From Tomocerus qinae (Eukaryota > Arthropoda > Collembola > Entomobryomorpha > Tomoceridae), in the NCBI GenBank assembly GCA_020055645.1, contig CM034549.1, positions 6,262,001 through 6,326,000 on the forward strand: 64,000 nucleotides of DNA, in the 5' to 3' direction. Below are positions 1-64,000 of this stretch, piece after piece. Below the pieces are notes generated by a model. It saw nothing but the letters and a program-made list of their open reading frames with translations, was not told the DNA's origin and searched no databases. The position numbers and the translations under genes were made by a program. Position 1 is the first letter of the stretch. Each line of letters begins with the position of its first letter.

Positions 1-570
1 TATGTTAATAAGTTGAATTTTTATCAAAGTTATTGATTATTTTTATCATAATTAGACACTAGGCCACCAGTATTGCTTACATGGGCCATATGGTGTTAAT
101 GTAGGTTTAACGTAGACCTACCTGTTCCTCTGATTCCCTGGAATATCTAATTTTAACAGTAACATTTGCATTGGTATGTTTTAGATGTTTAATTTGCTTT
201 CGCAATACACTTATTTTGTGTGTAGGGTTATTTTTTTAATATTATGCGTATAGTGTGGGAGATAGCTGTGTTTTATAAGGAGACTGTAGACCATAGGCGA
301 GGGAGAACATTGGAACAACAACAATGAAAACCGGATTTGAGTTGAGGTAGCTATGTTGTTAAAGTAGCATCATGAAATGACCTGTGTGAATGTCAATCTT
401 TTTCCAGCGGAACTTCCTTGATACTTGCTAAGCATTAATAGTTTGTACTTGGTAATTATCTTTCGCCTGAATGCTATCCTGGATAAACATGTATGATTAT
501 GAAGAATGATATCAGAAATAGAACGAATCTCTTACAGCACAGAAACAGGAAAATAAAATACTAGCTGACC
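1..570. other. AT-rich sequence upstream of the first elongase; no gene seen
   Basis: I see no supportable coding exon. It should contain the promoter and any untranslated exon of the elongase beginning at 571. Around 295-345 there is a repeat remnant with the motifs AACAACAACAATGAAA and CCGGATTTGAGTTGAG. Both recur, inverted, at the edges of the repeat-rich element inside the second elongase gene (9756-9771 and 11318-11345), so this is probably a fragment of that dispersed family. Confidence 0.5.
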
Positions 571-3500
571 ATGGCTCTTCATTTAGATGTAAGTAAATAT
601 TATTATATGTTATATTTTTCAGTATTTCGTGACAATAGAAAATGTAAAACAAAATTTATATTTATTGATTTTTATTGTATCCATTTTTACTTGGTTTAGA
701 ATATTTTGGCTAAGCTCAAATTAACAATTTTACCAACTGGAAATCAGAATAATTTTACATGCTTGGCAACTCGGCCAGTTCCGTTCTTTCACTGATTTTA
801 ACCTTTGGTATGCAAAAGTTGGTTTGGGGTTGATAAGCATTGAAAGGTGGGAATATAATAACGAAATATAAAACAAAATCTAAAAACGGGTATATTTTGG
901 CGAAGCGTACACAAATTTTTCAGATTTTAGCAACAGTAAACTAGTAAATAAATGCTAATGAAAATCTAAAATCACTTTGATCCTAATCTCCTCAAATTTG
1001 CGTCTTAACGTCTCATTTACTGAAATTTGCGATTAGCTAGAATTTGTCCAAGAATGTGGTACATGCTTTAAAAAATATGACAAATTATTGTTCAACTCGG
1101 GGGATGTGTTATCAAAATGTTCTGCTGATCGACTAGTCAAAGCAGACGGTTCTAACCTAAGTAACCTATATAGCTGTATGTGTGGCTGAGTGAGTTTATG
1201 GGTTTATGGTCACAATAACTTTCGAACGGATTGAGATAACTCAATAACATTTTCTTCGATGAATGGCGTAAATATGACCTTTGACCTTGGAGTAATTAAT
1301 TTTTTTCTTCGTCTTCAATGGATTGTTGGAAGCCTAAAAAAGCCACAACCATAGACAGTTAGATAGTTTTACAAAACCCTAGACAGTTTTACAAACATTT
1401 AAAAAATATGTTTTTCCGCTGCTTTAGTACAACGTTTACCACAGTTTATTTTGATTATCTTTATACAGAAAGAATTGGAGAATGTGATCGTCGAACCAAC
1501 ATTTCGGTTATCCAGGGATATCTCATTTGGCGAAACGGTGAAATGGATGGAAAGGAATTGGTCACTTTCTGTTTATGCAGTTTTTGTATATTTGACATTT
1601 ATTTACTTCGGTCAGAGGATTATGAAGAATAGAAAAGCCTTCGACCTTCAAAACGCACTCGTCATATGGAATTTTGCACTGGCCGCATTTTCCATCAACG
1701 CGTCACTAATCCATCTTCCAGAATTAAGGATTTTATTGTCCAACGGCGGATGGCATAACTCCGTGTGTCACTGGTTGTAAGTCTCAGTGTTTCAGTTTTA
1801 AATCCATATTTTTAATTTTAAGGTTGCTCATCACACCTGCACACAGTGTACAAAATTTACCACTTTTTAGGCTTTTTTACCATCACAGTGGTAAAAATGC
1901 ACTTAATGGTAAAAATGCATTTAATGGTAAAAATGGTAAATATTAGCGATTGATTAGACAGATTAGTACAAATACACTAGACATCCTAAAATATACGTTT
2001 TAAAACTTTATTTTCTATGAAACATTTCCAATGAGCCCCTTAATTAATTAAATTAATCTTATTCATTTGATTGTACACCGAATGTTATAAAAAATGTTAC
2101 CAAAACCAAGATTCCATTTGGTTTCACCCACTTAAAATTGAGATGAACGTGTCAATTTATTTGCAATTAATTTCTCAATCGGCAAGGGTTGTTAGTGCTC
2201 TCCTTTTTAGAATCATACTCTGTTTGCTAAACACTTAATATTACATAGCGCCTTAAGCAACTAAATTGGGCGTACAGGTCTGTCTAGTGGTCTAAACAGC
2301 CGCTTCTCAGGCTGAGGTCTGGAGTTCGAATCTCTGGAGCGCCTCAGGTCTAAAAGGTAGTAGTCTGGAGCTGGGAGAAGCTGTCATTGCCGTATATTCG
2401 TTATTAGCATTGATTTGCCTATCTTAGTGACAATATGATTATCTATCAATGCCCTGTCTGGAGTGTATGGATTGTTCTGTTGGTCTGTATACGTGCTACG
2501 AGTTCTACCTAGCACAAGTCTGGACAATGGGATGCACATGAGGTGATAAGGTGGATTGAAGTAGACTGCTATAAGTGATTTGCCAGTGGTCACTGGCGGT
2601 CGGCTTACATGTTCCGGTCCCTCTCTGACTGCCCACCAGATCGAGTTGCGGGACAGTGTTGAGTCGTTCCGTCTCATGGTTCAGTACTCTTCACTAAGTC
2701 TCTTCGTGTAAGTCTGTACACTTAGTAAAGTTGTTCCGGGAGCCACTGCAAGTAAGCCCTCGCGGCTTGAGCGGTAGCATAGCTCTACTAATCAATAGTA
2801 GTAGCTGTGCTCTCCCCCTAACACACACATAAGCAACTAAATTAATCATATTTATTTGATTGTACCCCAAAAGTTATAAAAAATGAAGAAGTATTTGGTA
2901 TCGCCCATTTAAAATTATATGCTAATTGAATTGCAATTAATTTCTCAATCGGCAAGGCAAGGGTTGTTGCGCATTGGTTGAATACTACTCTATTTCATGA
3001 ACACTTACCAATTTGTGACAACAACGATCATCTGCTAAGCCATTTCATACTTTGGCACCGAATTTTATTCAAAATTGAAACACGAAATTTAAATGAAACT
3101 ATTTTTTACCATTTATACCATTAAAAACCACTTACCACTACATTTTAGGCAGTGGTATTTAACGTTAAATACCATTAAAAACCACTTACCAGTGGTAAGT
3201 GGTAAATGGTATTTTGTACACTGCCTGCACAGCAACCGCATGTGCCTATCTAAATGCGTGTTAAAAAATGCTTTACATCAAGCTTTATTCCTCCCGAAGA
3301 TTACGGCCGATCAATGGGACTTACATTTTTGAAATCCTGGACAATCGAGGAACACAGGAGGGCGGATGGACTTTTGATATTATTGCTTTAAATGCTTTTT
3401 AAAAAATCGAATTCCAAAAAAAGTGAATCAGTTTTAGTTTTTATACAATGTTGATTTTTTTGCACCATTTAAAGTAATAATATCAAAAGTCCATCCGCCC

Positions 3501-4707
3501 TCCTGTGTTCCTCGATTGTCCAGAATTCCAAAAATGTAAGTCTCATAAAAATCGGCCCTAATCTTCGGGAGGAATAAAGCTTGATGTAAAGCATTTTTTA
3601 ACACGCATTTAGATAGGCACATGCGGTTGCTATGCAGGCGTGATGAGCAACCTTAATAGTTTGGTACAGGTAATGTTTTAGGTTTAGAAATTTTAAATTA
3701 CTTAATGATTTAATCACCAATATTAATAATGATCAATTGGGATTTTTTCTAGAAATGGCACAAGCGAAGAGTCGAAATATTTGTTTTGGGTTTTCGTACT
3801 ATCAAAGATGGTTGAGCTGTTTGACACTGTATTTATCATTCTGAGGAAAAAGCAATTGTCATTTCTTCATTGGTAATTTCTGCCTATTTTCAACTTTTCA
3901 TCTTCCGAATTCCAATTTAAATTGACTAGTAAAATATAAGTAGTAGATGAAAGGGTTAATTTGAACGGAAAAATTCACTGTACAACATTATTTTGAAATT
4001 GTATATTAATCTTTTATTTATCTTCTTTATTTTCAACCATTAGAATTAGAATCTAAAATAGTTAGCAACCATTAAAGCTTTCCCTATATAATTTTGAACT
4101 GTGAATAATTTATTTCTATTTTCAAAACTTAAATAACTTTATTATGGGAAACAATAAAATCCTATGCATTATTTTCAATGGTAAATGTATTGTATTAAAT
4201 TATTTATTTACGAGTTAAAAAATGATTTTAAGCAGTTTTGTTTATTTTTTTAAAATTATTTTGAGCAGTTCTTTCTTATTTTAAAATTGGGATTGTTTTT
4301 TATCAATTGTATTATTATTATTTTGTAGGTATCATCACGCATCTGTGCTTCTGTATTGTTGGTATACATACAGCCAACAAAGTTCAGCAGCCCCTTGGTA
4401 TGTGATCATGAATTATTTCGTTCATTCTATCATGTACAGTTATTACGGACTTCGTGCCATGAAAATCAAAATTCCGAAGACTGTAGCAATGACTATCACA
4501 ACTCTCCAGTTGGTCCAGATGGTCCTCGGTCTGGCAGTCAACATCTATGCATATCAAATGATAACAAACAACATTGAGTGCGGAACCCCCCTTCAGAATA
4601 TTCAAATCAGTCTCGCCATGTACGCCTCTTATTTTGCATTATTCATTCAATTTTTCTACAAATCTTATTTTACAAGTCACCGAATTGCAAAAACCAACAA
4701 AAATTGA
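571..4707 (+). CDS. ELOVL6: ELOVL6-type very-long-chain fatty acid elongase, copy 1
   Basis: This is a 3-ketoacyl-CoA synthase of the ELO family, an ER multi-pass membrane enzyme that condenses malonyl-CoA with a fatty acyl-CoA. Four exons are inferred: 571-588, 1469-1776, 3753-3872, 4329-4707; the phases join to a 274-residue protein (human ELOVL6 is about 265). Visible signatures are SKMVELFDT, the histidine box HWYHH split across exons 3 and 4, MNYFVHSIMYSYYGL and TTLQLVQM, all typical of the family. The ELOVL6 assignment rests on the N-terminal half (KWMERNW, RKAF, WNFALAAFS). The start codon gives only six residues before the first intron, matching the layout of the downstream paralogue. 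Intron 2 holds nested transposons. The neighbour at 8408 is a tandem duplicate. The 18-nt first exon is the least certain part. Confidence 0.88.
1844..3223. mobile_element. Non-autonomous hAT-type element inserted in the foldback arm
   Basis: The ends are inverted copies, CAGTGTACAAAAT at 1844 and the complement ending GTACACTG at 3223. An exact 8-bp duplication CCTGCACA lies at 1836-1843 and 3224-3231. Eight-base target duplications and CAGTG ends are hallmarks of hAT transposons. The interior is rich in ACCACTTACC/GGTAAGTGGT inverted motifs, carries a roughly 200-bp direct repeat (about 2040-2250 and 2835-3020), and hosts a SINE. No transposase is seen. Confidence 0.85.
2268..2829 (+). mobile_element. 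tRNA-derived SINE (family A), nested inside the hAT element
   Basis: A tRNA-like head at 2268-2345 has an A-box-like TAGTGGTCTAAACAGC and a B-box GGAGTTCGAATCTC, a GGCG...CGCC pairing at its ends, and is followed by an unrelated body and an ACACACACA tail. The insertion is flanked by an exact 14-bp duplication, TAAGCAACTAAATT, at 2254-2267 and 2830-2843, which is the signature of LINE-driven retroposition. The head most resembles a class II (Leu/Ser-like) or Glu tRNA; I cannot decide which. Confidence 0.85.
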
Positions 4708-7700
4708 GGAATTAATAATCAATTTTCTACAATTTATACAAATAGTTTTTAGAATTTTATCGGTAGATATTAATTATTTAGTGGGTGCATATAAATTTTA
4801 ATTAATGGGTCGAAAACGGGATGTAGTAGTGCAAACAATTAATTTGTTTTTTAGTATTGTAAATAAACAACGTAGGTAGTATGTTAAATTGCTAAAATGT
4901 ACTATAGTTTTTTAAAACATGTGATATTTAAAAAATCTGCTTTTAATTTTTGGCCTTTTCTATTTGTCAAAAAGTCAAAATAAAATGTTATCTAATTTCT
5001 GAATTGAATAAAAAGCGAGAGTATAACGAACACTTCAAAAACTAATAAATAATTGTTACGTAAACTACTTTCAGGATTTGAGTACATTCGAATGCCTTGT
5101 ATTTAACACCTTTTTGCGTTTTTTAGGCCACCGGTTAGATCGTATGACTAATATTATTATAACGACATGACGTTCATTGTTTTTGTTGAGAAAATTATCG
5201 TCGCTTCCGTTAATTAAAAACGGCGCTTAGAAGAAAACAATAAACGCGTTATTATGTTCAATGTAATTACCAAATAATGGTAGAGATGTTGGTGCTCCAT
5301 AGTGTCAGAGTCAGGATGTCTCGTCATCGTCATTTAATCAGAAATAGTTGATCATGTCTCATCGTCTTTTTATTAGGTATTTACACTTTATCCTTCTCCT
5401 TCAGTTTACATTTCGATAGAGAATTGAAATGAACTGAATTGAAACGAAGAAATGTAACTTTTTTAAGTCACTAACTTCTTCCAACGAGTTTCAACTTCCA
5501 CATAATTTTGTCTAAGATTCTTTTGTCCAATTACATTTACCAAGAAATATTTAAGTATCAAACAATTTCAAACGAATTTATGTTAGGATTTTACTTCATT
5601 TTTGTTCTTGTGGGCTGAATTGACTTGTGAGTTGACTTTTAATGACTCTATTACTCGTGAACGATTGTTGCAGCCCCGTCATCATCTGCATCCTGTGTGA
5701 ATGGAAAATCCATAGTATTTATTTATAAGCTATGATTGTAATTCAATGCCTGTGAGGAGTCATAGACATAATCAGCAGAATTGTTGAGAGAGCATTGCAG
5801 TTCATTAGCTATAGATAAAATCCTGCAATTAGTAAACCATTTTTGTAATTTATGCTGAATAATTAATGTACACTTTTTCCTGAGTAACAGAAAAATGTTG
5901 TACTGGCGGAAACCGATTCGTGATTTTGTAATAAGATTTGATCTTAGTACATTTTTAACATTTCCTTGTTTCAACTTTCCTCTTTTGTAACGACATTATC
6001 ATAATAATTATCTGAGTAGGGTACCGAGTACCGGTATAAAGAATCAAACCGACGTAGGAAAACATTATTATTATTACCTACACGGGATGCAGTTTACACG
6101 TTTTGACGTTCTACCACATCCAGCTGCAGCATCTGGCATCTGAAATCTGTGTGCTAACAGCTAAAATAATACACACATTATAAAAATGAACATTAAGATT
6201 CTCTCTATTCTCATACTTTTTCACTTTGCAACAAAATGAGATGATGCTTAAAACAATCAACATTAGAATGTTAAAGAATTTTCAAAAAACGATAAAATAT
6301 TTTTATGGACACCCATTTTAAAAATTAAAAATCAAGAAGACAAAGCCAAATTCCTTTTTTCTTAAGTAAAACGGCGAGTGGAGACATAGAGTAATAAGAT
6401 TTTCAGTTTCGGAATCTATCACGATTTTTAAGACGCGTATGATTCCACAAACGTCCTTGCATGGCTGCACTGGCACCATGTAAGTCTAATTTAATTACAC
6501 TGTATATTGTACTAACATAATAGTTGAGAGGAGTAGAGTAGTATACTGATCAACAAATGGAGATAAATAATTTAATGGCTTTTACGAATACCATTGAAAC
6601 GATAATATGCACGTGCAGTCATATTGCATTAATAAAATTAATAATGATTTTTTAAACTTAGTAATAAATTTCCTTAACTTCTGTAAGATTTCCTTATAAA
6701 GTTGTATGGTGTTAAAATATATAAATAATCTTGTTTTTATACGTATATCGGTATATCGTAATGATTTGAATTGCATCTACATGTAGATATTGAGTTAACA
6801 TGCAGTAACACCAACACACTTCACTTGCGACTTCAGAACATCGGATGGAAGTGAGCTGGACTGATTTCCCTCCAACCGGTGTAAAAAGACGTTGCTTATG
6901 AGGAAAATGTGCGTGTTGCTTTGTTAATGAACTTGGACTGATAATTGATAACTCATGATAACTAATTATTCCCAACTTAATGATTTTAATGATTTACATC
7001 TTCTGCCTGACTAGAAATAATTTCTAGACTACTATTAACAGCTTTATAAGCTTGTACTGCTTACGTCATTCTTTTTTCTGCTCGAATAAATATGTATATT
7101 GTAGAAATCGTGGAATAATGAGTGATTCTCATAGCTGGGAGAAACCATACAAAGTTTTTGTATTTAGAACGATAATTTACTTTAATTGTTAACGATGGAC
7201 ATGGGAATCTCCTACCTATAATACAATTCCTGGAGGGCTTGTAGAATTCCTCTGCAGACGAATTCATCTTCTATGCTACAATATAATTAATATACATGAC
7301 GTAAATCTACATAATTAGATTTTATATTTGATATTATTGCTATTTTAATCGAGGAAAAAACAATCTAGAAAATCCCATTCAATATTTCTACCTGTCCACA
7401 TGCTGCGTAGTTGCTCCAGTTTACATATGTATCTATTTTAAGTATTATATGCAAATTCTTTCGCTTTTTTAATTATTTGATTTGTAACAACAGACTTGTA
7501 ATTTTTTCTTTTGGCGCCCGGGCGCCTTTTTGGCGGATATAATTCGTATACAATTGAAATGATTTTCGCGGATCTAAAATGATGATGATAAAAGACATCG
7601 AAAAATCCAATTTTATTCCCAACTGGTTTTTAGATATATTTTACATATCACGCAGTCTTTACGAAGAAATCCCCGAAAAAATTTACAGGACCATTTAGAA

Positions 7701-8407
7701 GATAAGCGAATTTATTTCAGAAAAATCAAAAATATTTTCAAAATTAGTTATAACTGAAGAAAAATTTATTTCTCTTAATTATCAAGAAAAGTCATTTGAA
7801 AATTGCAATTTTTAAAAATATAATACAGGAAATAGATTGGAAAATGGTCAAATCTACATTTACAAATATTTCATATCCACCGCACTCACAGCAGGTCATT
7901 ATTTTTTCAGTTCTTAGAGACGGTCACCTGAAAGATATTTATATTTTCACCTTGGAAAACGGTTTAGTAAAAGTACAACACGAAAGGAAGTTACAGGTCT
8001 TGGATTTTAAAATAATGCCTTGAGACGACTTCATTGACAGGGTCTGTCTGTAGTCTTGTGGGTATAACATATTTTTTTTTGCTTTTAATTAGTATCAATG
8101 TAAGAAAAGATTCTCACTGTGGAGCCTGTACCGATCTTTCCGTGCTATTCGTTCTATCCTTCCAGTACAGTAGTGAGCAGTTGCCCTTCCAGCACATGCA
8201 GGTCACTTGTACATGTGTTTCACGTCATGCTCCTTCAGAAACCGTTTCTTATAGTCGTAATTTCCCACTCAACATATCTTCCCCTGTCTCCTCCCATACT
8301 CCCATGAACAACAAAGACTTATTCCGGAATGCCCACGCTATTTCAGTCCAGTTTTCAGTCAGCAACCATCAAGCTTGATAGAAAGGAAAATAAACAATTC
8401 AGATAAT
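4708..8407. other. Intergenic region between the two elongases
   Basis: AT-rich sequence in which I find no convincing exon. Short open frames at 7796-8023 and 8034-8378 show no family resemblance. A perfect GC palindrome GCGCCCGGGCGC lies near 7515, and 6020-6037 contains GTACCGAGTACCGGTA. The last few hundred bases should hold the promoter of the second elongase. Confidence 0.4.
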
Positions 8408-11400
8408 ATGGAGTTCCAGTTTTCAAAGGTAATGTGAAAATATTTTTGCATTTTTAATTTATTAGGACGAACAAGTTTTGCATTTTTAAAGTATAAAAAA
8501 ATCAACAAATCTCGGAATTTAGGGGGGCCCCGTGCCCTCTTTAAATATGTCCATGCGTCAAGTATATATCAATAAAGGATATATCACACATTTTTTGCAT
8601 TTTTAGACAGAATTTTCATTATTTCGATTTTGGGTGAAGTTGGTCCAAGTGCGGAATTTTCAAATTGGCAGAATGTAAACGGTGTTTTAGTAATGAATTA
8701 AATTATGATTTTCAGGAAGCTGAAAATGCATCGCAGCCTTCGCCGCCAATTCTGAATCTGTTCACTGACTACGAAATAAAGGTCAAATTGGATTGGATGG
8801 ACAAGAATTGGACGGTTTGTTTTTACGTTGTGGCTGCATACCTGGCTGTGATTTATGGAGGACAGAAGTACATGAAAAACAGAAAAGCCTTCCAGTTGAC
8901 AAATCCTCTCATTTTATGGAATTTCGCTTTGGCCGTGTTCTCTTTAGGGGGCAGCTACATATTCATGAAAGAATATCTAAATACTTCATCCATGCACGAA
9001 TTTGCCTGCGGCCCGTGGTAAATCTTTCATTCTTTTCTCTAATGTCCAAATAATTTAAAGGAAGTTCTGAGAAAAATGTTTTTGCAAGTCTATTGGATCC
9101 GTTTAAATATTTTCTATCCTAAATTACAATGCAGTCAATGATGTTAATGCACTTCTTATGGCTTATCTTTAATCCCACGCGAACAATTTTTTATTAATGT
9201 ACTTTAATTACTGTAACCTTTGAGATTTTTATCCAATTTCCATTCGCCAGTTAATATAGCAGTAAAATTCTATGTTACATTGTTTGCAATAATAATGACC
9301 GAAAATGAGATTTACAAATATGAAATAGATATTCACTTTCAGATTAATCGTGAATTGTTAGTTCCACTTTCCTTATTCATTTGTTCTAGCCATAATGAAA
9401 CTTGGTGTGCCACAATTACAAGTAATAGAAATTCACATAGGAGATTTTCAACCTTTTTTTAACAACTACAGATGGATCTAATGATCATAGTGGGTTTCAA
9501 TCGAAAAGGAAAATCGCGCGTTATTAAGATATTTGTAGGTAGCTTCTATTATGGATTTTATTTCAGCCAGTTATAATCAGAATCGGACGATTTAGTTTCC
9601 ACATAATCATAATTTTACTCATTTATCTATAAAGTAGGCAATCAACCCTGATTTAAATCTTTAGCCTGCCTGCCTGCGTGACGTTAATCTGACTCCATGA
9701 CGTGAATATCTACAATGCTAATTATCAACACATAATAGTATTACCTTAGAAGTTTTCTCAACTCAAATCCGGTTTTAGCTCGCCTGACGAGCTATATAGA
9801 ATCGCACAGTCTGTCCGTCCGCGCGATGAAATTACACCAAGTTTGTCCCCACGATAACTCCCGAAAGAATTGACAGAATTTGACCAAACTTGGCAAAAAC
9901 GTTGTCTATAGGCTTGTGACGATCCCTATTGATTGTTGACAGAATATGTCAAACGGTTCGCAAATAACAGCCGAAAAAATATGTTATTTAATCTTCGGTG
10001 TTACTGTTAATTGCCATAATGCCGCTTTTATTGAAAACTTGTTGAAATATTTGTAATGGTTGTAAAACACAGACCAAAATAAATCTGTATGCTTGTCAAA
10101 CATGAATTTCTGCTCTTATAATAACTTGGATTAATATAGTATTAATTGCCAAATTATTGGTTAACATATTCAACCTACAAATTGTCCATTTTATTCTGCT
10201 TGCTTTTAATGGGTAATTTTATAGTCGCAATAAACGTTTCTACTTAAAACTGATCCTGTTAGTAGAAATTAAAAATGGTAATACAAACATTTGTGTGTTT
10301 CTAAATAAGACCTTTTAGCTCGCACGATAAGGCAGCTTATTTCAAAAGTAAGAACAATTTTGCGAATTTTTGTTTGTTAAAACTGCTTCCAGCTGTCGAA
10401 AAACGAGAGTACAAAAGATTAAATTGAAAATTTAGATGTGCTTTTGTTTAAAAAAGCATGACGATATCATTTGGTAGACGATATTAATCCATTATTGTAC
10501 ACAGGCGTTTTTAGCTCGCCTCAATAAGGAATTTTGATAGTTAGCATTAATCAATTTTGATTTTCTGTTGATTTTAATAGTCAACATTAATCAATTTTGA
10601 TTTTCTGTTGATTTTGATAGTCAACACTAATCGATTTTGATTTTCTGGTGGTTTTGATAGTCAACATTAATCAATTTTGATTTTCTGTTGATTTTGATAG
10701 TCAACACTAATCAATTTTGATTTTCTGGTGGTTTTGATAGTCAACACTAATAGATTTTGATTTTCTGGTGGTTTTGATAGTCAACACTAATAGATTTTGA
10801 TTTTCTGGTGGTTTTGATAGTCAACACTAATAGATTTTGATTTTCTGTTGATTTTGATAGTCAACACTAATCGATTTTGATTTTCTGGTGATTTTGATTT
10901 TCTGGTGATTTTGATTTTCTGGTGATTTTGATAGTCAACATTAATCAATTATGATTTTCTGTTGATTTTGATAGTCAACACTAATAGATTTTGATTTTAT
11001 GGTGATTTTGAAGGTCAACATTAATTTTTTTATTTTCTGTCGATTTTCATAATCAACGTTTATCTATTTTCCACTCATTTATAATGGAGACTAGAAACCC
11101 TCCTACACCTCAAATTTTAGCCTGACTTTTCATGTTAAAAGGAGGAGTAGGATTGGTTTCTAGTCTCAGTTATTTTTGAGTTGTTAATACTTTGATTTTC
11201 CATTTTTTGATACTCAATGTTAATCAATAAATATCAAAATAAACCGATTTCTATAATTCTAAAGATGTGGGCACGTTCCCCTTTCCTCAGGCGAGCTTAT
11301 GTTACGGCTTGCTGTAGGTTTCATTGTTGTTGCTCCAATATTCTCACTGCCATATTATGGTCTGCAATCTCCTTATATCTACTTTTATTGTTACTCGATA

Positions 11401-12305
11401 ATTATCAGAAGAGGCTGCATCCTAAAACTCCATAAGAAATGACTTTTTTAATCTATTCTCACTGATAACAATTTTTCCCATCAATATATTCTAATTTAAC
11501 AACGTATATGTGTAGGAAATCCAGATCAGTGGAGGCCGTTCACTGGGGATGGCTGTTCAACGCTTCCAAATTTGTGGAGCTTATCGACACAGTATTTCTC
11601 GTTCTTCGGAAAAAGCCAATAATATTCCTTCATTGGTCAGTAAATACAAATACTATTAAATAACTTAAATTCATACTAAAATCTGGCTTAAAAACAAAAA
11701 TGTCTTACTAAAACGTAATTTAATGTAAATTATTAGTAAAAGCGATAATCATTTCCATTTGTGTTGAATAGGTATCATCACGTGTCAGTACTTCTATATT
11801 GCTGGACTACTTATGCTGAGCAAAATTCTACAGCCACTATCTTTGCTTTTATGAATTTTATTGTTCACTCCTTCATGTACAGGTAAAAAAATTTTATCAC
11901 TTGCAAACCAAAAACTGTAATTTAGTTTCCATACAATCTCGATACATAAATTGAAGATTATATAGAAGGCAACGTTTATTTATTTGAATCAGCTGTAAAA
12001 AAATAAATGTGAATTGTTTATTATGTAGCTACTACGGACTGAGTGCAATGAAGATCAAAATCCCGTCGAAGGTGTCGATGACGATCACAAGTCTGCAGTT
12101 GCTCCAGATGCTCGGCGGTCTCGTCCTCATCAGCTACGTACTTACCACCAAAATTCGTGGAGGGGATTGCAGCACTTCTGAAAACAGTCTCTATATGGCA
12201 CTCGGCATGTACGCTTCGTACTTTGCACTCTTTGGAAACTTTTTCTACAAAGCTTATTTCTCAAGCGGGAGTAAACGACGGGTTGCGGCTGCCAAATCGC
12301 AGTAA
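8408..12305 (+). CDS. ELOVL6: ELOVL6-type very-long-chain fatty acid elongase, copy 2
   Basis: Tandem paralogue of the gene at 571, with the same proposed condensing reaction in the ER membrane. Five exons are inferred: 8408-8428, 8716-9017, 11516-11635, 11772-11882, 12029-12305, joining in phase to 276 residues. SKFVELIDT, HWYHH (split at the same codon as in copy 1), MNFIVHSFMYSYYGL and TSLQLLQM are present. Exons 1-3 break at the same positions as copy 1, which shows common descent. An additional intron (11883-12028) interrupts the MY-SYYGL segment that is continuous in copy 1. The C-terminus is basic (SKRRVAAAKSQ). The predicted first exon encodes seven residues. Intron 2 (9018-11515) contains a repeat-rich element with a 40-bp minisatellite. 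Confidence 0.9.
8462..8560. mobile_element. Remnant of the GGGGGGCCC-palindrome MITE family
   Basis: Contains TTTAGGGGGGCCCC followed by a short AT-rich tail, matching the right half of the better-preserved copies at 28326-28507 and 44594-44754. The left end and target duplication are not recognisable, so this is a decayed or truncated copy in intron 1 of the second elongase. Confidence 0.4.
9776..11299. mobile_element. Repeat-rich element bounded by inverted TAGCTCGCCTGA motifs
   Basis: TAGCTCGCCTGA at 9776-9787 is mirrored by TCAGGCGAGCTTA at 11287-11299. Two further direct copies of TTTTAGCTCGC occur at about 10314 and 10510. The left part (9800-9960) includes the dispersed CTGTCCGTCC...CGATAACTCCCGAAAG motif that recurs elsewhere in the window. 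A 40-bp minisatellite fills the middle. No coding frame and no clear target duplication were found, so the class is undetermined. Confidence 0.5.
10543..11060 (+). repeat. 40-bp minisatellite, about 12-13 units
   Basis: The unit carries GATAGTCAACACTAATC followed by GATTTTGATTTTCTGGTG. Units alternate between TAATCAATTTTG, TAATCGATTTTG and TAATAGATTTTG variants. Around 10880-10925 three extra 17-bp copies of the GATTTTCTGGTGATTTT half-unit have expanded on their own. It lies wholly inside an intron of the second elongase. Confidence 0.9.
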
Positions 12306-15221
12306 TAATTGTTGCTATTAATAATAATTACCGAGAGCTACCTTTTCTTGACTTTCTCGTATTATGTAAATATTAGTTTGACGACCCTCCATTTTGCAAA
12401 ATACAATTTTGCAAAATGGCCTATTACATTACTTTTTTTCGTTTCTTTTCTTGTTGCCCGACTCAAACTTTTTAATTTACTGGGACTGCTTCAAAAGCAA
12501 TGAAATAACTAGACATAAACTAACTTTTGAAGACAATCTAGGATTACTCTGACTAAACTTGCTTTTTCCGAACCTTTCAACATATTTTGAGGATAGAGTG
12601 TGGTAAATAAAAATATTCACATGGCAAATGTAATTTTGAAAACCAATTCTGTAATCTGTAACTAAAATGTATTCCAATTATTAGAAACTGTCTTGAGGTT
12701 TGTAATTTTGTAATATATAGTCAATAATGGTATTATTATAATTAATATTTCAGGAAATATAAATACTTTAAATTACTGGTAATACTCGCTTTAAATCCAA
12801 CCAATGGATATTGTAATTTTAGTAACATAACGCCGTATGAAGACTGCAAGTTGATATTTGTTGTTCAGCAATAAATGAATGATATAAATAAATAAACATT
12901 TTTTAAATGTAAATGGCTGTACTTTAAAAAAAATTATTTTTTGCAAATTCACGCTTAAAACTAACTTAGAAAGGTATTCTGATTCCCATATATGTGTCCA
13001 TTGCACGGCAACTGCACGTATTGAATTCTATGCGGAAATCGGTTCATTGAACTATTCATCCTTCTCATACCTAAATTCTAGTTCTTAAAAATGTAAAAAT
13101 TATATTCTTTGCCGTTGATTAAGCATGCAAAATTTATGAGGAACACATGTACCGATAGACTTATAAATACTTAGGGATGAGAACAGCTAAAGGACAGTTA
13201 GAAACGGGCAATTACAAAAATGGCAGTTTTTGGACTCTCACTCATAATGGAGTCCTTAAACTTAAAGCTAAAATATTTTATCCAAAAACACTGAAATATC
13301 ATTGTTTCATTGTTTATTTAAATTCGTACAGCTATATAAACATGGGAGTAACTAGCTAACAATAACGTTGCAAACTGCAAATAAAACTTGTTCTGCTTAG
13401 TTATGGTCAAAAAAGGTTGGATACATAGTATACTTAATACTCAATTGGTTTGATGATAATGTCAATTGTGAACCAATGTCCGACTTCCCACAATTAATTG
13501 GTGATTTGGGCGTTGTAATGAGCTTATGCAAAACTGAATTCTTTTGTGCAGAAACAAAACAAAAGGCATCAAAAAAACGTTTTTCTCCAAGAAATGTAGA
13601 TTTTACTTAATTTACAGAATACTATGGATGTAGAATTAACAATAACATTTAGAAGGATAATTTTAATGAGTCATTATTAAAGCTAGACTCATTTTTTGTA
13701 AAGTAAGTAAAATAATTAAAGTGCCACGTGTAATATAATGCATGAGAGAATATTGACCAAGGACAATACCTACAGAGGAGATTGTTTAAATTTTTAAATT
13801 AAACTCATAATAAGTACTAAATAATATAGCATTATTCCAGTCATTAAAACATTGTTAAATATATTACCATTTAGATATATTTATTGCAACAACTAGAACA
13901 AAAACCAACGTTTGTTGCTTATTGTCCAGGGTTTAATTTTGTACAGATAGTAGAACTTTTGTTATTAATTCGGAAGTCAGAAACATTTCCTTCTTTTACT
14001 TTGTCACGAAATGCTTACAGCAATAATTGGAGTTTTTCTCTTCGAATTATCCCCAAAAACATTTCTTAAACGTACTAGAATAAAAATATGTATATAAAGA
14101 TTTAAAAAAAACTTTTTACAAATACGTTTTTAATTACATTTCCGACCCTTGGTTCTCTTAGCATATTACCATTATATAAATAGAGAGATAAAATGTTTTA
14201 CTATGGGTTCATTTTGTTTGACCTAATAAATTACAAATGATTCACCAATTTCCTGGTCTTGGCAGGACATAATATTTACTTTTTGAGTTGGCATAATAAT
14301 GTTATTTCAAGTTTGTAAAGGTGATCTTTCAGCCCATGCCTCAACGGCGAATTTATTTTTAGAAATATTTTTGCCACGTGTTTAGTCTTTGGAACCACTT
14401 TGTACAAAGTAAACACAAAGAATCCATTCCATGTCAAAATTATTTAGCGTTTTTGGTATAAACAGCATAGCTTTTGAAATTTTTGGTTTTGCAAATTGAA
14501 TAGGTACGTAGAAAAACGACGATTTGATATTTTAAATAGCACAAGAAAATGGATAGCCAGGACTATAGCATATTAAAATTCTGTTAGTAATTTGTAGATT
14601 ATATTCTGCCCTGTATGTGCTGTGATTATTTTATTGACGATATTGAAGGAGTTTATTTTATTGACGATATTGAAGGAGTTTATTTTATTGACGATAATGA
14701 AGGAGTTTAAGCACACCGTAAAGCCAGTAGACCAACAACGTGCTGACAATACAATTACGGACAAGAATCATTTAAATCCTGACCTACTTATTCAACCACA
14801 CGAAACTGAAAATCCCTGCATATCTATTTGAAGACTACTTACACAAGGTGCGATGATTAAAATACACCTTCTTATCTAATAGATATCTGAAAACCAAGGG
14901 AAATAGAACTATTTTATCTGCAATGGCAAAAGATACGAGGAAGTTAACAACTGATAAAACGAGATAACCTTGTTTGACTACAAAATGGACACCTCGCCGA
15001 TTTCTGTGAGAATATTGTGATGACAAAATACATTTCGACCAATGGGTGCTAACTGTTACCGACTTCTTTTGGAATTTTTCAAAGTTGTATAAAAATCGAA
15101 GTGCATAATCTGTTTAAATTAATAAAAACTTAAATAATAAACCACATGAAAAGATATCACAGGAGAAGACGAATGAAGTGCAAGTGCCAATTATTCAACT
15201 AAGAAACGAGCTGGTTTTGAA
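12306..15221. other. Intergenic region with one small tandem repeat
   Basis: No exon recognised. From 14626 to 14709 a 27-bp unit with TTATTTTATTGACGATATTG is present three times, with one base change in the last copy. The remainder is unstructured AT-rich DNA that should include the polyadenylation region of the elongase and the promoter of the hexosaminidase-like gene. Confidence 0.45.
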
Positions 15222-18200
15222 ATGAATTTGCAACGTTTTATGGAGAGGCCTTGCTTCAAGTTGGTCGCGAAATGCCTCGCTTTCATTTTCTGTGCAGTCG
15301 CAATCGCCTACATGACTGCAGAGCCCCATCGTCAAAAACGATTAGTTACAAGCCATCATGTGTAAGCCCGCTTGTCATAATAAAATGCAAAACTATATAA
15401 TTTAAAATTAATACTATCCCGATTTATTTTGGATGCAGGCGCGAATGCATTGCGCTAACACTGACGCAAATGCAAAGGGAAATTTCAATAAATTAAAAAT
15501 TTTATTTTAGACTGAATGATGTGCAATTGCAATATGTGAATGTGGAAAATGTTTCTGAAAATTTTCCTTCGGGCGAAGCTGAAACTGATATCGTAGAACA
15601 ACCAACACAAAAGGATGAGTCTGCGGAAGAAATAGCCTTTGTGGGTAAAAGGTACGATCCGCCTTGGACATTTGTATGTGTCCAAGGCGTCTGCCAAAGA
15701 ACACTTGTAAACGATTTGGAAGGAAAGGGTGGGAAAGTTCCTTTGGATGTTTGTTGGTTGAATTGTGGACAATATGGACCTCTCTGGCCCATCCCGACTC
15801 ACTCGGTAAAATTTGACATGGATTTAGCAAACGTTTTAAAGCTCTAAAATTTAAATATCCGAATTCTTAAATAAATATTTTCTAACTTCTGAAAATGCTA
15901 ATCATAGTTTGGAAATAGAAAATGCCATTTTTGGCAAAATTTTTAAGTTTCTCTCATCTTTCATGATCAGTTTTTATTTTTTCAAAGAATAAATTTTTAC
16001 ATGGACAAAAATTCAAAAATCGAAGAAAAATTCAGAAATGTTATTTCTTTTTTATTTAATTTCAGGAAAGTGTGGCTGGTAAAAACTTAATTCCGTTTCA
16101 GCTTTCAAATCTCCGTTTCTCTCTAGTCGACAATAATTTTGAGACGATAGAAGTACAAGAAGCACTCGAGAAGAATTTTGGATTGGTTCTAAATGTTTTA
16201 AGACAGGTAATAATAATTAATTTTTTTTTTAAATTTCATTTATTGCGTTGGGCTATCAACTATGTTTGCTTCAACCAGAATTAAATATAACGTATTTATA
16301 TATAAAGAGATAGAAGTACATAATAAATAAATAAAAAGATTAATTTTGATTTGATGAGATGAATAATTCTGACGATTATATCACTGAAAATAAAGAAAAT
16401 GTTGCTGACAATATCATTCAAGTTACTGTTAAATTGACGTCCCCTGTAGAAAATATAAAATTCCTTCTAGACTCCAGTGAAGAAAACTATAAACTACAGA
16501 TATCTTCAACCGAAGAAATGGTAACACATTTTGCAGTCAAAGTAAACAGTTTAAAATATATTCCTAGAGTGAATTATACCATTTTACCTCGCCAATATGA
16601 TTTTTTCTTATAAGACTGTTTTCCAACTTTTTGAAGACCTAGTCAAACATGATATTTTCTTATATTCCTTAATTAGATCAGATTTTCTTATTTTCCTTAA
16701 TAAAATCAGATTTTCTTATTTTCCTTAATAAATCAGATTTTCTTATTTTCCTTAATAAAATCAGATTTTCTTATTTTCCTTAATAATATCAGATTTTCTT
16801 ATTTTCCTTAATAATATCAGATTTTCTTATTTTCCCTAACCAAATCTACCGTAAAATCCGAATTAATTCGCCCCGTTCAAAATAGTTGACCCCCTCCGGG
16901 TCAACTATTATATTTTCACGATAACAAGTTCATTCAAATAATAGTTGACCCTCCTCGAAATAATTGACCCCCCTATTTTGTATAGGTATGAGAGTTAGTT
17001 GGATGGCAAGAGTTGGAAAACCAAAGTTAGTCCACTAAAAAGACTAAAAATTCGTTGTACATTTTTTCGTTTCAGACGATTTGGAGTTAATTAAGGGCTT
17101 GAGGGTATATTTAGTTTATGCCAAAAGATGTATGCCAATTTGGGGGGCCTCCCTTGAGGGTGGTCATTTTTTGGGTAGGGAGACCCTCCAGACATAACGA
17201 ACCTAGCCGTTTTAGTGGACTTTTTGTAGGCATCTTTAAAAAGTTTGAACCCCGTTAGCGCTACTCTAACCTTTGAAAATAATAGTCCAGGAGAACGGAA
17301 AGGGTAACTGTACCGACATTTTCTTCCAATGACATAATGGAGATAAACTACAACTGAATACACTTGAAACATAACACACACTTAATATGTGTTATATTAC
17401 TTATATTTCCCTCATTTGACACTGCTTTTCATTTTTACTTTAAAAATTTGGCCTTCCAAGAAAAGTTTTCGAAATTTACCTTCAAAAAATAGTTCACCCC
17501 TACCGTTTTAATTGACCCCTCCGGGGTCAACTATTTATTTTTCGCTCGAATGACATGGTTGAAACAATGGTTCACCCTGGTCAATTAATTCGGATTTTAC
17601 GGTAATTTTCTTATTTTCCCTAACAAAATCCAATTTTCTTATTTTCCCTTACCAAATCTAATTTTCTTATTTTTCCAAATAAAATCTAATTTTGTGATTT
17701 TTCCTAAATAAAATCCGATTTTGTCATTTTCTTAATAAAATCCGATTTTCTCATTTATAAATGATATTTTCAAAAGGAGGATGGCGGAGTCACGAAAGTC
17801 AATATTGAAGCAAGTACTTATTTTGGAGTTCGCCACGCTCTGGAAACCTTCACTCAGCTTGTCGCATATGATGAAATTAATAGTCAATATAAGGTCTAGA
17901 TTAAATTATAGTATTACAGTAATCATGCAGTGAAATAAAAATAATATTTATTTTATTATTTCTATTTATCATGCTTTTTCATCTCCCTGATAAATTAAAA
18001 TAATATTATTTCCATATAAATATCAGATAGTCGGCGATGTGACAATCGAAGACAAACCTACATTCAGATACAGAGGAGTTCTTGTTGATGTAGCAAGAAA
18101 TTTCATGCCTTTGACAACTTTACGAAGAATAGTTGACGGAATGTCCTACAACAAAATGAATGTCCTTCACATTCATTTCACAGATATAGAATCCTTCTCT

Positions 18201-20100
18201 GTTCTTCATCATAAGTTTCCAGAGGTGACTCTCCCAAGATTTAAACTGTTTGACTGTATTTTATATTTTAGTCAATCTAATCTTTGTTTATTTATTTTGA
18301 TTTCATCCTTTTGAAAGATGTCTCTTTGTGGGAGTTATTCTAAGAAAAAAACATACAAACTTGAAGAATTGACAGAATTTGTTAAATATGCAAGAGTTCG
18401 AGGAATTAAAATTGTTCCCGAATTCGATCCTAATCATTTACGTATGTATATATGTTTTAACAATTTCCAATTGGAAATACTTTTTTAAATTCCATTAGTT
18501 TTAACTTTTATTTTTAGGCTTTTTGGGAAATCTGACATCTTTTGAAGGGTCAAGCTGTGTAAATAGAAATACCAAAGAAAATAATGGATTTCTTGTCAAT
18601 TTATTCGACCCTGACGTCTTGACTAGTATCGGTGAGTGTTGAAATCAAATAAAAATTAATTTCAGCAATTCAATTCTTGATCATAAACTTTTAGGAGAAT
18701 TTTACAAGAGCCTATTAACCATATTTGATGACGATGTGATTCATTTCGGCTCTTTTGACTTGTCCTTCGACTCAAAGTGTTTGAAATCCCAAAATGATAG
18801 TAAACTAGCGCAAGAATGGATGAAAAAGGAAAATATTACAGACTTTGCCCAACTTAGGCCTTCGTTTCTTAATAAAGGTGAGCCATTTATGTATTACTGT
18901 GTAATACTTAATCTATTCATTTAATGTCTTGCACTTAACTTTTTAATTTATCTGCAATATTTAAAGTGATTGAAAAGATAAAGGAAGTAAACGATGGGAA
19001 ATCCATTCAAGCCATTATCTTTGCCTCAGACTTCCCAAAATCCAATTTCGAGACCTTCAATCATTCAAGCTATATAATGCAAACGTGGGACAATGGTACA
19101 CACTTAAAACATTTATTTAAAAATTAGTTATGAAATAATATGCAAAATATTAAACACAAAATATTTGAAATCCTAAAAAAATTATAATAAATATTTAAAC
19201 CTAAATAATTTAAATATTTGCAAATATTTATAATATATTTGGCTTGTATAGAACACTATATAACTTTAAAAACAATTTTTGATTTGAATCACGTTTGATA
19301 ATTTATTTACTAGTAAGTATTATTGTTTGTAATACAATTTGCAGTTGAGAGTTCTCGAAGGCTGGTGAAGGAAAAGTATCGGATTGTGATCTCAGATACA
19401 AGATATTCAAAATTGAACAGCGGTTTCAATGGTCCAGACCACAATTATAATTTGTGGCAGGTAAATTTCTACCAATAACGTACATGATTTTTAAACCATT
19501 CTCGCCATTTATTTAAATGTTGATATTGAAATTTTACTTCTTGCAACTTTCAGAGTTTATATGATTGCAATTTTCACAGTAGCATCTCTTCGACGCAGAT
19601 CTTGGGAAGTGAGGTCTTAATTTGGACTCAAAATGTAACTTTTTATACAAACAATTTTGTATTTATTGCGAAATTTATTTCCCAGCTATTTTTTGCTTAC
19701 ATGATTACATTATTATAGTGCAATTATACATTTATTTTTGCAAAAGCAGTTTTTGCTCTCAACAAAATTGTATTTCCTTTTTACTTATGGTAGACTTTGA
19801 ATATTTTTTTGCTTCCAGACAAATGCTGGTAGCATCGAAGCGAAATTGTGGCCAAGAGCAAGTGCTTTGGCAGAAAGACTTTGGTCTAATCCCAAATCTA
19901 GAGCAAAAGATGTTTACTCCAGATTGAATCATCACAACAGTCGAATGATCAACAGGGGAATGAGGGTATGAGTAAGCAAACCAAATTATTTTTTGCATGC
20001 ACTTGCTCAAATGATTTTAATTTTACAGACGGAATCCCTTCAGCCAGAATCTTGCTATTTAATCAGTGGGAACTGCGACGACCCTCATCACCCAATATGA
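15222..20100 (+). CDS. Beta-hexosaminidase-like protein (GH20) lacking the catalytic Asp-Glu pair
   Basis: GH20 beta-N-acetylhexosaminidase homologue of the arthropod chitooligosaccharide-degrading type. Fourteen exons are inferred: 15222-15361, 15511-15805, 16066-16206, 16359-16520, 17777-17893, 18027-18224, 18318-18441, 18518-18631, 18695-18877, 18967-19095, 19345-19460, 19554-19634, 19819-19965, 20029-20100; 672 residues in phase. The N-terminus has a hydrophobic signal-anchor (about residues 14-31). The family's CVQGVC...LNCGQYGPLWP segment, STYFGVRHALET, VPEFDP, LWPRASALAERLW and the C-terminal ESLQPESCYL are present. The catalytic HxGGDE motif reads HFGSFD (residues 447-452): Asp is Phe and Glu is Asp. 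HWH is HIH, and the TPGH/APAH motif is lost. A secreted or membrane-tethered pseudoenzyme, perhaps sugar-binding, is the likely reading. The exon 5 donor (GTCTAG) is weak. Confidence 0.85.
16660..16846 (+). repeat. Minisatellite in hexosaminidase-like intron, left part
   Basis: A unit of about 27-29 bp containing AATCAGATTTTCTTATTTTC is repeated about seven times. The array resumes at 17605 after a transposon insertion, so the two parts were once one array. Confidence 0.85.
16849..17602. mobile_element. TA-flanked MITE with 21-bp inverted termini
   Basis: CCGTAAAATCCGAATTAATT at 16849 is matched by its complement ending at 17602, and TA sits at 16847-16848 and 17603-17604. A TA target is typical of Tc1/mariner and pogo-type elements. 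Subterminal stretches near both ends carry GTTGACCC/GGGTCAAC inverted motifs that could form hairpins. No transposase frame is visible. It splits the minisatellite of the host intron. Confidence 0.8.
17605..17755 (+). repeat. Minisatellite in hexosaminidase-like intron, right part
   Basis: Continuation of the array at 16660 with the same TTTTCTTATTTTCCCTAAC-like units, more diverged (AATCCGATTTTGTCATTTTC variants). It directly precedes the acceptor of exon 5. Confidence 0.8.
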
Positions 20101-20151
20101 ACACAACTTCTATGCAATGTAACGGATATTATAGAGATTAATATCTTAACA

Positions 20152-20157
20152 AATAAA
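20152..20157 (+). terminator. Polyadenylation signal of the hexosaminidase-like gene
   Basis: AATAAA located 52 bases after the stop codon, the expected distance for a short 3' untranslated region. Confidence 0.6.
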
Positions 20158-20465
20158 CTTTTGTATAATAATAATTGTAAAAATGATTTTAAAAGGGGAA
20201 TAAACTTACCCAATTATATTTTTTAAACTCGCAGAATTTTTTTTCCAATTTTCTTCAGTTATAGTAAGCCCAAGTGAATGCATTTCCCATTCAAAAGTAC
20301 TACATTAAAATTCAAACTTTTGCAGAAATAGAAAGAAATGCAGAAAACGGTATTGAGTCTGTATTTTAATAGCCATATGAATTATCCAAATAATGCGACG
20401 CGAGTGAAATCAAAAAATAACGCAAGACAAAGAAGATAAATTATTGCAATTGAATTTCAAAATTT

Positions 20466-22395
20466 TTATTCGGAGTCAGGCTTTTTATTTTGGCCAAGAA
20501 TCCCTCCCGCCTCAATAATGCCTTGAACATAATAATATTTGGCGAAGGAATCGATAGCATCCCAGCCCAAGTAACGATATCTGTAAACCAAAAATTCATC
20601 CCCGGTTAACTTTCGACCATAAAATCGTCCCATAGAACTTTTCTCGATTAGGAAATTAGTCTCTTCTTTTGGCACGCCCATCTCAATGAGAAGTTCTTCG
20701 ACTTGCTTGTTTTCATTACTTAGAAGGGAGCTGTCATTTCTAGAGAACCTTTGGCAAACAATTAATTTGGCAGTTGAATTCAAAACGTTTCCCAAATAAG
20801 TATATCGCTGTGGGTACTTGAGATCAAAAATCCCTACAGTTTCTACGACAGGAAAAATTCTAGAGAAATTCTGAATGATATTTTCACTAAGGTCGGTGAC
20901 CATCAAACTGTCATCGTCGAACCATCCGTATTGATTTTCGCTTCCGAAATGAAATTCCTTAATGCTAGGCATTACAAGACCATCGGAGACATTCAACCGC
21001 ATTGAACTGACCGACAATGTTTCTAATTTCTTGTTGAAATCCGACAAATTAATTGATTTTCCTCCTGGAATCTCCGCATAGAACTTCTTCAGGTTGGGCA
21101 AATTTCTTATAATTCCCGACAAAATGTCAATTTTCGTATACGTAATGTAGAAATTGATGTAAGTCACATTCGGAGAGATACTTTTCGGCGTGAGGTCCCC
21201 ACAGAGTCCTAAAGTTACTCTAGTATATGGAAAATTGATTTTCTCTAAAATGGTTTTGCACCTGGGGAGACTCAGACGCACTTCCAGGTGTACCTTGTCT
21301 ATGATGTAGGTCACAGAGCCCCTTAGCCAAATAGATAAATAGTCCAAAGGCTGCGTGGCTAATAATTCGTAAAAATCTGTTGAATTGTCCTGCTCCATAA
21401 AGAACATGGTTGATTTCAACCAAGGAGTTGCTTCGTCTATGATTCGGTAGTCTGTTTCGTCTTCTGGCTCCGAACCTTGACTAATAAACAAGGACTTCAA
21501 CTTCGGAAGTTTCACATGTTGCAATAGACCGTCGAACGTCACGTTATCCAAACGTAAACTTTCCAAATTGGTGAATAAACGTAAATCTTCCGTAAAATTT
21601 TCAACCGAGATTTTAACCCATTTTAGCTCCATAGCCGTTATTGACATTGGATCCCCAGAAACCGAAGCTGACAAGGAATTCAACCCTGGGAATTTGTCTA
21701 AATGTCTGTCGTCGAATTTAGAGGAGTTTCCGTGGTATGTAAACTCGCCATTTTGCATTAAAAATTTGGGTACCGTCGTATCTTCCTTTGGATAAAATAT
21801 TGACTCTATAAATGTAAATAAGAAAGTTAGTTATATTTTAATCATGATTTTATTTTCAAGAAAATTAAAATATTTAATCGTGATTTTATTTTCCTGGAAA
21901 AAATGTTTTTATGTAATTCATTTAAATATTTTTTTAATTGTTTGGCTTATTTTGACCGGGTTTGACTAGATTATCATCGTCATTTTAATGAAAACAGAAA
22001 TTTAAAAAAATTTATTAACTATTTACCAGCGTTCATTGCTACGTACACAATTCCAATGGCCCCAGCGGCAGCTAGCGCTAGTAGTGTGTATTTCCATCTA
22101 GATTTAAAATGAAAATTTATTTATGAACTGACGGAGATTTAGAGATGGCTTTAGAACTTTCAAAATTGTGTAATGAAATGATTTGAGTGAACCAGATTTT
22201 TGTAAGCAGTAGTAATTTTAATTGCTTAAAATTAATCAGGCAAATAATCAAGTACCTTTTGAATAAAAAGATTTGAATTGAATTTCAGACATAGTTAGTA
22301 ATAATGTGTAAATTATAATTAAAATCGTCTTACCTGTAAATAATTTTGTGAATCCTTCCCACGAATGTTGAATGATCGTGGATATCGGAATGCAT
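20466..22395 (-). CDS. Unrecognised type II membrane protein with leucine-rich character
   Basis: I do not recognise a family. Three exons are inferred on the minus strand: 22334-22395, 22027-22097, 20466-21805, joining in phase to 490 residues. A single hydrophobic helix follows a basic stretch (about residues 23-42, TLLALAAAGAIGIVYVAM), so the protein is probably anchored by its N-terminus with most of it outside the cytosol. The body has spaced LxxLxL-type patterns such as LFTNLESLRLDNVTF, LPKLKSLFI and LPNLKKFYAEI, resembling irregular leucine-rich repeats. Several N-x-S/T sequons (NSS, NFT, NST, NVT, NDS) would fit glycosylation. It converges tail to tail with the hexosaminidase-like gene; the stop codons are 365 bases apart. 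Confidence 0.75.
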
Positions 22396-23429
22396 TATTG
22401 CAATACTATATTATTAGCGTCTTCCTAATATATTTGTCTCCTCGATGACAAACCTGAAGTGTCTATTGATTGAAACTGGATGATCTTGATTCCTCTGCTA
22501 TGCTTTGGTACTGATCACATAAATGATAGATATGTAATCTATACTCTATGCCTACTGTTTAATATTTTAGATAAAAAATTCAAGAGAATTTATTTGTTTG
22601 TCACTCACAAATAATTCATTCAGATTCTCTCGCTAGAATAAATGCACAATGGAGAAGAGTAGAAGGAATGAGCGAATAGGAAGTCGTAGAAATGTGTTGA
22701 ACAAGAAATTGCATGCATGTCGCCTAACCACAACTGTCAAGTCGATTTGCCTAAATTATATTATTGTGTAGACACAGCTCCCTTTATGTTCAGGTAATCT
22801 CATTAAATTCAAATCTTACGTAATGCGTGCGTGCGGAAATAATATTTCTCCAGGCTATGAATTCCAGACATTTGGGTGTATTATAGTGTATATCGACATG
22901 CATGTAGGAAAGAGTGAAGGAGAATCTTCTATCTATTTAACTTAAGTATAGTTACCCATAATTACGTGCTTCAATGTAAGGATATACAATATAAAAACAG
23001 GTTAATAATACCATTTGGCCCTTCCTTTTCCTTGCCTATGTGTGATTCCTTAGAATTATACTAGACCCATTGGAAGACCTGACAGTGATATGCAGACATA
23101 AGTACATACATAGCACAGAAAGAATCCTTCCCATGACTGAAACATAATATAGGGTACATAGTACAAAAAAGTTTGGCTGTAAAAAATGAAGACCTGCACT
23201 GCTGACTAAAGCATCCCCAAAATTCATTCGCAGAAATCAGAATAAGCAGAGCATTTCTTTACCTCTACTTCTCTATTCTTAATAACAGACGCACATACAA
23301 TGTAGATACAAATATATCTGTATTTACCAGGTCTCTACATACATATAATACTAGTAGCCCCCAGCATATGTGACTAAATTTCAAAAGGTAGGCATCCAGC
23401 GTAATTATGCGTATTGGATATTGTGGCCT

Positions 23430-23536
23430 AGCACGTACCCAGAAGAGGCTCCCGGTCCCCCTACCCTGCTCAGCTCAGTTTTTGCCATAACTATTTGTTG
23501 CGACCCCCTTACCCAAATTCCTGGTTACGTGCCTGA
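23430..23536. mobile_element. Degraded member of the CACGTA(T/A)CCAG-ended MITE family
   Basis: The right end CCTGGTTACGTGCCTG is the complement of the CAGGCACGTAACCA end of the copy at 43110. The left end TAGCACGTACCCAGAAG is recognisable. The middle has lost the GGGGGGCCC palindrome and keeps only short C-runs. No clean 8-bp duplication is visible. Confidence 0.5.
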
Positions 23537-23842
23537 GCACGCCCTACCACACATAGTTACATACATATATAGACAGGTAAATATATTGCTCTATCTAAAA
23601 CGGTGATTATTATATGTATATATTACCAAATAATAGCAACTACTAATTAACTCGGAGGAAAAATCTAGCGCTAATTTTATCCATAATCCCTATTCCCTAT
23701 TGGTGTGCCATTTCATTTCACAAAGGATTTTTTCTAGACTCAGCTTCCTGCTGACTCTACTCAGAGTGAAATAAACAGCTTTTTTTGAATTGGTAAAACT
23801 TGAATTCTTTCGCTGGATTAAAATATAAAATTCTAAGACTCA

Positions 23843-24286
23843 ACCAAGCCACCTTGGTCTGTTGGTGTGGACACTCAATTCCATACTGGCGGTCAAGGGT
23901 TCGAATCCTGTCAGTGGCTTGGGACATTGGTACATGGAGTGGGTTTTTCTCCACAGCTGTTAGTAGTCACATTACTAATATGCAATGGTTTTCCCTACTC
24001 TCCACTAACTGACTTGTCAGATAGGAGAAATGCCCGTAATTGGGATGTACCTTAACAGTCTTCTGTTCTAACCGCTTCTGCTTCCTATCCTATGCTCTGC
24101 CTTCCTATTCCTGCACTAACCACTTGGAGTGAGCGCCCTTGATGAAATAAGGCAAGGTTGTGAGGGGTAAACTCACATAAAACGCCAGCGATCTCCAAGT
24201 TCTCTAGTTGCCCTTTCCTGTAACGTTACCACTCTGAATGTGCCTTGAGCCAAATTCGGAGTATAAACCCCTATCCTTTATCCTTT
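23843..24286 (+). mobile_element. tRNA-derived SINE (family B)
   Basis: The 5' end is a near-complete tRNA-like sequence of about 72 bases with an acceptor-like GCCAC...GTGGC pairing, an A-box-like TTGGTGTGGACACTC and a B-box GGGTTCGAATCCTG. An unrelated body follows, ending in the short repeat ATCCTTTATCCTTTA. Exact 15-bp target duplications AAATTCTAAGACTCA lie at 23828-23842 and 24287-24301. The body differs from the SINE at 2268, so it is a second family. Confidence 0.9.
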
Positions 24287-24498
24287 AAATTCTAAGACTC
24301 ACAGCTGTTGTAAAATTCTGTCTGTGCTGAAAATAAATTAATGTTGGATTGCCTATGAATATCTAATATGTTTTTCTAAATATATACCTATGTGGCTTTT
24401 GCTCTGTTTAGAAATCATATGAGGTAGATACAAAATGTATGTAATTTTAGCTGGAAATAAATAAGACAAAATTGATAAAATGATGTTTTATTTTGACC

Positions 24499-27658
<3,160 letters not shown>

Positions 27659-28702
27659 TTTTACAGTTGTTTTCGTTTTTACAAACTGTTGCCACTGAAT
27701 ATAGATTTCTATTTAGTGCTTAAAGTACAGATGATACAAGCAGAGACACAAGGTTCTTTATAAGATCGACAGATAAAAGTATTTAAAAAAGTCAAGTAGT
27801 AAAATTCTGTTTTAAATTGTAAATTATCTTTTATATTGTTTGCCTCCTCCAGCTGACTGAGCACAGAAGAGCATTCAAATAAATGCAGAGCAAGGTTAAT
27901 TGAATAACGTAATCTTACGTAACTTATACAGAATACAGACAGATAGCATAAGAATTGGGATATTGCATTCTCAAGGCCGTATCGATATTTTAGGCACAGA
28001 CGGCACAGATGACAGATTATTCATTTTCTAATTCTGTGTCCTGCATATCCTATCACATGCCTCCAATCCTATATAGTTGGTAAAAAACCAGCAGGATTTT
28101 TGAAACCCAAACCAATGACTTTCTGGATTTTTGTGTCGATGAGTTTGTGGAATGAGAAAACAAAATAATTATATAATATTTTATACATCCAATACAAGCA
28201 AATAAACACAACACAATCCCTAGTTTTAAATATTATGCATCTCTTTTCATGAAAACCAGGAGGTTATGTTTCAAATTGATGTAAAATAACATCCCAAGAC
28301 ACTGTTATTATTTGGTAGGTGTGTACAGGCACGTATCTAGAAATTTGTTCAAGGGGGGCGGAAGCAAAAATTATACCAAAAATAAGACTAATTCGCGCGA
28401 AGCGGGAAAAAATTTTGCAATTTTAGGCCATTTTTGAGAAAAAAATTCTCTTTTTCTCAGATTTAGGGGGGCGCTGCGCCCCCCGCCCCCTACTAAATAC
28501 GTTCTTGGGTGTGTATTTAGTACTTAAACCTAAAAACAATTTCTAGCAAAAAACTTTATGACTTTGCGTTAAAATACCATGGAATGATGGCAAAGGCTTA
28601 ATATACGCAAAACCTTTTTCGAAAAATCTTTTGATATAGATAGAATTATTGACTGAATTATGTGAAATTATGAATAATGATTAAAACTTCATTTCTAGGA
28701 AA
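27659..28702. other. Divergent intergenic region between SQOR and the PLD-family gene
   Basis: This is where the promoters of two divergent genes should lie. No TATA box was found. A complete hAT-type MITE occupies 28326-28507. A splice acceptor just before 28703 (TTTCTAG) suggests an untranslated upstream exon of the PLD-family gene in this interval. Confidence 0.45.
28326..28507. mobile_element. hAT-type MITE with GC-rich palindromic core
   Basis: Starts CAGGCACGTATCTAG and ends with the imperfect complement AAATACGTTCTTG. An exact 8-bp duplication GGTGTGTA is at 28318-28325 and 28508-28515. The core TTTAGGGGGGCGCTGCGCCC and the C-rich right arm pair with the G-rich left arm. Sister copies are at 43110 and 44594. 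Confidence 0.85.
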
Positions 28703-29496
28703 ATGGATAGCTCCAGCATGACAAAGAAATTTTGGAGTGTAGCTGCGTATTCATTTCTTTTTGCAGAAGTGTCGCACTTAGTCTACAGAGTTATTCAGAA
28801 TTATCGTAGGAAAAAGAAAGTGGTAAGCAGTAAGCCGAATGATGTATGGAACTCTGTAATTTTCTTTCCGGATGAATTAAATTCCAGTACTTCTAAAGAT
28901 CAGTTGATTTGGTATCTTCAACAAGCGACAAAAAGCTTGAAGATCTGTATGTACTGTCTCACTAGTCCGTTTATACTGAAAATTATCTCCGAACGACATT
29001 CTGCAGGAATAAAAGTACAAATCATCACAATGCAGAAAAGTGTTCCATCTCTCCTACCAAAAGGTACCTTACACGATTTTACAAAAACTGACTATGATAT
29101 TGCAGACACAGTTATTAAAACTAAATGGTTTATTATTAAATCCTACTTAGGCTATGCAATCAAAATAAAATCTCTGAAAAACCAAGACGATCTTTTGCAC
29201 CATAAATTTGTAATCGTTGACGATGAAGCATTATTAACGGGATCATTAAATTGGACTTCCGAAGTATATTTTTATTGTGTCGTACTTGTACAATTTCGCA
29301 TGCATTGTTTACAATGGAATGTCATTTTATTATTCATAAATAAAAAGTAACAATTTTAAAATTGTATGTTTCCTTTTCCTAGGGATTTGGTGGAAATAAT
29401 GAGAACGTCATGATCACAACAAATTCAAGGGCCGTGAAGAGATACATGGAGGAGTTTGAAATGCTTTGGCAGATTTCCCAGCAGCCTTTACTTTAG
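28703..29496 (+). CDS. PLD6: Mitochondrial PLD-family nuclease/hydrolase (PLD6, Zucchini type)
   Basis: Single-HKD phospholipase-D-family protein. Homologues sit on the mitochondrial outer membrane and act in piRNA maturation (Zucchini) or cardiolipin hydrolysis. Two coding exons: 28703-29263 and 29383-29496, giving 224 residues (family about 220-250). The N-terminus has a short hydrophobic anchor (about residues 10-27, WSVAAYSFLFAEVSHLVY) followed by a basic RRKKK stretch, matching the usual membrane anchor. The catalytic motif HHKFVIVDDEALLTGSLNW (residues about 171-189) holds the His, Lys and Asp. The C-terminus FGGNNENVMITTN...YMEEFEMLW matches the family end. The start is the first ATG after an upstream acceptor. 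The choice between nuclease and lipase cannot be made from sequence alone. Confidence 0.9.
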
Positions 29497-31057
29497 TTAG
29501 GCACATGTTTTGAATATTTAAAATGGGGAATGTACAATCCAAGATCTTAAAGGCTTGATATGCAAAAGAGTCATTTTTTTCAAATCAGCGTAAATATTGT
29601 TGTATTATAAGTCAAAAAGTGATATATCTACCTTTTATACGATTGATTGTTTCACTATGTGTCACATATTCTATCAATCCTGTATACTAATTAATTTAGA
29701 AGACAAAATATAATTGTTATTGTGTATATCAGATTAATTTCTCAATATATATAAATATCCTACTAAAATGTTATTGTGTTGATCACTGTTTTTTTAGAAA
29801 TGATAAACAAAATCTTTAAAAAATAGGGTTGGGGCCAAAGTGGGCCAATTAAAAGACTATAAAGGTGATGTAAATACTGAATCATCCAAGTTAAAAAATG
29901 GAATAGACCACAGGAAATTAGGGATGCCGAGAATACTTTTGGGTACTGCAGGCCTAAATCCACAAACTATTCGCCAAAACTAAATGCCCCAACCCTCTTT
30001 TGTCACCCTAGGGGGTTGAAAGTTAAAATATACTTTATACCTTGGAACTAATCATTTTTGTTTCATCATGCAGTGAAATTGTATCTCGGTCAAAATAAGA
30101 TAACTGCAACGCAATACATGTGCAATAAAACCTATTTGTATCATCAACAAATAATGCATATTGCCTTTTTATAATTTTCTATAGAAAAGTCACGCGAAGA
30201 AGTGAGTTTTGCAGAAAAGTGTTTTTAAATGGGGAGGAGTGAAGATTCATTTCAAATATTAATACATAATTTTGTAACATTAAAATAATTATGTACACCT
30301 TGTGTGCAATAAAATTCCAGGTGGTAAATGGGACTCAATTTCATATAAAATTTTATTAGACTACATAATTAAAATATTTTAAACCAGGAAGAGTATCGTG
30401 CTCTGATTCGTGCTGGATAAAATAGTTGGACTGTCCGGAGAAGTGCATAATGTGGAGGAGAAAAGTAAAACGCAGCGCAGACATCCTTTTCGCCGTCACC
30501 ATTTACAATTTTCACCTACCCAAATCGTTGTGAGAATGGTGAACCAGAGTAGAAGGCCAAAGGCTGAACTGCAGCAGCCGATAGGTAGAATCCTTTTTTA
30601 TTGTGTGTACATGCTGCGACTGGCTGATGGTCGTGGCACTTATTATGATCCTCCTGATTAAAATTAAAACTAGGTAATAGTTGTTAAATATTATTGTAAC
30701 ACGTTTTTAGGGATTTTAGTTATCTTTTCGATACATTAATTAGAATTAGAGGGAAAAGCTAAAAATTTGGTCGAATCGAAGAAAATTGTTTTGTTTTCGG
30801 GCCGGCAGTTTGTTTACATTTTATTATTCTGCATATTTGTCTACCTTGAGTTGGAATTTAATAGGTCACCTAGATTATATTATTAGCGAACCACTTACGT
30901 CTTCAAACAAGGTAAAAAATTAACAATTCTTTTACATTTAGCTTTCTACTTTTGTTAAAGATAATTTCGTTCATTTTCTAAACCTTACTTATGCCATTCC
31001 ATATGTTCTATATGTAAATAAATATTAAAAGTCTGCTTTTATTTTGTTATATAGATT
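29497..31057. other. Intergenic region upstream of the capping-enzyme homologue
   Basis: AT-rich, no recognised exon. An 83-codon open frame at 30410-30661 has no family resemblance. The acceptor TATATAG just before 31055 suggests a noncoding first exon for the next gene within this interval. Confidence 0.4.
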
Positions 31058-33502
31058 ATGCCAGGGGTTCCAAAAGGATGGTGAGCATTAATGTTGATTT
31101 TCAAATAGAATAACAGTAATGCCCAGATCATTTGTATTAAATTAATTAATGACTTATTTTAATTTATTTTCCAGGTTGGGCTGTCCGTCCCTGCCAGAAG
31201 ATTTAATATGTTCCAAATTCCTTGTCTTCAAGACTCCGTATACTAAGGATTCTAACTTATCGTCACGGGATAGATTCACAATTAGTGATGTAATAGATCA
31301 CGTAAAATCTTTAAACGTAAGAACGTTATATTTAAACATTTTTTTAATCTATAATCTATACCTGTCACAATTTAAACTTTTAAAACTGATCATTCTTAAT
31401 CGTCCTCTGGAGAAATGACTAACTTGCATAATCTAACGATTTTCAGAGAACATTAGTTTGCTGGATAGACCTGACGAACACCAGTCGATATTATAAGTCT
31501 TCAGAGGTTTCTTGTTGGGGATTTGAATACCACAAACTGGCATGTATAGGACATGGAAATGCTCCCTCCGATGCAGACGTCGAAAACTTTGTCAGGATAT
31601 GCCGGGAGTTCCAAGATTCCGAAGGAGTAATTGCTGTTCATTGCACTCATGGGTAATTTATCAATATTTGAATTATATTAATAATAACAAATGAAATTAT
31701 AAATATAATTATTAGTCAGTTTTTGTAAAAGTTGACAAATGACTATTTTTTGAATTTCCTTTTTCTTTGACGTGTTTTAGTTTCAATCGGACAGGATTTC
31801 TCATTTGCAAATATCTAATGACGGAGTTGAACTATTCGGCTGAGGATGCTGTAATTCATTTTGCTAAATGTCGACCACCAGGAATATACCGACAAAATTA
31901 CATCGAAGAACTTTGTCCGAATTCGGATACTGTTCAAACACCACCGACACCTGCATGGGTATCGGGAGATTCTTCTGGGGAAAGAAAGCGGCGGCGGGGA
32001 GATTCGCATTCATCCAGTTCAAAGAAGCATAGGAAACGCTGTGGAAATTTTTACTGTGATTTGCCAATCATTGACTCTGTTGATGACCAAGAGGGTAATT
32101 ATGTCAAAAATACGATAACAAGAACATCCGGATGGTACTTAGAGTTGAGTAATCTCTATTTCAAATGTCAACTACGAATAATATATTAATTTGTATATTA
32201 ATTTGTATTTTCTTTTAATCCGCAGAGATCTCTTTGTGAAGCATAACAAATTAAGAAGTGAAAACAAGGAACAATTGTTTCGAGGATCATACGCTTTTAA
32301 ATTAAAATCAACCAGAGGACGCAAATATATTTTGTATATCGAAGAAAAGAATCGTGTGTATTTTCTCGACGCAGAATTAAATGTTTTTAAAGCTGATCTG
32401 GTTTTTCCAATGTTGGACTACCAAAGAAATATAAGGCATTTGTTTAAAACTATTGTAATTGGGGTGAGTACCAAATAGTTTTTGAAACTCGTGACTAACT
32501 TGTTAAAAATCATTAGGCAATGAAATTCGAAATAATATAAAGTATTTAGCAGCTAATTATGATTTTAAATGTTCATAAATAGGAGATGAAGCACTTATAT
32601 CCAACCAAAAAGGACGATCCAAAGCAACCTGCATACGCCTTTGTAATAGAAGATATAATTGTGTTCAGAGGAGAATACGTTGCTGAAGCCCCATTTTTTG
32701 ATAGAATGAAGATAATTAAAGTATTTATCTATAAAACTTTAATTCACTGATTAAAAACAATTTTTCTGAATTTTATTTATTGAATTAACAGGGAAATTTG
32801 GTTGATTCTCGGAAAATACAAAGTTCAAGGAGGGATTCGGAGGACTTAGCATCAGATGTTCTCTCAATACAATTGGAGCAGTACCACAAATTGCAGAGTA
32901 TGGACACAATATTGAAGGATAGTAGTCCCGTGTTGCCCGAAAAAATTGTTTTCTATGCCATGAGAGAGGTACAGTTAAAATTACGGAGTATTCGAAAACG
33001 GGCACTTGTTCTTTTTCTCGGTTTTATTTTGATTTCTACGGAAATGGATTTGTTTGGTTGGCTACCGTTATTTAGCCCTTTAGTTTACCACCACGAAGTA
33101 GCACTCTAGAGTACAGTGTTGTCAAAACATCCGTCAATTTCCGTATCAGCGTGGAAAACGGAAAGAATTGTTTGTACTGTCGAGACTCTGACCAATCATT
33201 TTCCTCTGTTGAAGACTCGGAAGATTCAAGTAAGCTTTCAGATGGAGAAATCGTGCAATGTCGATATAAAAGCGGTCGATGGATTTTGGAGCGCAAGCTG
33301 GACGATTTTACTTTGATCGATTCAATCGCAACTGCCGAAAGTAAATAATAATTAATATTTATTCAATCTGACTTTTACGTTTTATAAGTCTAACCTACAT
33401 TGGCTAAATGATTATTGTCAAACAGATGCTAAGGACCACAGAAAATTGACGATACACAGTCTTAAGAAATTCCTTGCTTCAAGATTGGTGAAATTTAGAT
33501 AG
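31058..33502 (+). CDS. mRNA-capping-enzyme homologue with degraded guanylyltransferase domain
   Basis: Bifunctional capping enzymes remove the 5' gamma-phosphate and add GMP to nascent mRNA in the nucleus. Nine exons are inferred: 31058-31080, 31175-31316, 31447-31652, 31781-32148, 32228-32463, 32583-32720, 32792-32968, 33076-33340, 33426-33502; 543 residues (human 597). The triphosphatase domain (about 1-170) is intact, with the cysteine-phosphatase loop HCTHGFNRTG (Cys121) and ARPPGIY-like CRPPGIYRQNY. A basic linker follows (GERKRRRGD...SKKHRKRC). In the guanylyltransferase part the KxDG nucleophile motif reads KSTR (273-276), motif III DGEM reads IGEM, and the motif V lysines are gone, while flanking sequence and the OB-fold (RWILERKLDD) are recognisable. 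RNA 5'-phosphatase activity is plausible; GMP transfer is unlikely. Exon 5 uses the second AG of AGAG. A partial duplicate lies near 39274-40100. Confidence 0.82.
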
Positions 33503-33889
33503 TTCAATTCTATTGACAACAATGTCGAGTAAATGATTTAGTTATTTACTTTAACAATAAATCAGTCTGTTGTTGTACTTCTTCTAATTTATGCTACGTT
33601 CAAGTAATTTTATTTCACCTTAGTTTACGATTGTGATTTACAACTGTTTTTAAATTAATTGCATCTACAAAGTTAATTTAAGACAGTATGGGATGTTTAC
33701 ATGTACTTTAATTTCATAAATTTTACAAATGCCCTTGACCAGTTCCTACTACTCCATTCTGTTTTCCCAGTAAGTGGAAAGGTAAATAGTTGTATTGGGG
33801 TAATGCTTGCAACCTCGGCGACATTTCTTGACTTTAGTCCAGCAATAATGCCAATTGTCAAAATCTCGCATCTTTTTCCATCCTCAGGC

Positions 33890-34105
33890 CTGCCTTTCTC
33901 TCCATTCGATCCAATTCAGTCATTCCATTCGTCTTCTTTCGTCCTCAGTAGTCCCCTTTCTTCCTCTTTTTCCTCATTTGATCCAATTTAATCAATCGTC
34001 CCCATTCGTCCCCTTTAATCCTCATTCGTCCCCATTCGTCCTCACTGGTCCCCATTCGTCCTCATTCTCCTCATTCGATTCAATCAGTCATTTGTCCTCA
34101 TTCGT
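33890..34105 (+). repeat. Short-unit C/T-rich minisatellite
   Basis: About 10-11-bp units of the form CATTCGTCCTC/CATTCGTCCCC occur many times with interruptions. A shorter version (TTCGTCCTCTTTCGTCG) is present in the duplicate block at about 40112-40150. Confidence 0.65.
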
Positions 34106-36300
34106 AATTGAGGAGGATGGAGAGAATTCGGAGCAGCGAATTTTAGCAAAATAAATTCACACAAGTCGACAACAAGACACGCTTTGCAATCAGGGGAAAG
34201 CCAAAGAAGCGGATAAGACGTGTTATTAAACACAACAAATTTCGGCCTATCGGTTGCACATCCTCCAAGCTCTTAAATCCAGGGATTCAGAAAGAGGAAC
34301 GACTTCTGTCATTGGGCAGGCCTGTGGGTGGGAAACGATGACAATTTTAGACAATTGGTTTACTCTGGGGCAATATTAGTCTAGCTTCAAGAAATGCAGA
34401 GATCAAGATATTGCTGAACCGAAGGCAAGAATTATTGCCGAAGGTGCAATGGTTAAGGATTACCCTTAATCATAGTTCGACTAAACATGGGAGCAGTAGA
34501 GGAACGGGTCACATTTAAATTCAACTTTAAAAGCAAATAAATCCACAAATACTGATATATGCAATGAATACCAAAGCAAACAGATTAAGATCTGACCCTT
34601 TTCTTAAAAACTTTTGTCGAAGGAATTCATTTAGAATTTTAAAAGCATTACACAGTATATCTTTTCAAAATGATCTTATATTTCAAATTACGTCAATTCA
34701 ATGACGCACAAATTAGAGTTTTAATTAACCTGTAAATAAAATATATTGTTGAAATAGTTATTTTTCCATTTGTATTATTTGTTTACAAGGCCACAGCGAA
34801 GGACGAAGGAGGCATATTTTTTATCGGTGCCCCCCCCCCCTTGAAATTCTTTTCTGTCTGCGGCCCTGTTTGTTTGAAAATATTAAGAATCATATGAAAT
34901 AAAATATTTCTTATAAATTAAAAAAACGTAGAAAACGTCACTATTCTTTTGAGAATTAGTGCATAAAAAATATATTGAACTTCATTTTTATTTTTGGACA
35001 TTTCCAAAATTTTAAATATGAAGTTTTAAGTGAAGGAAAGCATTCTTTGGACACTCTATTACTCTTTCTTGGCGTCAAACATTGAGGTTTGACATAGATC
35101 AACGATTTCCTCGCATGGAAATACCATATTCTGATTTACAAATTTTACAATTACATCAGCAGAAATAACTTCATGCACTATCAGCTAAAACAAAAACTTG
35201 AATTAAACTGATCTACCTGTACCTGTCATACTGGAGGAAGATAAAGAATAAAAAAATAATATTCAACACTTATGGATAAGTAATGTCACGGACAAATTAA
35301 TAGAGGAATAGAGGAGTCTCACAATTGGTGGCCGGTCACCAAATTTAACGTGAATAGGTATTGAAATGATTCCAACGCCTGTCTGTGTTGTCCTTGAACT
35401 GTGGGAAAGGTCTATTAGGTAATGATTATCTGGACTTCCCAAAAATTATCTATTGGCTTAACCTATGAGCAAGGCATTGATAGGGCATTAAAAAATTGAT
35501 CTAATTAAATAAAAATGTTTATTCCTATGTAGCATGTATCTATCTATGACATGGGGAGTGATGCTTTTTGTTGCAATGCACATGCGCGTATATACAATGC
35601 ATATTTTCATAAAACAAGATAGTCCAATTTGGGTGAACATTAGCTTATTTCGAAAATTAAACTGTTAACATTTTAAAATTCAGCATTAGTACTGGGGGCC
35701 TAGTTTCAGCTAAATGATGAGTTAATTTTTAAATAGCTATCCTCCTGTTTGGTGTATCCAGCCAGCAGGCACGTAACCAGAAATTTGGTCGAGGGAGGCC
35801 TATTGATATCCCTAATGGATATATAAGTAGATTTTAAACCGATTTTAAACTCCGAAAGGTAAATAAACAAAATTTTTAGCCAATATTGGAGATGAAATGC
35901 TCGATAAATAATAAAATAATTGGTGGAATTGTGATAGCAGCAATGCGGGTGCTCCCGATGTGGATGATTGACAGAAATTGAACTTGACCATTAAATATAG
36001 TATGATCGATATAGGACATGATAATTATATCTCAGGCGCGTATTTAGAAGCAGGTGCAGTATCCTCCTCAATCCTGAAGTCGAACTAAACAAGAAATTTT
36101 ACTCAAGAAATTTAAAATCAGTAAAAAATATTTTGAAAGAAAATGACTTATATTTTTGCTAATAGGATGTGTTGCGTCACCCATCCAACAAATTTTGGTT
36201 ACATTCCTGCAGTCTGTTTTGCTGGACTTTCCAGGTTTAACAGTCAACGAAGAGGGAGATTAAGTGGCTTATCTTAAATAATGTGGCCTCTGTTGTTTCG

Positions 36301-36308
36301 TATAAAAG
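36301..36308 (+). promoter_or_regulatory. TATA box of trypsin 1
   Basis: TATAAAAG 66 bases before the start codon, inside a block conserved in all three trypsin copies. About 30-40 bases upstream the block has GGCTTATCT, the complement of a GATAAG site bound by GATA factors, which drive many arthropod gut genes. Confidence 0.75.
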
Positions 36309-36373
36309 TCGCAAGGATTGGCTAGGCCAAGATCAATTTGCTTAGGGACTGAATTTCCAGGTCTTCTTTCAGC

Positions 36374-38444
36374 ATGAACGGGAAAATCGCTGCACTGTTG
36401 TTGGTAGCCGTCGCTGCCGTTTCTGGTAAAAAATAAATTTTCAATGATCAGTTAAATCTCTTAAAACATTTTATTCAATCACCATTGTATTTACATTAAA
36501 AATTTAAAAAAATATACATAGCTTATTTGAAATAAATTTTTCCATGATTATTTTCAACATTTTTAGCATTTTATTTTTTAAATATTTTAAAGGTCTATGG
36601 TAATTAACTTAAAAAAATATTTCTAGCATTTATTTAAAATAAAATATTTCTAGCATTTATTTAAAACATAATATTTCTAGCATTTATCTAAAATAAAATA
36701 TTTCTAGCATTTATTTAAAATAAAATATTTCTAGCATTTATTTAAAACATAATATTTCTAGCATTTATTTAAAACGTAATATTTTTAGCATTTATCTAAA
36801 ATAAAATATTTCTAGCATTTATTTAAAAAAAATATTTCTAGCATTTATTTAAAATAAAATATTTCTAGCATTTATTTAAAAAAATATTTCTAGCATTTAT
36901 TTATATTTCTAGCATTTATTTAAAATATTTCTAGCATTTATTTAAAATATTTCTAGCATTTATTTAAAATATTTCTAGCATTCATTTAAAATATTTCTAG
37001 TATTTAAATATTTATAATTATTACTAGGTTTGCCAAAACCGGAGCCAGCATGGCCTTTCGGGCGTCAAATTGGAGTTTTGATCGTCGGAGGAAATGAAGC
37101 CACCCCTCACTCTCATCCTTGGATCGTAGACATGAGACGCGGTGGACACTACTGTGGAGGATCAATCATCAGCCCAGAGTATGGAATTACCAAATTAAAT
37201 TATTATATATTGTCTGTATTTTAATTTATTTAAAAACTGAAATTAATTTTCATTTTGTATATTCACAGATGGGTCGTCACTGCTGCTCATTGCTGTAAGC
37301 ACCTTTTATTATTTATTTACTTTTGTTTACTAATAAATATTTTCGCTGAAAATGTCAAAAAATATATTTACATGTAAAAGCGGCCGCTTAATGTATAATT
37401 TAATTTGAATGCAGCTACTGCCTCTGCTTCCAACTACCAACTGGTTGCTGGAGACCACAACATCGCCACCAACGATCCTGGACAACAAAGTAGACAAGTT
37501 GACCGAATCGTTCGTCACCCAAGTTATGGCAATGGAGGAGTCCAATATCAATACGACATTGCCCTTATGCACGTCTCCCCTCCTTTCGAATTCAACGACA
37601 TCGTCAAACCCATCGAAATTGCTCCAGAGCCAGGAATGAGCGCTGGTCCAGTCGTCACTGTTTCCGGTACGTACTCTTCATTGTATTTTTGAAACATTTT
37701 AATCTTTGTGTGTGTATAATAAATCCAAATAAATTACAATATTGCACTATAATAATTATTAGGATGGGGTGCGTTGACCCAGGGCGGAGGATCTCCAGAC
37801 ACTTTGTACGAAGTTGATGTTCCATTTGTGAGTGATGTAGACTGCCGTGCTGCTTACGGACAAACATCAATCTCCGGTAATATTTATTAAACTTTAATTA
37901 AAATATATGCAAAATAAAAAATTAATAAAAGACATTTTGTTAATTTACTTTTTACATAATTTTTGCAGATGACATGTTCTGCGCTGGAGAAGCTGGGAAG
38001 GTATAAATGAATACTTTTAAAATATTGACTCGCTTTTGTGATCCAAAACTAATAATTTTTTGGGCTATTCTGAAGGATTCCTGCCAAGGAGATTCAGGTG
38101 GTCCACTCACTGCCACTGTCGACGGAAAAACCTACTTGTTCGGAATTGTCTCATGGGGCCGCGGTAAATATTTAATAAATGTTAACGATATTTATCGTTA
38201 TTTTAAAATATCTAAGGTTATAATATATTACAATGTATTTTAAAAGTGTGTTTATTTTTATTATAGGATGTGCTCAACGCGGATACGTAAGACTTGCTTA
38301 TTTAATTTCGTTACTTAATTGATGGTAAATAAAATTAAAAGATGATAATTGCACATATTAACAAATCATTAAATTTTACAGCCAGGAGTATACACTGAAG
38401 CCTCTTACTTCAAGGAATGGGTCTCCCAAGTCATTAGTGCGTAA
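36374..38444 (+). CDS. Secreted trypsin-like serine protease, copy 1 (no CUB domains)
   Basis: S1-family protease with trypsin specificity, probably digestive. Nine exons: 36374-36425, 37028-37178, 37269-37294, 37415-37666, 37763-37876, 37969-38000, 38076-38163, 38267-38286, 38382-38444; 265 residues. Signal peptide [18 protein letters not shown]; propeptide [17 protein letters not shown]; mature start IVGGNEA. The triad is [13 protein letters not shown] and [10 protein letters not shown]; the Asp six residues before the active Ser gives Lys/Arg preference. No Arg/Lys precedes IVGG directly, so activation is unusual. The last exon reads ...WVSQVISA then stop. In copies 2 and 3 this point is the donor ATTAGTAAGT leading to CUB exons; here it is ATTAGTGCGTAA, so the splice is lost. 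Intron 1 holds a long minisatellite. Confidence 0.92.
36597..37005 (+). repeat. AT-rich minisatellite in trypsin 1 intron 1
   Basis: About 16 units of roughly 19-27 bp built on ATATTTCTAGCATTTATTTA with variable A/T spacers. A related but different array (ATTATTAGCATTTAATTAAT) sits in the same intron of trypsin 3. Confidence 0.88.
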
Positions 38445-38588
38445 TAAGATTCACCCCCTTTTTGTCAACACTAAAATGTCAACAGAGCGAAAAAAAATCA
38501 AAAAACCTGTTTGTCGACATCACTTTCTTTTTTGTCAACAGCTATTTCCTTTTTTGTTAACAACACCATTATTTCTAGTAATTCGCAA

Positions 38589-38594
38589 AATAAA
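38589..38594 (+). terminator. Probable polyadenylation signal of trypsin 1
   Basis: AATAAA 145 bases past the stop codon. It is the first canonical hexamer downstream. Confidence 0.45.
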
Positions 38595-39273
38595 CAGTCA
38601 AATAGTATGACATAATACCAATCCAGGTAAATACTTGGCATGTTATTAATAATTTTAACATAAGCAGATGAGATATCATTGGTAAATATGAATTAATAAG
38701 TGAAATAAGCGTATAGGCTTATAAAATTAAAATGAGCTAATAATTGGTTCCATAATTAGCAACAACATTGACAACATAGATTAGATCCACTCAAAGAAAG
38801 ACATAGATTTGCTACGAATAATATTTTTATTTACCATTTTTGAATACTAAGCAGCATCAGGATTCTTTTTGTTAGGAAAAGTGTTTTGCACCCTGATGCG
38901 GGCTTATGTATTCTCGGAACGGTGCTGCCGTGCTGCTTTTATTGCAATACGTCCAGAAACTTACACGTGCCAGGCCGAGTAGTAACCATTTTCCTCTCTC
39001 CAATCTGATCAAGCCACCCTTCAAGCTAATTGATAAAGTTCAAGTAACTTTGTATACAAATAATAAGTGCATACCGAAGTCTGACTTTCTTTGTTCTTAC
39101 AAAAGCTAAGGAAAATAGGCAGCGAATTTGCTTAGTAGATTAGTACCTCAGTTGAAGCTGTACAGGGTGGGCCTGCATGAACCGGATTTTAACTTTCACT
39201 TTTAATAAATCTGTAGTAGTAGGTAGCTTTATTGAGACTAAAACAGTAGCATCTGAAAAAGCATTGTTGTTTT

Positions 39274-39375
39274 ATCATTGACTCTGTTGATGACCAAGAG
39301 GATAATAATTATGTCAAAAATACGATAACAAGAACATCCGGATGGTACTTACAGTTGAGTAACCTCTTTTCAAAC
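39274..39375 (+). pseudogene. Duplicate of capping-homologue exon 4 end
   Basis: Nearly identical to the last ~80 bases of exon 4 of the capping homologue plus the following donor region (source about 32067-32165). It reads ATCATTGACTCTGTTGATG and, further on, ACATCCGGATGGTACTTA. A 3-base indel and substitutions separate the two. No complete reading frame accompanies it, so it is a fragment, not a gene. Confidence 0.85.
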
Positions 39376-39404
39376 ATTAACTATCTAATAAATGATATAC
39401 TAAT

Positions 39405-40010
39405 TATTAAGGGGTGTGTACACCACTTTATAGGAATGCCCAATCTGTCTGTCTGTCCGTCCGTAAGCATGATAACTTTCGAACGGAATGAGATAATCAA
39501 ATTTTTTGTACGTTAATTTTTGTAGAGGTCAAAAGTAACATCGAGTTCGTAGATGGGCAAAATCGGTCACACCCCCTGTCCGGGGAGGGGTTTCAGATTA
39601 AAAATAACTAAAAATCGTTGTCATTTCGGCGATTTTCATCGTGCAAAGTCGCGAAATAGCTCGATTAAAAGGACACGGGTTAATATACACTATTAAATAT
39701 GTTGTAGTCATTCCCTGGCAGGGGAAGTGGGTGAAAAACATAAAATTAACTGAAAATCGATGTAACTTCAGTTCTATTTGTCCTACAAAGCCATGTAATG
39801 ACTCGATTGACAGCAAAAATGTTCAGCGACATTAAAAAGTAAATCCCAGTAACCCCTTGATTGGGGAGATGGGTGAAAACTACAACTGACTAAATATTTA
39901 TGTAACTTCGGTTCGATTCATCGCAAAAAAAGTCGTGTTACAACTCGTTCGAAAGGTCCATATGACATGTCTTAATGTTATAATAACACGCCACTTTATT
40001 ACACCTATTT
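39405..40010. repeat. Dispersed repeat with TGTCTGTCCGTCCG and GATAACTTTCGAACGG motifs
   Basis: Contains CTGTCTGTCTGTCCGTCCG, then GATAACTTTCGAACGG, then several copies of a looser ~120-bp pattern (AAAATCG(A)TGTAACTTC, CTCGATTGAAAGG). Related copies occur at about 1195-1300, 9805-9960 and 48090-48300. It interrupts the duplicated capping-gene fragment. Confidence 0.6.
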
Positions 40011-40049
40011 GTACATGGTTTATTGTATTTTAATATGTATTTCCTTTTA

Positions 40050-40105
40050 TTTCGCAGAGATCTCTTTGTGAAGCATGACAAATTAAGAAGTGAAAACCAG
40101 GATAT
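40050..40105 (+). pseudogene. Duplicate of capping-homologue exon 5 start
   Basis: Copies the exon 5 acceptor and first ~45 bases of the capping homologue (source from about 32222), beginning GCAGAGATCTCTTTGTGAAG. After AGTGAAAACCAGGA the similarity stops and jumps to sequence equivalent to about 33990 and beyond, so the rest of the gene has been deleted from this copy. Confidence 0.85.
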
Positions 40106-40591
40106 TAGTTCCCATTCGTCCTCTTTCGTCGCCATTTGTCCTCTTTCGTGATTGAGGAGGATGGAGGAATTCAGAGCAGCGAATTTTAGCAAAATAAATT
40201 AACACAAGTGGACAACAAGACACGCTTTTCAATCAGGGGAAAGCCAAAGAAGCGGATAAGAGGTGTTATTAAACACAACAAATTTCGGCCTATCGGTTGC
40301 ACAACCTCCAAGCCCTTAGATCCGGGGATGCAGAACGAGGAACGACTTCTGTCATTAGACAGGCCTGTGGATGGAAAACGATAATTTTTTGACAATTGAT
40401 TTACTTTGGGGGCAATCTTAAGTCAAGCTGCAAGAAAATCAGAGATTAAGACATTGCTGAACTGAAGGCAAGAATTGTCGCCGAGGTGCAAGGATTACCC
40501 TGATGCAACTCTTAGCGTTCGTCGACTTAACATGGGAAACCCAATGGAGCAGTAAGAACTAAGAACCGAGGAACGGGTCACATAGAGCCAT

Positions 40592-41195
40592 TGAGTGGTA
40601 TGAATAAGAATAAGTATTTACTACAAAGTAAAAAGTAGAAGTAAAAGGTCTAGACTTGAAGGAAAAGGTAGAAGCAAAAGCATTTGCTTCAAATCGAATG
40701 AATAAAAGAAAACTTTTACTGTCAAGCAAATACTTTGCAATTACTTCTCATTTTGTACACAACAAAATTTGGTTACTATGACTCAGCCAATCAGAGACCA
40801 GCAACGAATCACACATATACTCTTCAATTCACAAATGCAATTTCGTGGTCATGGTTATAAGTAACCGGTCCGAGTTATCTATGAGGTACTTTAGAAAATT
40901 AATCGTGAATCCTACTCTTTTGCGTGGAGAAGTAAAAGGTGAAGTTGCTATCGGAGAAGCTTCAAATTTTTGAAGCAAATACTCAAAGTAGAAGTAAATT
41001 CAAGATGTTATTCATACCAAAATGTAGTATTTACTTCTAACGGTAGTAAATGCTTCATGAAAATTAGAAAATACTTTTACTCCTAGATTAAGCATAAGCA
41101 AAAGTAATAGCTAATATTTTTATTCATACCAAAGGAACCTTTTACTTCAAAAACTTTAAGTAAAAGCATAAGGTAGACCTTATTCATACCACTCA
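40592..41195. mobile_element. Inverted-repeat element rich in AGTAAAAG/CTTTTACT motifs
   Basis: TGAGTGGTATGAATAAG at 40592 is mirrored by CTTATTCATACCACTCA ending 41195. The interior repeats AAGTAAAAG, GAAGTAAAT and TTTACTTC in both orientations. The corresponding site in the source block upstream of trypsin 1 (about 34510) lacks it, so it entered after the duplication. No clear target duplication, so its class is unknown. Confidence 0.65.
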
Positions 41196-43109
41196 TTGTA
41201 TTTATGAAGTAAATGTTAAATAAAATCCCATATACTGTCTTAAATGACTAACCTTGTTGATAAATTAGTTTTTGTAGTAAACCGTCAAATAGGTTATCTT
41301 CCTAAATAATTAAAACGAATTTCGTTTAAATTGTTACTTTAATACCTAACTTATTAATTACTAACCGAAAAGCATTCATTGTCAGGGGCCCCTTACGTGG
41401 AAAGCATTTATTAATTATTACACCAAATAATTTTTTTATTACATTCATTACTGTTCGCGATGGACAAAAACTAAAAGTACTTTTAGGAAGATCTCATTTT
41501 CCAAGAGAAAGCTTAAAGCTTGAGAAAAAGTGGAGTTTTTTGAGAGCAAAATATTGTTCTCGTTTTCATTGGGATTAAATATTTCGAGCGGAGTTGCAAT
41601 AAGTTAATTTATCACTTCAGATTGTAAATGAGGCACTTGAAGGGGATGTGCTTTAATGAAACCAAACACAATACACACAAGATTACACCATAAAGCACTT
41701 GACTATAAAATCATATTGTTTATGTCACTATTCTATCTCCATAAATTGCGTCGTTACCTTCTCATTAATTATCTATTTCTGTTAACGACAAAACGGATAA
41801 ACTTTGTACGCATCAATTTACAGAATCTTGACTTTCCCCCTCTGGAATTCCAAGAAAAAAATAATATTTTAAGTACCAGTAAATCCCAATTTGCATTTAT
41901 TTTTATGTATCAAATGTGAGCCTCCGAAACATTCAAAGTGCGATACTGCATCCATAGTCTAGTTAAATTGGGCCGATCGATAAAGGATTAATGTGAACTG
42001 ATATATAGGTCGTGGCATGCATTGCATGGCAGATACGAAGACGAGACGATGATTTATTTTATTCATTCAATTGGCTTTACTCGTGTAGGTATTTATCTAT
42101 TTATTGCACCTACAGCTGTATTAATCATTAATTGAACACTAAAAGTAAATAAATCCACAAACACTGATACATGCAATGAAAACCAAAGCAAACAGATTAA
42201 GGTGTGACCTCTTTTTAGGAAAAATTGTGTCGAGGGAATTCATTTAGTATAATTTTAATAGCATTGCACGTTTCGTGTATATCTTTTCAAAATGATCCTC
42301 AACAAATAATATAGCATTTTTTAATACAAAAATCGACACAGAATTCAATGACGCACAATTAGAGGTTTAATTAACTTGCAAAAATAAAATATATTGTAGA
42401 AATAGTAATTTTTCCATTTGTATTATTTGTTTATGAAAATATTAACAATCAGATATGAAATTAAATGGGAAAAAAATCTTATAAATTAATAAAAACATAG
42501 AAAACGTCATTAGAATTAGTGCATAAAAATACATTGATCAACATTTTAATTTTTGGACATTTTCAAATTTTAAATATGGAGTTTTAGGTGAATGAAAGCA
42601 TTTATTTGTCACTCCATTACTCTTTCTTGGCTTCAAACATTAAATTTAATCAGATTGGAGTAAAAGCTAATCTAATCTTTATGATTGGCAACGTAATTTA
42701 AATCTTTAAAATAACAAAACCATTGAGGTTTGACATAAATCAACGATTTCCTCGTGTACATCGCATGGGAATTATGATTTACAATTACATCAGCGAAATA
42801 ACTTCATGCACGTTCAGCTATTTAAGAGAAAAACTGATGTTTGAATTACACTGATGTTATAACTATCTACCTGTGCCTAGTGCGTCTCATATTGGAGGAA
42901 GATAGAGAATAAAAAAATAATAATCAACTCTTCTGGGTTAGTAATGTCACGGACATATTAATTAGGTAATTATTAATGAATATATGGACTTCCCACACAA
43001 TTATCCATTGGCTTAACTTATGAGCAAGGCATTGATAGGGCATTAAAGAATTGATTTCAGATAAAAGGATTTTTAAATAGTTATCCTCTTGTGTCGTGTA
43101 TCCAGACAG

Positions 43110-43290
43110 CAGGCACGTAACCACAAATTTGGTCAAAAGGGGCCCAACAAACAATTAAGGCAACAATATATTCGAGCAAAACGCAAACATTTTTGCGATT
43201 TTTGGCCCTTTTTGGAAAAATAATTCTCATTTTCTCAGATTTAGGAGGCGCCTTCTCAACCCTACTCCCTACTGGATATAGGCGTGCTTG
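43110..43290. mobile_element. hAT-type MITE, third copy of the CACGTA-ended family
   Basis: Begins CAGGCACGTAACCACAA and ends GGATATAGGCGTGCTTG. Flanks CCAGACAG (43102-43109) and CCAGCCAG (43291-43298) are an 8-bp duplication with one change. The upstream half also survives at 35767 in the paralogous block before trypsin 1, so this insertion is older than the segmental duplication. Confidence 0.75.
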
Positions 43291-43805
43291 CCAGCCAGAC
43301 CCGTTCCATAATAGTCTAATACAAACGCATTTCTAGGACATTTTCAACCCATTATCTCCAAAAGAAAAACAAACAAAATTTTTAGCCAATCATTGAAGAT
43401 AAAAGGCTCGATAAATAGTAAAATAATTGGCGGAACTGTGAAAACAGTAACGCGGGTGCTCACGACGTGGATTATTGACAGAAATACAAATTGACCATTA
43501 AATACAGTAATCGATATAGGACATGATTATTAGATCTCAGGCGCGTATTTAGAAGCAGATGCAGTATTCTCCTCAATCCTGAAGTCGGACTAAAACAAGA
43601 AATCTTACTCAAGAAGTTTAAATTAGTAAAAAACATTTTGCTAGAAAATGCCTTATATTTTTGCTAATAGGATGTGTTGCGGGTCACCCATCCAATAAAT
43701 TTTGGTTACACCACTGTAGTCAGTTTTGCTGGACTTTCCATCGAACAGCCATCGAAAAGAGAGATTAAGTGGCTTATCTTAAATAATGTGGCCTCTGTTG
43801 TTCCG

Positions 43806-43813
43806 TATAAAAG
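43806..43813 (+). promoter_or_regulatory. TATA box of trypsin 2
   Basis: TATAAAAG at 68 bases before the start codon. The flanking GGCTTATCTTAAATAATGTG and the 3' AAGTCGCGAGG are shared with copy 1 with few changes. Confidence 0.75.
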
Positions 43814-43873
43814 TCGCGAGGATTGGCCAAGATCAATTTACTTAGGGACTGAATTTCCAGGTCTTCTTTCACC

Positions 43874-46800
43874 ATGAACGGGAAAATCGCTGCACTGTTG
43901 TTGGTAGCCGTCGCTGCCGTTTCTGGTAAGAAATAAATTTTCAATGATAAATTTTCAAGTTAAATCTCTTAAAAATATTTTATTCATTCACCATTTCCAT
44001 TATATTTTTTTAAATATTCTTACGTATTTTAACATTAAAGTATTTTGCCATGTTTTTAACATTTAATTTTTACATGTTTTAAAGATCTATGGTAATTTCA
44101 TAATATAATCATAGACTTTGATAAAGCAATAAAACCTGTCTATAATCTATAACAAGATTGGCTGTAGTCATAGTGATTGCGTATTAGGTTGGCTCACGTG
44201 GGTGTTTGGAAAATGAAAATTCAGTTATTTCATTTGTGGATCCAAATTGGACAATTTGGATCCACAGCCAAATCTGTCTTTCAATGACCAAGGATGGTTG
44301 CCATTGGATACGTATGTCTTGGTGGGTCATAGCTTTGAGTATAGACAAAAAATTGAATTTTATTTTCCCAAACACCCAAGTGAGCCAACCTTACTACACA
44401 CACACTGTCTTACTAATACTGCATGAATTTTGAATCTATAAGTATATGTCTGTACGTGTGTGTAGAGTGACCTCAAATAAATGCAAAATGCGCATATTAC
44501 ATAAAACTATGAACTACACTCAGGGTTAATATTAGCTTATTTCAAAATTAAGCAAAAAAGTTGAAACAGAAATCTTTTGAAATTCAATACCAGCAAGCAC
44601 GTATCCAGGAGTTTGACTAAGGGGGGCCCACCAAAATATATTGGTAAAATGAAGAATTTTTGGGATTTTTAACTTTTTTTGACAAAAAAATCGCTTTTTT
44701 CTGGAGATTTAGGGGGGCCCGGGCCCCCCCGGCCCCCCTCTGGATACGTGCTTGAATACCAGTACTGGTGGACTAGTTAATTTAAAAAAATATTTTTAGG
44801 ATTGATTTAAAATAAAATATTTGTAATAATTATTAATAGGTTTGCCAAAACCGGAGCCAGCATGGCCTTTCGGCCATCGAAATGGAGTTTTGATCGTCGG
44901 AGGAAATGAAGCCACCCCTCACTCACATCCTTGGATTGTTGACATGAGACGCAGTGGTGGACACTACTGTGGAGGATCAATCATCAGCCCAGAGTATGGA
45001 ATTAAATAATTATTATTAGTTAAAAACCTTTAACTGTTGGTCATTGGTATTAATTAAATTTATGTGCCCGTTTAAAATCTGATTTTTTGCATAATCACAG
45101 GTGGGTCGTCACTGCTGCTCATTGCTGTAACCACCTTCACCTTTTATTATTTATTTACTTTTGTTTACTAAATATTTTCGCTGAAAATGTCAAAAAATAT
45201 ATTTACATTTACAGCGGCCGTTTAATGCATAATTTAATTTGAATGCAGCTACTGCCTCTGCTTCCAGCTACCAACTGGTTGCTGGAGACCACAACATCGA
45301 AACCAACGATCCTGGACAACAAAACAGACAAGTTGACCGAGTCGTTCGTCATCCAAGTTATGGCAGTGGATTCCAATATCAATACGATATTGCCCTTATG
45401 CATGTCTCTCCACCTTTCGAACTAAACGACATCGTCAAGCCCATCGAAATTGCTCCAGAGCCAGGAATGAGCTCAGGACCAGTCGTCACTGTTTCCGGTA
45501 AGTACTGTCCATTGTATTTTTGAAAACATTTATTTACTCTTTAATTATATAATAAATTGCAACCTAAAAAATAATTATTATTAGGATGGGGTGCGTTGAC
45601 CCAGGGTGGAGGATCTCCAGACACTTTGTACGAAGTTGATGTTCCATTTGTGACTGATGAAGTCTGCCGTGATGCTTACGGACAAACATCAATCTCCGGT
45701 AATATTTATTGAACTTTAATTAATAAAAGATGCCTGCCTGCTAATTTAATTATTTTAACGTAATTTTTACAGATGACATGTTCTGCGCTGGAGAAGCTGG
45801 GAAGGTATAAATAAATACTTTCAAATTATTGCCTCGCTTTTGTGATAATTCAAAACTAATATTTTTTGTCTATTTTGAAGGATTCCTGCCAAGGAGATTC
45901 AGGTGGTCCACTCACTGCCACTGTCAACGGAACAACCTACTTGTTCGGAATCGTCTCATGGGGCCGCGGTAAATATTTAATGCGTATATTAACGATAAAT
46001 ATATTTTAAAATGTCAACGTTATAATATTTTAAAATCATGTTATTTTTATGATAGGATGTGCTCAAGCTGGATACGTAAGACTTGTCTATTTAATTTCGT
46101 TACTTAATTGATGGTAAAAATAAAATATGTGTTGACTGACCATTTACAATTTTACAGCCAGGAGTATACACTGAAGCCTCTTACTTCAAGGAATGGGTCT
46201 TCCAAGCCATTAGTAAGTATTATTAATGATAGTGGGGGGAATGTTTTTTTTTTTTTACTATTTTAGGTCATTTAATAAGTTTTGTTATTAATATTTATGA
46301 TTTACTTTTTGCCAACAGTTCCCCCAGAAGAAGATAATTCCACTTTCGTCGAACAAAGTAAATGTCTTTCATCATTTTTTCGAATAAAATTAGCAATCGT
46401 TATTGTAAAAGAATATGATTTGTATAGACGAAGGCTGTGGCGGATCTTTGGTCGGATCTTCTGGACAAGTCAGCTACAAATTGGGAGAATCTTTGGGTAG
46501 CAACGAAAAGTGCACATGGTCATTGAGAGCCAACGACGTCACTGACATCCGCGTTGAAGTCTATGAATTGGGCAATGCTGGAGATCGATTGTACCTGAAC
46601 ACTCTCGATAACGGAAACGGACAAGTCGGCACCAAAAAAGAAATGTAATTATCTAATTTACATGATATATGGTTGAGATACAGTCAAATTAATTGTTAAT
46701 TTCTTGTCTTTTAGCACCGAAGTTGGAGTTTACAATGTCAGTGGTCCAATTGTCTTCTTGACTCTGGAATCAGACGACAATTCTGATGGTCAAGGCTTCC

Positions 46801-47755
46801 GTCTTCACTACTACGGTTAGTTAAACCCACTGAACTTAGTTTTTTAATTCACTGCGCACCCAGCTGCCTTTTATACATATTTTTTCTACAGTTCGTATTT
46901 ATTAACATATTATGCCTGGAGTGCATACATTCTCCTATGGCGTGATCTACTATATAACTACTTTAACCTAATTTTTGTTGAATTGGTATACTTGGAAATT
47001 GCAATGTATTTAGAGAAATACATTTTATAATTAGGTGTGGCCCCTTGATCAAATTAAGGCATACTTGCCTGTATGCATGTTGGTCATGGATATTTTAGGT
47101 TTCTATTATTATTACAGCTGATTTCATCAGCGAAATAATCTGATGTACAGATATATACATTATTGAAAAGAGGATTAAATTTCCAACACAAAAAACCTGA
47201 AATTATATCGTTTTATACGCCCAGTGCGTCTCTTGCACACACCTGAGTAGTGTGTCAGTGTGTCTAGAAAAGGATTCGTTTTTAAATGTATATATAATTA
47301 AGGATCTATTTTCATTTAGGAGCTGGCTACAGTGGAGCCACCGGATTGAAACTGACCAACCTCGCCGCAGGAAACAGCAGCAGCGGAAGCTTGAGCTACC
47401 CTGCGAGCGGAGAATACGCTAATGACGAACTTGCCACCATTGTCATCAACCCAGAACAGGCCTCAACTCTGACAGTTGACCGAATGGACTTGGAAAGTAG
47501 CGGCACTTGCTCTTATGACTTACTCAACATCCACACCCTCAACAACGGAACTTGGCAACATCATGGACCGTAATTAAAAGATAACTTATTAAAATTTAAT
47601 TTAATTTATGTAGATTATTAATTATTAATATTATTAATTATAGTTACTGCGGAAACAGCATTCCTCAACCAAGTAACAGCGATGGTCCAATCATTCTGAC
47701 CTTCATGTCTGATTTCTCCGTAACCAACTCTGGCTTCACTGTCTCTTGGTCTTAA
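43874..47755 (+). CDS. Secreted trypsin-like protease with two C-terminal CUB domains, copy 2
   Basis: Fourteen exons: 43874-43925, 44840-44993, 45101-45126, 45249-45497, 45585-45698, 45773-45804, 45881-45968, 46056-46075, 46158-46212, 46319-46357, 46428-46644, 46715-46815, 47320-47569, 47644-47755; 502 residues. Signal peptide and protease domain as in copy 1, with [13 protein letters not shown] and [10 protein letters not shown] intact and one extra Ser in the MRRSGGH loop. A short acidic linker ([12 protein letters not shown]) leads to CUB 1 (about 280-395; [10 protein letters not shown]..., [10 protein letters not shown]) and CUB 2 (about 396-502; [21 protein letters not shown]). CUB domains usually bind protein or glycan and would tether or target the protease. 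IVGG is again preceded by Leu. Intron 1 carries two MITEs and intron 12 is about 430 bases longer than in copy 3. Confidence 0.93.
44187..44390. mobile_element. PIF/Harbinger-like MITE in trypsin 2 intron 1
   Basis: Inverted ends GGTTGGCTCACGTGGGTGTT (44187) and AACACCCAAGTGAGCCAACC (ending 44390), with TTA on both sides (44184-44186, 44391-44393). A 3-bp TWA target and GG start fit PIF/Harbinger. The centre has the palindromic pair GTGGATCCAAATTG / CAATTTGGATCCAC. Absent from introns of copies 1 and 3. Confidence 0.8.
44594..44754. mobile_element. hAT-type MITE in trypsin 2 intron 1
   Basis: Best-preserved copy of the family: start CAAGCACGTATCCAGG, end CTGGATACGTGCTTG, exact 8-bp duplication AATACCAG at 44586-44593 and 44755-44762, and core GGGGGGCCCGGGCCCCCC. 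It is 161 bp with no coding capacity. Confidence 0.9.
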
Positions 47756-47818
47756 TTTAATTTAATTTATACAGCTCTAATTACCACCTCCTGACAGATG
47801 TTTTTGTAAAAAAGAACA

Positions 47819-47824
47819 AATAAA
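47819..47824 (+). terminator. Polyadenylation signal of trypsin 2
   Basis: AATAAA 64 bases past the stop codon, in a position matching that of copy 3. Confidence 0.65.
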
Positions 47825-49183
47825 TATCACCGTTAATTCAATCATGCATTGTTCATCAATTTAATTTTAAAATTTCAACCTTAATAAGTAGTTTAGGGTT
47901 AATAGTTTTTATTTTAATAAATCGCGGTGAAAACATAGGAATAGGCAAATAAGGAAATGTAGTCAAAAATTAAGTACTTACTTTGCCAGGCTAGGAGTAG
48001 TAGTAAACAAACGGTGACACCCGAGGTAGCATAAATTAGGTCTAAGGTGTTGTACAAGTAGTAGTAAGTAGCGGCTAGTTATTAAGTAGCGGAGATGTTT
48101 TATAGGAATGTCTGTCTGTTAGCACGATAACTCAAGAACGGTTTGAGATAATCAATTCAAACTTTCTGTACGTGATCTGATCTGCTAGGAATGAAAAGTT
48201 AGGTGAAGTTCGAAAATGAACAAAATCGGAAACACTTCCTGCCTGTGGGTGTTGTTCAAAAATTAAAAAAGGTGAAATGGTCAAAGGTCATTGGGAAAAT
48301 GTACTAAAAACTTCATGTAACGTCCCAAAGCCTGATTATCTACGCTACTTTTTACATGCATTTGACACGGTTTATTACAAAGTTCTACGGTGAAAACAAG
48401 TAACGTTGATTTTAAAGTTTTGACCCATCTCTTGGTCAGGGGTTATGACCGATTTTGTCCTTTTAAGAACTTGGCTTTGCTTCGACTTTACCAGATTGCA
48501 TAAAAAGTTTGGAAGAATTGTATGTTTATCCGTCCGCAAATTATCGTGCGGAATACCAACCAGCATATAGGTACTCCCAGCAAAAATTTTGCAGTTTTTA
48601 TGGGCCAGGCCAATTAGAATTTTGCAATATATTAAAAAACAATGACATAATTTCCTGACACAAATTCATTTGAATATTCGGGAGAAAGCTTTCCTTTTTC
48701 GTAAAACCTAAAGAAATGTTTATGATTAATATTTTCAAATCTGCACCAAGTTTACAGCAAGTCTCCCTGACAGGGGCAATTCTAGGATATCTTTCATAGG
48801 TTTTTAAAATGAAACGAAAAATGAACAGAATTATAAATAAATATTTCAGCACAATCTGCACGCATATATAATTATCAAACATCCAATGTAGCGCTTTGAT
48901 AATAAAAAATGTTGGACTCAATAAATATTAAAATAATTGCCCGATTGATTAGGTTAATACAGCGATGTGGGTCCAGCATGAATTATTGACAGACAGAGAT
49001 ATCAATTGGCATAATTAAATATACGACAATTGATTGAGGTATTGGTATTGCATATTGCCCATAATTATTATAACGATTTTGTACATTTAGAGTCCGCTGT
49101 ACCGGACTTTCTAGGATAACAGTCAACGACGAGGAAGATTAAATGGCTTATCTGAAATTATGTAGCCTCTTTCTCCTGTCCCG

Positions 49184-49191
49184 TATAAAAG
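49184..49191 (+). promoter_or_regulatory. TATA box of trypsin 3
   Basis: TATAAAAG at 71 bases before the start codon, followed by GTCGCAAGGATTGGCC as in copy 1. TGGCTTATCT upstream preserves the inverted GATA-type site. Confidence 0.75.
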
Positions 49192-49254
49192 TCGCAAGGA
49201 TTGGCCACAAGACCCATTTAATTAGTGACTGAATTTGCCAGGTCCTCTTTCAGC

Positions 49255-52200
49255 ATGAACGGGAAAATCGCTGCACTTTTGTTGGTAGCCGTTGCTGCCG
49301 TTTCTGGTAAGAAATAAAAAAGCTCAAAATCCAGTTACAATAAACCACAAAATAATTTATACATCACAATAATTTTTAATCTCAATAGTGCATTTGTAGT
49401 AAGTTTTGTGACATAAATATTTAAAACGCGTTTAGTATTTAACTGTTCGAAATATTTTTAAAATATTTTAAACATATTTATTTAAATGTTTTAAAAATTT
49501 ATTTAAAATATTTTAAACACATATTTATTTAAATGTTTTAAAAATTTATTTAAAATATTTTAAACACATATTTATTTAAAGTATTTTAAGAATACATTTA
49601 TTTAAAATATTTAAAAAATATATATTTAACGTATTTTAAGCATTTAATAATTTGTATCATTTTTCGCATTTAAATAATTATAATATTTTTAGCATTAAAT
49701 TATTTATAATATTTTTAGCATTGAATTATTTATAATATTTTTAGCATTTAATTATTATATTTTTAGGATTCAATTATAAAAACATTTTTTTAACATTTAA
49801 TTAAATAAAATATTATTAGCATTTAATTAATAAAATATTATTAGCATTTAATTAATAAAATATTATTAGCATTTAATTAATAAAATATTATTAGCATTTA
49901 ATTAATAAAATATTATTAGCATTTAATTAATCAAATATTATTAGCATTTAACTATTTAAATTTTTGGCATTCAAAATTTCAATTTAAATTTCACCACTTC
50001 AATATTTATATTTTTTAAAAGGTTTGCCAAAACCGGAGCCAGCATGGCCTTTCGGGCGTCGAAATGGAGTTTTGATCGTCGGAGGAAATGAAGCCACCCC
50101 TCACTCACATCCTTGGATCGTAGACATGAGACGCGGTGGACATTACTGTGGAGGATCAATCATCAGCCCAGAGTATGGAATTAAATAATTATTATTCTTT
50201 AATAAATCTTTAACTATTTGGTCATTGGTATTCATGAAATTAAAATATGCCCGTTTAAAATTAAAATTTTGCTAATCACACAGATGGGTCGTCACTGCTG
50301 CTCATTGCTGTAAGCACCTTCACCTTTTATTATTTATTTACTTTTGGTTACTAATAAATATTTTCGCTGAAAATGTCAAAAAATATATTTACATGTAAAA
50401 GCGGCCGCTTAATGCATAATTTAATTTGAATGCAGCTACTGCCTCTGCTTCCAGCTACCAACTGGTTGCTGGAGACCACAACATCGCCACCAACGATCCT
50501 GGACAACAAAACAGACAAGTTGACCGAGTCGTTCGTCATCCAAGTTATGGCAGTGGATTCCAATATCAATACGATATTGCCCTTATGCACGTCTCTGAAC
50601 CTTTCGAACTCAACGACATCGTCAAACCCATCGAAATTGCTCCAGTTCCAGGAATGAGCTCTGGACCAGTCGTCACTGTTTCCGGTACGTACTGTTCATT
50701 GTATTTTTGAAACATTTTAATCTTTGTATTTGTGTAATAAATCCAAATAAATTACAATATTGCACTATAATAATTATTAGGATGGGGTGCGTTGACCCAG
50801 GGCGGAGGATCTCCAGACACTTTGTACGAAGTTGATGTTCCATTTGTGAGTGATGTAGACTGCCGTGCTGCTTACGGACAAACATCAATCTCCGGTAATT
50901 TTTCTTAAACTTTAATTAATAAAAGATGCCTGCTTGCTAATTTAATTATTTTTACGTAATTTTTACAGATGACATGTTCTGCGCTGGAGAAGCTGGGAAG
51001 GTATAAATATATGCTTTCAAATTATTGCCTCGCTTCTCTGATAATCCAAAACTAATATTTTTTGTCTATTTTGAAGGATTCCTGCCAAGGAGATTCAGGT
51101 GGTCCACTCACTGCTACTGTCAACGGAACAACCTACTTGTTCGGAATCGTTTCATGGGGCCGTGGTAAATATTTAATTGCTTTTAACGATAAATATATTT
51201 AAAAATGTTTAACGTTATAATATTTTAAAAGCATATAATGTTTATTTTTATGATAGGATGTGCTGAAGCTGGATACGTAAGACTTGTCTATTTAATTTCG
51301 TTACTTAATTGATGGTAAAAATAAAGTATATTACGTGTTGACGAACCATTTGCAATTTTACAGCCAGGAGTATACACTGAAGCCTCTTACTTCAAGGAAT
51401 GGGTCTTCCAAGCCATTAGTAAGTATTATTAACAATATTGGGGACATTGTTTACTATTTTAGGTCATTTAATGAATTTTGTTATTAATATTTATGATTTG
51501 CTTTTTGCCAACAGTTCCCCCAGATGAAGATAACTCCACTTTCGTCGAACAAAGTAAATATCTTTCATCATTTTTCCGAATAAAATTAGCAATCGTTATT
51601 GTAAAAGAAAATTATTTCTGTAGACGAAGGCTGTGGCGGTTCTTTGGTCGGATCTTCTGGACAAGTCAGTTACAAATTGGGAGAATCTTTGGGTAGCAAC
51701 GAAAAGTGCACATGGTCATTGAGAGCCAACGACGTCACTGACATCCGCGTTGTAGTCTATGAATTGGGCCATCCTGGAGATCGATTGTACCTGAACACTC
51801 TCGATAACGGAAACGGACAAGTCAGCACCAAAACCGAAATGTAATTATCTAATTTACATGATATATGGTTGAGCGACAGTCAAATTAATTGTCTATTCTT
51901 GTCTTTTTAGTACCGAAGTTGGAGTTTACAATGTCAGTGGTCCAATTGTCTTCTTGACTCTGGAATCAGACGAAAATTCTGATGGTCAAGGATTCCGTCT
52001 TCATTATTACGGTTAGTATGTGAAATCTTATACTGTATATATTAATGATTTTAGATATATAATAAGGTGTAATTCTTATTTAGGATCTGGCTACAGTGGA
52101 GCCACCGGATTGAAACTGACCAACCTCGCCGCAGGAAACAGCAGCAGCGGAAGCTTGAGCTACCCTGTGAGCGGACAATACGCTAATGACGAACTTGCCA

Positions 52201-52516
52201 CCATTGTCATCAACCCAGAACAGGCCTCAACTCTGACAGTTGACCGAATGGACTTGGAAGGTAGCGGCACTTGCTCTTTTGACTTACTCAACGTCCACAC
52301 CCTCAACAACGGAATTTGGCAACATCATGGACCGTAATTAAAAGATAACTCTTTACATTTTATTTCTTTAATTGCAATTTGATGACAACTTTTAATATTT
52401 ACAGCTACTGCGGAACCAACATTCCTCCATCAAGTAACAGCGATGGTCCAATCATTCTGACCTTCATGTCTGACTATTCCGTGACAAACACTGGTTTCAC
52501 TGTCTCTTGGTCTTAA
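49255..52516 (+). CDS. Secreted trypsin-like protease with two C-terminal CUB domains, copy 3
   Basis: Fourteen exons: 49255-49306, 50022-50172, 50284-50309, 50436-50684, 50781-50894, 50969-51000, 51077-51164, 51257-51276, 51364-51418, 51515-51553, 51624-51840, 51911-52011, 52084-52333, 52405-52516; 501 residues. Exon sizes equal those of copy 2 except exon 2. His, Asp and Ser of the triad and the DSCQGDSGG specificity Asp are intact; signal peptide and IVGG start are the same as in the other copies. CUB 1 and CUB 2 are close to copy 2 with small replacements ([32 protein letters not shown]). Introns 3 and 4 and exon 5 match copy 1 better, while the exon 4 core and exons 6-14 match copy 2, indicating a mosaic history. 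Intron 1 carries its own AT minisatellite. Confidence 0.93.
49795..49950 (+). repeat. AT-rich minisatellite in trypsin 3 intron 1
   Basis: Seven near-perfect 23-24-bp units of AAATATTATTAGCATTTAAT type, preceded (49670-49790) by looser ATTTTTAGCATTAAATTATT units. The shared TAGCATT core with the trypsin 1 intron array suggests independent expansion from one ancestral motif. Confidence 0.88.
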
Positions 52517-52582
52517 GTCTCTTTTATAATTGTACAGCCTTCTAATTAATACTTCCTGACATATGTTTTTGTAAAAAGGACA

Positions 52583-52588
52583 AATAAA
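52583..52588 (+). terminator. Polyadenylation signal of trypsin 3
   Basis: AATAAA 67 bases past the stop codon, aligned with the signal of copy 2. Confidence 0.65.
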
Positions 52589-53053
52589 ATTCCTCGTTAA
52601 TTCAACCATATAATGTTCTACATCAACTTGTTTCCATCTCTAAAATTCTTTGTGGCCATTTTACTTTACGTAAGAAAATTCCCATAAAACGTTTGCATTT
52701 TGCAATGGAGAAATTTAAAAAAAGGCAATATATTATGACATAATCTTGATTAGAGACAGTATAAATAATTTATTACGGTAAAATAGTTTAAATTCCGTCG
52801 TTATTATTAATAACAATAGGTTGTATACAATTCCCAAATATTGAATATTGGTATATTTATTTACAGCTTCATCAGGGATTCGATACAATAAAACTTAAAA
52901 TTACTAACCATATTGGGACATTTTGATATGAGCACCTAATTTAAAATCGACGTTTAATATTAAAATTAAATATTATTAAATAGAATAAATATTAAATAGA
53001 ATAATACAATAGTTTTAGAGCTTCATGGGTACAACCAGTCCATCTTAAGTTAG

Positions 53054-53161
53054 AAATTTAGACTTGAATAGAGGAGGCAAAACAAAGAAAGAACAAAACG
53101 TTCTCCCTCAAAAATCGCCTTCGTTATTTCTGTTTTGCTTCCTCGATTCAAGTCTAATTTA
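53054..53161. mobile_element. About 108-bp foldback element
   Basis: TTAGACTTGAATAGAGGAGG at the left is the near complement of CCTCGATTCAAGTCTAA at the right; pairing continues through GCAAAACA/TGTTTTGC. It would form a hairpin with a loop of about 25 bases. Either a small MITE or a structured 3' region of the polyketide synthase transcript. Confidence 0.65.
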
Positions 53162-53215
53162 CAGCGGACAGGTTATAATTTGTACTTCATTATTTGTCTA
53201 AATGTTAAAGAGAAA

Positions 53216-56200
53216 TTAGGTCATTTCATTAGAATGTGATGGCTGAATTCCCAAACCCAAAGCTTCCAAGAGACCTGAATGATTTGCAAAATCTATGTAA
53301 ACTTGAATGATATCTGTAACATTAGGAATTCTGTCAGAGATATTGGGTATAATTTGTTGTAAACTGTCACTCAAACGATAAAGGCTGGTTTTGCTTTTGA
53401 GGGAGAGTTCATTGATTAAGCTAGCATTGTAAACCATAGACATAAAATCAGAATTATCAGCAGTCAAAAATGATAACCAAACATTATTCTCACTTTCTAG
53501 CTTTAACTTTTCTGCAAAATCTTTTTCCGACACAAGTTTCACCCTATAGCCTTCTCTGGTACCGATGGTCACTAAATCCTCCGAATAAATGGGTACAGGT
53601 TGAAATAGATTGAAGATTTTCTGTTGGGAAAGGTTATTAAATCCAATTTCTAGAGTTAGTTGTGACGCTATGTCACAAGGAAAACAATGCCAGCCCCCAT
53701 TGAATTGAGGAACGATTCCCAAGCGGGTAGATAAAAAGAATAAATTCAAAAAAGTATCGGTTTCAACGGTGAATACACCAGTTCGACTGTCCCCAATTAG
53801 GGTAGGATATCGAATAACTGTACACGGTAATCCCCGATGGACAGCAACAGACATTAATTTCTCGCACACAAATTTTGAGATGACGTAGCCCATTGAAATT
53901 CCATCACCCAAGTTTTCTTTCTCTGGAAATTCCTCGGAAGCGAAGCCCTCATCTGTCAGTCTATTAATTGTTGCAAATGTAGAAGAAAAGATAACCCGTT
54001 TTGTTTTGATACTTGATGCAAAGCGGAGAATATTCAAAGTTCCAAAAACATTGACACTGCGAATATCGACATTATTTTTAGATTGCTTGTACTGTTCCAC
54101 ATGATTTGTTTTTGCCGCCAAGTGGTACACACAGTCTATGGTTTCCGACAGAGCGCTATAGTCAGCAGTGGACATCCCTAGCCTCTCTTCAGTAACATTG
54201 CCCACTAAAATTTGAACCCTGCTTAAATCAATATTTTGTAGTTGAAATTTTGTTAAATTCGAAATCAACCGTTTTCTTGCAAAAAGAGCGTTTTTCGATC
54301 TTATTAAGCAATATATCCGAGAAATACTATTGGTTTCCACAAGATCTCTCAAAATATAAGCACCAAATCGACCTGTTGATCCTGTAAGTAGAATATTCTT
54401 CATACCAGAAGATTGAGGAGCCTCGCCCACAGTTTGAATATCTTCAGGTAGAACTGAATCTTTCTTTATCAAATCCTTTAATGCATTCAGATCAATACTT
54501 TTAGACCCTTTAGGAGAGTTAGAGTTTGATGTCACGGATATTGTCATTTCAGCTAGATACTGGCTCAGGCTGTTGATATTTGGGTGATCTAGCATGGAAT
54601 TTGCATTTAAGTCAATAGTTTTCCCAAATATATGTTGCAATTTATTTCTCATTTCAACTGCCATTAAAGAATCTAAACCCATATCCGAAAATGTTTGAAA
54701 TTCATCTAATTTCTCACTCTCTGGTAGCTTTAATGTTTTGCGAATGATTGTTTCCAAACGGGATTTAATGTATACCAATCTTTGTTCAAAAGATAAATTG
54801 CTTATTTCATCCCAAAAGCTTTTACTTTGAATTGCGATGGATTGATTTGGCAAATCTTCACTTTCATGCAACAGCTCTGAAAGTATATTATCCTTTATAG
54901 GAAAGTGTTGGATATACTCTGTGATATTCAATTGAATCACAGCTAACTGAACTAAATTCGGGCGGGTCATTGCAAATTTTAGAGACGCGATACCCTGATT
55001 TGGAGTAAATGGCTTGACACCATGTAAACCTTCTTTGCCATACGATGTACCGGTAGCAGCACCAACTTCCGACCATGCACCCCAATTAATTGTTTGCGCA
55101 GGAAGTCCAATGGAATGACGATAGTAGGCCAACGAATCCAAAAACATATTTGCCGCTGAATGATTGGCTTGACCCATAGGACCTGAAAAATAGAAATAAG
55201 TTAATATACAGGTTATAATTTAGAGGCACCGAAATTTAGCAGCATTAAACCAATGTTTAAATGGAATTAGAAAATTTTCTATTTCCCCTTATGATTAGTT
55301 GCATCGAAATTTTCTTCGACTTTTAGTTTTTATTTGACAACCAGTTATAGCGTAAAATATTAAATTTACCTATAATAGCTGCCATTGAAGAAAACAAGAT
55401 GAAATGCTCCAAATTCATGTCTTTGGTTAAGTTGTGCAAATTCCAACCGCCAATCACTTTTGCATTAAATACAGTTTGGAATTTCTCCCAGGATTGGTTT
55501 CTGTACATTGCATCAGCGAGAATTCCTGCGGAATGAACGACCCCTCGGAGTGGAGGCATTTGGCCGTTGGAGGCGATACTGTCAAAAAGATTTTTGCATT
55601 GCTCCCAGTTTCCTACGTCTGCTTGGTAAGACAAAATTCGGCATCCCTGTGCTTTCATTTTATTTAAAACTTGTACCACGTTTTCATTTGGGGCAGTTCT
55701 GCCCGCCAAAACAATATTCTTTGCCCCACAATCTGACATCCATTTAGCGACTTCCAGTCCTATGCCCCCTAACCCACCAGTGATTAGATAGGTGGCATTA
55801 CCATTGAAAATTAAGTCATTTTTAAAATTGCGGCCTCCTTTGTTTCGAACTTCTGGGGCGGCAACCACAATTTTTCCAATATGTTGTGCTTTTAGGAAAT
55901 AATTCAAAGCATCACGAATGCACTCCATTTCAAATCTGGAGTAAGGCAATGGGGTACAGACTTTTTTATCAAACAAATCGTGCATGGCATTCATCAGTTT
56001 TAGCATTTCTGACAGATTCACATTCTCCAAATCAACTATTGTGTAGTGAACATCTGAACGTAAATTTTCAACGTCTTCATTTTTCCAAATATTTACTTTC
56101 CCTATTTCTACAAAACGGGCCTCTTGGCTACAGACTCTGAGAGTAGTTTCCTTAAATCCAGGTCCAGTTAGCGAATTGAGAACCACGTGGACATCCAACC

Positions 56201-59200
56201 CTAAATTCTCGATTTTATCCCCGAAAGTCAAATCTCTGGAGTGGAAAATATGCTTGATACCCAGATGGGCTAGGTAACTTCTTTTTCTCTGGCTACCGGC
56301 AGTCGCTATTATATTGGCACCAATATACTTTGCAATTTGAATTGCAATCAATCCGACACCTCCTGAAGCCACGTGAATTAAAATGGTTTCTCCCTTTTTC
56401 AAATTTGCCACATTTACTAGACAATGATAAGCCGTTAGAAAAACGGACGGGATTGTTGACGCATCGGCAAAAGTAAATTCTTTCGGTTTTCGCAACACCA
56501 TCCCTGAATTTACAACCACGTGACTTGCTGCACTACTTGCTTGAGATATCCCAAATACTTCATCCCCTATTTTGTATTTTGTAACCCTCTTTCCAATTTG
56601 CGTGACTATTCCAGAGAAATCCGTTCCAACCGCATCAAATAACGTTGAGTACATATCTGGCTTTAGTATAACAAAAACGTCTCTGAAGTTCAAAGCGAAT
56701 GATTTGACAAGAACTTCCACATCATTGTCGTTTATGCATCCTTTGTTGGTAGGACGGAACATCACATCCCTGATGTTCTTTGAATTCGGAATATCTATAG
56801 TATACCTATCTGGTGGAAGAGTTAGTGGGGCTTCCTGTTTCGGCAATCGGACAAATCTGTTGACAAATCGTTTTTTGTTTCTATAAGCGATAATTGCTTC
56901 GCCTTTTTCAAATAACTCATAAAAGATTTCGTTACTTTCATTCAACAAATCGGAGTCATCTGGATCTAAATCTATCAGTTTAGCTTCAAGAAGTGGCATT
57001 TCGCTATTAAGGCTTTTGACCATTGCAAATAATGGCGCGATTTCTGGATTAACTTTTGATTGATTGTTGGAAATATAATAAACACCTTTTCCTACTACGT
57101 ACATTCGAGTTTTAACAACTGCGTTCATTGATAAATACTTACTTATATTCAGCATTTGAATATACATTTGATTGTGATTATTTTCAGGGTTGATCTTTGA
57201 AAAGTATATTATGATACCGGAAACGCTGTATTTTTCATATACAAGATCTAGGGCTCTTTTTAATTGTTCATAATCTTCGATGCAAATGTTAACTGCATCA
57301 TCTGTCGTTGCATCAGTTTTCTGCGTAATCTGCAAAATGTTTTCACCGCAATTGGATATCTTTTTATACAAATGTGAATATTGTGAACCAAAATCTGAAA
57401 AAACTATCCACGTTTTTTCTTTTCCTTGGACAATGGCTGGTGGTGGGGGTTTGTTATTCTCAATGGCTCTTGACACTAGAACGCCGAAAATTTCTTGATG
57501 ATCTGATATTTCGGTTGGACATGTAAAGCTGTTCTCTGAGAAAACAATATCCCAAATTTGTTTAGAGGCCATGGGATGATTTTTTCTTAAATCGGAATCT
57601 GTAAATTTCCAATAGCTATCCAAAATTCCGAAGATGAAATCAATGCATCTAACTGGCTTGAGCATCTCCTTCATTACAAAAATACCATTTGGCATAAGAA
57701 GAGAATGGACATTTTTAATGGATGTTCGCAGGTTTTCAGTTGCATGAATGATATTGGCAGCTACAACAATATCAAATTGATTAGGACAAAACCCTTGGGA
57801 GGAAGGATCCTTTTCGATATCAAGCACCTTGTATTCCACTGCTGAATTATTTATGAATTCTTCTTTAGCCAAATTTAAAAAGTGAGGAGAAATATCCGTA
57901 AAGGTGTATCTGAAGTGGATCCCATTTTTCTGAAGCATTTTCATTATTTCTCTAGAAGTTGAAGCACTTCCGCCACCGACTTCAAGAATTCTTACAATCT
58001 GGCCACTTGGTTTTAGTTCTTTCAAGGCAATATCCAAAAATTGTGCAATTCGGGTATTGGAAGCAGTATCTTCAGCTGAGAAATTATAAATATCTAATGG
58101 TTTGATATCTTCTGTATCGAACAGGGCCTCTATCGCCCCTTCTTTGCCTTGAAGAACGCTCCATAATTTCACCTTGCACTTTAGAGCTATATCTGTAATG
58201 ATGTGTCTCCCTTGTGCTCTGGTAGAAATCCCCTCCTGTAACCTCGATAAATTTCTTTGAATGATTTCCAAATTTGGAAACGGTTTGATCATTTCCCAGT
58301 CATCGGTAGTGCCGTACTCATTACGTATTGGAATGAAATAGCCATCTTCACTCAAAATTTCTAATATCCGATGAAAAAACAAACTATGAGAATTGGATAT
58401 AATATTCTGCTGCATGACTGAGCGGGAGTTATAAATTTTGCCAACTTCGGAGAAAACCCCATTTTTGCTAAATATTTCCATCAGACACAAAGATATTATT
58501 TCATCTCCGATTCGCATAATTTCAGGGTCCACATTTTTCATTGGTTCTTTCATCACCTTGTCTAAAGTTTGTTTGACCACATCCAAGTCTAATTCATGGT
58601 CTAATTCCATCCTTGATTGGGAGAAACCGTCCCTAACTCTCCATATCTCGTGGTACATTCCAGGTAGTTTCTTCTGAGTGTTAACCACATTGAGAAAGTT
58701 GCTCACAGATGTTTTTATCAGTCGAATATTTTCCATAATTGCCAGCAGTTCATTATTCCCGGAGTACAGAGCAGCAGTGCCAGATGTTGCACCCGCTTCC
58801 CATTTGGTATGAGCAAAATAAAACCCACTTTCGGAAGAAAAATCTTCTAAAGAATTTATGCAGAAAAAGCGACCGATGCTTACAGGAAGGTATAATTCCG
58901 CATTTTCTCTGCCAATGGTCAAACCCAATGTTTGTATCATGGCGTCTAAAATAACTGGATGATAAATATAATCATCTGTCGCTTTGGATGGTATAGAAAT
59001 CTTGGCTAATATCTCATTAGTGCCTTCCCAGATTTCTGAAATCTTTTGGAAATTTTCGCCGAAAAAAATACCAATTTCTGGAGCATGTTGGTACATTTCT
59101 TTGCAAGATTTTGATGCAGGACAGCGACATTTTATAGCATTGATGTCATCTCTACTGAAATCCTCTTTGTTGTCCTTGTGCATTGCTAAATATGCACTGG

Positions 59201-62200
59201 AATACTGTTTCCAACCTCTTTCTTCGTTGTAACCGTTTATTTTCTGGTATACATAAAAACGCACAAACCGTTTATCAACAATATTTTCTACAGGAGAAAC
59301 TACCACCTGGATTTTGTACTTTTTGTCTTCCTCCAGCACGAAAGGGGATTCTACTACAAAATCTTCAACTTTCAAAGACCGATCTGAAAATTCCGAACAA
59401 TTTGACAGACAATCCCTTCCGGCTGCAAGAAAAACCTCTAAATATCCTGCAGCAGGGACGATAATAGTATTTGCAACTTGATGATCGATCAGGTACTCAA
59501 TATCTTTTAAATTCCAAGTGTGTTGATAAATTGTATCTTTTGTATCTGCAAGACTCACCCTTCGGCCCAAAAGAGGATGAATTGGTTTGACGTATTCTTC
59601 ACCTTTGAATTTTATCCAGTACTTTTGTCTTTCAAATGGATAATATGGTAGTTGAATCTTCCTCCTTGGACCTTCTTCAAGAGATTTCCATTTAACATCA
59701 ACGTTATTCGTAAACAGTGTTCCTAAACTATTTAGTAGCGTTTTCCAATTATTCTCGTTTTTTCGAATGGAGGGAAGCCAAAGGGAATTTTCTAAATTTG
59801 GTAAATTGGACATTCCTAGAGCTAACAAAATTGGATGCGGTCCTATTTCAATGAAAATGTTACACCCGAGATTAGCTAGGCTTACAATTGCTTTGGAAAA
59901 TTGAACAGTCTCTCTTGCATGTTTTTTCCAGTAGTTCCCATTAATTTGGCCGTTAGTTATGCATTCGCCTGTCATTCCCGATACATATTTGCAGCGCGGT
60001 GGATTATATTTGATTCTGTCGGCAAACGACCCATAACTATCGATAATGCTGTCCATTGCCCTTGAGTGAAATGGACGAGAAGCAACCAAAAGTTGACATT
60101 TTTCGCTATTGTCGCTGCAGTATTTTTGAAATAATTCTAACGTTCGCTGGTCACCTGCCACTACAACCTCCTCCTCTGAATTGACTACAGCAATATCTAA
60201 CCACGTATTCATATTATTTAACAGGAAACCCGAAATTAAAGCATTTGCCCTTTTTTCCGAAGTTCTAATTGCCAACATTCCACCCTCTGGCAAACTTTCA
60301 ATAAGTCGACTACGTTCTGCAAGTAATAACAAAGCATCTTCAAAATCCAAAATCCCTGCTGCAGTAGCTGCTCCAAATTCACCTGCAAAAATAAATAAAT
60401 AAAGATAAAATTTTAAATTTTAGGCGGGCCAATGAATTGTCCCTATGCATATGTGAAAATAGTTAATGAATTCAAACTCACCGACACTGTGGCCCAAAAC
60501 AAAATCTGGAACAATACCCAAGCTTTCGAATAATTTCAGGAGTGAATATTGAATTGAATAAATCGTCAGTTGGCTGTACACAGTTTGTCCCAACAAATAT
60601 CCATGCTTGTCATTCCATAAAACATCCATTAGACTAACGTTTTTTTCGACAATTTTTGCACAATCTTGAAATGCAGAGCGGAATACGGAATTAGAGTTGT
60701 ATAATTCACCAGCCATTTCTAGATACTGGGAGCCCTGTCCAGTAAAGAGGAATCCAATTTTCCCATTTCCTGACTTGATTTTCGGGGGAATGAATTCAAA
60801 TTCATTCAAATTGAATTTCAGCTGGTTGATGTCTTCCGCAACTACAGATAATCTGTGTTTCAAATGTGCTCTTCCATTGTTTGCCGTAAATGTGATATCC
60901 CCAATATCGGCGAGTGGATTTTCATTCAAAAATTCAATATAGTTGGAGGCCATTTGCGAAAGAGCATTTTCAGATTTGGCTGACAGAGAAAGAATGAAAT
61001 GACTTCTATCCGCGTCCAAAGGATTTGCAAATTTATCGTTATTTAGTAAATGAGTGGGTGGTTCTTCAATAAGTGCATGAACATTCGTTCCGCTAATTCC
61101 AAAAGAACTAACTCCAGCTATTCTTACCCGGTTGGACTTGGGTTTCCATTTCAAAGCGGATGTTGGTATCTTGCACAATTTGGGATCTAAATTGATGTTA
61201 GGATTTAGGGCGTGGAAGTTCAAATGTGGCGGGATGGTATAATTTTCCATCGATAAAAGAACTTTGATTACTCCCGCCAAACCAGCAGCCGACTCGGTAT
61301 GACCAATGTTGGTTTTCACAGAGCCTAATATCAAGGGTTCATCCCTTTCACCTTGATACCCAGCTGTTAAAGCGGCAAATTCAATCGGGTCTCCAACAGG
61401 GGTACCCGTTCCATGGCCTTCAACATAATCAACATCTTTCGGTTCTACCCCAGAATTTCTAAGAGCTTCTTTTATAGCAATTTCCTGACAACGCTTGCTT
61501 GGAGTGCCAAAACTGGAGGTGGTTCCTTCATTACTAAGAGCAGATCCCCTAATTAGTCCCATTATTCGATCCCCGCTTTTTAGTGCTTCGGGCAAACGTT
61601 TTAAAACCATCACAGCGATTCCCTCTGCCCTCCCGAACCCATCCGCTTTCTCATCGTACGTTTTACAGTGTCCATCTGGTGCGAGAATTGAGATTTCTGA
61701 CAATGGAAATTGTAGAATTATGATATTTGCGCCAAGAACCAATCCCAAGTCTGTTTCTCCTCTTTTCAAACTCTCACAAGCCAGATGCAGCGCCACCATC
61801 GATGAAGAGCAACCCGATTCTGTAGCTACATTTGGACCATTCAATCCCAAGAAATAGGACACTCTTGAAGATGTAGCAGAGAAAGCATTTCCAAGAACCA
61901 CGTGATGAAAATCTTGTCCTGTTGTGTTCTCCTTGATCAATCGTTCGTAGTCGTGAGTCCAGACTCCAGTAAAAACTCCGGTGTTGCTTCCTTTAAGAGA
62001 GTGAGGGTCGATGGCCGCATCTTCTAGTGCTTCCCAAGCGACCTCTACTAACAGTCTTTGTTGAGGATCCATGAAAGATGCTTCGCGGGGGCTGATCCCG
62101 AAAAATTTGGCGTCAAATTCATCTACCGCACATTTTAGAAATCCTGCCTTTGTCTCCGTAAATCGAGGGTCGTGTCTCTGATAATCAAAAAGCCGATCTG

Positions 62201-63511
62201 GTGGGACTTGGCAAATTCCATCCCCTCCATTTTTTATCAACTCCCAAAATTCGTTGCTATTGTTAGATCCAGGGAACCTGCAGCTGTAGCCTACAATTGC
62301 TATTGCTTCTTTGTAGTAATTCTTTTCTAAGCAATACATTTCTTCGACAAATTCTGTGGGATTTGGAGAAAGTAGCAAGTCACATTTAATGTTCAGTGGA
62401 ATATCCTTGTAAAATGAGTCCCAAATGTTGAAAATAGTCTGAAATCACATTTTACAATTAATTTTTATCCTTTATCATAAAATAAACTAATAGTGAAATC
62501 AAACTGAAATTCATCTGTACTTACCTTTAACACAGCATCATTTTCACACAGATTCTTTTCGATTGCATTTTGCCAGGCTTCTTTCCCAAACGAAACCATT
62601 TTCACTCCCATTAAACTCCTGAAGAAAAATGTACTAAAGTATTAAATTCCTATTTCTAGAAAATACATAAAATATGATATGATAATAAAATAGTTATCAT
62701 AACCCTTTACCCCTGATTTTCTGGAGAAACGTTAAAATTGTTGATAATGGACAATTTCCTTTTTGAAAATTTTCGAGACTTGCAAACTTTATTGAGTAAT
62801 TCCGCAACTGTTACAAATAAAAACAAACAATTCACTAATCCGAATCCAAATTAGCTAACAAACATTATTCATTTGATGAACTTTAGATCCCTCAATTATA
62901 ATGACTATCAATGCTTCAATTAATTTGAATTATTAGAGCTCGAAACCACCCAGAAATGTTTCGCCCATCCGGTCTTCAGTTCAGACATTTAAATACACAA
63001 AATTAATAAAAAAAATTATAGCTTACAATTTTTGAATGTGTGTCCATTTGATGTGAGTTTGGAAAGTTTCAGATAAGTATCCAAGCATGGTTTAATGACA
63101 ATTGCGGACACATCAAAGCCTTTCGGATTAGAATACAGAGAGCCATACGAAATATCATCATTTGTATCGAAAACCTCGTCACAATTTTTTAGAACCTGCA
63201 AAAAATTAACAGATGGTCATGCAGGAAGATATACTTTCCACAACCATTGTATATTTGCAATGCAAAACATTTTCTTGACCTCGTACCATTGTATTCGAAT
63301 GAAGAATGACGCATTTTGAATACATTCCCAAATTCCAAGCATCAAGAATTAGTTGATCTTCTGGAGGTAACACTTTGCCCTTAGAGGCACAAACAGTTTT
63401 TAGAATGATGACATCAAAGTAGTGGGCCAAGGTTTTCCTACAAATAACATTTTTAAAATAAAAACATTGCAAAGTCAAAAAGCCTGAAAACCCCCTGATA
63501 GAACTGTTCAT
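53216..63511 (-). CDS. Highly reducing type I polyketide synthase with terminal reductase
   Basis: Multidomain polyketide synthase that builds a carbon chain from malonyl-CoA. Firm exons: 62525-62618, 60482-62438, 55370-60382, 53216-55182; upstream exons 62711-62807, 63027-63195 and 63287-63437 (perhaps to an ATG at 63511) join in phase. From the Met at 62611 it is 3007 residues; about 3173 with the extension. Domains numbered from that Met: KS 73-505 (Cys239 in SGCSSS, EGHGTGT, NIGHTES), AT 580-882 (GHSVGE Ser680; RPFHS suggests malonyl), DH 945-1240 (His982, HPVILDA Asp1161), C-methyltransferase 1440-1660 (EVGGGSA), ER 1880-2195 (ASGGVG), KR 2210-2395 (GGLGGIG, but His2360 for the usual Tyr), ACP (GLDSL Ser2524), reductase 2615-3007 (GSTGRFG, YVISK). 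There is no thioesterase, so release is probably reductive. Animal origin versus old transfer is open. Confidence 0.9.
62612..63511 (-). other. N-terminal extension exons of the polyketide synthase
   Basis: Three candidate exons (63287-63437, 63027-63195, 62711-62807) each have AG and GT borders, and their phases chain exactly into the exon at 62525-62618 (0, 1, 2). Translation gives about 130 residues that I do not recognise, including KVLPPEDQLILDAWNLG, NPKGFDVSAIVIKPCLDTY and FAELLNKVCKSRKFSK. The frame is also open from 63437 back to an ATG at 63511. It could be a loading or docking domain, or the 3' exons of a separate gene that fortuitously keep phase. Further exons may lie beyond the window. 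Confidence 0.55.
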
Positions 63512-64000
63512 TCTAGATTCAAACGGTAGTTCTCGTAATCCGTTTGTCCAGTTAGAAAATCATTGCTGGAGATTTTTCTGGAGAGAACTTATATAATTAT
63601 CAAGGTGACCACTGGGATTCTAATGAGCGATATACGAACCCTCTGAAGTACTTTTCGAAATAAAAACTCGAAATTAAATCTTAGGTAATTGTATTTGCTT
63701 ACGTATTTCATCAAAATATTGACCAAATGTGGCTTAGTTATATCATATATTAATAATAACTATTGTACAAATAACACACAGTGTATTTGAAGTTATAAGG
63801 ATCTTTTCCCACTACAGACACCACCATTAATAATAGAACTCATTATGAATCATTTTCTCATTGATTAACAGTGTTTTGAAAACAAAAATCATATAAGAAT
63901 GTGTTTATCGCTTTTGTGTCCGCCCTTTCTATGATAACTGGATTTTTCCTAGTAAGAAATATTTGAAAAAATTCCTTTCTTACATAAAAATATATATCCT
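63512..64000. other. Sequence upstream of the polyketide synthase model
   Basis: AT-rich. A short minus-strand open stretch around 63520-63590 could be part of one more upstream exon but has no clear donor. No TATA box or other promoter element was recognised. Confidence 0.35.

Follow-up and report, generated by a model that had tools for sequence, protein, structure and literature searches.

The window analysed here, a stretch of 64,000 nucleotides from the springtail Tomocerus qinae (C4:6262001-6326000 of an assembly of 334.4 Mb and 115 contigs), carries a large polyketide synthase (PKS) gene on its minus strand; ELO, hexosaminidase, and trypsin genes are also present. DIOX_N genes, which lie in single open frames, fit springtail IPNS-type genes and prove nothing. 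In the window, no tRNA was found by ARAGORN with bacterial settings, and there was no Rfam match at the gathering threshold.

Structure and active sites of the PKS gene

The PKS gene was modelled as seven exons (Table 1), with junctions chosen by hand and spliced by script; GT donors and AG acceptors are present at all six introns, and the spliced model is a single uninterrupted frame of 3173 codons. Pfam places KS, AT, DH (two halves), methyltransferase, ER, KR, PP-binding, and NAD_binding_4 domains in this order, in agreement with the intron-containing KS-AT-DH-cMT-ER-KR-ACP gene with a terminal reductase (TR) described in an earlier note on this DNA. The stop-to-stop frames measure 674 codons (KS and the start of AT), 1698 codons (AT-DH-methyltransferase-ER-KR), and 667 codons (the end of KR, ACP, and NAD_binding_4), and an open exon of 1671 codons has a chance probability of ~1.6e-50 given this composition. 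No thioesterase is matched by Pfam at the C-terminus, where the TR lies instead, behind the ACP, scoring 161.7 bits with Pfam NAD_binding_4 and carrying TGxTGxxG and YxxxK motifs; its score against TIGR01746 (200.5) falls below the NCBIfam cut-off of 213.35, which counts against the assignment. Comparison with the paralog L029 points to constraint on the protein, with codon positions 1, 2, and 3 differing in 0.37, 0.24, and 0.61 of codons respectively and third positions near saturation.

Table 1. Exons and domains of the PKS gene in window coordinates; domain borders on the 3173-codon model are the analyst's choice.
Feature	Position	Strand	Remarks
Exon 1, GT8, glycogenin-like	63287..63511	-	DxD place reads HSN; 5' limit uncertain: ATG 63511 or acceptor near 63437
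Exon 2, GT8 (VLKNCDEVFD...)	63027..63195	-	Start is the break point of the canonical glycogenin gene
Exon 3, probable GT8 (AELLNKV...)	62711..62807	-	GT-AG and frame; no significant match on its own
Exon 4, probable GT8 (GVKMVSFGKEAWQN, cf. glycogenin KVVHFLGRVKPWN, by eye)	62525..62618	-	Similar L016 stretch aligns with glycogenin; own match not significant
Exon 5, probable last GT8 helix (IFNIWDSFYKDI, by eye; no significant match alone), KS, first part of AT	60482..62438	-	
Exon 6, remaining AT, DH, cMT, presumed pseudo-KR, ER, start of KR	55370..60382	-	
Exon 7, end of KR, ACP, TR, stop at 53218-53216	53216..55182	-	
KS	62318-61056	-	Residues 236-656
AT	~60761 to ~59679, across two exons	-	Residues 755-1082
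DH	~59588-58680	-	Residues 1113-1415
cMT	~58658-57453	-	Residues 1423-1824
Presumed pseudo-KR between cMT and ER	~57416-56832	-	Residues 1837-2031
ER	~56807-55848	-	Residues 2040-2359
KR	~55799 to ~55052, across two exons	-	Residues 2376-2562
ACP	~54787-54542	-	Residues 2651-2732
TR	~54403-53240	-	Residues 2779-3166

All of KS-AT-DH-cMT-ER-KR-ACP is carried by one chain with its active site motifs present, but for the replacement of a Tyr by His in the KR. The KS contains ESGCSSS, which holds the Cys, EGHGTG, and KTNIGH; ESGCSSS is found in 26 of at least 57 KS segments from this genome, and DTACSSS in 133 of at least 178 bacterial KS segments, among 12 motif types listed. The AT shows GHSVGE and SRPFHS, the latter close to the HAFH form that we take to be malonyl-selective, while DHxxxxxxxxP, HVASGGVG, and GLDSL are present in DH, ER, and ACP respectively. 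The cMT carries the motifs LEVGGGSAS and HAT and can be aligned with the C-methyltransferase of CurJ, including the His of HAT and the Glu of the next strand, which are presumably the catalytic residues. In the KR, GGLGGIG is present, but the place of the usual catalytic Tyr reads His (GQANHSAAN), and its activity is therefore unsure. The same place reads His in 11, Tyr in 9, and is unread in 6 of 26 segments from this genome, with Tyr in 86, His in 12, Asn in 4, and 38 unread among 140 bacterial segments; a methyltransferase match is also present in all 12 bacterial loci with the His. Since paralogs and 12 of 140 bacterial KRs share this His, it looks inherited rather than a defect. The TR motifs read in the translation are GSTGRFG and YVISK, as the earlier note had described for the former and, as YxxxK, for the latter; GSTGRFG lies at residue 2786 of the present model and not near residue 2620, from which it follows that the earlier model lacked ~165 upstream residues.

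Glycogenin-like exons upstream of the KS

In a PDB search, the exons upstream of the KS align with residues 87-162 of glycogenin-1 (E = 7e-8); the earlier note captured the PKS domains and missed these exons. The gene limit that it gives, 63511, is probably not the true start, since glycogenin-like exons come first and the gene is likely to extend beyond the window edge, where the N-terminal part of the GT8 region would lie. At the related locus L016, the exon preceding the KS matches glycogenin with an E of 8e-14, and the GT8 pieces, ordered by eye, are collinear with glycogenin residues 86-262 (E = 1.4e-15). Pfam called no GT8 in the N-terminal 235 residues of the window gene, the window holding part of GT8 only, and a genome profile search with PF01501 returned three GT8 matches, the PKS-linked exons not being among them; both results count against a GT8 head.

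Searching the genome with the pre-KS exon of L016 as protein query (E up to 0.1) revealed 55 GT8-like matches, a lower bound counted as exon matches. For 48 of the 55, a KS follows on the same strand at a distance of no more than 5 kb, compared with ~0.05 expected by chance, and none has a KS within 5 kb on the opposite strand or preceding it on its own strand. The other seven comprise four with a KS 5.1-13.5 kb downstream, one with a TR 9.2 kb downstream, one with just a KS 13 kb upstream, and C1:83797148, which has no nearby PKS and, judged by its sequence, is the genuine glycogenin gene. A TR is also present for 42 of the 43 distinct KS that have GT8.

The exon structure of these matches resembles that of the glycogenin gene itself. 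Searched with a glycogenin query of 66 residues, the genome gives two partial matches, C1:83795982 (residues 1-24, 79%) and C1:83797151 (residues 22-66, 71%), which place a break in the genuine gene within query residues 22-24, after DADTL; the window GT8 breaks at the equivalent place, between HSNTM and VLKN. Among the 55 matches, 38 end or start at the glycogenin break (15 ending at query residues 49-52 and 23 starting at 42-50), whilst 16 cross the supposed break, which counts against it. None of the 20 GT8 exons read (18 retrieved exons plus those of L133 and the window) keeps the metal-binding DxD motif, and the residues flanking its place are conserved across diverse paralogs. The GT8 head probably no longer transfers sugar, and would most likely serve as a dimerisation or docking platform.

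On the sequence evidence, fusion of GT8 and PKS into one transcript and one protein is the likelier reading than two genes. At four loci (the window, L029, L030, and L032), the frame of the KS stays open upstream, with no stop, through a stretch that by eye resembles the last glycogenin helix, and the exon phases of the window model are compatible with joining. Alternatively, GT8 and PKS could be two adjacent genes duplicated jointly, in which case the GT8 would be an untranslated leader or a pseudogene in decay and translation of the PKS would start at an ATG of the KS exon (such as that of ...EEMYCLEKN). The missing DxD in 20 of 20 exons and the ATG available ahead of the KS suit this alternative, as do the stops between helix and KS in L014 and L023 and the frame change there in L016, which count against a fusion and require introns to be assumed in these three intervals; in other loci, such as L031, L020, L024, and L013, no helix was seen in the KS frame. 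However, the stop-free frame in four loci, the fitting phases, and the conservation around the lost DxD in diverse paralogs argue against two genes, which we regard as rather unlikely.

Size and origin of the PKS family

The earlier note treated the gene as a singular case, but it is one of many. A genome profile search with the Pfam KS gave 127 matches at 123 places, and one with PF07993 (the TR family) gave 126, both being exon matches and lower bounds, several of which can belong to one gene; the 127 include the ordinary fatty acid synthase (FAS) of this genome at C4:27.58 Mb, whose KS is ~30% identical to the window KS, and C100 may duplicate C1:34.0 Mb. Of the 127 KS matches, 98 are followed on their own strand by a TR no more than 11 kb further on, in most cases at ~7 kb, and for 31 of the 126 TR matches no KS is listed in the 11 kb upstream. 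The open frames holding the KS matches have at least 2850 codons in 49 of 127, 2300-2400 in 11, and fewer than 2000 in 58. The paralogs L029-L032 have KS domains 69-75% identical to that of the window and an identical domain order, TR included, and a TR is also present in L014, L016, L017, L020, L021, L023, and L025 (KS 56-61% identical); none was seen in L013, L015, L018, L019, L022, L024, L026, L027, and L028 in the ~10 kb that were read (less at some of these loci).

In the PDB, KS-AT of the window gene scores 621 bits with 7zma ('putative polyketide synthase'), 502 with CurL, 434 with PikA, up to 427 with DEBS, 390 with mycocerosic acid synthase, and 321 with LovB, and no chain named FAS is found among the 60 matches listed of 181. 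The TR scores 115 and 114 with bacterial PKS reductases and 27 with a fatty acyl-CoA reductase. For the cMT, the scores are 154 with CurJ, 114 with DisA, 111 with psoF, 109 with citrinin PKS, and 78 with LovB, where we take CurL, DEBS, CurJ, MxaA, and DisA to be bacterial and LovB, psoF, and citrinin PKS to be fungal; this domain alone splits bacteria from fungi less clearly, because psoF and citrinin PKS score near DisA. The window KS is 42-49% identical to those of at least 80 bacterial loci. No TR match lies on the stretches around these at least 80 bacterial KS, and a TR search of 20 named bacterial genomes, out of the at least 80 loci, gave matches in 12, with identities of 35% or less.

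A KS phylogeny, proposed in the earlier note as a check, was made as a quick tree of 39 KS from this genome (38 and the FAS) and 45 bacterial KS from the at least 80 loci, leaving out own segments of fewer than 360 query residues and 35 bacterial loci. With own FAS and bacterial KS as the only comparison, a single clade (SH-aLRT 99) gathers 31 own rows and is separate from the FAS, which itself sits on a long branch of unsure placement. Two more own clades derive from multi-module arrays, and one bacterial row falls outside the remaining bacteria. KS and TR thus appear closer to bacterial PKS parts than to own FAS or plain acyl-CoA reductases, and the intron-poor, large PKS stretches behind intron-rich host exons fit a history of acquisition. 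Acquisition from bacteria is the best reading of these comparisons but not proof, the tree covering bacterial KS and those of this genome.

Derivation from a fungal highly reducing PKS would account for the domain order, which is generally known to be identical in those enzymes, and for the cMT scores of psoF (111) and citrinin PKS (109), near that of bacterial DisA (114). KS-AT nevertheless favours CurL over LovB (502 compared with 321), the top cMT match is CurJ, with LovB at 78, and the KR His motif also occurs in 12 of 140 bacterial KRs, making a fungal source unlikely. That the family is a diverged animal FAS seems very improbable: FAS-like PKSs (AFPKs) occur widely among arthropods and in a few cases end in R (PMC10764717), but the KS is closer to at least 80 bacterial loci (42-49%) than to own FAS (~30%), the own clade stands apart from the FAS in the quick tree (allowing for the long, unsurely placed FAS branch), the cMT motifs are intact, and a TR is found where FAS bears a thioesterase. 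Bacterial or symbiont contamination, which bacterial-type domains and large open frames might suggest, is of negligible probability, as the earlier note had judged, given the introns, the GC content of paralog stretches (34-41% against 28-37% in the remainder of the window), the contigs of 24-140 Mb that carry the matches, and the ELO, hexosaminidase, and trypsin genes of the same window. The evidence supports a PKS that is complete, C-methylating, fully reducing, and closed by a reductase, that lies in chromosomal animal DNA, and that is separate from own FAS.

Proposed history and comparison with known systems

With a probability of roughly two in three, we read the window gene, itself a member of a large family, as encoding a bacterial-type, highly reducing and C-methylating type I PKS that acts iteratively and was joined downstream of duplicated host glycogenin exons. 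We lean, though only slightly, towards a fuller account in which an animal gene captured a bacterial-type PKS, the glycogenin exons became its 5' end and lost their sugar-transfer site, and the chimera multiplied to dozens, its products being branched aldehydes or alcohols and its head a non-catalytic loading or docking device. In the enzyme so read, the AT would load malonyl units and the KS would extend the chain, which the cMT would methylate with SAM in some rounds and which KR, DH, and ER would reduce; the TR, with NADPH, would then release it from the ACP as an aldehyde or alcohol. Both the activity of the enzyme and a methyl-branched aldehyde or alcohol as its product are predicted from sequence, and this product may in turn be converted into wax, defensive lipids, or hydrocarbons with methyl branches. 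One hydrocarbon reported from a springtail has a methyl branch together with cyclopropanes (PMC10825826) and could be linked to the present PKS gene. If transcripts confirm the model, a foreign megasynthase would have been domesticated through the capture of exons of a housekeeping gene and then copied dozens of times in one animal. The unusual lipids of springtails would then have a genetic explanation, and it could be tested what role a dead glycosyltransferase plays on a PKS; the host exons, as marks of the capture event, could help to date it in relatives.

Fungal highly reducing PKSs such as LovB have the KS-AT-DH-cMT-ER-KR-ACP order and iterative logic in common with the window gene, whereas LovB is less similar in KS-AT than the bacterial enzymes, as judged by PDB bit scores only. 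We know of no GT8 head on a fungal highly reducing PKS. Among bacterial enzymes, the solved structures closest to the cMT and the TR include the CurJ C-methyltransferase and the MxaA reductase, although, unlike the window gene, the bacterial PKS loci show no TR match around at least 80 KS.

Springtails were already known for many type I PKSs, with 36 biosynthetic clusters (antiSMASH) including 30 of type I PKS in Folsomia candida, most genes of these clusters also being counted as horizontally acquired (PMC5490193). The Folsomia PKSs are likewise many in a springtail, but TR ends, cMT, and a glycogenin head are absent from the part of their description available (PMC5490193). Lin et al., in the portion of their text available, describe few true PKSs in arthropods, citing a horizontally acquired one in Folsomia, and mention a few R-terminated arthropod synthases (PMC10764717). 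The interpretation given in the earlier note is upheld in part: the synthase is distinct from own FAS, but it is one of many, and a few R-ended arthropod synthases are already mentioned. AFPKs resemble the present family as arthropod synthases tied to branched lipids, a few of them ending in R; they differ, in the material available from the same source (PMC10764717), in grouping with animal FAS and usually ending in TE, whereas the present family, compared with own FAS only, stands apart from it.

Springtail type I PKSs and a few R-ended arthropod synthases are, to the extent of these sources, known already, whilst no description of a glycogenin-PKS fusion was found in the open-access full-text literature, as far as its texts were available. 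Glycogenin itself remains the closest counterpart of the head: its residues are collinear with the GT8 pieces and it has the break in common with them, whereas the PKS-linked GT8 exons have lost DxD in 20 of the 20 read and precede a PKS.

Synthases elsewhere in the genome

Synthases ending in a thioester reductase domain (TR) are densely clustered at 0.40–0.78 Mb of contig C1, with most of those in the cluster sitting in open frames of ~3000 codons. Arrays of near-identical PKS modules (KS-AT-DH-MT-ER-KR-ACP) also lie on an animal chromosome, repeating at ~7.6 kb spacing and carrying DTACSS-type KS domains, which fall in separate clades of the KS tree. The arrays represent a second, modular-looking PKS class, and their reading frames are interrupted at some points. 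Four further loci hold related synthases, with domain search of the fetched stretches detecting neither TR nor methyltransferase (cMT) in the stretch read; their KS domains form a clade of their own.

Features located in the window and in its assembly (G000; contigs C1, C2, C100)
Feature	Location
PKS module arrays (L009–L012)	C1:34.00 Mb and 35.26–35.29 Mb; also C100
Related synthases (L013, L015, L018, L019)	C1:53.5–57.6 Mb
DIOX_N dioxygenase matches (two)	C1:120031248; C2:4509309
Trypsin-like exons (three, tandem)	window ~37400, ~45200, ~50400
ELO (fatty-acid elongase) exons	window 4285–4704, 8638–9018, 11988–12302

Neighbouring genes and dioxygenase matches

The three trypsin-like exons show high mutual similarity, with Pfam confirming trypsin in both exons tested (37399 and 50420). 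A downstream exon is also repeated (47298 and 52017), to which Pfam assigns no name in the copy tested (52017). Both DIOX_N matches, possibly IPNS-like, occupy single open frames (374 and 368 codons). The ELO exons, ~41–49 kb from the PKS, look like two genes, whose products might share lipid substrates with the PKS.
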